Under the pieces are notes generated by a model. That model had not been told where the DNA came from and ran no database searches. It worked only from the letters and a program-made list of their open reading frames with translations. A program made the position numbers and the translations under genes. Source: Photorhabdus noenieputensis (GTDB lineage: Bacteria; Pseudomonadota; Gammaproteobacteria; Enterobacterales; Enterobacteriaceae). From it: a stretch of DNA of 64,000 bases. The stretch covers positions 62,001-126,000 of the forward strand of contig NZ_RCWC01000001.1 of assembly GCF_018448935.1 (NCBI RefSeq). Direction: 5' to 3'. This document shows, one piece after another, positions 1-64,000 of this stretch; the stretch's first letter is position 1, and each line of letters starts with the position of its first letter.

Positions 1-1
1 G

Positions 2-1012
2 ATTGAAATGCGTGATGATCCGTCACTTCGTCATATTCCCATTGCTGTGGGCGGCAGTGCAGACAAGCGGGGTGTTATTAGTACAGCTAATTATCCTGCC
101 CGTCGTTTTGGGGTACGTAGTGCAATGTCTACTGCAATGGCGCTGAAACTCTGCCCTCAACTTAAGGTTCTTCCGGGGCGTATGGCGCTGTATAGGGAGG
201 TTTCCCGGCATATCCATCAGATATTGTCTCGTTATACTGAGTGGATAGAACCTCTGTCATTGGATGAAGCTTATCTGGATGTCACTGATAGCCATCATTG
301 TTATGGATCTGCCACGCTTATCGCACAGGAGATCCGTCAATCCATTTTTGATGAATTACAATTGACGGCATCAGCCGGTATTGCTCCGGTGAAATTTTTG
401 GCAAAAATCGCTTCTGATATTAATAAACCGAATGGGCAGTATGTAATCCCTCCGGATCGAGTGGCTGATTTTGTTAAGGTTTTACCTTTGCGAAAAATTC
501 CGGGGGTTGGCAAAGTCATGGTGCAACGGCTGGCTAATATGGGGCTGGAAACCTGTTCTGATGTACAAAAATATGACGTTATTGTTTTGGTGAAACAATT
601 GGGGAAATTTGGTCAGGTACTTTGGGATCGTTGTCACGGTATTGATGAACGGTTGGTGAATCCAGATCGTTTGCGAAAATCAATTGGCGTGGAGCAGACA
701 CTTGCGAGAGATATTTATCAATGGGAACAGTGCACTGAACTGATAGAAAGTTTATATCTGGAATTAGAAAAACGGTTGAGTAACGTTAAACCTGATCTGC
801 GGATTGCCCGTCAGGGGATTAAACTGAAATTTGATGATTTTCAACTAACCACTCAGGAGCATGTCCATCCACTATTGGATAAGCAGGATTTACTACAATT
901 GGCCCAGAAAACATGGACATCTCGCCGGGAAGGACGTGGTGTTCGTTTAGTTGGCTTGCACGTGACGTTGCAGGACCCAGAAATTGAGCGGCAACTCTTG
1001 CTTGAATGGTAA
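2..1012 (+). CDS. dinB: DNA polymerase IV, 5'-truncated by window edge
   Basis: Y-family translesion polymerase (Pol IV), a SOS-induced, error-prone enzyme. The reading frame is open to the left edge: codons before the first visible ATG (position 8) read Ile-Glu, matching the 'VEMRDNP' stretch about 17 residues into E. coli DinB, so the true start lies outside. The visible 336 residues include 'RGVISTANYPARRFGVRSAM', the catalytic 'SLDEAYLD' carboxylate motif (near visible residue 85), the helix-hairpin-helix 'KIPGVGK' and the C-terminal little finger ending 'RQLLLEW'. In E. coli dinB is followed by yafN-yafO-yafP; here pepD follows convergently after a 35-bp gap holding a hairpin. Recognition is secure. 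Confidence 0.97.
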   Translation: MEMRDDPSLRHIPIAVGGSADKRGVISTANYPARRFGVRSAMSTAMALKLCPQLKVLPGRMALYREVSRHIHQILSRYTEWIEPLSLDEAYLDVTDSHHCYGSATLIAQEIRQSIFDELQLTASAGIAPVKFLAKIASDINKPNGQYVIPPDRVADFVKVLPLRKIPGVGKVMVQRLANMGLETCSDVQKYDVIVLVKQLGKFGQVLWDRCHGIDERLVNPDRLRKSIGVEQTLARDIYQWEQCTELIESLYLELEKRLSNVKPDLRIARQGIKLKFDDFQLTTQEHVHPLLDKQDLLQLAQKTWTSRREGRGVRLVGLHVTLQDPEIERQLLLEW

Positions 1013-1013
1013 T

Positions 1014-1040
1014 TCCCCTGCCATCACATAGGGCAGGGGA
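1014..1040. terminator. Hairpin between convergent dinB and pepD
   Basis: A perfect 9-bp inverted repeat, TCCCCTGCC (1014-1022) and GGCAGGGGA (1032-1040), sits between the two convergent stop codons. It lacks a clear U-tract on either strand, so it may be a weak bidirectional terminator or an mRNA 3'-end stabilising hairpin. Confidence 0.5.
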
Positions 1041-1047
1041 GAACTGA

Positions 1048-2526
1048 TTAAGCCTTTTCAGGAATGGCTTTCAGAATTGCAGTCAGCAGTTGCCAATATT
1101 GCCCGACACTCTTGATGTGCACTTGTTCGTCAGGAGAGTGAGCGCCCGTAATGGTTGGCCCGATAGATACCATATCCATATCAGGATAAGGTTTCTTGAA
1201 GAGTCCACATTCCAGCCCGGCGTGGATCACCATAATATTCGGTATCTTATCGAATAACTGTTGATAAGTTTCACGTACTAAGTGCATGACCGGAGAACTT
1301 GCATCTGGCTGCCAGCCGGGATAATCACCTTTAGCGGTAATCTCGGCATTTGACAGTTTAGCTAGCGAAGAGAGCATACCGATGACATAGGACTTGCCGC
1401 TGTCGATGAGCGAACGGATTAAGCAAATGATGTTTACCTTATCTTGTTCCATTGCAACAACGCCCACGTTTAGCGAAGTTTCTACTACACCTTTGATGAC
1501 ATCGCTCATACGGATAACACCATTGGGGGTGCTGTTTAGCAATGAGATAAAACGGTTTTGGCAATCATCAGTTAATGCCTGAATATCGGTTTCGATCTCT
1601 TCCAGTAATACAGTCAGGTTTTTCTCAACGATGGCATACTCATTTTTCAGTATATCTAAGTACTTGTCTTTCAGTTGGGTAAGCTGTTCTGCTTTATCGG
1701 CAGGGATAGCGACAATAACATGGCCTTCGCGTGGAATGGCATTACGTAGCGTACCGCCTTGGAAGTCGAGCAGTTTTAGCCCCAATTCCTCAGTATGGGC
1801 GGCAAGGAAGCGTGCCAGTAGTTTGTTGGCATTAGCCAGTCCTAAATGAATATCACAACCGGAATGCCCGCCTTTTAGACCTTTAATTATCAGTTTTAAC
1901 GCCTTGTAGTTAGCCGGAACAGCTTCACGAGTCAATGCTAAAGTGGTGGTAAAATCGATACCTCCAGCGCAACCCATGTAGATTTCCCCTTCTTCTTCTG
2001 AATCGGTATTGATTAAGATATCAGCGTGGAGCCAGCCCGGTTGCAAGCCAAAAGCGCCATCCATTCCGGCTTCTTCCGTCATGGTCAATAAAACTTCTAG
2101 CGGGCCATGCTTTACATTGTCATCAGCCAGTACAGCCAATGCGGATGCCAGGCCAATACCATTATCAGCCCCCAATGTTGTACCTTGGGCAGTAACCCAT
2201 TCGCCATCAACATAAGGGCGGATAGGATCTTTAGTGAAATCGTGCACTGTATCGTTGTTTTTCTGCGGCACCATATCAAGATGTGCTTGCAGAACAACCG
2301 CTTTACGATTTTCCAATCCTTTACTGGTGGGCTTTCTGATCAGAATATTGCCGACTTGATCACGTTCAACGTGCAACTCTTTTTCTTGCGCCCATTGAAC
2401 AATATGGGTTGCCAGGGCTTCTTCATGGTAAGAAGGGTGAGGAATAGAGCAGATTTTGGCAAAGATGTCCCATAGAGGTTGAGGGGATAATTGTGATAGT
2501 CCTGATTGTGGTGATAGTTCTGACAC
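1048..2526 (-). CDS. pepD: Aminoacyl-histidine dipeptidase (peptidase D)
   Basis: Cytosolic M20-family zinc dipeptidase (carnosinase-like) that hydrolyses Xaa-His and other unblocked dipeptides. The protein carries the metal-binding 'HLDMVPQKNND', 'TLGADNGIG', 'EEAGMDGA' and 'TDSEEEGE' motifs and the C-terminal 'GAHSPDEQVHI' zinc histidine. I chose a GTG start at 2526 rather than an in-frame ATG nine codons upstream, because AGGAGA lies seven bases before the GTG and the protein then begins 'MSELSPQ...LSQLSPQPLWDIF', as in E. coli. That gives 492 residues against 485. The small excess is a short duplicated-looking 'LSPQ' stretch at the N-terminus. It is divergent from gpt, as in E. coli. Confidence 0.96.
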   Translation of the reverse strand: MSELSPQSGLSQLSPQPLWDIFAKICSIPHPSYHEEALATHIVQWAQEKELHVERDQVGNILIRKPTSKGLENRKAVVLQAHLDMVPQKNNDTVHDFTKDPIRPYVDGEWVTAQGTTLGADNGIGLASALAVLADDNVKHGPLEVLLTMTEEAGMDGAFGLQPGWLHADILINTDSEEEGEIYMGCAGGIDFTTTLALTREAVPANYKALKLIIKGLKGGHSGCDIHLGLANANKLLARFLAAHTEELGLKLLDFQGGTLRNAIPREGHVIVAIPADKAEQLTQLKDKYLDILKNEYAIVEKNLTVLLEEIETDIQALTDDCQNRFISLLNSTPNGVIRMSDVIKGVVETSLNVGVVAMEQDKVNIICLIRSLIDSGKSYVIGMLSSLAKLSNAEITAKGDYPGWQPDASSPVMHLVRETYQQLFDKIPNIMVIHAGLECGLFKKPYPDMDMVSIGPTITGAHSPDEQVHIKSVGQYWQLLTAILKAIPEKA

Positions 2527-2703
2527 GACGAATCTCCTATGACTGCATCTCAATTAAGATGGGATCTACATGAGAAATAGTTTCTATATGATGAGCGCTT
2601 AACGCCATGATGTTATTGGACTCAGAATACCACTTTACTTTTGTTAAGAATAATACGATTCATCGATTCCCTGTTTCCGCTAGTTTTTACAGACCTAAGT
2701 CAC

Positions 2704-2709
2704 TATAAT
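2704..2709 (+). promoter_or_regulatory. Probable -10 box of gpt promoter
   Basis: A perfect TATAAT followed by a GC-rich discriminator (TCGCGC) lies 62 bp upstream of the gpt start. A -35 at the proper distance is weak (TAGTTT), so this is only a tentative promoter call. Confidence 0.4.
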
Positions 2710-2771
2710 TCGCGCAACTTTTTCTGCGAGATGCTTTTCTAAAGTATTTTTAAGTTTTGGGATCAATTTTT

Positions 2772-3233
2772 ATGAGCGAAAAATATGTCGTAACTTGGGA
2801 TATGTTGCAAATACATGCCCGTAAATTGGCGCAACGTTTACTCCCTGTTGAGCAGTGGAAAGGCATCATTGCCGTGAGTCGCGGTGGTCTTGTACCTGGC
2901 GCGCTTTTAGCGCGTGAATTGGGTATTCGTCATGTAGATACAGTCTGTATTTCCAGCTATGACCATAATAATCAACGTGAACTACAAATTCTGAAAAAAG
3001 CAGAAGGTGATGGTGAAGGCTTCATCATTGTGGATGATCTGGTTGATACTGGCGGAACCGCTCAAGCCATCCGTGACATGTATCCAAAAGCCTATTTTGT
3101 GACTATCTTTGCAAAACCGGCAGGCCGCCCTCTGGTTGATAATTATATTGTTGATATTCCTCAAGATACTTGGATCGAACAACCTTGGGATATGGGAGTA
3201 GTATTCGTTCCGCCAATTTGTGAAGGTAAATAA
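2772..3233 (+). CDS. gpt: Xanthine-guanine phosphoribosyltransferase
   Basis: Purine salvage enzyme that converts guanine, xanthine and to a lesser degree hypoxanthine to their nucleotides with PRPP. The 153 residues align end to end with E. coli Gpt (152). The PRPP-binding motif '[11 protein letters not shown]' is at about residues 87-97, and '[15 protein letters not shown]' closes the protein. The ATG at 2772 is preferred over an in-frame TTG five codons earlier because it gives the family N-terminus '[12 protein letters not shown]'. The Shine-Dalgarno is poor. frsA follows after 14 bp, so the two are probably cotranscribed, as in E. coli. Confidence 0.97.
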
Positions 3234-3247
3234 CATCAGCATTTGTT

Positions 3248-4495
3248 ATGGCAAACCAGAACCTTTCAGAATCACTTTTTAAGCCAAGGCAAAAACATCA
3301 GGAAACTTCCACGCTGGTAAAGCACCGCCATCCTCGGTTAATTGCGGGTAATTACAGTACGTTGGATGGTAATAGTCATGGTAGTTGGTATCGTATGATT
3401 AACCGGCTGATGTGGATTTGGCGAGAAATTGATCCGCTTGAAATAGAAGAAGTGTTGTGCCGGATTGCCATGACAAACGCGCAGCGCAGTGATGATAATT
3501 TACTGGATACTGTGATTGGGTATCGTAAAGGTAACTGGGTTTTTGAATGGTCACATCAGGCGATGTTGTGGCAACAGAAAGCGTTGCAGGCAGAGCAGAT
3601 CCCAGAAGCAGACAATTTCTGGTTGAAAGCGGCTAATTTGTATAGCATCGCCGGTTATCCCCATCTTAAGGGGGATGAGTTGTCCCAGCAGGCCGTTATT
3701 TTAGCAAATAAAGCTTATGAAAATGCGGCTCGTTGTTCTGGCTATCAGTTGAGGAAAATAGAGTTCAAACTCAAGGAAGGTGGTTGTGTAACCGGTTTCC
3801 TTCATCTGCCTCAGCAACTGCAAAGGCCCTCGCCAACTATTTTGGTTTGTGGCAGTTTGGATAATTTGCAAAGCGATTATTATCGGCTATTCCGTGATTA
3901 TCTGGCACCGCTTGGATTTGCGATGTTAACTGTGGATCTGCCCTCGATTGGTTACTCTTCACGTTTGAGGCTGACACAGGATACCTGTATTCTCCATCAA
4001 CAAATAATTCATCAACTGGATCAAATTCCCTGGATTGACCACACTAGGATTGGCCTATTTGGTTTTCGTTTTGGCGCTAATATTGCTGTCCGGTTGGCCT
4101 ATTTGGAATCTAAACGTATCAAAGGCGTTGCAACTCTTGGCGCTATCGTTCATGAGTGGCTCAACAGCGTTGAACGTCAACAAAATTCACCTTCGATGTA
4201 CCTTGATATGTTTGCTAGCAGATTGGGTATTTATAATGTGGATGAAAATGCATTTCGCCTCGAACTCGGTTGTTACTCTCTTAAAAAACAAGGTTTGTTA
4301 GGTCGGCGTTGTTCCGTTCCTATGCTAGCGGGTTACTGGCAGAATGATATTTTCAGCTCGAAAGAAGAGTCTAAGCTGATAGCAATGTCATCAATGGACG
4401 GTAAATTACTGGCTATTCCGACAAAGCCTGTTTATCACAGTTTTAATAAGGCGTTACGGGAGATTAGTCAATGGTTGAAAAATAAAGTCTGTTAA
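3248..4495 (+). CDS. frsA: FrsA, alpha/beta-hydrolase-fold fermentation/respiration switch protein
   Basis: Homologue of E. coli FrsA (YafA), 415 against 414 residues, collinear from 'NLSESLFKPR' to the C-terminus. FrsA is reported to bind the unphosphorylated glucose-specific PTS protein IIA(Glc) and to favour fermentation over respiration; an enzymatic activity has been debated. The C-terminal half is an alpha/beta hydrolase fold, where the nucleophile-elbow position reads 'GFRFGAN', without the usual serine, as in E. coli. The gene lies 14 bp after gpt. In E. coli crl and phoE follow before proB. Here neither is present and only 195 bp separate frsA from proB. Confidence 0.95.
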   Translation: MANQNLSESLFKPRQKHQETSTLVKHRHPRLIAGNYSTLDGNSHGSWYRMINRLMWIWREIDPLEIEEVLCRIAMTNAQRSDDNLLDTVIGYRKGNWVFEWSHQAMLWQQKALQAEQIPEADNFWLKAANLYSIAGYPHLKGDELSQQAVILANKAYENAARCSGYQLRKIEFKLKEGGCVTGFLHLPQQLQRPSPTILVCGSLDNLQSDYYRLFRDYLAPLGFAMLTVDLPSIGYSSRLRLTQDTCILHQQIIHQLDQIPWIDHTRIGLFGFRFGANIAVRLAYLESKRIKGVATLGAIVHEWLNSVERQQNSPSMYLDMFASRLGIYNVDENAFRLELGCYSLKKQGLLGRRCSVPMLAGYWQNDIFSSKEESKLIAMSSMDGKLLAIPTKPVYHSFNKALREISQWLKNKVC

Positions 4496-4611
4496 TGAAA
4501 TTTTCGTTACTTGTTGATTGTTAACTGCTTTATTTTATAAAGATTTCACGCGCTTTCGGGCGAAGTGAACAGTATAAATTTGTTCTAAACTCCTATTTTT
4601 TCAATTTAGCA

Positions 4612-4629
4612 TTATGCCTGTTGGCATAA
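4612..4629. repeat. Small perfect hairpin upstream of proB
   Basis: TTATGCC (4612-4618) and GGCATAA (4623-4629) form a perfect 7-bp stem with a TGTT loop, 62 bp before the proB start. It has no T-run, so it is not a standard terminator. It may lie in the proB leader. Its function is unknown. Confidence 0.35.
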
Positions 4630-4690
4630 CGCTTCTCTCCTGTTAAAACTGAGCACTGTTTTTTAATTTAAATCTAATGGCAAAAATATG

Positions 4691-5794
4691 ATGAATAGCA
4701 GCCAAACATTGGTTGTGAAACTGGGGACAAGTGTACTGACAGGCGGCTCTCGTCGCCTGAATCGAGCTCATATTGTAGAACTGGTAAGGCAATGTGCTCA
4801 GCAACATGAAAAAGGTCATCGCATTATTATTGTAACTTCCGGTGCTATTGCGGCAGGGAGGGAGCATTTGGGCTATCCGGATCTACCGGCAACGATTGCA
4901 TCTAAGCAATTGCTGGCGGCGGTCGGTCAAAGCCGGTTGATTCAGTTATGGGAGCAGTTCTTTTCTATTTATGGTATCCATGTTGGGCAAATGTTATTGA
5001 CCCGGGCGGATTTAGAAGATCGCGAACGTTTTTTAAATGCCAGAGATACCTTACAGGCTTTGCTCGACAATCGCATTGTGCCTGTAATTAATGAGAATGA
5101 TGCAGTTGCGACAGCGGAAATTAAAGTGGGTGATAATGATAATTTATCTGCGTTAGCGGCAATTCTGGGGGGAGCAGATAAGTTGCTATTACTGACGGAT
5201 ATTGAAGGGCTATATACCGCTGATCCGCGTAGCAATCCAGACGCAAAACTTATCCCGGAAGTTTATGACATCAGCGATGAATTACGTCTGGTTGCCGGTG
5301 ATAGCATTTCGGGTTTAGGGACGGGAGGAATGGCAACTAAACTCCAGGCGGCGGGGATTGCCGGTCGCGCTGGTATTGATGTCATTATTGCCGCGGGTAA
5401 TAAACCTGATGTCATCTCTGATGTCATTGAAGGTAATCCGGTAGGTACTCGCTTTCATGGGTTAGAAAGCCCGCTGGAAAATCGCAAGCGTTGGATTTTT
5501 GGTGCCCCTCCGGCGGGTGAAATTATTGTAGATCATGGCGCTGAGACAGCAATCTGCGAAAAAGGCAGCTCTTTATTACCGAAAGGGATTAAAAATATTA
5601 AAGGTGATTTCTCTCGTGGAGAAGTTATCTGCATTCGTAGTCTGTCTGGTAAAGATTTGGCGCATGGTGTTTGCCGTTATAACAGTGATGCTCTACGTTT
5701 AATTGCAGGCCACCATTCACAACAGATAAGCCAAATCCTCGGTTATGAATATGGTGCTGTTGCGGTTCATCGTGATGATATGATCGTGAGTTAA
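4691..5794 (+). CDS. proB: Glutamate 5-kinase
   Basis: First enzyme of proline biosynthesis; it phosphorylates glutamate to gamma-glutamyl phosphate and is feedback-inhibited by proline. The protein has the amino-acid kinase core ('[12 protein letters not shown]', '[14 protein letters not shown]', 'INENDAVAT', '[10 protein letters not shown]') and a C-terminal PUA domain from roughly residue 275 ('GSSLLPKGI...FSRGEV'). Two adjacent ATGs occur at 4688 and 4691; the second gives 367 residues, the exact E. coli length. proA starts 9 bp after the stop, so this is the standard proBA operon. Confidence 0.97.
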
Positions 5795-5803
5795 GGATTT
5801 ATA

Positions 5804-7057
5804 ATGTTAGAACAAATGGGAAAGGCTGCCAGGGAAGCTGCATGGCAACTGGCACAGCTAAGTACAAAACAGAAAAATCAGGCATTAGTCCGCATTGCAG
5901 ATTTACTGGAGCAGGAAAGTACAATTATTCTTGAAGCTAATCAGCTTGATATGATCCAGGCCCGTGAACAGGGCATGAGTGAAGCATTGTTGGATCGTCT
6001 ATTATTGACGCCGGAACGTTTGACAGCGATAGCTCACGATGTTCGTCAGGTATGCGGTTTATCTGACCCGGTAGGGGAAGTCATTGATGGCGGTTTGCTT
6101 GATAGTGGTTTGAGGTTGGAGCGTCGCCGTGTACCGCTAGGTGTGGTCGGGGTGATTTATGAAGCACGCCCTAATGTCACCATCGATGTTGCATCTCTGT
6201 GTTTGAAAACCAGTAATGCGGTTATTTTGCGTGGTGGTAAAGAGACTCACAACACCAATCAAGCGACAGTGAAAGTCATTCAGCAGGCACTTGAACAGAG
6301 TGGATTACCTGCCGCAGCCGTGCAGGCGATAGATAAACCGGACCGTGAGTTAGTTATTCAGTTACTGAAACTGGATCGCTATGTGGATATGTTGATTCCA
6401 CGTGGAGGTGCAGGGTTGCATAAGCTGTGCCGTGAGCAATCGACCATTCCAGTTATTACCGGTGGAATTGGCGTTTGTCATACTTTTGTCGATGAAAGTG
6501 CTGATTTCGATAAGGCATTAACTGTAATCACTAACGCTAAAGTGCAACGTCCGAGTGCCTGTAATGCTTTGGAAACATTGCTGGTACATCAGAAGATTGC
6601 GGCTGATTTTCTGCCTGCATTGAGCAAGCACATGGAAGAGCAGGGCGTTATTCTGCATGCGAGTAAATCAGCAATGGCGTTTTTGCAAGATGGGCCGGCT
6701 AAGGTCGTGGATGTTACAGAAGCAGATTACCGTGATGAGTGGTTATCTCTGGATATGAATGTGGAAATTGTCACTGATATGGAGCAGGCAATTGAGCATA
6801 TTCGTACCTATGGTACATCCCATTCTGATGCTATTTTGACTCAATCTTTATACAATGCTGACCAGTTTGTTCGTCAGGTTGATTCTGCCGCGGTTTATGT
6901 GAATGCTAGCACTCGCTTTACTGATGGTGGCCAGTTTGGCTTGGGTGCGGAAGTTGCCGTTAGCACGCAAAAACTGCATTCCCGTGGTCCAATGGGATTA
7001 GATGCGCTAACTACGTATAAATGGATTGGTTATGGGGATGATTTAATCCGTAAGTAA
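5804..7057 (+). CDS. proA: Gamma-glutamyl phosphate reductase
   Basis: NADPH-dependent reductase of the ALDH superfamily that makes glutamate-5-semialdehyde, the second step to proline. At 417 residues it is identical in length to E. coli ProA. The catalytic cysteine is Cys253 in '[12 protein letters not shown]', and 'VYEARPNVT'-type and '[18 protein letters not shown]' motifs are present. It is translationally close to proB. In E. coli thrW (tRNA-Thr) follows proA and serves as a phage attachment site; no tRNA is found here in the 176 bp before aroL. Confidence 0.97.
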
Positions 7058-7165
7058 TGTGCTTATTGTTACCCCAGAAGTGTGTCTGATTATATTGAAG
7101 TTTCGATAAGATCATGCTTTTGGGGTGGCTTTTACCGGATATATTAACTTTTAATTTTACGTTGA

Positions 7166-7183
7166 TGTAAAGTTCTGGTTACT
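7166..7183 (+). promoter_or_regulatory. Candidate TyrR box upstream of aroL
   Basis: TGTAAA-N6-GTTACT matches the TyrR consensus TGTAAA-N6-TTTACA perfectly in the left half and at four of six positions in the right half, and it keeps the invariant G and C at positions 2 and 17. It lies 51 bp upstream of the aroL start. E. coli aroL is repressed by TyrR and TrpR, so the location is sensible. I saw no convincing TrpR operator. Confidence 0.45.
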
Positions 7184-7233
7184 ATAGGCGTTAATATATT
7201 TTTAACGATGAAATTTATCAAGGATATCAGGCA

Positions 7234-7758
7234 GTGAACCAAATATTGTTTATTGTAGGTGCACGTGGGGCAGGAAAAACGACGGTTGGAAAATTATTAG
7301 CCAATGAATTATCGTATACATTTATTGACACTGATCACCATATCCAACAAACCAGTAACATGACCATTGCGGATATTGTTAACCAGCAAGGATGGCAACA
7401 ATTTCGGCAATTAGAAAGTCAAGCTTTACAACAAGTTAGTCAAAGTAATCGCGTTATTTCTACCGGTGGAGGGATCATTCTTTCCGCTGAAAATCGCCAA
7501 TATATGCGACAAAATGGCACGGTGATTTATCTTCAAGCCTCAGCGAGCATTCTGGCTGAGCGATTAATGCAGCAACCAGAAACTACCCAACGCCCTAGTT
7601 TGACGGGAAAATCTATTGTTGAAGAAATGGAAGAAGTGCTTGCCGCCAGAGAAAATCTCTACTGTGAATGTGCGAACCATATTATTAATGCACAACTTTC
7701 ACCGGAAGAAATTGCAACTTATGTGAAAGAAATTATGCTCTCTGGAATAGTTTCCTGA
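7234..7758 (+). CDS. aroL: Shikimate kinase II
   Basis: Phosphorylates shikimate with ATP in the common aromatic pathway. The P-loop 'GARGAGKTT' is at residues 9-17, the shikimate-binding 'DTDHHIQ' at about 33-39 and 'STGGGI' near residue 80; the lid region 'RPSLTGK' follows the AroL rather than the AroK pattern, as does 'QQFRQLESQAL'. The 174 residues match E. coli AroL (174). The start is GTG (7234), with an AGGA about ten bases upstream. The gene stands alone rather than with yaiA/aroM as in E. coli. The upstream region has a candidate TyrR box. Confidence 0.92.
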   Translation: MNQILFIVGARGAGKTTVGKLLANELSYTFIDTDHHIQQTSNMTIADIVNQQGWQQFRQLESQALQQVSQSNRVISTGGGIILSAENRQYMRQNGTVIYLQASASILAERLMQQPETTQRPSLTGKSIVEEMEEVLAARENLYCECANHIINAQLSPEEIATYVKEIMLSGIVS

Positions 7759-7858
7759 CATTATTTTAGTATTTTTTTATAGAGAAATAAGAATATTACG
7801 GTGTCGAATAATAAATAGTATCTTCTATTTATTTTTTCAAATGGGTTGAGATACGAAT

Positions 7859-9757
7859 ATGTTGTTTAAATTTCTAAGGCTTGTTTTTCGTTTAATGTTT
7901 CGTTTAACAGTAGAAGGAGATATTAAACAATTTAACCACCCAAAATGCCTTATCACGCCTAATCATGTCTCTTTTCTTGATGGTGTTTTGCTGACACTTT
8001 TCTTGCCAGTTAAGCCAGTATTTGCTGTCTATTCCAATATTGCAAATCGTGGTTTTATGAAACTGGTAAGTCGCTATGTTGAAATAGTCCCTTTGGACCC
8101 AATAAATCCAATGGCTGTCAGGGTGTTGGTTAAGGAAATAGAAAAAGGGCGGCCAATAGTTGTTTTTCCAGAGGGGAGAATTACTGTTACCGGTTCTTTG
8201 ATGAAAATCTATGATGGGGCAGCTTTTATTGCGGCGATATCTGAAGCCGCTGTGGTTCCTGTTCGTTTTGAAGGGTTAGAAAGAACCCTATTTAGCCGAT
8301 TAAAAGGTATTTTCAAACTTCACCTTTTTCCGAAGGTGACAATGAAAATCCTGCCTGCGACACAATTGCTGATGCCGAATGCGCCTAGTTCGGAGCAACG
8401 ACGTCGTTTAGCTGGTGAGCGTTTGCATGAAATAATGATGAATGCACGAATGGCGACCCGACCACAAGAAACAATATTTGAATCTTTACTGGTTGCACGA
8501 AAACAATTTGGTCGTTTTAAGCCCTGTATTGAAGATGCTTCTTTTAAAGAAGATAGTTATAACGGATTGCTTAAAAAAGTACTGGGTACCAGCCGTATTT
8601 TGCAGCGTTTTACCTGCCAGGGGGAACGGGTTGGTTTTCTTTTACCTAATGCCACTATTATGGTAGCTGCGATATTCGGGGCATCTTTGAGAGGAAGAAT
8701 ACCGGCTTTACTAAACTATACAACCGATAGTCATGGATTGAAGAGTGCGGTAGCGGTTGCCAGTATTAAAACTATTGTGACTTCCCGGCAGTTTTTGAAA
8801 AAGGAGCGATTAACACATTTATCCGAGCAGGTTACGGAGGTTAACTGGGTTTATCTTGAGGATTTGGCAGGTACAGTGACTTTGCAGGATAAATTATGGA
8901 TCTTGTGGCACCTCTTTTTTCCGAAGCAAGCGATGGTGGCACAAAAACCTGATGATGATGCTTTGGTGCTATTTACGTCCGGTTCAGAAGCGGTATCAAA
9001 AGGTGTCGTTCACAGTCACGCTAGTTTGTTAGCCAATGTGGAACAGATAAAAACCATTACTGATTTCAATCCACTTGACCGTTTTATGTCTTCTCTACCG
9101 CTATTTCATGCATTTGGGTTGACGGTTGGTTTATTCACTCCGCTGTTGTCTGGTAGCCGGATATTCCTCTACCCAAACCCATTGCATTATCGGGTAGTGC
9201 CAGAACTGGTATATGAACGTAACTGTACCGTATTATTGGGTACATCCACTTTCTTGGAGAATTATGCCTATTCTGCTCATCCGTATGATTTTGCGCGTCT
9301 TCGTTGTGTTATAGCCGGTGTTGAAAAGCTCACTGAAAATACTAAACAGATTTGGCAAGACAAATTCGGTATTCGTATTTTAGAAGGATATGGCATGACA
9401 GAATGTGCGTCTGTCATTGCACTGAATGTGCCGATAATGGCTAAGGTTGGTACTGTTGGGCGGATTTTACCGGCAATGGAATCCCGTTTGATTCCGGTAG
9501 CAGGAGTTAAGGTGGGGGGACGTTTGCAACTACGTGGCCCGAATATGATGAAAGGGTATCTGAGAGTTGAAGATCCAAATTATGTAGAACCACCGGCGGC
9601 AAAAGATGAGCATGGGAATATTCAATCTGGTTGGTTCGATACTGGAGACATTGTTTCAATTGATGAACAGGGATTCTGTACTATTCTCGGTCGGGGGAAA
9701 CGTTTTGCTAAACAGGAAGAAATCGTGTTATTGGAAAGTGAAGCTGAACAGGAATAA
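7859..9757 (+). CDS. aas: Aas, lysophospholipid acyltransferase / acyl-ACP synthetase, C-terminally shortened
   Basis: Inner-membrane bifunctional enzyme that re-acylates 2-acyl-glycerophosphoethanolamine and activates fatty acids on ACP. The N-terminal PlsC-type acyltransferase is intact, with the H-X4-D motif 'NHVSFLD' (His36, Asp41) and 'FPEGRIT'. The AMP-binding half has 'YGMTECA' and 'GWFDTGD', but its P-loop reads '[10 protein letters not shown]' where E. coli has 'TSGSEGHPKG'. After 'GRGKRFAK' (about residue 618) only 14 residues remain, against about 100 in E. coli (719 total, 632 here). The small C-terminal adenylation subdomain with its catalytic 'GSGKPDF' lysine is therefore missing. 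The last residues resemble the normal tail 'EAEQHDE', which suggests an in-frame deletion. lplT follows after 5 bp. The acyltransferase may work; the synthetase is doubtful. Confidence 0.9.
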
Positions 9758-9762
9758 TCATC

Positions 9763-10959
9763 GTGAATGAATCCTCCGTTGTTCAACCGCTATTAACTCG
9801 CGGTATGAAAGCTGTATTGGTGTCACAATTTTTTTCGGCTTTTGCCGATAATGCGCTGTTGTTTGCGATCCTGGCGCAGTTGAAAGCCCAGTTTTATCCT
9901 GACTGGAGTCAGCCGATATTACAGATAGTGTTTGTCTTGGCGTATATCCTATTGGCACCTTTTGTGGGGCAAATTGCCGATCGTTTCCCGAAAAATCGGG
10001 TGATGTTGTTTGCTAATAGCCTAAAGTTGTTGGGCGCGTTTACTATTTGCCTGGGCTATGATCCATTTTTGGGTTATGCCTTGGTGGGCGCGGGGGCTGC
10101 ATCATATTCACCGGCTAAATATGGCATCTTAGTTGAACTGACCGATGGTGATCGTTTAGTCAAGGCTAATGGTTTGATGGAGGCTTCAACGATAATTGCC
10201 ATTCTTACGGGCTCTGTTGCTGGCGGTTTTTTGTCTGATTGGAATTTGGCTGTCGCACTGCTTGTTTGTGCGCTGATGTATGGTATCGCTGTTGTCGCTA
10301 ATTTCTTTATCCCCCGATTATCGGCGGTGCGTCAGGATAAAGGCTGGAACCTGAAAAAGATTCTGACAGACTTTACTTCATCTTGTTGTATTCTTTGGCA
10401 TAACAAAGGCGCTCGATTTTCTTTAATTGGCACCAGTTTGTTCTGGGGAGCGGGTATAACCCTGAGATTCCTATTGGTCTTATGGGTACCTGTTGTTCTG
10501 GGAATTTCTGACAATAGCACGCCGACAATACTTAATGTGATGGTTGCTGTCGGCATTATTATTGGTGCAGGTGTTGCTGCCCGTTTCATCACCCTTAAAA
10601 CGGTCCACCGTTGTATGCCTGCGGGTGTTTTAATCGGCGTGATGGTGGTCATTTTTGCTGTTCAGCAAAGTATTTGGGCTTCCTACGTCTTATTAATCAT
10701 TCTCGGTATTTTTGGCGGTTTGTTTATTGTTCCACTGAATGCATTATTGCAGGAAAGCGGTAGACAAACGACTGGGGCCGGTTATGCAATCGCAGTACAG
10801 AATTTGGGTGAAAATATCGCCATGTTATTGATGCTTGGCCTGTACTCATTGGCTATTAAAATAGGCGTCCCGGTTGTTACAACAGGGGTAGGCTTTGGTA
10901 CTCTGTTGGCGTTGACAATCACGAGCTTGTGGATTTGGAACCGGTTTCAAAGAAATTGA
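9763..10959 (+). CDS. lplT: Lysophospholipid transporter LplT
   Basis: Major-facilitator-family flippase that brings lysophosphatidylethanolamine and lysophosphatidylglycerol across the inner membrane to Aas for re-acylation. The 398 residues are collinear with E. coli LplT (397), with about twelve hydrophobic segments and conserved '[11 protein letters not shown]', '[13 protein letters not shown]' and '[10 protein letters not shown]' motifs. The start is GTG (9763), five bases after the aas stop, so translation is coupled. The intact partner argues that lysophospholipid recycling is still under selection even though aas has lost its C-terminal subdomain. Confidence 0.95.
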
Positions 10960-10984
10960 TCTTTTACCGGATAAAGAGTGTGTT

Positions 10985-11542
10985 ATGAGTGAAAAAATTC
11001 TGACTCAGCTTAGTATTGAACTGGGAGAGAAGCTGAAACAGCAAAAACTGTGGGTGACCTGTGCTGAATCTTGCACCGGTGGCTGGTTGGCGAAAACAAT
11101 TTCAGATATTGCCGGTAGCTCTGCTTATTTTGACCGAAGCTTTGTGACATACAGTAATAAAGCTAAGCATCAGATGCTTGGCGTATCAGAAGCTGTTTTA
11201 CAGCAATATGGGGCTGTTAGTGAACAGGTTGTGAGAGAAATGGCCGCAGGAGCACTGAAAGCCGCGCAGGCAGATCTGGCGGTTTCGGTCAGTGGCATTG
11301 CCGGGCCAGATGGTGGCAGCGAAGAAAAACCGGTTGGTACCGTGTGGTTTGGATTTGCCTATCTAACGGTAAATGGGGTAGAAGTTGTTTCCCGCCGTTG
11401 TTGTTTTGACGGCGATCGAAATGAAGTACGCCTGCAAGCTGTCATTTATTCTCTGAAGACACTGTTATCAGAGATTATATACCCTATGGATTTCAAGATG
11501 GATCGCGACGGCAAGGGAGAGAATCCCCGGGAGCATAGCTGA
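10985..11542 (+). CDS. pncC: Nicotinamide-nucleotide amidohydrolase with ERIC-encoded C-terminus
   Basis: CinA C-terminal-domain protein (E. coli PncC/YgaD) that deamidates nicotinamide mononucleotide in pyridine-nucleotide recycling. Family motifs include 'TCAESCTGGW', 'SDIAGSSAYF', 'FVTYSNKAK', 'GAVSEQVV' and 'SGIAGPDGGSEEKPVGTVWF'. The protein is 185 residues against 165. The extra tail starts at about residue 165, where an ERIC element enters the frame at 11478. The last 20 or so residues ('YPMDFKMDRDGKGENPREHS') and the stop codon are read from the ERIC. As in E. coli the gene precedes recA. Confidence 0.93.
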   Translation: MSEKILTQLSIELGEKLKQQKLWVTCAESCTGGWLAKTISDIAGSSAYFDRSFVTYSNKAKHQMLGVSEAVLQQYGAVSEQVVREMAAGALKAAQADLAVSVSGIAGPDGGSEEKPVGTVWFGFAYLTVNGVEVVSRRCCFDGDRNEVRLQAVIYSLKTLLSEIIYPMDFKMDRDGKGENPREHS

Positions 11543-11604
11543 CTATGTGACTGGGGTGAACGAGTGCAGCCAACAAAGAGGCAACTTGAAAGATAACGGG
11601 TATA
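11478..11604 (+). repeat. ERIC element 1 (127 bp), overlapping the 3' end of pncC
   Basis: Enterobacterial repetitive intergenic consensus, full 127-bp form. It begins TATACCC and ends GGGTATA; further conserved inverted blocks (TTTCAAG near the left end and CTTGAAA near the right end) and the central 'AATCCCC...CATAG/CTATG...GGGGTGA' hairpin match the ERIC core used for ERIC-PCR priming. Its left 65 bp are coding sequence of pncC, and its right end lies only 11 bp upstream of the recA -35 box. Confidence 0.96.
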
Positions 11605-11614
11605 AAAAATTAAC

Positions 11615-11642
11615 TTGATGCTGTATGATTATACAGTATAAT
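11615..11642 (+). promoter_or_regulatory. recA promoter
   Basis: TTGATG (-35, 11615-11620) and TATAAT (-10, 11637-11642) are separated by exactly 16 bp, and that spacer is the LexA operator. The arrangement matches the E. coli recA promoter. Confidence 0.93.
11621..11636 (+). promoter_or_regulatory. LexA (SOS) box of recA
   Basis: CTGTATGATTATACAG is an intact CTG-N10-CAG LexA operator filling the spacer between the recA -35 and -10 boxes. LexA binding would block RNA polymerase directly, so recA is predicted to be a classical SOS gene. Confidence 0.96.
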
Positions 11643-11685
11643 TGCAAACAACGTTTTAGTATCAGAAATTATTCATCGGCAGTGA

Positions 11686-12786
<1,101 letters not shown>

Positions 12787-12854
12787 TCTGACTAATTATA
12801 TCGGTAGTCTGTATTCTCGTATTAAAGCTGTAAAAGTTTTGTCATCAAACTTAT

Positions 12855-12882
12855 ACCGCGTTAATAATGACGCGGTTTTTTC
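12855..12882 (+). terminator. Rho-independent terminator after recA
   Basis: ACCGCGT and ACGCGGT form a perfect 7-bp stem around a TAATAATG loop (12855-12876), followed directly by a T-run. It ends the recA transcript about 70 bp after the stop codon. Confidence 0.88.
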
Positions 12883-12980
12883 TCTCAGAAAGCGAGTATT
12901 ATCCATATTATACGATCATGCTTTCAGAAAATACCCAGACGATTTACAATGCTGCCAGCGAATGGATATATCTGGGATTT

Positions 12981-13107
12981 TATACCCTATGGATTTCAAG
13001 ATGCATCGCGACGGCAAGGGAGCGAATCCCCTGGAGCATAGATAACTATGTGACCGGGGTGAGTGAGTGCAGCCAACAAAGAGGCAACTTGAAAGATGAC
13101 GGGTATA
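12981..13107 (+). repeat. ERIC element 2 (127 bp), left member of a fused pair
   Basis: Full-length ERIC from TATACCC to GGGTATA in the recA-alaS interval. Its final TA (13106-13107) is shared with the first TA of the next element, so the two copies are joined head to tail without intervening sequence. Any short reading frames across it are repeat-derived and not genes. Confidence 0.96.
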
Positions 13108-13232
13108 TACCCTATGGATTTCAAGATGCGTCGCGACGGCAAGGGAGTGAATCTCCGGGAGCATAGATAACTATGTGACCGGGGTGAGCGAGTGCAGCCA
13201 ACAAAGAGGCAACTTGAAAGATGACGGGTATA
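13106..13232 (+). repeat. ERIC element 3 (127 bp), right member of a fused pair
   Basis: A second full-length ERIC in the same orientation. The shared TA at the junction fits insertion of one ERIC into a TA dinucleotide at the end of another. The two copies differ at several bases (e.g. 'ATGCATCGC' against 'ATGCGTCGC'), so they are not a very recent duplication of a single copy. Confidence 0.96.
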
Positions 13233-13355
13233 CTTCTAATAGAAGAACTTTTATCTTATCCCCACTTTGTTTATTCGTGAGTTGAAAATAGGTGATGGAA
13301 TATCCCACCTAACCAATTCATAAATCTGTTTTTCCAGCTTGATTTCGGGACAATT

Positions 13356-15986
13356 ATGAGCAAAAGCACCGCTGAGATCCGTCAAGCGTTTCTCGACTTT
13401 TTTCATACTAAAGGGCATCAAATCGTACCAAGTAGTTCTTTGGTGCCAAATAATGACCCAACACTGCTGTTTACCAACGCAGGGATGAACCAGTTTAAGG
13501 ATGTATTTCTTGGACAGGATAAAAGATCTTATTCCCGAGCAACAACTGCTCAGCGTTGTGTTCGTGCCGGTGGTAAACATAACGATTTAGAAAATGTAGG
13601 TTACACCGCACGCCATCATACCTTCTTTGAGATGCTCGGTAATTTCAGCTTTGGCGACTACTTCAAACATGATGCTATTAGCTATGCTTGGGAACTTCTG
13701 ACTGGCGAAGATTGGTTCAATTTGCCTAAAGAAAAATTATGGGTGACTGTCTACCAGACAGATGATGAAGCCTATGATATTTGGAAGAACGAAGTCGGAA
13801 TACCAGCAGAAAGAATTATCCGCATTGGTGATAACAAAGGTGCGCCTTATGCATCGGATAACTTCTGGCAAATGGGTGATACCGGTCCTTGCGGTCCTTG
13901 CACTGAAATTTTTTATGATCATGGCGAACATATCTGGGGTGGACCGCCAGGAAGCCCAGAGGAAGATGGTGACAGATATATTGAAATCTGGAATATCGTC
14001 TTTATGCAGTTCAACCGTCATGCTGATGGCACGATGGAGCCGTTGCCAAAACCATCCGTAGATACAGGAATGGGGCTGGAGCGTATCACCGCTGTATTGC
14101 AGCACGTCAATGCTAACTATGAGATCGATCTGTTCCGTGATTTGATTACAGTTGTTGCTAATATCACTGGTGCTACAGATGATCTGAGTAATAAATCTCT
14201 GCGGGTTATTGCTGATCACATTCGTTCATGTGCATTTTTGATTTGTGATGGTGTTGTCCCTTCTAATGAAAACCGTGGTTATGTTCTGCGTCGTATTATC
14301 CGCCGAGCTATCCGTCACGGTAACATGTTAGGGGCTAAAGATACCTTCTTCTACAAACTGGTTGCGCCATTGATAGAAGTGATGGGCGCTGCGGGAGAAG
14401 AGCTTAAACGTCAGCAAGCACTTGTTGAGCAGATCTTGAAAACAGAAGAAGAGCAGTTTGCTCGTACTCTGGAACGTGGCCTTCAATTGCTAGACGATGA
14501 ACTGGCAACACTGTCCGGTGATATTCTGGATGGTGAAACGGCTTTCCGTCTGTATGATACCTATGGTTTCCCTGTAGATTTGACCGCTGATGTTTGCCGT
14601 GAGCGTAATATTAGCGTTGATGAAGCGGGATTTGCAGTAGCAATGGAAAATCAGCGTCGTCGTGCTCGTGAATCAAGTGGTTTCGGTGCCGATTATAATG
14701 AATTGATCAAAGTTGATGAACGTAGTGATTTCTCTGGCTACGATCATAACGAACAGCAGGCGACAGTAACGGCTATCTTCCGTAATGGTGAATCAGTCAA
14801 TCAAATTCAAGCGGGTGAAGAAGCGATTGTTATACTGGATAAGACCGCTTTTTATGCTGAGTCCGGTGGACAGATTGGTGATTCAGGTATTCTGAGTAAT
14901 ACCGATTGTGCTTTTTGTGTTATTGATACACAAAAATATGGTCAGGCTATTGGTCATATTGGTAAGCTTGAGAAAGGTACCTTAAGTGTAAACCGTAACA
15001 TCAATGCGGTTATTGATATTGAACGTCGTGATGCAATTCGTTTGAATCACTCAGCAACCCATCTGTTACATGCTGCGTTACGTCAAATTTTGGGTGAGCA
15101 CGTATCACAGAAAGGCTCTCTGGTTAACGATAAATACCTTCGCTTTGATTTTTCTCACTTTGAAGCGATGAAACCAGAACAGATCCGTCAGGTTGAGGAT
15201 TTGGTTAATGCCAAAGTTCGTCAAAATTCACCTGTTGTTACTGAATTGATGGATCTGGAAACAGCAAAAGCCAAAGGTGCGATGGCACTGTTTGGTGAAA
15301 AATACGAAGAACAAGTCCGTGTACTATCAATGGGGGATTTTTCCACTGAATTATGTGGAGGGACTCATGCAAATCGTACCGGTGATATTGGCTTGTTCCG
15401 TATTATTGCTGAATCTGGAACGGCTGCGGGTATCCGTAGGATCGAAGCGATTACAGGTAAAAAAGCGGTGGAATCTGTACATCAACAGGTTGATTTACTT
15501 CAAGATATTGCTCAATTAGTGAAAAGTGATATCCATAGCCTGAGTGAAAAAGTACGGATGATGCTGGATAGAACCAAAGCGTTGGAAAAAGAGCTTCAAC
15601 AGCTTAAAGATCAACAGGCTGCACAAGAGAGCTCTTCTTTAGCAAGTAAAGCGAAAGAAGTGAAGGGTGTGAAGTTGTTGGTCAGTCAGTTAAGCAATAC
15701 AGAACCTAAGATGTTGAGAACGATGGTTGATGATCTGAAAAATCAACTAGGTTCAGCGATTATTGTGCTTTCCACTGTAAGTGATGATAAAGTCAGCTTA
15801 ATTGTTGGTGTCACAAAGGATCTGACTGCTAAAATAAGAGCAGGTGAGTTAATTTCTTCTGTAGCTCAGCAGATCGGTGGTAAAGGCGGTGGTCGTCCTG
15901 ATATGGCCCAGGCAGGTGGTTCTGATGTTGAAGCGTTGCCTTCTGCTTTGGATAGCGTGGAAGAGTGGGTAGCATCGCGGCTGTAA
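13356..15986 (+). CDS. alaS: Alanyl-tRNA synthetase
   Basis: Class II synthetase that charges tRNA-Ala and edits mis-activated Ser and Gly. At 876 residues it equals the E. coli length. In order: aminoacylation core ('FFHTKGH', '[13 protein letters not shown]', '[19 protein letters not shown]', '[12 protein letters not shown]'), editing domain with zinc ligands ('[11 protein letters not shown]' and '[13 protein letters not shown]'), and the C-Ala oligomerisation domain with glycine-rich '[15 protein letters not shown]' near the end. It lies between the fused ERICs and csrA, in the E. coli order minus recX. Confidence 0.99.
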
Positions 15987-16231
15987 GCGGTATTACCTGA
16001 GTTTACGGGGCATCATGAGTTGTTTTTATGGTGCCTTGAAATCTTGTTGTGAAATTGTTAAAAGGTTAAGCGCATATTTATTTATTTTGGCTAAACTATA
16101 TAGGTAGGAAATGCGCTTAAAATTGCTTATACTTTAAGCATATACCATTGTTTTACGTTTTCACGGTGTTTGATGGATAATAGCGGGGAAACCGAAAGAC
16201 CCGACTCTTTTAAATTTTCAAGGAGCAAAGA

Positions 16232-16417
16232 ATGCTTATTCTGACTCGTCGAGTTGGTGAAACGCTCATGATAGGCGATGAGGTAACAGTTACTGTACTG
16301 GGGGTTAAAGGTAACCAAGTTCGTATTGGTGTAAATGCCCCTAAAGAAGTTTCTGTTCACCGTGAAGAAATTTATCAGCGGATTCAGGCCGAAAAGTCTC
16401 AGCCAACAACTTACTGA
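16232..16417 (+). CDS. csrA: Carbon storage regulator CsrA (RsmA)
   Basis: Small homodimeric RNA-binding protein that binds GGA-containing hairpins in mRNA leaders and globally controls glycogen, motility, biofilm and, in related bacteria, secondary metabolism and virulence. All 61 residues align with E. coli CsrA; only the last few ('QPTTY' for 'QQSSY') differ. The RNA-contacting '[10 protein letters not shown]' strand and '[10 protein letters not shown]' are intact. A clear AAGGAG Shine-Dalgarno precedes the ATG, and a terminator follows. Confidence 0.99.
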
Positions 16418-16425
16418 CTCTAAGT

Positions 16426-16462
16426 TGGCGTCCTATCTTTGTCAGAACCGGGCGCCATTTTT
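16426..16462 (+). terminator. Rho-independent terminator after csrA
   Basis: TGGCGTCC (16426-16433) pairs with GGGCGCCA (16450-16457), including one G-U pair, and is followed by TTTTT. It lies nine bases after the csrA stop codon. Confidence 0.8.
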
Positions 16463-16711
16463 GAGGGATCTCACCTCTGTTGGTATTTTTTGGTCTTACT
16501 AATTTTTTAACCTCTTGTCTATTTTCCCATCTTTTTTGTTTTTCTATCGAAAGAACAGAGAGTTCCTAACATGCTATTGTGGCGAATAATGATTTGTATG
16601 CACTTCAATTGAGGTTGTAATAATTTACTGCTGATAAAGTGTGCTTTCTGACGTCAAACTAAACATCTTGGGTGTGAAGTGTTCAAACAAACACAGGTTT
16701 AGAAAAATTGT
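16463..16711. other. Gene-free stretch between csrA terminator and tRNA promoter
   Basis: AT-rich sequence with no supported reading frame or RNA gene. It contains only the upstream region of the serV-arg tRNA promoter. The A/T tracts just before 16712 could act as an UP element. Confidence 0.6.
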
Positions 16712-16739
16712 TTGACTTATAAGTCTGGGAAAGTAATAT
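16712..16739 (+). promoter_or_regulatory. Promoter of the serV-argVYZQ tRNA operon
   Basis: TTGACT (16712-16717) and TAATAT (16734-16739) are spaced by 16 bp and followed by a GC-rich discriminator, GTGCGCCACGC. This is the usual pattern of stringently controlled stable-RNA promoters. The first tRNA begins 65 bp downstream. Confidence 0.75.
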
Positions 16740-16804
16740 GTGCGCCACGCAGTGACGAGGAGCTTAAACAAAAGTTCTGAGTCGCGATTCGAAAGAAAGC
16801 GTAC

Positions 16805-16897
16805 GGTGAGATGGCCGAGAGGCTGAAGGCGCTCCCCTGCTAAGGGAGTATGCGGTTAAAAGCTGCATCGAGGGTTCGAATCCCTCTCTCACCGCCA
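16805..16897 (+). tRNA. serV: tRNA-Ser (anticodon GCU)
   Basis: A 93-nt class II tRNA with the acceptor stem GGTGAGA/TCTCACC, encoded CCA, and a long variable arm. The anticodon loop reads CTGCTAA, giving anticodon GCU for AGC/AGU codons. As in E. coli serV it heads an operon with the ACG-anticodon arginine tRNAs between csrA and gshA. Confidence 0.98.
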
Positions 16898-16907
16898 TTT
16901 AAACCAC

Positions 16908-16984
16908 GCATCCATAGCTCAGCTGGATAGAGTACTCGGCTACGAACCGAGCGGTCGGAGGTTCGAATCCTTCTGGATGCGCCA
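16908..16984 (+). tRNA. argV: tRNA-Arg (anticodon ACG), copy 1
   Basis: A 77-nt tRNA with acceptor GCATCCA/TGGATGC, discriminator G and encoded CCA. The anticodon loop CTACGAA gives ACG, which is deaminated to ICG and reads CGU/CGC/CGA. It is the first of four identical copies. The symbol is assigned by operon position as in E. coli. Confidence 0.98.
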
Positions 16985-17072
16985 TATTAAGCCTTGAGAT
17001 GAAATCATCCGAGGTACCATTCGGGTAATCGAAGCAACCACTGCCTTTTACCAAGAGTGAAAAACTGAACAC

Positions 17073-17149
17073 GCATCCATAGCTCAGCTGGATAGAGTAC
17101 TCGGCTACGAACCGAGCGGTCGGAGGTTCGAATCCTTCTGGATGCGCCA
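17073..17149 (+). tRNA. argY: tRNA-Arg (anticodon ACG), copy 2
   Basis: Identical in sequence to copy 1. It is separated from copy 1 by an 88-bp spacer that is itself nearly repeated between copies 2/3 and 3/4, giving a 165-bp tandem unit. Confidence 0.98.
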
Positions 17150-17237
17150 TATTTAACCTTGGGATGAAATCATCTGAGGTATCATTCAGGTAGTCGAAGC
17201 AACCACTGCCTTTTACCAAGAGTGAAAAACTGAACAC

Positions 17238-17314
17238 GCATCCATAGCTCAGCTGGATAGAGTACTCGGCTACGAACCGAGCGGTCGGAGGTTCGAATCC
17301 TTCTGGATGCGCCA
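17238..17314 (+). tRNA. argZ: tRNA-Arg (anticodon ACG), copy 3
   Basis: Identical 77-nt tRNA with anticodon ACG, again after an 88-bp spacer. It is part of the homogenised tandem array. Confidence 0.98.
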
Positions 17315-17402
17315 TATTTAACCTTGAGATGAAATCATCCGAGGTACCATTCAGGTGATCGAAGCAACCACTGCCTTTTACCGAGAATGAAAAACTGAAC
17401 AC

Positions 17403-17479
17403 GCATCCATAGCTCAGCTGGATAGAGTACTCGGCTACGAACCGAGCGGTCGGAGGTTCGAATCCTTCTGGATGCGCCA
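17403..17479 (+). tRNA. argQ: tRNA-Arg (anticodon ACG), copy 4
   Basis: Last copy of the array, identical to the others and followed immediately by the operon terminator. Confidence 0.98.
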
Positions 17480-17484
17480 TATTA

Positions 17485-17512
17485 AGCCCTGCTAAAACAG
17501 CAGGGCTTTTTC
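17485..17512 (+). terminator. Terminator of the tRNA operon
   Basis: AGCCCTGCT (17485-17493) and AGCAGGGCT (17499-17507) form a perfect 9-bp stem with a 5-nt loop, followed by a T-run. It lies six bases after the last CCA. Confidence 0.95.
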
Positions 17513-17578
17513 CTTTCTGGCTGTCTATATTGCCATCACCAACTCGCTCTCCGTATAACGCTGAAATGTTTTTGCTGC

Positions 17579-17705
17579 TATACCCTATGGATTTCAAAAT
17601 GCATCGCGACGGCAAAGGAGCGAATCCCCGGGAGCATAGATAACTATGTGACCGGGGTGAGTGAGTGCAGCCAACAAAGAGGCAACTTGAAAGATGACGG
17701 GGATA
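17579..17705 (+). repeat. ERIC element 4 (127 bp) between the tRNA operon and gshA
   Basis: Full-length ERIC with intact core. The left terminus is TATACCC; the right terminus reads GGGGATA, one T-to-G change from the usual GGGTATA. Two internal bases also differ from the other copies (TTTCAAAATG and GGCAAAGGAG), so this copy is slightly diverged. It ends 82 bp before the gshA start and so may sit in or next to its promoter. Confidence 0.95.
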
Positions 17706-17786
17706 TATCTAATCAGCGACAATTTGGCTTGTTTAAGATAAAGTAAACCCTTATAAAAATTCTTCTAAACACTACGGGAGGTCGAA

Positions 17787-19346
17787 TTGATCCCGGACGT
17801 ATCAAAGGCTCTATCATGGCTAGAGGCGCATCCGACAATTTTAAATGGAATTCGTCGCGGTGTTGAACGTGAAACATTGCGTATTACTTCAGATGGTAGT
17901 TTAGCCATAACGGAACATCCTAAAGCACTTGGTGCAGCGCTTACACATAAATGGATTACTACTGATTTTGCCGAGTCACTGTTGGAGTTCATAACACCAG
18001 TTAATGATGACATAAAATATACGATTTCTTTTCTTAGCGATGTTCATCGTCACACGGCGCGTATGCTGGATAAAGAAAAAATGTGGCCATTGAGTATGCC
18101 ATGCTTTATTGATGCGGAAGAGAACATTACTCTGGCTCAATATGGTACATCGAATGTTGGTCGCTATAAGACTTTATACCGTGAAGGGTTGAAAAATCGT
18201 TATGGCGCGTTAATGCAGACCATATCCGGGGTTCATTATAATTTTTCATTGCCAATTGAGTTCTGGCGAGCTTGGGCTGGTATTGAAGATGCAGAGAGTG
18301 GTAAAGAGCAGATTTCTAATGGCTATTTCCGCTTGATCCGTAACTATTACCGCTTTGGATGGGTGATCCCATACTTGTTTGGTGCTTCTCCGGCAATTTG
18401 TTCCTCGTTCTTACGTGGAAGAGAGACTTCTTTTCTTTTTGATCGCACAGAAGATGGAACTTGTTATCTGCCTTATGCGACTTCACTAAGAATGAGTAAT
18501 CTGGGATACACCAATAAATCACAGAGTGATCTGAATATTACGTTTAATAACCTACACACCTATATTGACGGGTTGAAAAAAGCGATTCATAAGCCATCTG
18601 ATGAGTTTGCTAAATTGGGTATTAAGCAAGGTGATAAACATATTCAGCTCAATACCAACGTCTTACAAATTGAAAATGAATTATATGCGCCAATCCGACC
18701 TAAACGTGTCACAAAAGGGAATGAATCGCCTTCTGATGCGTTGTTGCGTGGGGGGGTGGAATATATCGAAGTTCGTTCATTGGATATTAATCCATTTGCC
18801 GCGGTTGGTGTCAATGAAACACAAATCCGTTTTCTTGACCTATTCTTAATATGGTGCGTGCTCGCCGAAGCGCCTGAGATGGGCAGTGATGAATTAGATT
18901 GTTGCCGTAAGAACTGGAATAGAGTGATCCTTGAAGGGCGTAAACCAGGGCAAATGATAGGTCTTGGTTGTGGAAGTGTGGAAGAGCCGTTAGCAAAAGT
19001 TGGCAAAAAGTTATTTAGTGACTTGAAACGGGTTGCCACAATATTGGATAGTTGTTCTGGCACACAGTATCAAAAGGTTTGCGAAGAATTAATTGCGATG
19101 TTTGATGATTCATCACTGACTTTATCGGCTCGCGTGCTGGAAAAAATGAAGAGCCAGGGCATTGGTGGCTTTGGACTGGAACTAGCAGATGAATACCATC
19201 AGCAACTGATCAATGAAAAATATGAGGTTATTAGCGACGAACAGTTTGCTATAGAACGCAGGGCCTCCGTAGAGCGACAAGACGCGTTGGAACGTGAGGA
19301 TACGGTTAGTTTTGATGAGTATCTGAAACAACAGACAGGATGCTAG
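17787..19346 (+). CDS. gshA: Glutamate-cysteine ligase
   Basis: ATP-dependent first and rate-limiting step of glutathione synthesis, of the proteobacterial GCS type. The 519 residues match E. coli GshA (518), with '[11 protein letters not shown]', '[18 protein letters not shown]', '[10 protein letters not shown]' and '[12 protein letters not shown]'. The start is TTG (17787), preceded by GGGAGG at good spacing. E. coli gshA also uses TTG, so the weak start codon is conserved and probably limits translation. A GC-rich hairpin (19357-19376) follows the stop but lacks a T-run on this strand. Confidence 0.97.
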
Positions 19347-19497
19347 AAAAGAAAACGGCCACAAGTAAAAGTGGCCAAATAGGATTTTCTAGAGAATAGG
19401 GATAATAATAACGCTTCTTTCATTCTTTATGACCGGTGGCAGATGAAAAAGTTTCATTTGCTTGAAAAAAATCTGAATTTTTTGTGGAGATGAAGAA

Positions 19498-20013
19498 ATG
19501 CCTTTACTGGATAGTTTTACTGTTGACCATACTCGTATGAATGCGCCAGCCGTAAGAGTTGCTAAGACTATGAAAACGCCTCATGGCGACACCATCACAG
19601 TTTTCGATTTACGTTTCTGCGTACCCAATAAACAGGTTATGCCTGAAAAGGGTATTCATACACTTGAACATTTGTTTGCAGGTTTTATGCGCAATCACCT
19701 CAATGGTGAGGGGGTTGAAATTATTGACATATCGCCAATGGGATGTCGAACAGGTTTTTATATGAGCTTGATTGGCGCACCGGCAGAAGTACGTGTTGCA
19801 GACGCATGGAAAGCGGCTATGGCTGATGTCTTGAAAGTGAAAGATCAGAGCCAGATCCCAGAACTAAATATTTATCAATGCGGTACTTATCACATGCATT
19901 CACTGACAGAGGCTCAGGATATTGCACATCATATTCTTGATTCAGACGTCCTTGTTAATAAGAATGATGAGTTGGCATTGCCAGAAGAAAAACTGACCGA
20001 ATTGAAAGTGTAG
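19498..20013 (+). CDS. luxS: S-ribosylhomocysteine lyase (autoinducer-2 synthase)
   Basis: Cleaves S-ribosylhomocysteine to homocysteine and DPD, the AI-2 precursor, in the activated methyl cycle. It has 171 residues like E. coli LuxS. The metal ligands His54 and His58 in 'HTLEH' and Cys128 in 'YQCGTYH' are present, as is the catalytic Cys83 in 'MGCRTGF'. The start has a GGAG Shine-Dalgarno. It is monocistronic and follows gshA as in E. coli. Confidence 0.99.
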
Positions 20014-20068
20014 TCCCATAGCAGTGATAATATTTCGGGTTCCTGAAATGAATTATTAACAGGAATTT

Positions 20069-20094
20069 GCCGTTGGAGGTGCGCCTCCAGCGGC
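20069..20094. terminator. Hairpin between convergent luxS and yfjD
   Basis: GCCGTTGGAGG and CCTCCAGCGGC form a strong 11-bp stem with one T-G mismatch position around a TGCG loop. T-runs are weak on both sides (AATTTTCC on + and AAATTCC on -), so it is probably a bidirectional terminator of modest strength. Confidence 0.65.
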
Positions 20095-20113
20095 ACCAAT
20101 TTTCCGCAGCGAT

Positions 20114-21406
20114 TTAAATGGCTGGTGCTTTTTGCTCAGGAAATTGGCTAATGGGGGTAACTCGAACTTGTTTAATGACATTATCGTTGACTGAAAGTAC
20201 TTCAAAATTATATTTGCCGATTTGCACTTGTACATTAAGTGCGGGTATTTCGCCTAACTCTTCAAGTACCATACCATTAACCGTTCGTGGTCCATCAACA
20301 GGCAATGCCCAGTTAAAGGCTTTATTTAATTCGCGGATATTGGCTGTCCCGTCAACCAAAATAGTCCCATCACTTTGTGGTGAAACTTCTTCTGCCAGAG
20401 AAGGGGACATTGATGTTGTAAAATCACCGACAATCTCTTCGAGGATATCTTCAACGGTGACCAGACCTTGAATATCACCATACTCATCAACGATAAGCCC
20501 GGCTTTTTCCTTATTGCGTTGAAAATTCACTAACTGGATATTAAGTGGTGTGCTGACGGGGACATAATAGATTTTATCTGCTGCTTTAATGAGGTTTCTT
20601 TTGGTGAACTCTTTTTTTTCTGTCATCAGTCGGTAAGCTTCGCGTACACGAAGCATGCCAATGGCATCATCAAGTGAATCACGATAAAGCACGATCCGGC
20701 CATGAGGTGAATGAGTTAATTGCCGTATGATGGATTTCCAATCATCATTAATATCAATGCCAACAATTTCATTACGGGGAACCATAATGTCGCCGATTGT
20801 GACTTTTTCCAGATCTAAAATTGAAATCAGCATATCCTGATGTTGCTGTGATAGCTTGGCATTTGATTCATGCACAATAGTGCGAAGTTCATCTTTACTC
20901 ATTGCGTGACTGGAGCCAGTAGGTTGTTTGATACCAAGGCAACGCATTAACAATAAAGTAATTTTATTTAGTACCCAGACTAACGGCAGCATGATTTTCT
21001 GTAACGGGCGGAGTAAAAAACTGCTCGGAAAAGCGACTCTTTCAGGATAGAGAGCGGCTATCGTTTTTGGCATAACCTCAGAAAATATCAATACGATAAA
21101 CGTCAGAATACCGGTTGCAATAGCGACTCCGGCATCGCCATAAAGACGCATACCAATGATAGTAGCGAGTGCTGAGGCAAGAATATTAACCAGATTATTG
21201 CCGATGAGAATCAGGCTGATGAGCTGTTCAGGATGACGAAGTAATGCTTCAACTCTGCGGGCAGAGTGGTTCCCTTGCTTTGCCAGATGACGTAAGCGAT
21301 AACGATTCATTGTCATCATACCTGTCTCGGAGGCGGAGAAATAAGCTGAGACAATGATCATGATGATTAAAATAATCAGTAACGTGCTTGTTGAGACATG
21401 CTCCAA
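20114..21406 (-). CDS. yfjD: CorB/YfjD, CNNM-type HlyC/CorC family membrane protein
   Basis: Inner-membrane protein of the CNNM/CorC family linked to Mg2+ (Co2+) transport or homeostasis. Domains in order: a DUF21 transmembrane domain (about residues 5-170, three or four helices with 'FSASETG' and 'GNNLVNI'), a pair of CBS domains (about 200-340, 'GDIMVPRNEIVGI' and 'VDEYGDIQGLVTVEDILEEIVGD'), and a C-terminal CorC_HlyC domain. The 430 residues are collinear with E. coli YfjD. The start is TTG at 21406 with AGGA upstream. It lies 39 bp after ypjD, as in E. coli, and probably forms an operon with it. Confidence 0.93.
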   Translation of the reverse strand: MEHVSTSTLLIILIIMIIVSAYFSASETGMMTMNRYRLRHLAKQGNHSARRVEALLRHPEQLISLILIGNNLVNILASALATIIGMRLYGDAGVAIATGILTFIVLIFSEVMPKTIAALYPERVAFPSSFLLRPLQKIMLPLVWVLNKITLLLMRCLGIKQPTGSSHAMSKDELRTIVHESNAKLSQQHQDMLISILDLEKVTIGDIMVPRNEIVGIDINDDWKSIIRQLTHSPHGRIVLYRDSLDDAIGMLRVREAYRLMTEKKEFTKRNLIKAADKIYYVPVSTPLNIQLVNFQRNKEKAGLIVDEYGDIQGLVTVEDILEEIVGDFTTSMSPSLAEEVSPQSDGTILVDGTANIRELNKAFNWALPVDGPRTVNGMVLEELGEIPALNVQVQIGKYNFEVLSVNDNVIKQVRVTPISQFPEQKAPAI

Positions 21407-21445
21407 GGCAGAATTCCTTCCAAGTATTGATTGAACATCATACTG

Positions 21446-22237
21446 CTAGTAAACCATGATTTCCTGTAATAATCGATTGCCGAAATAGGCGAGTGTCAGG
21501 GTAAATGCGCCGATCAGGTTAAACCAGATAACGCGTTTACCGCGCCATCCATCATGGTAGTGGCCCCATAATAAAACGATGTAAACAAACCACGCGATGA
21601 TAGACAAAATTGCTTTGTGGATATTTTCGCTACTGAAAATATTATCTATATAGAGGATACCGGTACAGAGCGTCAGTGTTAGCAATATTACGCCAACCTG
21701 AGTGATATGAAACATTTTGCGTTCAATGAACATCAATGGGGGCATATTTGGCGTAAAAGAGAGTTTTTTGTTTTTAAGCTGATGATCCAACCATCCAAGT
21801 TGTAATGCATATAATGCAGCGATAAGTAAAGTTGCGTAACCAAGAAGCGCTAAGCCAATATGAATAGATAATTCAAAGCTGGCCTCTAGATGGGTAATGA
21901 ATTCACCTGGCATCAGACTCGCTAAGACCAAATTTATCATGGCAAAACTGTAGACAATGGGTAGCAGGAACCAGGCACGGCCGTGAGAAGCAACAATTGT
22001 CATGATGATACAAGTCAGTAAACTGACAATAGAACCTAGGTTTAGAAGAGTGAGGTTTTGCCCGCTGCTAACGTGGAAGATCTGATACTTAAGTGCAATG
22101 GCATGACAAGTTAAAGCGACAATCGCAGAAAGTAATGCCAGCCTGCGGTATCCCTTCGATTTCCGCAGTAAGTTGGGAATAATCAGTACTAGGCTGAGTA
22201 AATAAGCGAATAAAGAAATTATAGAAAATACTGGCAT
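21446..22237 (-). CDS. ypjD: YpjD, cytochrome c assembly-type inner-membrane protein
   Basis: A 263-residue polytopic protein of the CcsA/CcmC-like cytochrome c assembly (haem-handling) fold, with about eight hydrophobic segments. E. coli YpjD has the same neighbours (ffh divergent, yfjD downstream). Its exact role is uncertain; together with yfjD/corB it has been tied to Mg2+/Co2+ sensitivity. The ATG at 22237 is the natural start. Confidence 0.88.
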   Translation of the reverse strand: MPVFSIISLFAYLLSLVLIIPNLLRKSKGYRRLALLSAIVALTCHAIALKYQIFHVSSGQNLTLLNLGSIVSLLTCIIMTIVASHGRAWFLLPIVYSFAMINLVLASLMPGEFITHLEASFELSIHIGLALLGYATLLIAALYALQLGWLDHQLKNKKLSFTPNMPPLMFIERKMFHITQVGVILLTLTLCTGILYIDNIFSSENIHKAILSIIAWFVYIVLLWGHYHDGWRGKRVIWFNLIGAFTLTLAYFGNRLLQEIMVY

Positions 22238-22420
22238 AGCATTAGCCGTTTTAGCGATAGTCTTTGGTTGAATTAAAGTTTAAGTATACCGCCAGCAAGG
22301 ATAGCCTCCAACCGTTGTTAATCATCAATGCGAATCTCTGTGCAGAGATCCCTTACCATCGTGTTATAATTTGCGAAATACGCCTTACAGGTAGCCCATT
22401 TAAAAAATTGAGCAGAGACA

Positions 22421-23782
22421 ATGTTTGATAATCTAACCGACAGACTATCGCGCACATTGCGCAATATCAGTGGCCGTGGGCGACTGACCGAAGACAATAT
22501 TAAAGAGACACTGCGTGAAGTTCGCATGGCTTTACTTGAAGCTGACGTTGCATTGCCTGTAGTGCGTGATTTTATTTCGTGCGTTAAAGAGAGCGCGGTA
22601 GGCCACGAGGTTAATAAAAGCCTGACTCCCGGCCAAGAGTTTGTCAAAATTGTTCAGAATGAACTCGTTAAGGCGATGGGGGAAGTTAACAGTGAGCTGA
22701 ATCTTTCTACTCAGCCTCCTGCCGTTGTATTAATGGCTGGTCTGCAAGGAGCGGGTAAAACGACCAGCGTTGCCAAGCTCGGTAGCTTTCTGAAAGGAAA
22801 ACAGAAGAAAAAAGTTTTGGTGGTATCTGCTGACGTCTATCGTCCAGCCGCTATCAAACAGCTTGAAACCTTGGCGCAGGCAGTTGGGATTGATTTCTAT
22901 CCTTCTGATGCTCAGGAAAAACCCGTTGATATCGTGACTCAAGCGGTACAGCACGCCAAATTGAAATTCTATGATGTGCTTTTGGTGGATACGGCGGGTC
23001 GTCTGCATGTTGACGAAGCGATGATGGATGAAATCAAGCAGGTTCATAAAGCCATTAATCCAGTAGAAACCCTGTTTGTTGTTGATGCAATGACGGGGCA
23101 GGACGCGGCTAATACCGCGAAAGCTTTCAATGAAGCATTGCCGCTGACCGGAGTGGTGTTAACCAAAGTCGATGGTGATGCTCGCGGCGGTGCGGCGCTA
23201 TCTATTCGTCATATTACTGGTAAGCCGATTAAATTCCTGGGTGTTGGTGAAAAAACGGATGCGTTGGAGCCATTCCATCCAGATCGTATTGCTTCTCGCA
23301 TCCTTGGAATGGGTGATGTTCTCTCCCTGATTGAAGAGATTGAAAGTAAAGTCGATCGTACCCAGGCTGAAAAGCTGGCTTCTAAATTGAAGAAAGGTGA
23401 CGGCTTCGATTTAAATGACTTTCTAGATCAGTTAAAGCAGATGCGTAACATGGGGGGAATGGCCAGCATGTTAAGCAAAATGCCGGGGATGTCTCAAATG
23501 CCGGACGCAGTAAAATCCCAGATGGACGATAAGATTCTGGTGAAAATGGAAGCGATTATCAATTCCATGACGCGTAAAGAGCGGCAGAAACCGGAAATAA
23601 TTAAAGGCTCACGTAAGCGTCGTATTGCCAATGGTTCTGGCACTCAGGTTCAAGATGTTAACCGCTTGCTTAAACAATTTGACGAAATGCAGCGCATGAT
23701 GAAAAAGATGAAAAAAGGCGGCCTGGCAAAAATGATGCGTGGCATGAAAGGCATGATGCCACCCGGATTTATGGGCCGTTAA
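22421..23782 (+). CDS. ffh: Signal recognition particle protein Ffh
   Basis: GTPase that with 4.5S RNA targets ribosomes making inner-membrane proteins to FtsY. The 453 residues equal E. coli Ffh. Domains: N (1-90), G with P-loop 'GLQGAGKTTS' (about 103-112), 'DTAGR' and 'TKVDGDARGG', and a methionine-rich M domain (from about 300, 'MRNMGGMASMLSKMPGMSQM' and 'GSGTQVQDVNRLLKQF'). It is divergent from ypjD and followed by a terminator before rpsP. Confidence 0.99.
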   Translation: MFDNLTDRLSRTLRNISGRGRLTEDNIKETLREVRMALLEADVALPVVRDFISCVKESAVGHEVNKSLTPGQEFVKIVQNELVKAMGEVNSELNLSTQPPAVVLMAGLQGAGKTTSVAKLGSFLKGKQKKKVLVVSADVYRPAAIKQLETLAQAVGIDFYPSDAQEKPVDIVTQAVQHAKLKFYDVLLVDTAGRLHVDEAMMDEIKQVHKAINPVETLFVVDAMTGQDAANTAKAFNEALPLTGVVLTKVDGDARGGAALSIRHITGKPIKFLGVGEKTDALEPFHPDRIASRILGMGDVLSLIEEIESKVDRTQAEKLASKLKKGDGFDLNDFLDQLKQMRNMGGMASMLSKMPGMSQMPDAVKSQMDDKILVKMEAIINSMTRKERQKPEIIKGSRKRRIANGSGTQVQDVNRLLKQFDEMQRMMKKMKKGGLAKMMRGMKGMMPPGFMGR

Positions 23783-23860
23783 TCGATAAAGTCTCGAAGA
23801 ATATCCACTTTGGATTGCTTTTTGCGCCAAAGTGAGTAAACTTTTCGGGCTTTTTATCTG

Positions 23861-23899
23861 ACAACCGGACTTTGTTCCTCGATGAAGTCTGGTTGTTTT
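23861..23899 (+). terminator. Rho-independent terminator between ffh and rpsP
   Basis: ACAACCGGACTT (23861-23872) pairs over 12 bp, with one G-U pair, to AAGTCTGGTTGT (23885-23896), and TTTT follows. It lies just upstream of the rpsP ribosome-binding site, so it ends ffh transcription or attenuates readthrough into the ribosomal operon. Confidence 0.82.
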
Positions 23900-23918
23900 G
23901 TTAACTAATGAGGATGTT

Positions 23919-24167
23919 ATGGTAACAATTCGTTTAGCTCGTGGCGGCGCCAAAAAGCGTCCGTTTTACCAAGTAGTCGTGACCGATAGCCGCAGCCCGC
24001 GTGATGGTCGCTTTATCGAGCGTGTTGGCTTCTTCAACCCTATTGCAACAGGGAAAGCAGAAGCACTGCGTTTAGATCTGGACCGTATTGAACATTGGAT
24101 TGGTCTGGGTGCAACTGTGTCTGATCGTGTTTCTACACTGATCAAAGACGCCAAAAAAGCAGCTTAA
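23919..24167 (+). CDS. rpsP: 30S ribosomal protein S16
   Basis: Small-subunit protein. I place the start at the ATG at 23919 (GAGGATGTTATG), which gives the family N-terminus '[18 protein letters not shown]' and 82 residues, exactly the E. coli length. An in-frame TTG seven codons earlier is not needed. It is the first gene of rpsP-rimM-trmD-rplS. Confidence 0.99.
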
Positions 24168-24185
24168 TCTGTCGCGGTGGTAACT

Positions 24186-24734
24186 ATGAGCAAGCAAACC
24201 TGTTTTGAACCGCCTGTAAACCCAATTGTATTGGGAAAACTAGGTTCAACTTACGGTATTCGTGGTTGGCTCAGAGTTTTTTCTTCCACCGAACATGCCG
24301 AAGACATTTTTGAGTATCAACCGTGGTTTATTCAACGAGCAGGTCGGTGGCAACACATCGAACTGGAAGCCTGGAAACACCACAATCAGGATATGATCAT
24401 CAAAATTAAAGGTATTGATGATCTGGATGCTGCGAATTTACTGACTAATTGTGAAATTATTGTAGATTCAAAACAACTACCAGAGCTGGATACGGGTGAT
24501 TACTACTGGAAAGACTTAATAGGCTGCCAGGTAATCAGCACAGCGGGTTATAACTTGGGGACTGTCAATGACATGATAGAAACCGGTTCTAACGACGTAA
24601 TGGTAATTAAAGCAAACCTGAAAGATGCATTCGGTATCAAGGAACGGCTAATTCCGTTTCTTGATGGGCAGGTTATCAAGAAAGTCGATCTCGCTACTAA
24701 AACTATTGAAGTAGATTGGGATCCTGGTTTTTAA
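24186..24734 (+). CDS. rimM: Ribosome maturation factor RimM
   Basis: 16S rRNA processing factor that binds S19 and helps assemble the 30S head. The protein has an N-terminal RimM domain ('[19 protein letters not shown]') and a C-terminal PRC-barrel ('[11 protein letters not shown]', '[13 protein letters not shown]'), ending 'IEVDWDPGF' as in E. coli. The ATG at 24186 ('[10 protein letters not shown]') gives 182 residues, the E. coli length, and is preferred to an in-frame upstream GTG. It starts 18 bp after rpsP. Confidence 0.98.
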
Positions 24735-24773
24735 ACTCCGGTTATAAGCGGTTGAAATGAGTGGGACGCGATA

Positions 24774-25526
24774 ATGTGGATTGGGGTTATTAGCCTGTTT
24801 CCTGAAATGTTCCGCGCAATAACCGATTATGGGGTAACTGGCCGGGCAGTGAAAAATGGCCTGTTAAGTATTGAATGCTGGAATCCACGGGATTTTACCT
24901 ATGACCGGCATCGTACCGTTGACGATCGACCTTATGGCGGTGGTCCAGGCATGTTGATGATGGTTCAGCCCTTACGGGAAGCCATTCATGCAGCAAAAAC
25001 TGCGGCAGGCGAAGGTGCAAAAGTGATTTATCTTTCACCTCAGGGACGCAAACTCAACCAACAAGGAGTTTGTGAGCTGGCAACAAATGAAAAACTGATT
25101 TTGATTTGTGGCCGCTATGAAGGGATAGATGAGCGGGTGATCCAAACCGAGATTGACGAAGAGTGGTCTATCGGTGATTACGTGCTCAGCGGTGGTGAAA
25201 TCCCTGCAATGACGATGATTGACTCAGTTTCTCGGTTCATTCCGGGGGTTCTGGGGCGTCAGGCATCAGCGGAGGAGGACTCTTTTGCTGATGGATTGCT
25301 GGATTGTCCGCACTATACTCGCCCGGAGGTATTAGATGGTATGGAAGTTCCAGCAGTATTGCTGTCTGGAAATCATGCTGAAATTAATCGCTGGCGGATG
25401 AAACAATCGCTTGGCCGGACCTGGCTTAGAAGACCTGAACTTCTGGAAAACCTAGCTCTGACTGACGAGCAAAGGATATTGCTAACAGAGTTCCAACGGG
25501 AACATCTAACTGAAGCAACTAATTAA
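24774..25526 (+). CDS. trmD: tRNA (guanine-N1)-methyltransferase
   Basis: SPOUT-family enzyme that makes m1G37 in tRNAs reading CNN/GGG and so prevents +1 frameshifting. It has 250 residues (E. coli 255). The trefoil-knot SAM site is visible as '[11 protein letters not shown]' and '[14 protein letters not shown]', and '[15 protein letters not shown]' follows. It is the third gene of the operon, with 39 bp before it. Confidence 0.98.
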
Positions 25527-25529
25527 TCC

Positions 25530-25554
25530 AGACATATCCCCGAAGGGAATGTCT
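25530..25554 (+). other. Intercistronic hairpin between trmD and rplS
   Basis: AGACAT/ATGTCT enclose TCCC-CGAA-GGGA, with one bulged A: a stable two-part stem capped by a GNRA-like loop. It could act as an mRNA processing or stability element that lets rplS be expressed more than trmD. There is no T-run. Confidence 0.5.
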
Positions 25555-25575
25555 CTGATATATCAGTTTACCTAG

Positions 25576-25944
<369 letters not shown>

Positions 25945-25975
25945 TACGCTTTCGTTACATCCGAAAGTTATCGTT

Positions 25976-26009
25976 AAAGAGGTCAGCAATTGCTGGCCTC
26001 TTTTTTTTA
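25976..26009 (+). terminator. Rho-independent terminator after rplS
   Basis: AAAGAGGTCAGC pairs with GCTGGCCTCTTT (one T-G pair) around AATT, followed by an eight-T run. It ends the rpsP-rplS operon. Confidence 0.95.
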
Positions 26010-26262
26010 CGCTTAATTTAAAACTGCGTTTTGTCAATTTAAACCGCGTTTTGCGGGCGTGGTCATCAATTTGGTTTTGGCTCTGCTGTATTTTTAATTA
26101 TTGTAGTGAAAAGTCAGGCCGAATTTTTATGAAGGAGGACTTTCACTCATCGATAAATTATTCGGCAATACATTATTATCAGATCGTAATAATCTTAAAG
26201 ACAATTATTTCGAGAGTTTTAGAATAATTTTAGACGTGATTAACTGATTATGAGGATTTGCT
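26010..26262. other. Gene-free stretch upstream of the hydrolase gene
   Basis: AT-rich sequence without a supported gene. A short direct repeat (AAACTGCGTTTTG at about 26022 and AAACCGCGTTTTG at about 26041) is visible. The promoter of the following hydrolase gene is presumably here. Confidence 0.45.
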
Positions 26263-27069
26263 TTGAAAACTTTTCAAATAGATAACAAAACAATGGCTTA
26301 CCGAGATGAAGGTGAAGGTTTCCCATTATTACTCGGGCATAGCTATTTGTTTGATTCCACTATGTGGGAGCCTCAGATCGAGGCTTTAAGTAAAAAATAC
26401 CGGGTGATTGCTCCTGATCTCTGGGGACATGGAAACTCGGGAGAGCTGCCGGAACAGCACAGCACTTTGGCTGATTTAGCTCGGGATTACCTGGCGTTGA
26501 TGGATCAACTTGGTATTAAAGAATTCGCTATCATTGGTTTATCTGCCGGTGGTATGTGGGGAATTGAGTTGGTGGCTATGGTACCGGACAGAGTTAAAGC
26601 ACTGGTTTTGATGGATACCTTTGTCGGATTAGAACCGGAGGTGACTCATACAAAATACTTTGCCATGTTGGATACGATAGAGCAGGCTGGTGAAATTCCT
26701 CAATCTATTTTGCAACAGTTGATAGTGCCCGCTTTCTTTAGCCAACAACCAGCTCAGAATTTGGTTGATGAATTAACTCAGCGTCTGGTAGCCATTCCTG
26801 CGGAAACACTGCGTAATAGTGTTGTTCCGTTAGGTAGAATAATATTTGGGCGTGAAGATAGAATTCATTTGTTGGAAAAACTGGATATTCCTTCGCTTGT
26901 TATTACTGGCGAACAAGATACGCCTCGCCCGCCTCTGGAGGGTTATTTGATGGCTGAAATATTGCACTGTGATCATATTATTATCCAGGGGGCAGGGCAT
27001 ATTTCCACATTGGAGCAACCCTATAAAGTTAATCAGGAATTAATTGCTTTTTTACAGCAAGCTTTGTAA
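26263..27069 (+). CDS. Alpha/beta-fold hydrolase of unknown substrate
   Basis: A 268-residue cytosolic protein with the full alpha/beta hydrolase signature: oxyanion-hole 'GHSYLFDSTMW', 'APDLWGHGNS', nucleophile elbow 'GLSAGGMWG' (Ser near residue 94), an acid in 'VITGEQDTPRPP' and the catalytic histidine in 'GAGHIS' (near 246). It resembles the haloperoxidase/BioH-like group; the substrate cannot be read from sequence. The start is TTG at 26263 with AGGA eight bases upstream; no ATG in frame precedes it closely. It is monocistronic and sits between rplS and aroF, where E. coli has unrelated genes. Confidence 0.85.
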   Translation: MKTFQIDNKTMAYRDEGEGFPLLLGHSYLFDSTMWEPQIEALSKKYRVIAPDLWGHGNSGELPEQHSTLADLARDYLALMDQLGIKEFAIIGLSAGGMWGIELVAMVPDRVKALVLMDTFVGLEPEVTHTKYFAMLDTIEQAGEIPQSILQQLIVPAFFSQQPAQNLVDELTQRLVAIPAETLRNSVVPLGRIIFGREDRIHLLEKLDIPSLVITGEQDTPRPPLEGYLMAEILHCDHIIIQGAGHISTLEQPYKVNQELIAFLQQAL

Positions 27070-27087
27070 CGGATATTTTAATAAAGA

Positions 27088-27104
27088 GGCCGGATTTTCC
27101 GGCC
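27088..27104. terminator. Hairpin after the hydrolase gene
   Basis: GGCCGG-ATTTT-CCGGCC is a perfect 6-bp GC stem 19 bp after the stop codon. It has no clear T-run, so it is a weak terminator at best. Confidence 0.45.
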
Positions 27105-27393
27105 CTAGTATATTAAGTTTAAAAGAGCGATGTAAATTTTTTCATCACAATATAAAACAAGATTATTGATATTATCTGTTTTTAATAATGAAAATAAGGT
27201 AAATATATTTTTAACCTAATGATTTTAAATAAAAAATAAAGAATTAACGATCATAAAATATTGTCTCTTGTATTCTGATATTAATCTTATTTTAAGGTAA
27301 TTATTTCTAATATTTTTCTATATGAAATAGTTTTAATATTATTAATTAGTTCTAGAATAGATTTATCATTGAATTGACTGTTTCTTCATTTTT
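27105..27393. other. Very AT-rich gene-free stretch upstream of aroF control region
   Basis: No reading frame or RNA gene is supported. The sequence is strongly AT-biased, consistent with an upstream, possibly H-NS-bound, segment before the TyrR-controlled promoter. Confidence 0.5.
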
Positions 27394-27411
27394 TGTAAAC
27401 AATAATTTACA
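27394..27411 (+). promoter_or_regulatory. Perfect TyrR box upstream of aroF-tyrA
   Basis: TGTAAACAATAATTTACA is an exact match to the TyrR consensus TGTAAA-N6-TTTACA, 116 bp before the aroF start. A second TTTACA half-site is at 27426-27431 with a poor left half. E. coli aroF-tyrA is the main tyrosine-repressed TyrR target, so TyrR control is very likely kept. Confidence 0.88.
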
Positions 27412-27526
27412 GTGATTTAGATTTGTTTACACTTTTGGATTGTATTCTTTACGACGCATGATATGTTATTAGTCAAATGCATAAAAACAAATGAGTACAG
27501 AATGATAATTTGAGGAGAAAATCGAC

Positions 27527-28621
27527 ATGTTCATGCAAAGAGATGCACTTAATAACATTCACATCAGTGGTGAGCAAATTCTCATCACTCCGAAAGAATT
27601 AAAGCAACAATACCGACTGAGTGATGATGATCTGCATGCGATTGCAAACGCACGTAAAACGATTGCTGACATTATTCAGCTCCGTGATCCCCGTTTGCTG
27701 GTAGTGTGTGGTCCTTGTTCTATTCATGACGTAGATGCGGCTTTGGATTATGCTCACCGTTTGGCTGCTCTTTCTGCTGAATTGAGTGATAGCTTGTACA
27801 TCGTCATGCGTGTCTATTTTGAAAAACCTCGTACAACAGTGGGTTGGAAAGGTCTGATTAATGATCCATTCATGGATGGTTCATTTGACGTGGAAGCTGG
27901 TCTGCATATTGCCCGCCGCTTACTACTCAATTTGGTTAAAATGGGATTACCTCTTGCAACAGAGGCTTTAGATCCGAATAGCCCACAATATTTGGGGGAT
28001 TTATTCAGTTGGTCCGCAATTGGCGCGAGAACCACAGAATCTCAGACACATCGGGAAATGGCTTCCGGTTTATCTATGCCTGTTGGTTTCAAAAATGGGA
28101 CTGATGGTAGCTTGAGCACGGCAATTAATGCGATGTGTGCAGCCGCTATGCCACACCGTTTTATGGGAATAAATCAGTCGGGGCAGGTGTGTTTATTACA
28201 AACGCAGGGGAACCCGAATGGACATATTATCTTACGTGGCGGTAAGACCCCTAATTACAGCGCCCAACATGTAATGGAATGTGAACAGCAAATGATGAAG
28301 TCTGGATTATTACCATCCTTGATGATTGATTGTAGTCATGGTAACTCTAATAAGGATTTTCGTCGCCAAAGTGTGGTTGTGGATTCTGTTGTGGATCAGA
28401 TTATTTCAGGGAATCGATCTATTACTGGCATTATGTTGGAAAGCAACATTAATGAGGGTAACCAATCTTCTGAACAACCGCGTAGTGAAATGAAATATGG
28501 TGTATCGGTTACTGACGCATGTATTAGTTGGCAGACGACAGAGGCAATTCTAAGAAAATTACATCAGCAAATTAGCATGCAATTGTCACAAAGAATGACA
28601 GTACTGAAAAAGGCGGGATAA
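27527..28621 (+). CDS. aroF: 3-deoxy-D-arabino-heptulosonate 7-phosphate synthase, tyrosine-sensitive
   Basis: First committed enzyme of aromatic biosynthesis, joining PEP and erythrose 4-phosphate; this isozyme is inhibited by tyrosine. Class I motifs include '[12 protein letters not shown]', '[21 protein letters not shown]', 'GARTTESQ' and '[10 protein letters not shown]'. AroF identity (over AroG/AroH) comes from the N-terminus '[11 protein letters not shown]', which matches E. coli AroF, and from linkage to tyrA. I keep the ATG at 27527 because GAGGAG is nine bases upstream; an ATG two codons later is possible. 364 residues against 356. It starts an operon with tyrA. Confidence 0.96.
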
Positions 28622-28626
28622 TAAAT

Positions 28627-29748
28627 ATGGCGGCTGAATTATCTCAATTGCGGGATAAGATTGATGAAGTGGATAAAGCTTTGCTAGGTTTGTTAGCAAA
28701 GCGTCTGGAATTGGTTGCAGAGATTGGTGAGGTAAAAAGTCAGAATGGGTTATCAATTTATGCGCCTGACAGAGAAATGGCGATGCTTGCTTCACGTCGG
28801 CAGGAGGCTGAAGAGTTTGGTGTTCCGCCGGATTTAATTGAAGATATTCTGCGCCGTATTATGCGTGAGTCCTACACCAGTGAAAATAACAAAGGGTTTA
28901 AAACACTTTGCCCTCAATTAGGGCCGATAGTCATTGTTGGTGGTTTAGGCAAAATGGGGAAATTGTTTGGCCGCTTGTTAACATTGTCTGGTTATGAAGT
29001 CAGAAATCTGGGACCACAAGATTGGCCTAACGCGGAGCAGATTCTGGCGGGAGTGGGTATGGTGATTATCAGTGTACCGATTCATTTGACGGAAGAGGTT
29101 ATTCGCCGTTTACCGCCATTACCTGACCATTGCATTTTGGTGGACTTGGCGTCCGTTAAACAGCAGCCATTACAAGCTATGCTTGAAGTGCATAAAGGCC
29201 CAGTGTTGGGATTACACCCTATGTTTGGGCCGGATGTCGGTAGTTTGGTAAAACAAGTTGTTGTTTACTGTGACGGACGTCAAGAGGAAGCTTATCAATG
29301 GTTTTTAGAACAGTTATTGATTTGGGGGGCTTGCTTGCATCAGATGAACCCTGAACAGCATGATAAAAACATGAGCTTTATTCAGGCGTTGCGCCATTTC
29401 ACGACATTTGCTTATGGGCAACATCTCGCACAGGAAGGTGCTGATTTACAACAACTGCTATCAATATCTTCACCTATTTACCGTCTGGAATTGATCATGG
29501 TTGGTCGGTTATTTGCGCAAGATCCTCAGCTCTATGCGGATATTATTATGTCATCACCAGAGAATATTGATCTTATACGCCGTTATCATCAAAGTTTTGG
29601 ACAAGCGCTAGAGATATTGGAAAGCCAGGACAAACGGGCTTTTGTCAGCAGTTTTGAAGATGTTAGTGAATGGTTTGGTGATTATGCGCCTCATTTTATG
29701 CGGGAGAGCAGGGTATTGCTTCAACAAGCGAATGATAGTCGCCAATAG
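28627..29748 (+). CDS. tyrA: Chorismate mutase / prephenate dehydrogenase (T-protein)
   Basis: Bifunctional enzyme from chorismate to 4-hydroxyphenylpyruvate for tyrosine. The N-terminal AroQ-type chorismate mutase spans about residues 1-90 ('[23 protein letters not shown]'), followed by the NAD-binding dehydrogenase ('[18 protein letters not shown]', '[10 protein letters not shown]', '[11 protein letters not shown]'). The 373 residues equal E. coli TyrA. It begins 5 bp after aroF. A 35-bp ERIC-like palindrome starts directly after its stop codon. Confidence 0.98.
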
Positions 29749-29749
29749 T

Positions 29750-29784
29750 TATACCCTAATGGATTTTAAGATGCATAGGGTATA
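29750..29784 (+). repeat. Minimal 35-bp ERIC-like palindrome after tyrA
   Basis: It starts TATACCC, continues with the ERIC left end (TAATGGATTTTAAGATGCAT, close to TATGGATTTCAAGATGCAT in the full copies) and ends directly in TAGGGTATA. The two ends form TATACCCTA/TAGGGTATA. It looks like an ERIC with nearly the whole interior deleted. As RNA it forms a 9-bp stem and might help end the aroF-tyrA transcript. Confidence 0.75.
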
Positions 29785-29817
29785 TTTGTTTTATCATTAT
29801 TTTTGGAGTTGCATTTT

Positions 29818-29855
29818 ATATATCTATTCTTTTCTTTAGAAAAGAATAGATATAT
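29818..29855. terminator. Perfect 17-bp inverted repeat with 4-nt loop downstream of tyrA
   Basis: Arms at 29818-29834 and 29839-29855 are perfect complements (core CTATTCTTTTC / GAAAAGAATAG) around TTTA, followed by TTTATATTATGTTTTT. It could be the aroF-tyrA terminator despite its AT-rich stem, or a separate palindromic element. Confidence 0.6.
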
Positions 29856-30774
29856 TTTATATTATGTTTTTAGTTTTCACTTTATTATTTGTAATAACTG
29901 ATTTAGCATTGTAATATTATATATATGAAATAAAACTGGATTATAATTATCTTTTCTTGCTTTTTAGAGCTGTGTTTTATGCATGTGTATGGAGTTCCTT
30001 ATTTTATTATATCTATTCGAGTTAAAAGAACATTTATAAAGTAATGATTAAAATTAAACTATTTTGCAAGCAATATTCAACAGGAAACAATAATAGGTAA
30101 ATATTTTGTATCTAATATTTATTCAAAAAATATGAAAATAAAAATTATCATAGCCTTGTGAATTGTCCCAAAAAATTAGACAATTTAAATCACGCGCGTT
30201 TATTAGGGTCTGAATCCTGTATTTTTCTGGGCTCAGACTATTTAATTTCTACTTGATTCGTAAGCATGCGAAGAAAAAGGGTAACAATGTTATGGTTAAG
30301 AGAATTTGCAGTTCAGTTATTAATAGCATAATGATTTTGGCTGCTAATTATTTTTTTACAATCAAATAAGCGTCTCAATATTATACTGAGATGATCAATG
30401 CTGGAAAAGGGGATAATTCAAAGGTTGTATATAATTTGGGGAGTAATTCTGTCGGTAAATAAATATTCATATATTGAAAGGTGTAAAGGTGGTTAATTTA
30501 TTCCTTATCAGATAGATATGAACTTGGTATAACAATGATATAGGAGAGCTAGGGAAACTGATTTTTATATTAAGATTGTTTTTCAGTTAGCCATGAATTT
30601 TATTTTTTATCTGGGGAGTTTAATTCTTTTCAATAAAATTTCTTGCTTTGTTTAAAATTAATAACTTTTGGAGAGTTTATTGATAAAATAGAATGTTGAT
30701 TCATATATTATTATTGGGGTGATTTATGTTCAGATAGTGGAATAATTAAATCACATTTTTATTGTTATAAATAG
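29856..30774. other. 0.9-kb AT-rich gene-free region
   Basis: No reading frame longer than about 25 codons has family features. Notable elements are a GTCTGA/TCAGAC inverted repeat (30208-30213 and 30233-30238) and a 25-codon frame with a hydrophobic stretch at about 30292-30369 that I do not regard as a supported gene. It is the longest gene-free stretch in the window, in a position where E. coli genes such as endA/galP could have been lost. It may host an unannotated small RNA or degraded DNA. Confidence 0.5.
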
Positions 30775-31299
30775 TTATAAATTAGGATTGAGAGAATCAA
30801 TTGATTTAGCAATAAGCTTTTTTCCGCATTTTTGGCAGATATAATGACTTTTTCCTCTCAGAATTTTATTATGGCGTCGTAGGGTTAGTTCATGTTGCTG
30901 GCAACTACAGTAATAAGTAAAAGTTTGACTACGTACTGAATCGATTTTAAATTTGTGTGTACGGTTAGCTGGAACGCTCAGTACTTCTTCCATCATCCAA
31001 CGCCACTGTTTTCCATGTGGAGGCACTTTCCCAAAGTAGCGATAAACCAATAGATGAGCTAATTCGTGAGGCACAACTTCATCAATAAAAGCTTGTTGAT
31101 TTTCAATCAATAACACGGGATTCAGGCGGATTTCCCAATTTTTTATATAGGCACTGCCTGCGGTAGTTCCCCGCTGGCGGTAGTTTATTGTAGGTTCAGG
31201 AAAATCACGGTTGAGATATAAATTTGCCTGTAGCAGTTTTTGCCGCAAAGTGTTCATAACGGCTTGTTGTAAGGAAATTGGAATGCTAGCTGATTTCAT
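30775..31299 (-). CDS. sprT: SprT family zinc metalloprotein
   Basis: SprT-like protein with a zincin motif '[16 protein letters not shown]' (HELAH) and a C-terminal zinc ribbon with two Cys pairs ('[17 protein letters not shown]' and '[10 protein letters not shown]'). It is related to the eukaryotic SPRTN/Spartan proteases; E. coli SprT's role is poorly defined (linked to the bolA stationary-phase effect). It has 174 residues against 165, with a small C-terminal extension. Downstream of metK as in E. coli, but galP and endA are missing. Confidence 0.92.
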
Positions 31300-31402
31300 G
31301 TGTTGAAAATAAATAAATGAGGATTAGTTAATTTTATTAGAAATCCTTGAACAACCGATAATAATATTTTTAAGGACTCTTCAATCGTCAGCTAATGCTA
31401 AA

Positions 31403-31437
31403 AAAAGCCTGGTTCAGTTATCTAAACCGGGCTTTTA
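31403..31437. terminator. Terminator after metK, bidirectional form
   Basis: AAAGCCTGGTT and AACCGGGCTTT make an 11-bp stem with one T-G position and a 12-nt loop. On the minus strand it is followed by TTTTTTAG, so it ends metK transcription before sprT. Confidence 0.88.
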
Positions 31438-31442
31438 TATTT

Positions 31443-32615
31443 TTACATATTCATCGCTGATAATTTCAGACCCGCAGCATCACGCAGTGCTTCTGCTTTA
31501 TCAGTGGCTTCCCACGGGAACTGTGGACGACCAAAATGACCGTAAGCGGCAGTATCACGATAGATTGGGTGTAATAGATCCAGCATCTGAATCAAACCGT
31601 GAGGGCGTAAATCAAAGAATTCACGTACCAGCAGAGTCAGAGTTGCTGTTGAAACTTTTTCAGTGCCGAATGTTTCCACCATGATGGATGTGGGTTCTGC
31701 AACGCCGATAGCGTAAGAAACTTGAATTTCACAACGATCCGCCAGACCAGCAGCAACAATATTTTTTGCCACATAGCGTGCAGCATAAGCCGCTGAACGG
31801 TCAACTTTGGATGGATCTTTACCGGAGAATGCTCCGCCACCATGACGTGCCATGCCACCGTAAGTATCTACGATAATTTTACGGCCAGTCAGACCACAGT
31901 CACCCATTGGGCCACCAATGACAAAACGACCGGTTGGGTTAATGAAATATTTGGTTGTTGGATTTAACCATTCAGCGGGCAGAACCGGTTTGATGATCTC
32001 TTCCATGACAGCTTCTTGCAGATCTTTCTGACTAATATTTTCAGCATGCTGTGTGGAAAGTACAACCGCGTCAACGCCGACAATTTTGTCGTTATTGTAT
32101 TGGAAAGTGACTTGGCTTTTAGCATCGGGGCGTAACCACGGCAGTACACCATTTTTCCGAACTTCAGCTTGACGCTGAACCAAACGGTGCGCATAGGTGA
32201 TGGGCGCAGGCATGAGTACGTCAGTTTCGTTGGTTGCATAACCAAACATTAGCCCTTGGTCGCCAGCACCTTGTTGCAGGGGATCTTCACGGTCAACACC
32301 TTGGTTAATATCCGGTGACTGTTTACCAATGGCACTTAATACTGCACATGAGTTTGCATCAAAACCCATTTCAGAATTAACATAACCAATCTCTCGAACT
32401 GTTTGTCGCGTAATTTCTTCAATATCAACCCAAGCGCTGGTAGTAATTTCACCACCAACCATGACCATGCCAGTTTTAACATAGGTTTCACAGGCAACTC
32501 GTGCTTTTGGATCTTGTTCCAGAATAGCATCAAGAACGGCATCAGATATTTGGTCTGCAATTTTATCAGGATGCCCTTCGGAAACAGACTCGGAAGTGAA
32601 AAGGTATGTGGTCAT
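31443..32615 (-). CDS. metK: S-adenosylmethionine synthase
   Basis: Makes SAM from methionine and ATP; feeds methylation, polyamine synthesis and the LuxS cycle encoded elsewhere in this window. Motifs '[17 protein letters not shown]', '[12 protein letters not shown]' and '[19 protein letters not shown]' are intact. It has 390 residues against 384, with a short C-terminal extension ('SAMNM'). MetJ-like boxes lie upstream. It is divergent from speA, as in E. coli. Confidence 0.99.
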
Positions 32616-32655
32616 TATATAACGTTACCTTAAAATATAATTTCAGTTTGGAAAT

Positions 32656-32679
32656 GGATGGATTAACATCTAGATGGCT
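32656..32679 (-). promoter_or_regulatory. Candidate tandem MetJ boxes upstream of metK
   Basis: On the minus strand three contiguous 8-mers, AGCCATCT, AGATGTTA and ATCCATCC, match the met box AGACGTCT at six, five and four positions. Contiguous imperfect 8-mers are how MetJ sites look, and metK is a MetJ target in E. coli. They lie 41-64 bp upstream of the start. Confidence 0.5.
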
Positions 32680-32936
32680 ATTCTAGGGTAATTCTTATCC
32701 ATGTGCTAGATTTTTTTAGTTCAGCGAGTAATTTTCATCTGGTGAATGAATAATTTCTTAGTTTATATGCCAGTTTTGTGCAATTTCATTTTGCAATTTT
32801 ATGTGATTGCGAGTATAAACAGCGGCCGTAGTTGAACTATTTGTGCTACAGACTCGCAGAAAGCTAAATAGCTTCTGTTTCTCAATCGAGAAAATGGCTC
32901 CTTAAATATGAGTCATGTGTGGGGGTGAATGGGGTA

Positions 32937-33095
32937 ATGAACCATTATCTGCTGATTGCTAATGGCCAACAGCCACACTTGTCGTCGGATGTATCCGCGT
33001 CTTTTTCCTTTCTTTTCAATATGTCTTTAATTCGATGTTATCTGTTGTCTGCAAACAGGCCGGATATGTCGGACAGGCGTATTGTCACTCGGTAA
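32937..33095 (+). CDS. Candidate 52-aa leader peptide upstream of speA
   Basis: A frame from ATG 32937 to TAA 33095, preceded by the purine-rich GGGGGTGAATGGGGTA. I do not recognise the peptide ('MNHYLLIANGQQPHLSSD...'). Its last 14 residues, 'ANRPDMSDRRIVTR', hold four of its five arginines and end on an arginine codon before the stop. Eleven bases after the stop is a hairpin plus T-run (33106-33130), and speA, encoding arginine decarboxylase, starts 153 bp after the stop. This fits a leader peptide that senses arginine or a polyamine and controls speA. It is inference; an alternative is a chance frame. Confidence 0.42.
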   Translation: MNHYLLIANGQQPHLSSDVSASFSFLFNMSLIRCYLLSANRPDMSDRRIVTR

Positions 33096-33105
33096 TTTTG
33101 TCATT

Positions 33106-33130
33106 GTTTAGTAGTAACTAAACGCTTTTT
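33106..33130 (+). terminator. Candidate attenuator terminator in the speA leader
   Basis: GTTTAGT (33106-33112) and ACTAAAC (33117-33123) form a perfect 7-bp stem with an AGTA loop, followed after GC by TTTTT. It is inside the leader, 117 bp upstream of speA and just after the candidate leader peptide, so it would cut off speA transcription unless antagonised. Confidence 0.55.
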
Positions 33131-33247
33131 ACAACCTGAGAGCATGCTGTTCCCTGATATTTCTCAACGCGCGAGATTATAGCGTTTTGGGGTATTTATT
33201 AATTACAGGCGAAGGCGAAAAACTCTAACTCCCTTAAGGAGACTGCC

Positions 33248-35152
33248 ATGAATGATAATATCGCTCGTAAAATGCAACAGACTTACAATATTGCATATTG
33301 GGGAGGGAGTTACTACTACGTCAATGATCTTGGCAATGTTAGTGTGTGTCCAAATCCTGATTTGCCAAGGGCAAGGATTGATCTTGCGGAATTGGTGAAA
33401 AGAGTTCAACAGGAGCAGAAACATTTGCGCTTGCCAGCGCTATTTTGTTTCCCTCAGATCCTGCAACATCGTTTGCGTTCAATCAACGCGGCATTTAAAC
33501 GTGCTAGAGAGTCATATGGTTATAAAGGCGATTACTTTTTAGTTTATCCCATTAAAGTTAACCAACAACGCCGGGTTATTGAATCACTGGCCAGTTCCGG
33601 CGAACCTTTAGGGCTTGAGGCTGGCTCCAAAGCAGAGCTAATGGCGGTGTTAGCGCATGCGGGTATGACTCGTACCGTTATCGTGTGTAATGGATATAAA
33701 GATCGTGAATATATTCGTCTGGCGCTAATAGGTGAAAAGTTAGGCCACAAGGTTTATTTGGTGATCGAAAAAATGTCTGAGATTGCCCAAGTATTGGAAG
33801 AAGCTGAACGATTGAATGTGATCCCGCGTTTGGGAGTCCGTGCACGTTTGGCATCTCAGGGGTCAGGTAAATGGCAGGCCAGTGGCGGTGAAAAATCGAA
33901 GTTTGGGCTGGCGGCAACTCAGGTATTGCAATTGGTCGAGACTTTGCGCGCAGTGGATCGACTTGATAGCCTGCAATTGTTGCATTTTCACCTTGGCTCA
34001 CAGTTGGCAAATATCCGTGATATCGCAACAGGCGTCCGTGAGTCAGCGCGTTTTTATGTCGAGTTACATAAACTCGGGGTAAATATTCAATGTTTTGATG
34101 TTGGTGGTGGACTGGGTGTCGATTATGAAGGGACCCGTTCTCAATCTGATTGTTCTGTGAATTATGGGTTGAATGAATATGCCAACAATGTTATTTGGGG
34201 GATTGGTGATGCTTGTGATGAACATGGTTTACCCCATCCGACTGTTATCACAGAATCCGGTCGTGCCCTGACGGCTCATCATACTGTCTTGGTCTCCAAT
34301 GTTATTGGGGTTGAGCGTAATGAGTTTACGCAGACGACGCCACCGGCAGAGGATGCTTCCCGTCCGCTCACCAGTTTGTGGGAAACATGGCAGGAGATGC
34401 ATTCAGAAGGAAATAGACGCTCTTTACGTGAATCGTTGCATGATGGTCAGCTTGATCTACATGATGTTCATACACAATATGCTCATGGCATGTTGGATTT
34501 GACGGAACGAGCATGGGCGGAAGAGTTATATCTGAATATTTGTCGCCGTATTCAACAGGATCTTGATCCAAGCAACCGTGCTCACCGGCCAATTATTGAT
34601 GAGCTGCAAGAGCGTATGGCAGACAAATTCTATGTGAATTTTTCACTGTTTCAGTCTATGCCTGATGCATGGGGTATCGACCAGTTGTTTCCTGTGTTAC
34701 CCATTGAGGGGCTGGATAAGCCGTTGGATCGCCGTGCGGTATTGTTAGATATCACCTGTGATTCCGATGGTATTATTGATCATTATGTGGATGGTGATGG
34801 TGTAGCCGCGACAATGCCGATGCCCGCTTATGATCCTGATTGCCCGCCAATGATTGGTTTTTTTATGGTGGGAGCATATCAGGAAATTCTTGGCAATATG
34901 CATAACCTGTTTGGCGATACAGCGGCTATTGATGTTTATGTATTCGATAATGGCGAAGTGACCTATAACCAAAGTGAAGAGGGGGATTCAGTCGCGGATA
35001 TGCTGCAATATGTGAAACTGGACCCTAACGTACTGATGGCTCGCTTCCGTGATCAAGTAAAAGGCGCGGATTTAGATACGAGTTTGCAAGAGCAATTCTT
35101 GCTGGAATTTGAAAGTGGTCTTTATGGCTACACATATCTGGAAGATGAATAA
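33248..35152 (+). CDS. speA: Biosynthetic arginine decarboxylase
   Basis: PLP enzyme making agmatine from arginine, first step of the agmatine route to putrescine. Fold III (alanine-racemase-like barrel) with the PLP lysine in '[13 protein letters not shown]', '[16 protein letters not shown]', 'LLHFHLGSQ', '[14 protein letters not shown]' and '[16 protein letters not shown]'. It has 634 residues. The ATG at 33248 has TAAGGAG nine bases upstream. speB follows in the same direction with 171 bp between, as in E. coli. The agmatinase partner makes the pathway complete. Confidence 0.97.
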
Positions 35153-35224
35153 TTTTCTGGTGTTAATTAAGCCTCCTGTATACAGATAACGTTATTTATA
35201 TAAACCAGAATGCTGAGATGCAGA

Positions 35225-35256
35225 GAAATGGGGTTATTCCAGAAATACCCCATTTC
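35225..35256 (+). other. Intercistronic hairpin between speA and speB
   Basis: GAAATGGGGT (35225-35234) and ACCCCATTTC (35247-35256) form a perfect 10-bp stem with a 12-nt loop. No T-run follows, so it is probably an mRNA processing or stability element within speAB and not a terminator. Confidence 0.55.
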
Positions 35257-35323
35257 GTCATGGCATAGGTATTCTGGCATTAAATAGCTTTGTTCTGTCG
35301 GGAAACTTTTGAGGATATATCTC

Positions 35324-36247
35324 ATGACAATAAGTACCTTGGGCAACCAACAAGATGACTCTCTGGTTTCTAATGCCTTCGGTTTCCTGCGCTTTCCGCT
35401 GAATTTCCAGCCATATTCCAGCGATGCAGAGTGGGTAATTACTGGCGTGCCATTTGACATGGCAACATCGGGCCGTGCAGGTAGTCGCCACGGGCCTGCG
35501 GCCATTCGTCAGGTTTCTACTAACTTGGCATGGGAAAGCAGCCGCTGGCCGTGGGATTTTAAATTACGCAATTGTCTTAAAGTTGTAGATTGTGGTGATG
35601 TGGTCTTCAACTTTGGTGATGCTCAGGATATGAGTGATAAATTACAAGCTCATGCTGAAAAAGTGCTGGCTTCCGGTAAGCGTATGCTCACTTTTGGTGG
35701 TGACCACTTTATTACTTTGCCTTTGTTACGCGCTCATGCCAAACACTTCGGCAAAATGGCTCTGGTTCATTTTGATGCTCATGCTGATACCTATCCAAAC
35801 GGTAGCCAATTTGATCACGGTACCATGTTCTATCATGCGCCAATTGAAGGGTTAATCGATCCACATCATTCAGTACAAATTGGTATTCGTACTGAACATG
35901 GACGGGACAATGGTTTTACGGTACTGGATGCTGATCAGGTTAATGACCGTAGTGTGGATGATTTGCTTGCTCAGATAAAAGAGACGGTTGGTGATATGCC
36001 GGTTTATCTGACTTTCGATATCGATTGTCTTGATCCCGCTTTTGCACCAGGTACGGGTACCCCCGTCATTGGTGGTTTGACAACGGATCGGGCACTGAAA
36101 TTACTGCGTGGTTTGCAACCACTAAATATTGTCGGTATGGATGTGGTGGAAGTTGCTCCAGCTTATGATCAGTCTGAAATTACGGCTCTGGCAGGTGCGA
36201 CTATTGCACTGGAGATGCTTTATTTACAGGCGGCTAAGAAGCGTTAA
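35324..36247 (+). CDS. speB: Agmatinase
   Basis: Binuclear manganese ureohydrolase that turns agmatine into putrescine and urea. Metal-binding motifs are 'GGDHFITLP', '[10 protein letters not shown]' and '[17 protein letters not shown]'. I choose the ATG at 35324 (GAGGAT Shine-Dalgarno), giving 307 residues (E. coli 306), over an in-frame TTG five codons earlier. Second gene of speAB. Confidence 0.97.
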
Positions 36248-36382
36248 GTAGTACATAGTTTTATATAGTCTTAGGGGATAGTGAAATAAGCTCGTATTGA
36301 GTTGTGGCGCTATCCCCTTCAAACTCGGCAATTATTTGGGTTGGTGTAACCTTTATATGTTTTTTGGTACCTTTATCATGTT

Positions 36383-36616
36383 TCACTTGCTACCTTCAAA
36401 CATGAGCTGAATTTCCCGATCTGCATCAAAAAAATCTTCTCCTATGGTAATAAGATCTTCGAATCCTCCAGGAACTCTATCTGGTTGGGCTATTGGTACA
36501 ATCTGGACATAAGGCTTGCCAGCTTTGGCTATGATGATAACTTCACCACTGACAGCTTTGTCAGCTAGTTGGCTTAAGTTACTTTTAACTTCACGTATAT
36601 TTGTTTGGATAGTCAT
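36383..36616 (-). CDS. Phd/YefM-family antitoxin without a visible toxin partner
   Basis: A 77-residue protein with the prevent-host-death pattern: N-terminal 'NIREVKSNLSQLADKAVSGEVIIIAKAGKPYVQIVP', a dimerising DNA-binding fold that in operons of this type represses its own promoter, plus an acidic C-terminal arm ('FEDLITIGEDFFDADREIQ') that would neutralise a toxin. Such antitoxins are usually followed by a PIN (VapC) or RelE/YoeB toxin. Here only 135 bp separate its stop from the 3' end of the convergent speB, and no toxin-like frame is seen. It appears to be an orphan or the remnant of a toxin-antitoxin pair. Confidence 0.8.
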   Translation of the reverse strand: MTIQTNIREVKSNLSQLADKAVSGEVIIIAKAGKPYVQIVPIAQPDRVPGGFEDLITIGEDFFDADREIQLMFEGSK

Positions 36617-36787
36617 AATAAAAAGCTCTCATATTTGGCTAGATTAGCTAGGTACAATAAAAAATGCCGGAATAACCGGCAATTTTTTTGCGACATAAAG
36701 TTGAGATGCCGCAGTACTGAACTGGGCATCTATGACGTACTTTTCAAATCAAAGAATGATATTTTTTAGCGTTATTTAGCGCTATTT

Positions 36788-37501
36788 CTAATTTCTTTTC
36801 TTTTTCCCGCGCATGAGATTCAGTGTTTCTACTGCCATTGAGAAGAACATAGCAAAATAGATGTAACCTTTAGGTACATGCACTTGTACGCTTTCCAGAA
36901 TAAGGGTAAAGCCTACAAGGATTAGGAATGACAGCGCCAGCATTTTGACGGAAGGGTGACGGTCAACGAATTCGCCGATAGGACGAGCGGCTAGCATCAT
37001 AACACCGACGGCTATGATAACGGCTGCCATCATAATGAATAGGTGATCGGACAGACCAACAGCGGTAATGACTGAATCTAGGCTGAAAATAATGTCCAGC
37101 AACATAATCTGGATGATAGCCCCCAGGAAGGAGTGAATAGGGCGTTTTAGCTCTCCTTCATTGTCACCTTCGATCGCTTCGTGGATTTCTTTGCTGGCTT
37201 TCCAGATCAGGAACAGACCGCCAAAGAATAGGATTAGGTCACGGGCAGAAATATCATGTTCAAAAATTGTCAATATCGGGTAGGTTAGCCGAATAACCCA
37301 GGCAATAGATGCTAACAGCGCCAGGCGCATTAGCATTGCACCCATTAGTCCGATCTTACGTGCTCTATTTTGTTGATGGTTAGGGAGTTTTGCCACAACA
37401 AGTGACAAAAAGATAATGTTATCAATCCCTAAAACGATTTCTAGAATTGTCAGGGTGGCAAGTGCCATCCAAGCTTGGGGATCAACAATCCATTCTAACA
37501 T
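36788..37501 (-). CDS. ygdQ: TerC-family integral membrane protein YgdQ
   Basis: A 237-residue inner-membrane protein with about seven hydrophobic segments and the TerC motifs 'LEIVLGIDNIIFLS' and 'LDIIFSLDSVITAVG', whose aspartates are in the membrane. TerC proteins are tied to tellurite resistance and, more recently, manganese export; the role of YgdQ itself is not established. It is next to mutH, as in E. coli, and has the same length. Confidence 0.9.
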   Translation of the reverse strand: MLEWIVDPQAWMALATLTILEIVLGIDNIIFLSLVVAKLPNHQQNRARKIGLMGAMLMRLALLASIAWVIRLTYPILTIFEHDISARDLILFFGGLFLIWKASKEIHEAIEGDNEGELKRPIHSFLGAIIQIMLLDIIFSLDSVITAVGLSDHLFIMMAAVIIAVGVMMLAARPIGEFVDRHPSVKMLALSFLILVGFTLILESVQVHVPKGYIYFAMFFSMAVETLNLMRGKKKRN

Positions 37502-37593
37502 TGCTTATTAAAACCTTAAGGTAAAAAGCTAATTATACGCGTGATTAGATGCAAGGTAAGTATGCCAATGTAAAAATCAATCAGAGCTCAACG

Positions 37594-38280
37594 TTAAATT
37601 AAGAAATGACGGGCCAGTAGAGGAGCAGTGAAATTTTTTCTCAGATAGAACCCGCGAGGCAGAGTCATAATAGGTTGGCCGTGTATTCCAATTGCTTCGG
37701 TTAATGCTTTGCTGTTAGCCGCTTTTGGGCGTAACTGTAATACTTCGCCATGACGGGCGGTAACGCTCTCTACTTTGCCAAGCACGATAAAATCCATCAA
37801 TTCTTCCCAGTCGCGACGCAGTAACTCTTCCTCCTGTTGATTGGGACTCCACAATAAAGGGGAACCCACTCGGCGTTTGGCTAGAGGAATTTCCCGTTCA
37901 CCTTCAACAGGTATCCACAGCACCCGCGATAATTTGCGCCTGACATGGCAACTTGCCCAGGTAATGCCGCTGTTGCCTGTTAATGGTGCAACGCAGACAA
38001 ATGTTGTCTCCAGTGGATAACCTTTTCTGTCTACAGGGATGGTTTTAAGCTCAATACCGATATGTTCGAAATCTTGTTCTGGCTTACTGCCGGCACTCGC
38101 ACCGAGATAATATTCTAGCAACATGCCTACCCAGCCTTTATCTCGTTTCAGATTGGGTGGAATAGGTAAATTTGCTTTTGCCGCGAGTTCTCCCATTGAT
38201 AAGCCAGCCAGAAGTTGGGCGCATTCAAACAATTGTTGCTCATTGTCTGGTGGCGGTGGAGGGGAAAAAAGAGTGTTCAT
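37594..38280 (-). CDS. mutH: DNA mismatch repair endonuclease MutH
   Basis: Nicks the unmethylated strand at hemimethylated GATC sites when activated by MutL. The catalytic D-E-x-K pattern is seen in '[15 protein letters not shown]' (Asp, Glu, Lys near residues 69, 76 and 78). 228 residues against 229. A proline run near the N-terminus ('SPPPPPD') is typical. Its presence implies Dam-directed mismatch repair. Upstream lies the DnaA-box-rich interval described separately. Confidence 0.97.
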
Positions 38281-38474
38281 TTGGGATATCCGTTTTTTAG
38301 GTCAAAAAACAGCCTTAGTTTCTGTGAGTAATAAATCTGAGGTTCATACAATAGCTAAAAAGTGATAATAGCATGATATACAAACATTTTTTATTGCTGT
38401 TTCAAATATTGTAAAATTGACTGCCGTTCTTGTTCACCTATTGCCGGTAATAATGAACAGGATCTTACACCATG

Positions 38475-38483
38475 TTATCCACA
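38475..38483 (+). promoter_or_regulatory. DnaA box, perfect 9-mer
   Basis: TTATCCACA, the highest-affinity DnaA box sequence, on the plus strand. Confidence 0.85.
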
Positions 38484-38593
38484 GTTTTATGGGATAAGTA
38501 GACAAAAATGAGATCACTGGTTTGATTTACAGGTTTGACTCACACTTTTTTCTACAAAAACCGCTGTTTTTTGCTTAACTAAAAAGCATAACC

Positions 38594-38602
38594 TGTGGAT
38601 AA
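38594..38602 (-). promoter_or_regulatory. DnaA box, perfect 9-mer
   Basis: TGTGGATAA on the plus strand, i.e. a perfect TTATCCACA on the minus strand, facing the box at 38475. Confidence 0.85.
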
Positions 38603-38778
38603 CATGATCTTTGGTTGTTTTTTGTTCTTATCAACTAACGTTGTCCGTTATAGCTGTGATTGGCATTAGAAATAGCGAGGTAAATAGCCGCTATTTCAAT
38701 GAAAAATAAATACTATTTCATTTTTTGTCTATAGATTGATAATTCATAATATAAAGCTATACCTGAATTACCCCTGCC

Positions 38779-38813
38779 TTTTTCACATAGATATCCACAG
38801 AAAAAGTGAATAA
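38779..38813. promoter_or_regulatory. Compact cluster of three weaker DnaA-like boxes
   Basis: TTTTTCACA (fits TTWTNCACA), ATATCCACA (one mismatch to TTATCCACA) and the inverted AGTGAATAA (one mismatch to TTATTCACA) lie within 35 bp. Three close boxes of mixed orientation are what a DARS core needs. Confidence 0.5.
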
Positions 38814-38864
38814 AAGCGAGTTTGTACACCTGTGTATGTTCATAACTCTGGCCTTTTCTGTGAA

Positions 38865-40526
38865 TTACCCTTCATATGGGTTGAACCAAGCAGATTTGAA
38901 ATCAAACCAACCAAAGGTGTTCATTTTGACTCCTCGCATACTTCTCTGTCCCTGTAACTCAAGCCAATGGTGGAACAGTGGATGCAGCCAATGTTCATCA
39001 ACTATTTTTTCGCACCACTCTTCAAGCGATAATTCTTGTTGTCGCCATTGTGATACCTCTTTACTTAAGTTATCACCAAGGCACTTTTTCAATAATGGCA
39101 TTTCGTACAGCGTAGCAAACAGCGAAAACTCCAGAGGATTATAAAAATTGGCGGTAGCAAGCCAGAGGTCACTTTCAGTGTTACCGTTGAACCATGTGTC
39201 ATAATCCACAATGTTGATTTTCAATGCGACGCCGCATTTGGCCAGTATGGCTTGCAGGATCTGGCTGATTGTGTGGTATTCGTGATGTTGATGACAAAGC
39301 GTGACGGTCAGACGGGTAATATCCTCTGGTTTGTTCAATTCGGATATCAGCTTACTGTGATGCCAGCGTAGTAATAAACCATAAGCGGGTGACCAATGGC
39401 GTTGATAAAAGGGGTCACAATGTGCTAGCAGATTGATCGGTGTTAGCAGGCTGCATAGCCATTGGCGAACGTCTTCTCTCTTACATTGAGTTGAACGGTG
39501 GTCATGTAGTAGGAAATAACAGCCTTCTTCTATCCTGCTATCTAACGAGTTATTATCCGTGCTGTCACTTTCCAGATGCAGAGTTGTACAAACCAGTTTC
39601 TCGGCTAATTCTGGTAGAAACCATATATTCACCTGATCAATCAGCGCCCGAAAGCCAAAGTAATTATCAAAGGCCCGAATTTGTAGTTTCTGAGCACTGT
39701 TTTTTATTACCTGGTAAGGACCGGTTCCCACTGGCATACGAGAGAAGTTCGGTAACTTTTGCCACTCTTGAGGTAAGATCATGGCATGTGGACTGCCGAT
39801 TAATAAAGGGAGCCAGAGATCGGGTTCTGAAAGAAAAATATCAATCACATAGGGTGTGGGCGTGGTGACTTTTTCAATATGAGAAAAAAGAGGCAGGTTG
39901 CGTAATCTTTGTAGCGAAGCGATGACATCCGCCATCTGTAATTCTCTGCCGTGGTGAAAATGGATAGCCGGACGTAGATAAAAGCGCCAATGATTTGAGG
40001 ATAATTGTTGCCAATGATGAGCTAAGTCAGCTTCTGGTTCCCCATTTTCCTCATTTATGCGGGTTAGGCTATTAAATATCTGCCTGACCAGATGGATTTC
40101 AGAACGGCGTAACGGTGAACCGGGTAGAAGATTAGGAAAGGGGCGATAGTAGAGTATCCGCAGTAAGTTTTTTCCCTGACGAAAACGGCGTTCAATCTGG
40201 GATAGTACCATATGACGGACTGTATCTTTATCACCAACCAGTTGGACTAGCTTCTCAACGTTATGTTGCTCAAGCAACTCTTCAGCCCGTTGTTGCTGGA
40301 GTTCCCATCCATCACGCAAGAAATTCAGTTGAGAACGTTTCCCCCGACCGGATTCTGCCTGCCACTGTAACCAGCCCGCTTTCTGCATATTGTTGAGCAG
40401 TGAACGGATATGACGTTTTGAACAATGCAGTACATTTGCCAGCTCTTGTAACGTTGTTTCAGCCTCTTTTCCTTGATGGTGTTGCCATAATCGAATGAAT
40501 TGTTGTTGTAAGCGTGAACTGGGCAT
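38865..40526 (-). CDS. sgrR: HTH-type transcriptional regulator SgrR
   Basis: Activator of the small RNA gene sgrS under glucose-phosphate stress. The 553 residues match E. coli SgrR (551). The N-terminal winged helix is at about 1-115 ('TTLQELANVLHCSKRHIRSLLNNMQ'), followed by a solute-binding SBP_bac_5-like domain ('LLPGSPLRRSE', 'INEENGEPEADLAHHWQQL', 'RFYLRPAIHFHHGRELQMADV') and the ending 'GWFDFKSAWFNP'. It is divergent from the SgrS-like RNA, as in E. coli, but setA is absent. Its neighbour mutH is not its E. coli neighbour, so a rearrangement joint lies near 38.8 kb. Confidence 0.95.
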   Translation of the reverse strand: MPSSRLQQQFIRLWQHHQGKEAETTLQELANVLHCSKRHIRSLLNNMQKAGWLQWQAESGRGKRSQLNFLRDGWELQQQRAEELLEQHNVEKLVQLVGDKDTVRHMVLSQIERRFRQGKNLLRILYYRPFPNLLPGSPLRRSEIHLVRQIFNSLTRINEENGEPEADLAHHWQQLSSNHWRFYLRPAIHFHHGRELQMADVIASLQRLRNLPLFSHIEKVTTPTPYVIDIFLSEPDLWLPLLIGSPHAMILPQEWQKLPNFSRMPVGTGPYQVIKNSAQKLQIRAFDNYFGFRALIDQVNIWFLPELAEKLVCTTLHLESDSTDNNSLDSRIEEGCYFLLHDHRSTQCKREDVRQWLCSLLTPINLLAHCDPFYQRHWSPAYGLLLRWHHSKLISELNKPEDITRLTVTLCHQHHEYHTISQILQAILAKCGVALKINIVDYDTWFNGNTESDLWLATANFYNPLEFSLFATLYEMPLLKKCLGDNLSKEVSQWRQQELSLEEWCEKIVDEHWLHPLFHHWLELQGQRSMRGVKMNTFGWFDFKSAWFNPYEG

Positions 40527-40599
40527 AAAAGAGGAACTCCAGAGTATTTTTCATCAATTTTTATTTCCTTATATTGAGACGATAATTATCCATATTGAA

Positions 40600-40696
40600 A
40601 GTAGCTCAATAGGCCAGACGAAATCTGGCTTCTCCCCCAATTTTCTTGAGTAATGGTGATTTGCCAGCCAGTAAGGAAACTTACTGGCTTTTTTTC
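40600..40696 (+). ncRNA. sgrS: SgrS-like small RNA
   Basis: Divergent from sgrR, where E. coli has sgrS. The 3' end has an excellent terminator (GCCAGTAAG-GAAA-CTTACTGGC plus seven T's, 40667-40695). Just before it is TTGAGTAATGGTG (about 40645-40657), close to the E. coli SgrS seed CTGAGTATTGGTG that pairs with the ptsG ribosome-binding region. A 5' hairpin (GCCAGA/TCTGGC, 40613-40629) is also present. SgrS with Hfq stops ptsG translation when sugar phosphates build up. The 5' end is approximate. No SgrT-type reading frame is seen, so this would be a short RNA-only form. Confidence 0.7.
40667..40695 (+). terminator. Terminator of the SgrS-like RNA
   Basis: Perfect 9-bp stem (40667-40675 and 40680-40688) with a GAAA loop and a seven-T tail. 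The long T tail is typical of Hfq-binding small RNAs. Confidence 0.93.
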
Positions 40697-40952
40697 TTAT
40701 TGTACATTGTGTACTCTCCGCATCTTTTTTACATGTTAGTTTTACATACCAGTTTTACATATCAGTTTAAAGCGAGTAATCATCTGGCATTGGTGGTGAT
40801 TTGTCCAGCTATTATCACTATTTTATCTATTAATTTCTTTTAAATGTGATATGGAGTGATTAAATATTAGTTAAAGCGCTGTATGTGGCTGGAAGATGAC
40901 TGTTTGCATGAGTATGGAGTGGTGGGGCTGTTCTTGCCTTTGACAACGATAG
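40697..40952. other. Gene-free stretch between sgrS and the leu operon terminator
   Basis: No supported gene. In E. coli setA, a sugar efflux gene, lies between sgrR/sgrS and leuD; nothing resembling it is here. Confidence 0.5.
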
Positions 40953-40982
40953 AAAAATCCCGTAGCAGAAAACTACGGGATA
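40953..40982 (-). terminator. Terminator of the leuABCD operon
   Basis: On the minus strand ATCCCGTAG and CTACGGGAT form a 9-bp stem, followed by TTTTTC. It lies 18 bp after the leuD stop codon. Confidence 0.9.
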
Positions 40983-40999
40983 GGTCAATAAAGGAAAAA

Positions 41000-41605
41000 T
41001 TAACGCAGGAAAACCGGTTGTTCCTGCTCGTAGGCTGTTATAGCGTCCAGATATTGTAATGTCAGGCCGATACTGTCCAGACCATTCATCATACAGTGAC
41101 GCCGGAAGCTATCGATTTCAAAAGCATAGCTTTTATTGCCAGCGTGAACTTTTTGTTGTTCTAGATCGACAGTAAAACGACAAGCTTTGTTTTGCTGAAC
41201 CAACTCAAATAGTTGATTGACATCTTTATCGTTCAGTTTTACTGGCAGTAATTGGTTGTTGAAAGCATTACCGTAGAAAATATCCGCAAAACTTGGGGCG
41301 ATAACCACTTTAAAACCATAATCCGTTAGTGCCCAAGGTGCATGTTCACGGGAGGAACCGCAACCAAAGTTTTCACGAGCCAGAAGGATACTGGCACCTT
41401 GATAACAAGGCTGATTTAATATGAATTCAGGATTAGGTTTTTGTCCTGCATCATCAAGAAAACGCCAATCATGAAACAGATGCTGACCAAATCCTGTACG
41501 AGTGACTTTCTGCAAGAATTGTTTGGGAATAATGGCATCAGTATCGACGTTTGCAGCATCTAAAGGAGCTACCAAGCCGGTATGTTGAATAAGCTTTTCC
41601 ATCAT
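41000..41605 (-). CDS. leuD: 3-isopropylmalate dehydratase, small subunit
   Basis: Swivelling-domain subunit of isopropylmalate isomerase; with LeuC it interconverts 2- and 3-isopropylmalate. The 201 residues equal E. coli LeuD, with '[20 protein letters not shown]' and '[11 protein letters not shown]'. Two adjacent ATGs give 'MMEKL'; I keep the first for length agreement. It lies 8 bp after leuC in the operon. Confidence 0.98.
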
Positions 41606-41613
41606 TCTCTCCT

Positions 41614-43023
41614 TTATGATTTCTGTGCTGGATGGCGTATATCGATAAAATGACCATTAATCGCTGCTGCTGCTGCCATCGCGGGACTGACCAAATGGGT
41701 GCGTCCACCACGTCCTTGGCGCCCTTCAAAGTTGCGGTTACTGGTAGAAGCGCAGCGTTCACCGGGTTGCAGGCGGTCATTATTCATTGCCAGACACATG
41801 GAACATCCGGGTAAGCGCCATTCAAAACCGGCCGCTATGAAAATTTTATCCAAACCTTCTGCTTCTGCTTGTGCTTGAACAGGACCTGATCCGGGAACAA
41901 CGATTGCTTGAACGCCAGGTGCAACTTTATGGCCCTGTGCGATGGCTGCGGCAGCCCGTAAATCTTCAATCCGGGAGTTGGTGCAAGAGCCGATAAAGAC
42001 TTTATCGATCTTCACATCTGTTAACTTAATACCGGGCTTTAAATCCATATAAGCCAGTGCTTTTTCAGCAGATGCACGTTCGACAGGATCACTAAAAGAT
42101 TCTGGCGCTGGAATTGCTTGATCAATGGCGATCACTTGTCCAGGATTTGTTCCCCATGTGACCTGCGGAGAGATCTCTTCTGCATTAATCGTAACAACGG
42201 TGTCGTATTGTGCATCAGGATCGGATTTCAATGTCTTCCAGTAAGCAACAGCTTGTTCCCACCGCTCTCCTTTTGGTGAGAACTGGCGGCCTTTCATATA
42301 AGTAAAAGTCGTTTCATCCGGTGCAACCAAACCTGCTTTAGCACCCATTTCAATTGCCATGTTACATAAAGTCATACGGCCTTCCATGCTAAGTGCTTCA
42401 ATCGCCTTACCACAGAATTCCACTACATACCCTGTACCACCAGCACTACCTGTTTTGCCGATGATCGCCAAAACGATATCTTTGGCGGTGATAGCATCAC
42501 CGACATCACCCATCACTTCGATTTTCATAGTTTTAGCGCGGGCTTGTTTTAGGGTTTGGGTGGCGAGTACATGTTCAACTTCAGAAGTGCCAATGCCGAA
42601 AGCCAACGAGCCGAATGCCCCATGCGTTGCGGTATGGGAATCACCACAAACAATAGTCATGCCTGGCAGGGTTATACCCTGTTCAGGTCCGATGACATGA
42701 ACAATCCCCTGATAAGGATGGTTGAGGTCATACAATGTGATACCGAATTCGGCGCAGTTTTTCATTAACTCCTGCATTTGAATACGAGCCATGTCACCAC
42801 AAGCATTAATATCTTTTGTTTGCGTGGATACGTTATGATCCATTGTTGCGAACGTTTTACCAGGTTGGTGCACTGGACGGCCTTTAGTGCGCAAACCATC
42901 AAAAGCTTGTGGGGAGGTTACTTCATGAACCAGATGACGATCAATATAGAGTAACGGGGTTTCATTCGGTACTTCCCGGACAATATGAGCGTCATATAAT
43001 TTTTGATATAAAGTTTTAGCCAT
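41614..43023 (-). CDS. leuC: 3-isopropylmalate dehydratase, large subunit
   Basis: Aconitase-family subunit carrying a 4Fe-4S cluster. Cluster cysteines are seen in '[16 protein letters not shown]' and in '[12 protein letters not shown]'; '[13 protein letters not shown]' is the substrate-site motif. 469 residues against 466. It starts 1 bp after leuB in the operon direction, so translation is coupled. Confidence 0.98.
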
Positions 43024-43024
43024 G

Positions 43025-45681
<2,657 letters not shown>

Positions 45682-45721
45682 ATGTACGTTCCTCTCGTGG
45701 TTGTTTTTTGCGCCCAGCAGG

Positions 45722-45751
45722 TAAAAAAAACCCGCGCATGGCGCGGGTTTC
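45722..45751 (-). terminator. Attenuator terminator of the leu operon
   Basis: On the minus strand AACCCGCGC-CAT-GCGCGGGTT, then eight T's: a very strong terminator between leuL and leuA. Ribosome stalling at the leucine codons of leuL would favour an alternative fold and allow transcription of leuA. Confidence 0.94.
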
Positions 45752-45787
45752 TTGTTAATGTCTGGTTTGGACCAACTCTGTTTTGAA

Positions 45788-45871
45788 TCAACTCTGTTTT
45801 CTGTCCACCAGCATACCGCGCATATCAGATACGATGAGTAGTAGGTTTAATAGACAAATTGAGTGAATCAT
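45788..45871 (-). CDS. leuL: leu operon leader peptide
   Basis: A 27-residue peptide from ATG 45871 to TGA 45788, with '[12 protein letters not shown]' near the start: leucine codons CTA TTA AAC CTA CTA CTC, including three rare CTA codons. E. coli LeuL has a similar 'LLLLN' block. Together with the promoter upstream and the strong terminator 37 bp after the stop, it forms a classical leucine attenuation module. It is too short to be picked up by length filters. Confidence 0.92.
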
Positions 45872-45925
45872 ATTGATCCAACCTTTCAGTAGTATTAATG
45901 AGTGTTCGTGATTCGTATGCTTTTA

Positions 45926-45954
45926 TTGATACGTTATCTTAAAAGTGATGTCAA
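45926..45954 (-). promoter_or_regulatory. leu operon promoter
   Basis: On the minus strand a perfect TTGACA (45954-45949) and TATCAA (45931-45926) are spaced by 17 bp. The sequence after the -35 (TTGACATC...) resembles the E. coli leu promoter. The leuL start is 55 bp downstream of the -10. Confidence 0.75.
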
Positions 45955-46638
45955 GAATTCATTTAGGCATATGATTCTTGGTTTTACTTTTCTCATAGCA
46001 GTAAATTGAAGTGTTGATCTGTTTATATTTAAAAAGATTTTATTTTATTCTTTTTTGTTCGGGTTTGACTTTAGCGACGAGCTAAGATTTATATAAAAAT
46101 AGTGCATTATACTGATTAATTAAAATTAAGTATTTTTTGTGTGGTGAGCTGGAAGTGGATTTGTATTTTTCGGAGAAACATCATTTGCCATTGAAAAAAT
46201 AGATGCAAATAGGAAGTTATGTTATATATCTTTGAAAAAATAATTCTATAATATAATAACTCTGATAAAATTGTTTAATAATAATAAGTCAGTAATTTTA
46301 TTGTGAATTGTGTCATTCTTTGATTTATCATCATATACAGAATAGCAGGGTGAATAAATTGTTAACGTAATTGTACTTTTTTGTGAATAAATAATGAGCG
46401 CTACATTGTCTACTAATTGAAATTATATATTTTTAACACTAATAGGGGGATGCGCTGGTTAGCTATGCGTATTCAGATTTGTACAAGGACGAGTCTTAAT
46501 TATTTGTTATCTAAATGATTAAGACAATTGATCTCGTTAATAGTTATAGTCATCGTAATATCTGAGTAATAAATGAAGGTATTTTCGATGTTTTGTTATT
46601 AGCCGGGATCATCTGCATGAGTTTAGTGGAGTTAAACA
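45955..46638. other. AT-rich divergent control region between leuLABCD and leuO
   Basis: About 680 bp, no gene, very AT-rich with many TATAAT-like strings. In E. coli and Salmonella the leu-leuO interval holds an H-NS-bound silencer and the leuO promoter; the composition here fits the same role. I cannot assign exact promoters. Confidence 0.5.
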
Positions 46639-47583
46639 ATGGCTGAATACACCTCAGTAACTGCAACCAAAAAAGATCCAAATGAAATTCATTTACGTAA
46701 TGTGGATCTCAATCTGCTGACTGTTTTTGATGCAGTTATGCAAATGCAGAATGTGACACGTGCGGCACAGATATTAGGAATGTCACAACCTGCGGTCAGT
46801 AATGCGGTTTCTCGTTTGAAGCTAATGTTCAATGATGAATTATTTGTGCGTTATGGGCGTGGAATACAACCGACGGCAAGAGCTCATCAATTATTTGGTC
46901 CAGTCCGTCAGGCATTACAACTGGTATATAATGAGTTACCTGGGGTTGGTTTTGAACCTGATAATAGTGATAGGGTTTTTAGTCTCTCAATTTGTAGCCC
47001 CCTAGATATTAGACTAGCTGCAAAAATAGTTGAACAGGTAAAACAAAATACGCCCAATTTGGGTGTGACGATTAGATCATATTTGCATGATAATATTGAG
47101 CATCAGCTCAGATACCAGGAAACTGAGTTTGTCATTAGCTATACGCAGCTAGAACGTATGGATTTTCATCATTACCCGTTATTTAATGATGAGCTGGTTT
47201 TGGCTGTTTCTAATCATCATCCAAGAATTGAAAATAGTATTAGTGAGCAGCAATTGTATGAGGAACATCATGCAGTTGTATCATTGGATAATATATGTTC
47301 ATTCAGCGTTCCCTATTATGATGGTGGTGAACGTCTGCGTTCGGTGGTTTATCAGGGTACCGACTTGAATAGTGTGTTGCATATTGTCTCTCAAACCTAT
47401 TTGGTTGCGATTGCGCCAAAATGGTTGGTTGAGCACTATAGCGAACAATTAGCAATAAGAGCGGTTTCATTACCGTGGGATAAAGTAAGTCGTCCGTGTT
47501 ATTTGATTTGGCACGAATCTACAACGAAAGATAAAGGGCATCAGTGGATGAAATCGTTGTTGAGTCAACTTAGTGGCAGATAA
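46639..47583 (+). CDS. leuO: LysR-type global regulator LeuO
   Basis: LysR-family activator and H-NS antagonist; in enterobacteria it controls many silenced loci including stress, pathogenicity and, in Photorhabdus/Xenorhabdus, natural-product genes. The N-terminal winged HTH is at about residues 20-80 ('[39 protein letters not shown]'-type, one substitution from E. coli over long stretches), followed by the co-inducer domain ('[10 protein letters not shown]', '[14 protein letters not shown]'). 314 residues. It is divergent from the leu operon as in E. coli. Confidence 0.94.
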
Positions 47584-47817
47584 TTAACTTGAAACTCACT
47601 ACTGGATAAGGGTGGTGAGTTTTTTTATTTTATCACAAATTTTTCAACTTTTGCTAAATAGGCTTTTCCTGTTGTTCAGGAATCGGTAGACTGCAAGGAA
47701 ATAGCTAACACCTGTAAGCTGAAAAGCGAATAAGTGATGCGAAAAGGTATTATCAGAGAATAAAATTACTGTTTTTTCTCCGATTAAGAAAAAATTTTTT
47801 CGAACAGGAAAAAAATT

Positions 47818-49620
47818 GTGATAACTAAAAATTTACATTCTTATCACTTGATAAACCGGTTGCAACAACAAATCAAACAATACCCAGAGAAAATTGCTTT
47901 TCGCCAATGGTCTCCGGCTGAACAACTCGAACTAAACTGGAATGATATTGGCAAAAAGACCGACGCTATTAGCCGAGCATTGTTGGCGGTTGGTGTTGAT
48001 GTGCAGGAAAAAATTGGCCTCTTTGCACATAACAGCATGGCGTGGTCATTGGCAGATATCGCTGTATTACAACTTCGGGCGATCACTGTTCCTCTGTATG
48101 CAACCAGTAGTCAAGAACAGGCTGGTTTCATACTTAATGATGCTGGTGTGCGTATTCTGTTTGTTGGCGGGCAGGCGCAGTATGATGTTGCTATTACTTT
48201 GACAGAATGTTGTCCTCAGTTAAGTCACATTATTGTCTTAGATGAATCAGTCGATTTGCGGGATTGTTCATTAGCCCAGCATTTATCTGATTTCATGGCC
48301 GATAATAAATTACAATATCAGTCGGAGTTGGAAACCCGTATTGCTAATCACAATCTGGATGATCTTTTTACGCTTATTTATACGTCTGGTACAACTGGTG
48401 AACCTAAAGGCGTCATGCTTGATTACCGTAATTTAGCCTATCAGTTGTATTCACATGATCATATCCTGGCGTTAACTGATCAGGATGTTTCTTTGAGTTT
48501 TCTGCCATTATCCCATGTCTTCGAACGCGCATGGAGTTTTTATGTCATGCATGTAGGGGCACAAAATGTTTATCTGACCGACACTAACTTTGTTCGTCAA
48601 GCTATGGCGGATGTTTGCCCGACAGTGATGTGCGCAGTGCCGAGATTTTATGAAAAAATTTACAGTGCGATTTTTGAAAAGGTTTCTCAGGCACCTTGGC
48701 ACCGAAAAAAACTCTTTAATTGGGCAATTAAATGTGGTGAGCGCCAATTTTTACGTAAATTGCAAGATAAAAAAAGCTGTCCTTGGTCAACAGCAATGCA
48801 TCGACTGGCTGATAAATTAGTATTGAGCAAATTACGGAATGTGTTGGGGGGCAAAGTTCGATTTTTACCTGCTGCTGGTGCACGATTGGACGAAACGATT
48901 ATTCTGTTCTTTCTCGCTGTTGGGATAAATATCAAATATGGCTATGGCATGACAGAAACTTGCGCCACAGTTTCCTGTTGGGAAGAGCAAGGTTATATGC
49001 TTGGTTCTATTGGCAAACCATTGCCTGGTATTGACGTCCGTATTGGTGAAGAAGATGAGATACAAGTGCGTGGCCCAATTGTGATGAAAGGCTATTTCAA
49101 TAATCAGCAAGAAACCATCAAAGCATTTACTCAAGATGGTTGGTTGCGTACCGGTGATGCTGGTAAACTGGATGAAAATGGTCATTTGTTCATTACTGAA
49201 CGTCTGAAAGACTTGATGAAAACATCGAATGGTAAATATATTGCTCCTCAAATGATAGAAAGCATTTTGGGGCAAGATCGTTTTATTGAACATGTTGCTG
49301 TTATTGCTGATGCTCGTAAATTTGTATCCGCCCTTATCGTGCCTTGTTATGATGTATTGGAAGAGTATGCAAAATCAATTAATCTCAAATATCATGACCG
49401 GGTTGAATTACTGCGTCATAGTCAGATTATCAATATGTTTGAGCAACGCTTGAAAGAAATACAGAAAAACTTTGCTCACTTCGATCAAGTAAAACGATTT
49501 ACATTACTGCCAGCGCCATTTTCAATGGAAACGGGTGAGTTAACTCCAACACTGAAATTGAGGAGGAAAATTATTATGCAGCGTTACCATAACGAAATTG
49601 AATCCATGTATCAAGATTGA
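47818..49620 (+). CDS. Long-chain acyl-CoA synthetase (AMP-forming, FAA1 type)
   Basis: A 600-residue ANL-superfamily ligase of the COG1022 (eukaryotic-like FAA1) type, distinct from FadD. Motifs: P-loop 'IYTSGTTGEPKGVM' (near residue 187), 'LPLSHVFER', 'YGYGMTETCA', 'GWLRTGDAG', 'ERLKDLMKTSNGKYIAPQ', and an intact C-terminal subdomain with the catalytic lysine in 'GELTPTLKLRRK'. The start is GTG (47818) with AGGAA seven bases upstream. Likely role is activation of exogenous or membrane-derived fatty acids to CoA esters. It is not part of the E. coli leu-ilv region, so it is an insertion specific to this lineage. Confidence 0.9.
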   Translation: MITKNLHSYHLINRLQQQIKQYPEKIAFRQWSPAEQLELNWNDIGKKTDAISRALLAVGVDVQEKIGLFAHNSMAWSLADIAVLQLRAITVPLYATSSQEQAGFILNDAGVRILFVGGQAQYDVAITLTECCPQLSHIIVLDESVDLRDCSLAQHLSDFMADNKLQYQSELETRIANHNLDDLFTLIYTSGTTGEPKGVMLDYRNLAYQLYSHDHILALTDQDVSLSFLPLSHVFERAWSFYVMHVGAQNVYLTDTNFVRQAMADVCPTVMCAVPRFYEKIYSAIFEKVSQAPWHRKKLFNWAIKCGERQFLRKLQDKKSCPWSTAMHRLADKLVLSKLRNVLGGKVRFLPAAGARLDETIILFFLAVGINIKYGYGMTETCATVSCWEEQGYMLGSIGKPLPGIDVRIGEEDEIQVRGPIVMKGYFNNQQETIKAFTQDGWLRTGDAGKLDENGHLFITERLKDLMKTSNGKYIAPQMIESILGQDRFIEHVAVIADARKFVSALIVPCYDVLEEYAKSINLKYHDRVELLRHSQIINMFEQRLKEIQKNFAHFDQVKRFTLLPAPFSMETGELTPTLKLRRKIIMQRYHNEIESMYQD

Positions 49621-49965
49621 TTTCTGAAATTTTATATAGTGCAACCGGCTATTCAAGGGAAATTTAAAGTGGTATTGCGGTAATATTCTACTTTAAATTT
49701 ATCTCAGGAGTATCCGGTTTTAAAAATTTCAATATTAGCTGAGTAATCGGTAGTCCAATCGTAAAAATCGTAGATAAATTATATTCTCTAATATCATTCT
49801 ATACCTAGAATAGAGCATTTGTTATTTAATAGGTTAGAGAAAGGTATAATTATCTGACTTTAAACGATATGATGAAAAAGATGGTTATAAAAAAGAAATG
49901 ATAGTATTTTATACTTGTGCCTATGCATAGTAAATAAGACACGTTTTGTATAATGAGGTGAATTG
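49621..49965. other. Gene-free stretch before the RBBP9-type hydrolase
   Basis: AT-rich, no supported gene. It contains an interrupted TATACCT/AGGTATA inverted repeat (49800-49806 and 49842-49848), whose interior does not match ERIC. Confidence 0.45.
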
Positions 49966-50532
49966 ATGAATTTTGATAATGTAGTTATTGTTCATGGCCT
50001 TATGGCGACTCCTGATCATCATTGGTTTCCTTGGCTTAAAGGTCAATATGAAAGGTCAAATGTCCGGGTAATAGTGCCGGAAATGCCTGAATCTCACGCT
50101 CCTTCACCTCATTTATGGCAAGAAAAGTTGCAGGAGAGTGTACCTAATCCTAATGAAAAAACACTTTTTATTGGGCATAGTTTGGGATGTATTGCCACAC
50201 TCCGTTATATTTCATCTTTACCTGATAATATAAATATTGGGGGGATTGTATTAATTGCAGGATTTTATGAAAAATTATCGACTTTACCCGAATTAAGTAT
50301 ATTTACTGAGGAGTATTTGGATTTTCGTCCTCTTATACACAAAATAAACCAACGAATAGTAATATTATCGCTTAATGATGAGATTGTACCTCCACAGTTT
50401 ACATTAAATTTAAGTCAGCAGCTCGATGCTGAATTATATGGTTTCCCTGATGGCGGGCACTTTTTAGATCGTGACGGTTTTACTGTTTTTCCTAAGCTAG
50501 AAAAGATATTAAAAAATAATTCAATGTTGTGA
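49966..50532 (+). CDS. RBBP9/YdeN-family serine hydrolase
   Basis: A 188-residue alpha/beta hydrolase of the compact RBBP9/YdeN family. 'VVIVHGLMATPDHHWFPWL' begins the fold, the nucleophile is in 'FIGHSLGCIATLRY' (Ser near residue 73), the acid is in 'LNDEIVPP' and the histidine in 'PDGGHFLDRDGF' (near 166). The ATG at 49966 follows GAGGTG. Substrate unknown; relatives are cytosolic hydrolases of uncharacterised function. It stands alone, with an unusual AT-rich codon usage compared with the neighbouring ilv and leu genes, which hints at acquisition. Confidence 0.86.
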   Translation: MNFDNVVIVHGLMATPDHHWFPWLKGQYERSNVRVIVPEMPESHAPSPHLWQEKLQESVPNPNEKTLFIGHSLGCIATLRYISSLPDNINIGGIVLIAGFYEKLSTLPELSIFTEEYLDFRPLIHKINQRIVILSLNDEIVPPQFTLNLSQQLDAELYGFPDGGHFLDRDGFTVFPKLEKILKNNSML

Positions 50533-50649
50533 ATAAGAATTTTATTATATAAATTAATATGGCAGTTTTTTTCATGTTTTATGTAATTATGATAGATTTT
50601 GTGTGTTTTAAATAATTTGTCAAAATATCATTTGCCTACTGTAAAATAA

Positions 50650-50671
50650 CCCGCTCTGAATACAGAGCGGG
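50650..50671. terminator. Bidirectional terminator between the hydrolase and the Sel1 lipoprotein
   Basis: CCCGCTCTG-AATA-CAGAGCGGG is a perfect 9-bp stem between two convergent genes. T-rich DNA follows on both strands (TTATTTTAC on minus), so it probably stops transcription both ways. Confidence 0.75.
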
Positions 50672-50686
50672 ATTATAAGTATATTT

Positions 50687-51313
50687 TTAGTTTCTTTTTT
50701 CTACTGATGGGATGGATTTATATCTCATTAGAATTAAAAATTCATCCCAATGATTTATTATTTCTTGAGATATTTCTTTTTCCACGGTGCCCTTTTCAGC
50801 ATTTATTTTAATATAATGAAATGCCTTTTCTAAATCTTGTGGGCTATTCCCTAAACCATGTAAATAATTCACTCCTATTATCTGATACCCATTTATTATT
50901 CCAGAATCTCCAGCTCTTTGAAGTAGATCATTGGCTTTTATTTGATCTTCTTGTACTCCATAACCAAAACTATAAATTATGCCGAGATTATATAAAGATT
51001 CCGCATGGTTTTTATCTAACTTTAATGCCTTACTATAATACTCGATGGCTTTTTGGTAATCCCTTTCTGATTCCTTTAATGAATTGTCAGTATAAAGTTT
51101 TCCTAATAAAAAATAGGCATCAACGCTACCATTCTGAGCTTGTTTTTCCAGTTCCCGAAACTCTTCAACTGTTCTCGGTACTTTCAGTGGAAGTTCCTTA
51201 ACCATACCTGTATATTTAATTCCATCAAATACAGTTCTAGGAATATTTGTTTTCGTCGGTTCTGCACATGCATTGGTAAATAATACGATTATCAGCAAAA
51301 GTATATATTTCAT
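50687..51313 (-). CDS. Predicted lipoprotein with Sel1/TPR repeats
   Basis: A 208-residue protein. The N-terminus 'MKYILLLIIVLFTNACAEP' is a lipoprotein-type signal peptide with Cys16, although the lipobox (FTNAC) is atypical at -2. The rest holds Sel1-like helical repeats ('AYFLLGKLYTD', 'AIEYYSKALKLD', 'SLYNLGIIYSFGYGVQED', 'GYQIIGVNYLHGLG', 'AFHYIKINAEKG'), i.e. a protein-binding solenoid in the periplasm or membrane surface. It starts 9 bp after the stop of the calcium-motif protein, so the two are cotranscribed. By analogy Sel1 lipoproteins are often immunity or scaffold partners; this is inference. Confidence 0.78.
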   Translation of the reverse strand: MKYILLLIIVLFTNACAEPTKTNIPRTVFDGIKYTGMVKELPLKVPRTVEEFRELEKQAQNGSVDAYFLLGKLYTDNSLKESERDYQKAIEYYSKALKLDKNHAESLYNLGIIYSFGYGVQEDQIKANDLLQRAGDSGIINGYQIIGVNYLHGLGNSPQDLEKAFHYIKINAEKGTVEKEISQEIINHWDEFLILMRYKSIPSVEKRN

Positions 51314-51322
51314 TCTACTAGT

Positions 51323-52420
51323 TTATCCTATCGGGTTGGCGGTAAGAAGTTGAATTGGTGTTATCCCGACAGAGATAGTGTTGTTAATTTCTTCTGTTTG
51401 CTGGCTGACAAAGCAGGCCATCGCATTAATTAGATTATGTAATTCGTTACTTAGTTCAGCTTCGTGTATAGATATTGGCTCCTGTTTAAACCAGACATCC
51501 GTGATCTCTGTCTGATATCCATTTGACCAGTTGACGGTAGATGTCAGTCCGTGGTAATTACCTTGTAGATCAAAATAATCGCTCTCCTGATAGTTTAGTT
51601 GAATAGATTTAATATCGGTTTCTTCAAGGCTGTTAAGTTCATCTGGGGTACTGAGTCCGTCTAAATTCCTATCCTGCCAGATTTTTAATGTGTTCCAAGT
51701 TACATCTTGGTTATCAATAATACCGTCCTGATTGCTGTCTATATCAGCTAAAGCCATAAAACCATGTTGTGCTTTTACTCCAGATGACAGTTGGGAATTT
51801 TCCCCAAACAATTCGGTGCCATTATTGATTAATCCGTCATTGTTTTTATCCCAGACTAATAAGCTATCATTTGCATCGATCCAACCTGTATTGACTTTCT
51901 GCCCTTGACCGTCAAAATCAAATACTACTCCTAATTCACTGGTTACTGTTTGAACGCCATCGCCATTTAAATCAATTACTAATGGTGTTATGTAAGTTTT
52001 CGTAACTTTTTTCGGGTTTGGGAAAATTTGATTGAGTACTTGATTAGGAGTCTTCTCTAAGTTTAGAGTAATGCCAGAGTAACCAGCATGTCCTCCCTCT
52101 CTGTGAAACGTGTCTTTTACAAAATCAATACAGTTATTTGTTAATAAATTATAGGATGGTGGTTGCGTTTTTCCATCCCGGTAATCAATAGTTTTCTGAA
52201 AAACCATATCAAGGTCCATCAAGAATTGAAGGTTTTGGGATACCATTGTTAGTGATGAGGCGGTAGGGTAGCGTATATGGTCATTAATGTTCATATTGGC
52301 AACTAGCGTCATTTGTTCACCATTAACAGTCAGGTGATTTTTATCTAATTGGATGATAGTAGAATAAATTAGGTTGTATCCGTTTATATTTCTTAGGACG
52401 ATTATTGAATTGAGGGACAC
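51323..52420 (-). CDS. Calcium-motif protein (RTX-toxin-associated type) with NNC motif
   Basis: A 365-residue protein of unknown function. The C-terminal half is the acidic 'IDLNGDG...' domain common in RTX and FrpC-like exoproteins, with DxDxDG-type calcium loops at about 150-155 (DLNGDG), 168-173, 191-196 (DKNNDG), 228-233 (DSNQDG) and 250-255 (DRNLDG). The N-terminal part has 'YNLLTNNCIDFV' (Cys97), which recalls the NC-x-x-F-V motif of permuted papain-like hydrolases; no clear catalytic histidine is seen. There is no signal peptide and no RTX nonapeptide array. The start is GTG at 52420 with AAGGAAA 11 bases before it, overlapping a remnant frame upstream. It may be a shortened toxin or effector. 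Confidence 0.68.
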   Translation of the reverse strand: MSLNSIIVLRNINGYNLIYSTIIQLDKNHLTVNGEQMTLVANMNINDHIRYPTASSLTMVSQNLQFLMDLDMVFQKTIDYRDGKTQPPSYNLLTNNCIDFVKDTFHREGGHAGYSGITLNLEKTPNQVLNQIFPNPKKVTKTYITPLVIDLNGDGVQTVTSELGVVFDFDGQGQKVNTGWIDANDSLLVWDKNNDGLINNGTELFGENSQLSSGVKAQHGFMALADIDSNQDGIIDNQDVTWNTLKIWQDRNLDGLSTPDELNSLEETDIKSIQLNYQESDYFDLQGNYHGLTSTVNWSNGYQTEITDVWFKQEPISIHEAELSNELHNLINAMACFVSQQTEEINNTISVGITPIQLLTANPIG

Positions 52421-52652
52421 AACTTGGTTTCCTTGGCACGAAATGAAATGTTGTTTATCTGTATTCCAGACAGCCCTACATAAGGCAGGCGGAAAAAATC
52501 TTTTTTGATACTTTTAGTCTTTAAATCCATAACCTTTAAGCCCAATTTATTAGTTGCAAGTAACCACTGGGTTTTATCTAATCCTACAAGCGCCAAATCA
52601 GACCCCATCAAACATTAGAAGTTAAAATTGAACTATCTATATCATAACTCAT
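52402..52652 (-). pseudogene. Frameshifted 5' remnant upstream of the calcium-motif gene
   Basis: A plausible start (ATG 52652, with AGG six bases before) reads 14 codons ('MSYDIDSSILTSNV') to a TGA. A second frame from ATG 52608 to 52402 reads 68 residues that look like one or two beta-propeller blades ('ALVGLDKTQWLLATNKLGLKVMDLKTKS'), and this overlaps the calcium-motif start in a third frame. Two small frameshifts would join all three into one protein of about 440 residues. It may be a decaying gene, or separate short frames by chance. Confidence 0.4.
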
Positions 52653-53346
52653 TATTGCCTTTTATAAATAATTTTAATGATATGGTTTGATTGTATTGCG
52701 ACCAAATAATCTGATTAATTTAAATTACCATTTAATTGTCAGCCTTAAATCATTTTCTTGGGAGATGATCTTTTACTTATTATTTAATTTGCGTATATGA
52801 GTATAAAAATCATACATTAAAATCTCTGGGCAAATATTGAATAGTTGAGGCTGGGACGGCAGGAAAAATAATAGCTTCCATCATATTATCTAATTAAAAT
52901 GAGGTAAGTGAATTTTACCCTAATCAATTATTTGCAGTGGCTATCCAAAAACGAGGAAATGACGGTCAAATTATCTGAGGCGTTTGTCTGCATTTCCTTT
53001 ATCAGCTTCATATCTCGATGACTTAAACGATTTTGAAAACTGCTTTTTAGTTTTTTATCGTATATATACTGGATAATACCTATACGTTGTCGTTCTTTTT
53101 AGGTATAGCCAATCATATTCTACTTACCTTTAGCTTCTTGATAGTAAGATAACACTTGCAAGAGACATATTGAATTGTCAGAAAGTTGCTCTTCTGCCTT
53201 GTACTCACATTGCTAACACCCGTTTCTAGCGTTATGTTAATTAACTCAGCATCAATATATCGCTGAGAGGCCATTCGTCTTACCAAAATAAAAGTGGAAG
53301 GAACTTCCGATTTATTAACTTGCAAACAGAGCCTGGAGGAAAACCT
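52653..53346. other. Gene-free AT-rich stretch upstream of ilvI
   Basis: About 690 bp without a supported gene. In E. coli the ilvIH promoter is activated by Lrp through several upstream sites; the AT-rich composition allows this but I could not identify Lrp sites reliably. Confidence 0.45.
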
Positions 53347-55074
53347 ATGGAGATGTTATCAGGAGCTGAAATGGTCGTCCGATCGTTAATTGATCAGGGC
53401 GTTAAGCATATATTCGGTTATCCGGGGGGGGCAGTACTGGATATTTATGATGCCCTGCATACGGTTGGGGGCATTGAGCATATCCTGGTACGTCATGAGC
53501 AGGGGGCAGTTCATATGGCTGATGGTTATGCTCGTTCTACCGGGAAGGTTGGTGTGGTATTGATCACTTCCGGTCCAGGAGCAACCAATGCCATTACCGG
53601 TATTGCCACAGCTTATATGGATTCAATTCCAATGGTTGTATTGTCCGGTCAAGTCGCCAGTTCGTTGATTGGTAATGATGCATTCCAGGAATGTGACATG
53701 GTGGGGATATCCCGCCCGATCGTAAAACACAGTTTCTTAGTGAAAAAAGCAGAGGATATTCCGAAGGTACTGAAAAAAGCCTTCTATCTGGCTTCCAGTG
53801 GTCGTCCGGGGCCCGTCGTTATTGATTTACCGAAAGATACGGTAAATCCGGCAGTAAAATTACCCTATATTTATCCTGATCAGATAAGTATGCGCTCTTA
53901 TAATCCAACAATTCAAGGACACAAAGGGCAGATTAAGCGGGCATTAAAAACATTATTGAATGCGAAAAAACCGGTTATATATGTAGGCGGAGGGGCGATT
54001 AACGCAGATTGTTCAGCAGAATTACTGGTATTGGCAGAAAAATTCAATATCCCTGTTGTGAGCTCCCTGATGGGATTAGGTTGTTTTCCTGCAACTCATC
54101 CGCAAAGTCTGGGGATGCTCGGTATGCATGGTACATTTGAAGCTAATAAAGCAATCCATAATTCAGATGTCATTTTTGCTGTCGGTGTACGTTTTGATGA
54201 TCGAACTACCAATAATCTGGAGAAATATTGCCCGGAAGCAACGGTATTACATATTGATATTGATCCGACATCAATTTCGAAAACGGTTTCCGCAGATGTA
54301 CCTATTGTTGGTGATGCTAAACAGGTGCTTGGACAAATGCTGGCGCTGCTGGAGACAGTAGAAGACACACAAGATCCCGATGCGCTAAAAGATTGGTGGT
54401 TATCTATTCAGCAATGGCGTAGCCGTAAATGTCTCAGTTTTGATCGCAGTGGTGAAAAAATTAAACCACAAGCGGCTATCGAGGTTCTCTATCGTCTGAC
54501 GAAGGGGGAAGCTTATGTTACTTCAGATGTTGGGCAACATCAGATGTTTGTTGCATTGCATTACCCATTTGATAAACCAAGGCGTTGGATCAGTTCCGGT
54601 GGTTTGGGAACGATGGGATTTGGTTTACCGGCGGCTTTGGGCGTTAAACTGGCGAAACCGGAAGCGACGGTTGTCTGTGTTACCGGGGATGGCAGTATTC
54701 AGATGAATATTCAGGAGCTGTCTACCGCGTTGCAATATGGGTTGCCGGTACTGGTTCTGAACTTGAATAATCGTTTCTTGGGGATGATAAGACAATGGCA
54801 AGATATGATTTATGCCGGTCGTCACTCTCAATCTTATATGGAATCCTTGCCTGATTTTGTCAAATTGGCTGAGGCTTATGGTCATGTTGGCATTTCTATT
54901 CAACGTTATGATGAATTGGAAAGTAAATTGGCCGAAGCCTTGAAAGAGGTGACTGAAAATCAACGGCTGGTATTTGTTGATATCACTGTGGATGAAACTG
55001 AACATGTATATCCTATGCAGATCCGTGGAGGAGCAATGGATGAAATGTGGTTAAGCAAAACGGAGAGAACCTGA
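53347..55074 (+). CDS. ilvI: Acetolactate synthase III, catalytic subunit
   Basis: ThDP- and FAD-dependent enzyme of branched-chain amino acid synthesis. The ATG at 53347 follows GGAGGAAAACCT and gives the family N-terminus '[18 protein letters not shown]', 575 residues (E. coli 574). The catalytic glutamate is in '[17 protein letters not shown]', the ThDP motif in '[29 protein letters not shown]', and the FAD region in '[15 protein letters not shown]'. An in-frame upstream TTG is not needed. It forms ilvIH with the next gene. Confidence 0.97.
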
Positions 55075-55076
55075 TT

Positions 55077-55568
55077 ATGCGCCGGATTTTATCTGTATTA
55101 CTTGAAAACGAATCAGGGGCTTTGTCCCGGGTTGTTGGCCTGTTTTCCCAACGTGGCTACAACATTGAAAGTTTAACTGTCGCCCCAACTGATGATCCGA
55201 CATTATCGCGGATGACAATTCAGACTAAAGGCGATGCAAGGGTACTTGAGCAGATTGAAAAACAGTTGCACAAGCTGGTGGATGTGTTACGAGTCAGCGA
55301 GTTGGCATCAGGTTCTCACGTAGAGCGTGAGATCATGTTAGTCAAATTACAGGCCAGCGGATATGGGCGTGAGGAGATCAAACGCAGTACTGACATCTTC
55401 CGTGGGCAGATCATCGATGTGACTTCGACCTTATATACCGTGCAATTGGTAGGAACCAGCGATAAATTGGATGCATTTCTTGATGCGGTTCGAGATGTTG
55501 CTGAAATTGTTGAAGTTGCTCGTTCAGGTATTGTCGGCGTATCTCGCGGGGATAAAATTATGCGATAA
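55077..55568 (+). CDS. ilvH: Acetolactate synthase III, regulatory subunit
   Basis: Valine-binding subunit that activates IlvI and confers feedback inhibition. The ACT domain is at about residues 2-75 ('[32 protein letters not shown]'-type opening), followed by the C-terminal ALS_ss domain. The ATG at 55077 gives 163 residues, identical to E. coli, and lies 2 bp after the ilvI stop; an upstream in-frame start inside ilvI is rejected. Confidence 0.98.
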
Positions 55569-55654
55569 AAAATCGCAAACTGCGGGGCAATATGCATACA
55601 TTTATCAGGCTCTGCGATAGAGTAGGGCCTTTTTGGGGTCTATAAGGAGTTAAT

Positions 55655-56662
55655 GTGAAACTGGATGAAATCGCCCGCCTTGCAGGTGTTTCACGCACAA
55701 CGGCCAGTTATGTAATTAATGGTAAAGCCAAGCAATACCGTGTCAGTGACAAAACGGTAGAAAAAGTGATGGCAGTGGTTAGAGAGCATAATTACCATCC
55801 TAATGCTGTGGCAGCCGGTCTCCGTGCAGGACGTACCCGTTCTATTGGTTTGGTTATTCCAGATTTAGAAAATACCAGCTATACCCGTATTGCTAATTAT
55901 TTGGAACGTCAGGCTCGTCAACGTGGTTATCAGTTATTGATAGCCTGTTCGGAAGACCAACCTGATAATGAAATGCGCTGTGTTGAACATTTGTTACAAC
56001 GTCAGGTGGATGCAATTATTGTTTCTACCGCATTACCGCCGGAGCATCCTTTTTATCAACGCTGGGCAAATCGTTCTTTGCCTATTATTGCTCTCGATCG
56101 GGCACTTGAAAATGAACGCTTTATCAGCGTTGTGGGTGATGATTTTGAAGATGCAAAGATGTTGGCACAAGAATTTCGTCAATTTCCGGCTGAATCTGTG
56201 CTCTATCTTGGTGCATTACCTGAACTATCAGTCAGTTTTCTGCGTGAGCAGGGATTCCGTGAAGCATGGAAAGATGACCCTCGTAAAGTGATGTATCTTT
56301 ATTCAAACAGCTATGAACGTGATGCGGCTGCTGAAGTGTTCACCAAATGGCTGGAAACTCATCCAATGCCACAAGCGTTGTTCACCACCTCTTTTGCCCT
56401 GTTACAAGGGGTCATGGATGTTACCCTTAAACACAGCGGCCGTTTACCAAATCAATTGGTTATTGCGACTTTTGGTGATCATGAGTTATTGGATTTCCTT
56501 GAATGCCCAGTGCTCTCTGTAGCGCAGCGTCATCGTGAAATTGCTGAACGGGTATTGGAACTGGTGCTAGCAAGTCTGGATGAAAAGCAGAAGCCAGGGC
56601 CAGGTATCACACGGATACATCGCGACTTATGTCGTCGAGGAAGCTTGAGTCGAAAAATATGA
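55655..56662 (+). CDS. cra: Catabolite repressor/activator Cra (FruR)
   Basis: LacI-family regulator that senses fructose-1-phosphate/fructose-1,6-bisphosphate and switches glycolytic and gluconeogenic genes. The HTH is at residues 1-60 ('[20 protein letters not shown]', '[16 protein letters not shown]'), followed by the periplasmic-binding-like domain ('[20 protein letters not shown]'). 335 residues. The start is GTG (55655) after AAGGAG, as in E. coli. It sits between ilvH and mraZ in the conserved order. Confidence 0.97.
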
Positions 56663-56664
56663 TA

Positions 56665-56698
56665 AAAACCCCTCATTAATTTTCTGATGAGGGGTTTT
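56665..56698 (+). terminator. Rho-independent terminator after cra
   Basis: AAAACCCCTCAT and ATGAGGGGTTTT form a 12-bp stem around a 10-nt loop. Placed directly after the cra stop, with a T-run built into the stem end. Confidence 0.92.
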
Positions 56699-57169
56699 GG
56701 TTGTCAAATCTGCCTTAAAAGAAGCGTTTTAACGCGCTCAAATAGCAATTTCGTTCATACATAAATTATTCAGTAGGAAAAAGAGCATGGAACAGCACTT
56801 AATGTGAGTTTGAGATTTGTCTATTTACCCCTGTCTTTTTACCGTATTTTATATATTAAATTGATTTTAATAATATTTATTTTGATGATTTTTTGTTGCT
56901 AGCGAGCTTTAATGTTAAATGCATCAAATGAAATGATAAATGTTTCTGTACAATGGTTAAATAGTAATGAAATGTAAATTATGTAAATAAATTAATCACA
57001 CAACTATTTTTTCATTATTTTGTCATAAACATTTACTCTCCCTATGCTTGTAAAATTATTCAGAATTATCATGGTGTTAATTATTATTGATATTGCTAAA
57101 TTTAATAATTATGCCTCCCAATTGCCAAAATCCTGCCATCAAATATAGCTAAAGCGCATCGGCTCTGGC
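56699..57169. other. Gene-free AT-rich stretch upstream of the dcw cluster
   Basis: About 470 bp without a supported gene, between the cra terminator and the mraZ promoter. It is strongly AT-biased around 56.8-57.1 kb. Confidence 0.5.
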
Positions 57170-57199
57170 TTGACAAGGTTTTCGTCCCATCCGTAAACT
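57170..57199 (+). promoter_or_regulatory. Pmra promoter of the dcw cluster
   Basis: TTGACA (57170-57175) with TAAACT (57194-57199) at an 18-bp spacing. It is immediately upstream of the MraZ repeats, as in E. coli. Confidence 0.65.
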
Positions 57200-57207
57200 C
57201 CTTATTG

Positions 57208-57232
57208 TGGGGATTAGTGGGATAAAGTGGTA
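57208..57232 (+). promoter_or_regulatory. MraZ operator (three TGGGN repeats)
   Basis: TGGGG-N5-TGGGA-N5-TGGTA: three direct repeats with exact 5-bp spacers, the arrangement bound by MraZ upstream of its own gene in E. coli. The third repeat is imperfect. It predicts autoregulation of the cluster. Confidence 0.85.
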
Positions 57233-57260
57233 ATTTTTGATCACCAGGGGCGACCTGAGG

Positions 57261-57719
57261 ATGTTTCGTGGAGCAACGCAGATAAATCTCGATAGCAAGG
57301 GGCGGCTTACCGTACCTACCCGATACCGGGCTATGCTAAATGAGGAATCGCAAGGGCAAATGGTTTGTACCATTGACCTTCATCAGCCGTGCTTGTTGCT
57401 CTATACATTATCTGAATGGGAAATTATTGAAGAAAAACTTTCTCGCTTATCCAGCATGAATCCGGCGGAGCGTCGGGTGCAACGTTTGCTTTTAGGTCAT
57501 GCCAGTGAATGCCAGATGGATAGTGCAGGACGTCTTTTACTCGCTAGTACATTGCGCCAGCATGCCGGGCTAGTCAAAGAGGTTATGCTGGTTGGTCAGT
57601 TCAACAAATTTGAATTGTGGGATGAGCAGACTTGGTATCAACAGGTTAAGGATGACATTGCGGCTGAGCAATCCACACAGGAACCTTTATCAGTACGGTT
57701 ACAGGAATTATCACTATAA
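57261..57719 (+). CDS. mraZ: Transcriptional regulator MraZ
   Basis: AbrB-fold DNA-binding protein that represses the dcw cluster. Two tandem MraZ halves are visible, each with the DxxGR signature ('[15 protein letters not shown]' and '[15 protein letters not shown]'). The ATG at 57261 after CTGAGG gives 152 residues, the E. coli length; an upstream in-frame start is rejected. First gene of the division/cell-wall cluster. Confidence 0.97.
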
Positions 57720-57721
57720 AT

Positions 57722-58666
57722 ATGGCAAAGAGTCATTTTAAACATACCAGCGTATTGCTGGATGAAGCAGTCAACGGACTGAATATTCGTGAAAATGGAA
57801 TCTATATTGACGGCACATTTGGTCGTGGTGGGCATTCACGTCTGATTTTGTCGCAATTGGGGACGGCAGGTCGTTTAATTGCAATTGATCGAGATCCGCA
57901 GGCGATTGAAGTAGCAAAAGCGATCACAGATCCCCGTTTTTCGATTGTACATGGGCCATTTTCTAAATTGGCCCACTATACAGAACAAGCCGGACTGACT
58001 GGCAAAATTGATGGTGTATTACTGGATTTAGGTGTTTCTTCTCCTCAGTTGGATGATCCGGAACGCGGTTTTTCTTTTATGCGTGATGGGCCACTAGATA
58101 TGCGGATGGACCCGACTCGCGGGCAATCAGCAGCAGAATGGCTGATGCATGCAACCGCAGATGATATTGCCTGGGTATTGAAAACATTTGGTGAAGAGCG
58201 TTTCGCCAAGCGCATTGCCAGAGCAATTGTGGCACGCAATCAGGAAGATCCAATTACCCGAACAAAAGCGCTAGCCGATTTGATTGCTCAAGCTAGCCCA
58301 GTGAAAGAGAAACATAAGCATCCGGCAACCAGGAGTTTCCAGGCTATTAGGATTTATATCAACAGTGAGCTGGAAGAGATTGAACAGGCGCTGGAGGGGG
58401 CATTACAAGTGCTTGCGCCACAGGGGAGACTTTCAGTTATCAGTTTCCATTCGCTGGAAGATCGTATTGTTAAACGATTTATTCGTCAGAATAGTCGAGG
58501 ACCACAGGTGCCAGCAGGATTGCCATTAACAGAAGATCAACTGAAAGCGCAAGGTGGACGCAGCTTGAAATCGATTGGCAAGATGAAACCTTCAGAGGAA
58601 GAAGTGGCTGATAACCCACGGGCTCGCAGTTCTGTTTTGCGTTTTGCTGAAAAAGTTAGTGAATAA
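57722..58666 (+). CDS. rsmH: 16S rRNA m4C1402 methyltransferase
   Basis: SAM-dependent N4-methyltransferase acting on C1402 in the ribosomal P site (formerly MraW). '[16 protein letters not shown]' is the SAM-binding loop; '[20 protein letters not shown]' and '[14 protein letters not shown]' are family blocks. 314 residues against 313. It starts 2 bp after mraZ. Confidence 0.98.
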
Positions 58667-58983
58667 TGGCAGGTGAACGTCACGGATTAACCAGTATTAT
58701 CGGCAACGATTTACTCAAGAATGCCAAAATACCGTTAATTCTTCTAGTCGCTGTACTGGTTTCGGCCATAGTCGTTGTTACCATTGCACATGAAACCCGC
58801 TTGTTGACGGCAGAAAGAGAACATTTGGTCGTGGAACGAGATGCATTAGATATCGAGTGGCGCAATCTGATCCTCGAAGAAAATGCCTTAGGTGATCACA
58901 GCCGAGTTGAGCGGATAGCTGTTGAAAAAATGCATATGCAGCATGTTAACCCTGCTCAGGAAAACATTGTTGTTTCACAGTGA
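58666..58983 (+). CDS. ftsL: Cell division protein FtsL
   Basis: Small bitopic divisome protein: cytoplasmic N-terminus, one membrane helix (about residues 20-44, '[19 protein letters not shown]'), then a periplasmic coiled coil with leucine heptads ('[20 protein letters not shown]'). It works in the FtsQLB complex. 105 residues against 121. The ATG overlaps the rsmH stop by one base (TAATG). Confidence 0.95.
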
Positions 58984-59010
58984 GTTAATTTAATTATTAA
59001 AAGGTAAGCG

Positions 59011-60777
59011 ATGAAAGCAGCACGCTCCGTGAAATTAAAACGGCAAGAAGATAAAGCCAGTTTTGTTAGCTGGCGTTTTGCTTTGTTGTGCGGGGGGATT
59101 GCCGTAGCTTTAATTGGCTTATTGCTGAGGGTGACTTATTTGCAGGTCATCAACCCGGATCAACTGGTTAAAGAAGGTGATTTGCGTTCCCTGCGGGTGC
59201 AATCAATTCCTACCGCTCGCGGTATGATCAGTGACCGTATGGGGAGACCTCTGGCTGTCAGCGTTCCAGTCAATGCTGTGTGGGCAGATCCGAAAGAGGT
59301 ATTTGAAAAAGGGGGGATTACGGATGATACCCGCTGGAAAGCTTTATCTGATGCCATTAATTTGCCTCTTGAGCAACTTACCGACAAAGTTAGTGCTAAT
59401 CCGAAAGGTCGTTTTGTTTATTTAGCGCGTCAGATTAATCCATCGGTTGGCGATTACATCCATAAACTGAAATTGCCGGGAATTTATTTGCGTCAGGAAT
59501 CCCGGCGTTATTATCCGGCAGGTCAAGTAACGGCACATATTATTGGCGTGACCAACGTTGATGGTCAGGGTATTGAAGGCGTAGAAAAAAGTTTTGATCG
59601 TTGGCTGACTGGTCAACCGGGTGAGCGGACTGTACGTAAAGACCGCTTTGGCCGTGTCATCGAAGATATTTCATCTGTTGATAGTCTGGCGGCGCATAAT
59701 CTGGTATTGAGTATTGATGAGCGTTTACAGGCTCTGGTTTACCGCGAATTAACCAATGCGGTGGCCTTTAACAAAGCAGAATCCGGTACAGCGGTATTAG
59801 TCGATGTTAATACCGGAGAAGTGCTGGCAATGGCAAACAGCCCGTCTTATAACCCCAATAATCTCGTCAATACACCAAAAGAAGCGATGCGCAACCGGGC
59901 TATCACCGATATTTTCGAGCCAGGTTCCACTGTTAAGCCGATGGTAGTAATGGCTGCGCTGAATGATGGTATCATCAAAGAAAATACGGTTATTAATACA
60001 ATACCTTTTAGGATAAGCGGTAAAGAAATTAGAGATGTATCCCGTTATCCAGAATTATCTATCACTGGTATTTTACAAAAATCGAGTAACGTCGGTGTTT
60101 CTAAGCTAGCGTTAGCGATGCCTGCGACGGAATTGGTGGATGTTTATTCACGCTTTGGGTTAGGAAAGGCGACCAATCTGGGGTTGGTTGGAGAAAGCAG
60201 TGGCTTATATCCAACAGGAAAACAGCGGTGGTCAGATCTTGATAGAGCGACCTTTTCTTACGGTTATGGGCTGATGGTAACACCATTACAGTTAGCGCGG
60301 GTCTATGCAACGATTGGTAGCTTGGGTATTTATCGTCCTCTGTCAATTACCAAAGTTGATCCACCTGTGCCAGGCACAAGAGTATTTCCTGAGCCTATCA
60401 TGCGAACAGTCGTTCATATGATGGAAAGTGTGGCTCTGCCCGGCGGCGGCGGAGTGCGAGCTGCGATAAAAGGTTATCGGATTGCAATCAAGACGGGTAC
60501 CGCCAAGAAAGTCGGGCCGGATGGCAAATACGCTAGTCGATATATCTCTTACGCCGCAGGTATTGCCCCTGCAAGTAACCCAAGATTTGCACTGGTTGTG
60601 ATCATTAATGATCCACTGACAGGTAAGTATTACGGCGGTGTGGTTTCTGCGCCAGTATTTGGTGCCATTATGGGGGGTGTTCTACGCATCATGAATGTGG
60701 AACCAGATGCTTTGGCAGCAGGTGATAAAAACGAATTTGTGATTAATAAGAAAGAGGATACAGGTGGCAGATCGTAA
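59011..60777 (+). CDS. ftsI: Peptidoglycan D,D-transpeptidase FtsI (PBP3)
   Basis: Septal transpeptidase. One N-terminal membrane helix (about 22-45), a PBP dimer domain, then the penicillin-binding domain with active-site Ser306 in 'EPGSTVKP', 'KSSNVG' and 'KTGTAKK'. 588 residues, as in E. coli. The C-terminus is processed in E. coli. It overlaps the murE start by 14 bp. Confidence 0.98.
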
Positions 60778-62251
60778 TCTACGCGATTTACTCGCGCCGT
60801 TGGGTATTGATGCCCCAGTGCGTGAGTTACGCGAAATGACATTGGACAGCCGTAAATCGTCTGCCGGAGATCTGTTTGTTGCTATTAAAGGGCACCAGAC
60901 AGATGGTCGACACTACATTCCTCAAGCCATTGCACAAGGGGTTGCGGCGGTTATTGCAGAAGCCCAGGGTGAGGTTGATAACGGAACCGTACAAATTATG
61001 CATGGTGTTCCGGTTGTTTATGTGAACGATTTGAATAATAAGTTGTCACAGTTAGCTGGTGAGTTTTATTGTCACCCTGGTGATAAATTGCGCTTGATTG
61101 GTGTAACCGGAACCAATGGTAAAACAACCACTACTCAATTAATTGCGCAGTGGAGCCACGGATTAGGTGAAACCAGTGCCGTGATGGGAACTGTTGGCAA
61201 TGGTTTACTGGGGCGTGTGGCACCAAGTGAAAATACCACAGGCTCTGCTGTTGATATCCAACTGGATTTGCAACAACTTGTTCGGCAAGGGGCGACTTTT
61301 GCGGCAATGGAAGTCTCTTCTCATGGACTGGTCCAGGGGCGTGTGGCTGCGTTGCCATTTGAGGCGGCAGTGTTTACCAATTTGAGCCGTGACCATCTTG
61401 ATTATCACGGTGATATGGAACACTACGAAGCCGCTAAATGGCTGCTATTTTCCACTCATAATGTGAAGCGACAAATCATTAATGCTGATGATGAGATTGG
61501 ATTGAAATGGTTATCCCATTTACCACAAGCAGTTGCGGTAACGATGGAAAACCGTCTGCCAGAAAATTGGCAGGGCCGTTGGTTAGCGGCACGTGAAATA
61601 AAGTATCACGATAAAGGGGTATCTATCACCTTCGAGTCCAGTTGGGGGGGCGGTACAATTGATAGTTCCCTAATGGGGGCATTTAATGTCAGCAACCTAT
61701 TGTTGGCACTTTCCACTCTATTAGCTCTGGATTATCCGTTGGAAAAATTGCTTGCAACAGCTTCCTGCTTGGAACCTGTTTGTGGACGAATGGAAGTATT
61801 CACTGCACCGGGCAAACCAGTTGTCGTTGTTGATTATGCTCACACACCTGATGCGCTGGAAAAAGCTTTAATGGCTGCACGTTTGCATTGTCAAGGTAAG
61901 CTGTGGTGTGTTTTCGGTTGTGGTGGTGATCGTGATAAAGGTAAACGCCCATTGATGGGGAGCGTTGCAGAACAGTGGGCCGATTATGTGATTGTTACTG
62001 ATGATAATCCGCGTAATGAAGAACCACAGGCAATTGTTGCTGACATTCTGACGGGTTTTCTTGATCCGGGGAGGGTGATAGCGGTTCATGGCCGTGTTGA
62101 AGCAGTAACCAGCGCTATTATGCAGGCAAAAGCAGATGATGTTGTATTGATAGCGGGTAAAGGCCATGAAGATTATCAATTGGTCGGCCATCGTCGCTTG
62201 GATTATTCGGATCGGTTAACTGTTGCTCGGTTATTAGGGGTGATTGCATGA
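60764..62251 (+). CDS. murE: UDP-MurNAc-tripeptide ligase (meso-diaminopimelate adding)
   Basis: Adds meso-DAP to UDP-MurNAc-Ala-Glu. The ATP motif is '[12 protein letters not shown]' (about 111-122), and 'TDDNPRNE' contains the DNPR signature that selects meso-DAP over lysine. 495 residues, as in E. coli. The start is GTG (60764), inside the 3' end of ftsI, so translation is coupled. Confidence 0.98.
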
Positions 62252-63627
62252 TTTCCCTCACTTTGCAACAACTGGCACAAGTCACGAATGGCGTATTGAA
62301 TCAGGTGACTGAACAGCAGGCAGCAAATATTTGTATCAGTAATGTGACTACTGACAGCCGTCAGGTTGGAAATGGTAGTCTGTTTATTGCCTTGAAAGGT
62401 GAGCGTTTTGATGCTCATGATTTTTTTGCTGATGCAGTAAAAGCCGGTGCCGGTGCTTTGCTTGTCAGCCGTGTGTTGGATGTTAACTTTCCACAGGTCG
62501 TGGTTAAAGATACTCGTTTGGCAATGGGTAAATTAGCAGGTTGGGTTCGCCAACAGAGTAATGCTCGTGTCGTTGCGTTGACAGGTTCGTCTGGCAAAAC
62601 ATCGGTGAAAGAGATGACTGCGGCGATTTTGCGCCAATGTGGCAACACGCTCTATACCGCAGGTAACCTGAATAATGATATTGGCGTACCGCTGACATTG
62701 TTCAGACTAACAGAACAACATGAGTTTGCTGTGGTTGAATTAGGTGCAAGCCATGTTGGTGAAATTGCCTATACCGTAGAAATGGTTCGGCCAGAAACGG
62801 CATTAGTTAATAACCTGTTTGCTGCGCATTTAGCGGATTTTGGTTCTCTTGCGAGTATTGCAAAAGCTAAGGGCGAGATTTTTACCGGCCTTACAGAAAA
62901 AGGTACGGCGATTATCAATCTGGAAAGCAATGATTGGACTCATTGGCAACAGGTTATTGGTGACAAAACCGTACAGCGTTTTTCCATGCAACAAGCATCA
63001 GGCGCTGATTTTTACGCTACGGATATTCAGGTTAAACAACTGACGACGGATTTTTGTCTGCATACGCCTATTGGCAGCATAGAAATCAACTTGCCGTTGC
63101 CTGGGAAACACAATGTCGCCAATGCGTTAGCGGCCAGTGCGTTGGCAATCTCTGTTGGTGCAACCTTACGAGATATTCGTTCGGGCTTATTGGAGCTGAA
63201 AGCGGTACCAGGGCGATTGTTTCCAATCAATCTGGCAGAAGGAAAATTGCTGCTTGATGACACGTATAACGCCAATGTTGGTTCAATGACCGTTGCGGTT
63301 CAGGTGTTATCACAGATGCCGGGTTACCGAGTGTTGGTTGTTGGCGATATAGGGGCATTAGGTGAACAGTCAGAAGATTACCATCGTCAGATTGGTGAAA
63401 CCGCAGCTTCTTGCGGTATTGATAGTGTGTTCAGTGTCGGCAAATTAAGTGTTCATGTTAGTGAGGCAAGTGGTTGTGGTCAGCATTTTGCGGATAAAGC
63501 CGCATTGATCGCAACATTGGTTCCACTATTACAACAACACAAAGTTATTTCAGTGTTAGTTAAAGGTTCGCGCAATACCACGATGGAAGATGTTGTCTAC
63601 GCATTACAGGAGAGCTTCACATGTTAG
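62248..63627 (+). CDS. murF: UDP-MurNAc-tripeptide D-Ala-D-Ala ligase
   Basis: Completes the pentapeptide by adding D-Ala-D-Ala. '[14 protein letters not shown]' is the P-loop, '[12 protein letters not shown]' and '[11 protein letters not shown]' are family blocks. 459 residues against 452. The ATG overlaps the murE stop by four bases (ATGA). Confidence 0.98.
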
Positions 63628-64000
63628 TTTGGCTGGCCGAATATTTGGTCAAATATCACACCGGCTTTAACGTCTTTTCTTACTTGACGTTTAGGGCTAT
63701 CGTCAGCCTGCTGACTGCTTTGGCTATCGCATTGTGGATGGGTCCGCGCATGATCGCCTTCCTGCAAAAATTACAAATTGGGCAGGTTGTTCGCAATGAT
63801 GGGCCGGAGTCTCACTTTAGCAAACGTGGTACGCCGACAATGGGTGGTTTGCTGATCTTACTTTCAATTACGATTTCTACACTGTTGTGGGTACGCTTGA
63901 ATAACCCCTATGTTTGGTGCGTGCTGATTGTGCTGATTGGTTACGGCATTGTTGGTTTTGTGGATGATTACCGCAAAGTCGTGCGCAAAGATACTAAGGG
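63621..64000 (+). CDS. mraY: Phospho-MurNAc-pentapeptide transferase MraY, cut by window end
   Basis: Integral membrane enzyme that makes lipid I. The frame is open from ATG 63621 to the window end (126 codons visible): '[20 protein letters not shown]', '[19 protein letters not shown]' and '[16 protein letters not shown]' match E. coli MraY, including the catalytic-site aspartates. It overlaps the murF stop by seven bases. Confidence 0.97.

Follow-up and report, generated by a model that had tools for sequence, protein, structure and literature searches.

The mutH-sgrR interval and its DnaA boxes

The window, by which we mean the whole 64,000-nucleotide stretch of DNA analysed, derives from Photorhabdus, as shown by its MutH, which shares 99% identity with the P. 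caribbeanensis protein, and by the best 12 named loci, all of this genus. The gap between mutH and sgrR is intruded upon, from either side, by only two short mechanical open reading frames of at least 60 amino acids, and it contains a series of DnaA boxes and other conserved elements that together form a probable orthologue of the Escherichia coli DnaA-reactivating site DARS2. The features are as follows.

37594..38280, minus strand: mutH, the conserved neighbour (NCBIfam equivalog, firm call)
38865..40526, minus strand: sgrR, the neighbour apparently placed here by an inversion, reading into the site (NCBIfam equivalog, firm call)
38458-38867, minus strand: probable DARS2 orthologue, the whole conserved element, 410 bp
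38858..38867, minus strand: far-side DnaA-like box a1, TAATTCACAG, whose TAA is the sgrR stop codon
38837..38845, minus strand: far-side DnaA-like box a2, TTATGAACA (family consensus TTATAAACA)
38805..38813, minus strand: core DnaA box I, TTATTCACT (E. coli counterpart TTATTCACC)
38791..38799, minus strand: core DnaA box II, TGTGGATAT as read on the minus strand, facing box I, with a 5-nt spacer to it
38779..38787, minus strand: core DnaA box III, TGTGAAAAA as read on the minus strand, with a 3-nt spacer to box II
38692..38704, minus strand: place matching the E. coli IHF site IBS2, a weak match with 3 mismatches
38594..38602, minus strand: DnaA box IV, perfect TTATCCACA, 211 bp from box I
38515..38539, minus strand: conserved block C, GTCAAACCTGTAAATCAAACCAGTG, with 95% or higher conservation in 19 of its 25 columns across 61 loci
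38491..38497, minus strand: conserved TTATCCC beside box V, with 95% or higher conservation in 6 of its 7 columns
38475..38483, plus strand: DnaA box V, perfect TTATCCACA, oriented toward box IV at a distance of 119 bp
38458..38471, minus strand: tail GGTGTAAGATCCTG on the mutH side of box V, recognised by sequence conservation

Read on the minus strand toward mutH, the order is a1, a2, I, II, III, IV, block C, TTATCCC, V and GGTGTAAGATCCTG. The two perfect boxes in opposite orientation that had been reported in the preliminary description are thus boxes V and IV, and its compact trio of weaker boxes corresponds to core boxes III, II and I; all of them are present. Judging from its position, block C is probably the counterpart of FBS2-3.

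Elsewhere in the window we observed a Phd-family antitoxin-like open reading frame between speB and ygdQ (36383-36616; NCBIfam TIGR01552), a run of five tRNA genes, of which the last four are spaced at 165-bp steps (16805-17476), the MicA small RNA (19352-19421) and a leucine operon leader (45724-45881).

Identity of the element

Only two perfect DnaA boxes occur in the 64 kb, against 0.73 expected, and because 15 of 100 shuffled sequences also reach two, this count alone is not convincing. To that extent the data would agree with DnaA boxes having clustered by chance in intergenic DNA rich in A+T, but the trio, taken as a 35-bp composite pattern, occurs once in the window with no mismatches, where 0.01 occurrences are expected at up to 3 mismatches. 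This expectation, together with the fixed spacing across 98 loci described below and the homology to E. coli detected by blastn, led us to reject chance clustering, which we consider extremely improbable. In the blastn search, the query 38200-38870 (E limit 1) found matches in 5374 of 5426 complete E. coli genomes; among the 20 matches listed, the matching DNA lay at ygdT or at a hypothetical protein, the 416-bp span was the same in query and record, and the best E value was 9e-6. Alignment with E. coli DARS2, which the preliminary description had proposed as a check, gave 238 identical bases among 470 aligned.

The original reading of the interval as DARS2 is borne out by the order, orientation and spacing of the boxes, which agree with E. 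coli DARS2 in the mutH-rppH interval. The two sites share the core geometry, boxes IV and V, block C, TTATCCC, the tail after box V, a1, a2 and the place upstream of mutH, and the distances from box I to IV (211 bp) and from IV to V (119 bp) are identical. The window differs in that its far neighbour is sgrR and not rppH, its IHF places are weak, its a2 reads TTATGAACA, and it has no intact ygdT frame. Closer comparisons are found within the genus. According to the Figure 8 legend of PMC8682772, the DARS2 homologue of P. luminescens TTo1 has conserved DnaA boxes and FBS2-3, so DARS2 is already known from Photorhabdus; a P. luminescens locus from a strain other than TTo1 (L036) is identical to the window in core, block C and spacing.

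When the 5.36-Mb genome was searched in full with a somewhat wider version of the core pattern, allowing up to 2 mismatches, two matches were obtained, at DARS2 and at DARS1 upstream of uvrB. The DARS1 core (G000:C29:2766-2800, L226) is 1 mismatch from the pattern. DARS1 occurs both in this genome and in E. coli; it shares the three-box core geometry of DARS2 but occupies another place and, as the papers describe it, is without boxes IV and V and the IHF/Fis module. We rejected DARS1 as the identity of the mutH-side core, since that core lies upstream of mutH and the uvrB-linked core of the genome is another one. The genome encodes the factors that would act on the site, namely DnaA, Fis, IHF-alpha and IHF-beta (the last three as equivalogs).

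Several of the features by which a DARS2 may be recognised are present in the interval: the three-box core, with boxes I and II facing and spacers of 5 and 3 nt, the place upstream of mutH, and boxes IV and V at fixed spacing, judged on IV and V themselves and not on the individual low-affinity boxes V-a to V-c. From the sequence comparisons, we consider it very likely that the interval is a genuine chromosomal DARS2 of Photorhabdus.

Conservation in the family

mutH was matched in 81 of 99 genomes of the family; three of these (G036, G053 and G055) were fragments and were left out, and upstream DNA fetched for 77 genomes gave, with the window, a survey of 78. An intact DARS2, defined as a core with at least 18 of 20 fixed letters plus perfect boxes IV and V, lay directly upstream of mutH in 60 of the 78 (59 plus the window); in one genome the site was split, in one it was degenerate, and in 16 there was none. 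The 16 comprise G069 (3.3 Mb), G039 (2.4 Mb) and 14 genomes of 0.4-1.6 Mb. G069 (L126) is of ordinary size, and its mutH and rppH lie close together with no DARS2 between them. In G026 (L124), handled apart since it dropped out of the automatic table, its mutH being cut off, DARS2 is split by about 2.8 kb of inserted DNA, so that box IV is 2,900 bp from box V; the insert, a natural disruption of the site, carries two long open reading frames that by eye resemble transposases. The degenerate DARS2 of G051 has no exact box V and stands outside the alignment.

Conservation of box order and spacing among relatives, whose absence the preliminary description had regarded as counter-evidence, was found. 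A core with a perfect box V was present at 98 loci from the family, the named loci and E. coli, which include at least four pairs of contigs equal in length (L062/L101, L063/L115, L066/L129 and L069/L097) and are thus not all different genomes. Box IV was perfect in 96 of the 98, at 209-212 bp from box I and 117-119 bp from box V, the exceptions being P. thracensis and P. khanii. Neither the window nor any of the 12 named Photorhabdus loci showed a change in the core.

For column-by-column conservation we aligned 61 loci, namely those of 59 genomes that bear different genus labels, of the window and of E. coli. These loci were selected for a core of at least 18/20 and a perfect box V, so that conservation of the core and of box V is partly by construction, while box IV, a1, a2 and block C were outside the selection criteria. 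Columns conserved at 95% or more numbered 7 of 9 in box I, 8 of 9 in II, 7 of 9 in III, 9 of 9 in IV and 9 of 9 in V (selected for), 9 of 10 in a2 with its leading G, 3 of 10 in a1 (mean 0.87), 19 of 25 in block C, 0 of 13 in IBS1 and 3 of 13 in IBS2. The E. coli gene ygdT (L001:5331-5477) is annotated inside DARS2. Its frame, judged by start codon, length and the lack of an internal stop, is intact in only 9 of the 61 aligned loci, which makes it improbable that ygdT is a conserved protein gene, and similarity to it may reflect the DARS2 DNA.

The site is upstream of mutH in every family genome where it was found, and several E. coli promoters are reported to be repressed by DnaA, both of which would fit a reading of the boxes as a region through which DnaA controls the mutH promoter (and once also that of rppH), and not as a reactivation site. 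We regard this as very unlikely, given that the facing boxes I and II with spacers of 5 and 3 nt are the core of a DARS, seen also at DARS1; that the core is about 500 bp from mutH; that 16 mutH genomes do without the boxes; that loss of rppH from the flank left the far-side boxes in place; and that promoter-like matches are at the chance level (3 found, 2.6 expected).

Occurrence beyond the family

A class-wide search for mutH matched 81 of 369 genomes, mostly from distant families, and an order-wide search, which we added, matched 286 of 295. Among the matches listed, we sampled 60 upstream regions, 40 from other families of the order and 20 from outside it; several families of the order, f192, f195, f196 and f200 among them, lie outside this sample. 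A core-pattern score of at least 19/24, which may be reached via the core or via the TTATCCC-box V stretch (the two sources are pooled), was obtained for 27 of the 40 regions from other families and for none of the 20 from outside the order; the background, consisting of 300 shuffles and 386 upstream 1-kb pieces, never rose above 18. Two consensus boxes facing each other at 117-120 bp, in the manner of IV and V, were counted from the box lists in 17 of the 40 regions, and in 3 more the distance was 128-129 bp. Two sampled families of the order showed no DARS2 signal (f2, 0 of 3; f207, 0 of 4), and a third showed it once (f3, 1 of 6).

These results bear on the proposal that mutH is the reliable landmark of the site, which holds in one direction only. 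In a scan of the family, 61 of 68 matching genomes had the match directly upstream of mutH, and the remaining 7 matches were weak and to A+T-rich parts in small genomes. mutH is thus a good place to look for DARS2, yet many mutH genes are without it: by the thresholds used, the site was lacking at 16 of 78 family loci, 13 of 40 loci of other families and 20 of 20 loci outside the order, so the presence of mutH does not imply DARS2.

A probable inversion junction at the edge of the site

In E. coli the gene orders are thiB-sgrR-setA-leuD and rppH-DARS2-mutH. Among the 59 intact family loci fetched, rppH was within the stretch in 55, and sgrR or a remnant of it in 4 (L097, L110, L113 and L128). 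In the window and the 12 named Photorhabdus loci, sgrR adjoins DARS2, with leuD-leuC beyond, and the reciprocal junction, rppH beside thiB-thiP-thiQ, was present in all six genomes examined (G000, G012, G082, G090, G093 and P. thracensis). The suggestion that the site had stayed with mutH while its other flank was rearranged is therefore supported by both junctions, DARS2|sgrR and rppH|thiB. The simplest account of the two is one inversion spanning oriC with breakpoints at rppH|DARS2 and thiB|sgrR, the alternative being a series of stepwise rearrangements. In G093, mutH and rppH lie at +0.169 and -0.171 of the contig from dnaA, a placement that agrees with a symmetric inversion. The corresponding positions in P. 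thracensis (+0.301 and -0.130) and G090 (-0.284 and -0.197) imply later changes. A TPP riboswitch lies between thiB and rppH (L158:9879-9983), apparently carried along with thiB by the inversion.

The junction falls right at the edge of the site. In the window and in L036, L046, L050 and L113, the sgrR stop codon is formed by the first three bases (TAA) of a1, while in L110 and L128, also among the six relatives printed, it is not. The element from a1 onward has been kept with mutH although everything beyond it changed. At 19 named Xenorhabdus loci (L044-L058, L060, L065, L067 and L069), sgrR beside DARS2 is full length and uninterrupted in 4, consists of two overlapping pieces in 1, survives as short remnants in 10 and went undetected in the other 4, and DNA of the sgrR 3' end often persists by DARS2. 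An inversion with its junction at the edge of DARS2 amounts to a natural boundary experiment, and suggests a unit reaching about 55 bp beyond the core.

The distance of mutH from dnaA was also compared. Taking the contig with both genes as the chromosome (in G020 and G004 that contig is smaller than the genome), mutH was at a mean of 0.200 of the contig from dnaA in 21 rppH-type chromosomes (sd 0.026, range 0.145-0.257; G054 and G069 are out of the mean), and at 0.301 in P. thracensis, 0.284 in G090 and 0.169 in G093, which carry the rppH|thiB junction; P. thracensis is outside the range 0.145-0.257. In E. coli, DARS2 moved to 0.33 was grouped with sites free of the near-terminus defect in the account given in PMC5010248.

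It is conceivable that the Photorhabdus site is a decayed DARS2, in which the sequence is kept while the site is weak or differently regulated, with IHF binding lost and sgrR transcription running through it. The larger dnaA distance and the imperfect box IV in P. thracensis, the latter shared with P. khanii, could be read in this way. PMC5010248 describes transcription through DARS2 as harmful in E. coli, and no terminator-like sequence was found between sgrR and the site (0 found, 0.6 expected). The check for IHF and Fis sites envisaged in the preliminary description gave weak matches for IHF and was uninformative for Fis: at the places of IBS1 and IBS2 the window has 4 and 3 mismatches to the IHF consensus, compared with 1 and 1 in E. 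coli, and the Fis consensus has no match in block C at up to 1 mismatch, E. coli included. PMC4245941 describes IBS1-2 and FBS2-3 as highly conserved in representative species. IHF sites are poor in many members of the family as well: in just 41 of 61 loci does IBS2, at its E. coli location, come within 2 mismatches of the consensus, so that scoring by the IHF consensus may be too strict. With the core unchanged at the 12 named loci of the genus and in the window, decay appears unlikely to us, and we retain the reading as a genuine DARS2.

Box IV, the far-side boxes and proposed function

By analogy with E. coli (PMC4245941, PMC8682772 and PMC10380432, in the parts that treat DARS2), ADP-DnaA would bind boxes I and II head to head, and bending by IHF, together with Fis near box V, would bring the complex into an ADP-releasing form. 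The freed DnaA could then take up ATP before the next initiation. Plentiful ATP-DnaA would be expected to oligomerise from box V and displace Fis, switching DARS2 off. The weak IHF places of the window count against carrying this scheme over directly.

The far-side box a2 (GTTATAAACA) is conserved as strongly as the core. Among the 61 aligned loci it reads TTATAAACA in 54, TTATGAACA in 6 and, in one row that is perhaps misaligned, TTAAAAGTT. A promoter of rppH as the reason for the far-side block is disfavoured, the block being kept where rppH is elsewhere. We regard a1 and a2 as candidate parts of DARS2 because they were kept where the inversion replaced everything beyond them.

Box IV is perfect in 61 of 61 aligned loci across the family, which extends a conservation already known from E. 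coli, where PMC4585315 gives boxes 1-6 as unchanged in 59 genomes. A DnaA ChIP-seq table in PMC11317965 lists a 199-fold peak at 2969306, assigned by its authors to the core double box; reading its coordinates as NC_000913.3, an annotation that the table's oriC peaks fit, the peak is 40 bp from box IV (2969346), and we infer that box IV is bound by DnaA there. According to PMC4245941, boxes IV-VI are dispensable for stimulating initiation under plasmid conditions in E. coli.

These observations lead us to propose, tentatively and at somewhat less than even confidence, that the E. coli definition of DARS2 understates its size and modularity: a1 and a2 would belong to it, boxes IV and V, facing each other at a rigid distance of about 119 bp, would act as one regulatory unit, and box IV would matter at native copy number. 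The main text of the literature searched (supplements and figures aside) contained no description of an inversion junction at the DARS2 edge, of a2 or of an order-wide IV-V spacing.

DARS2 thus emerges as a rigidly spaced unit beside mutH in most of the family's larger genomes and, more widely, in part of the order. Box IV and a2 are the elements singled out by this comparison, and both are left in place, along with box V, by the primers for the core-only E. coli deletion given in PMC4585315.
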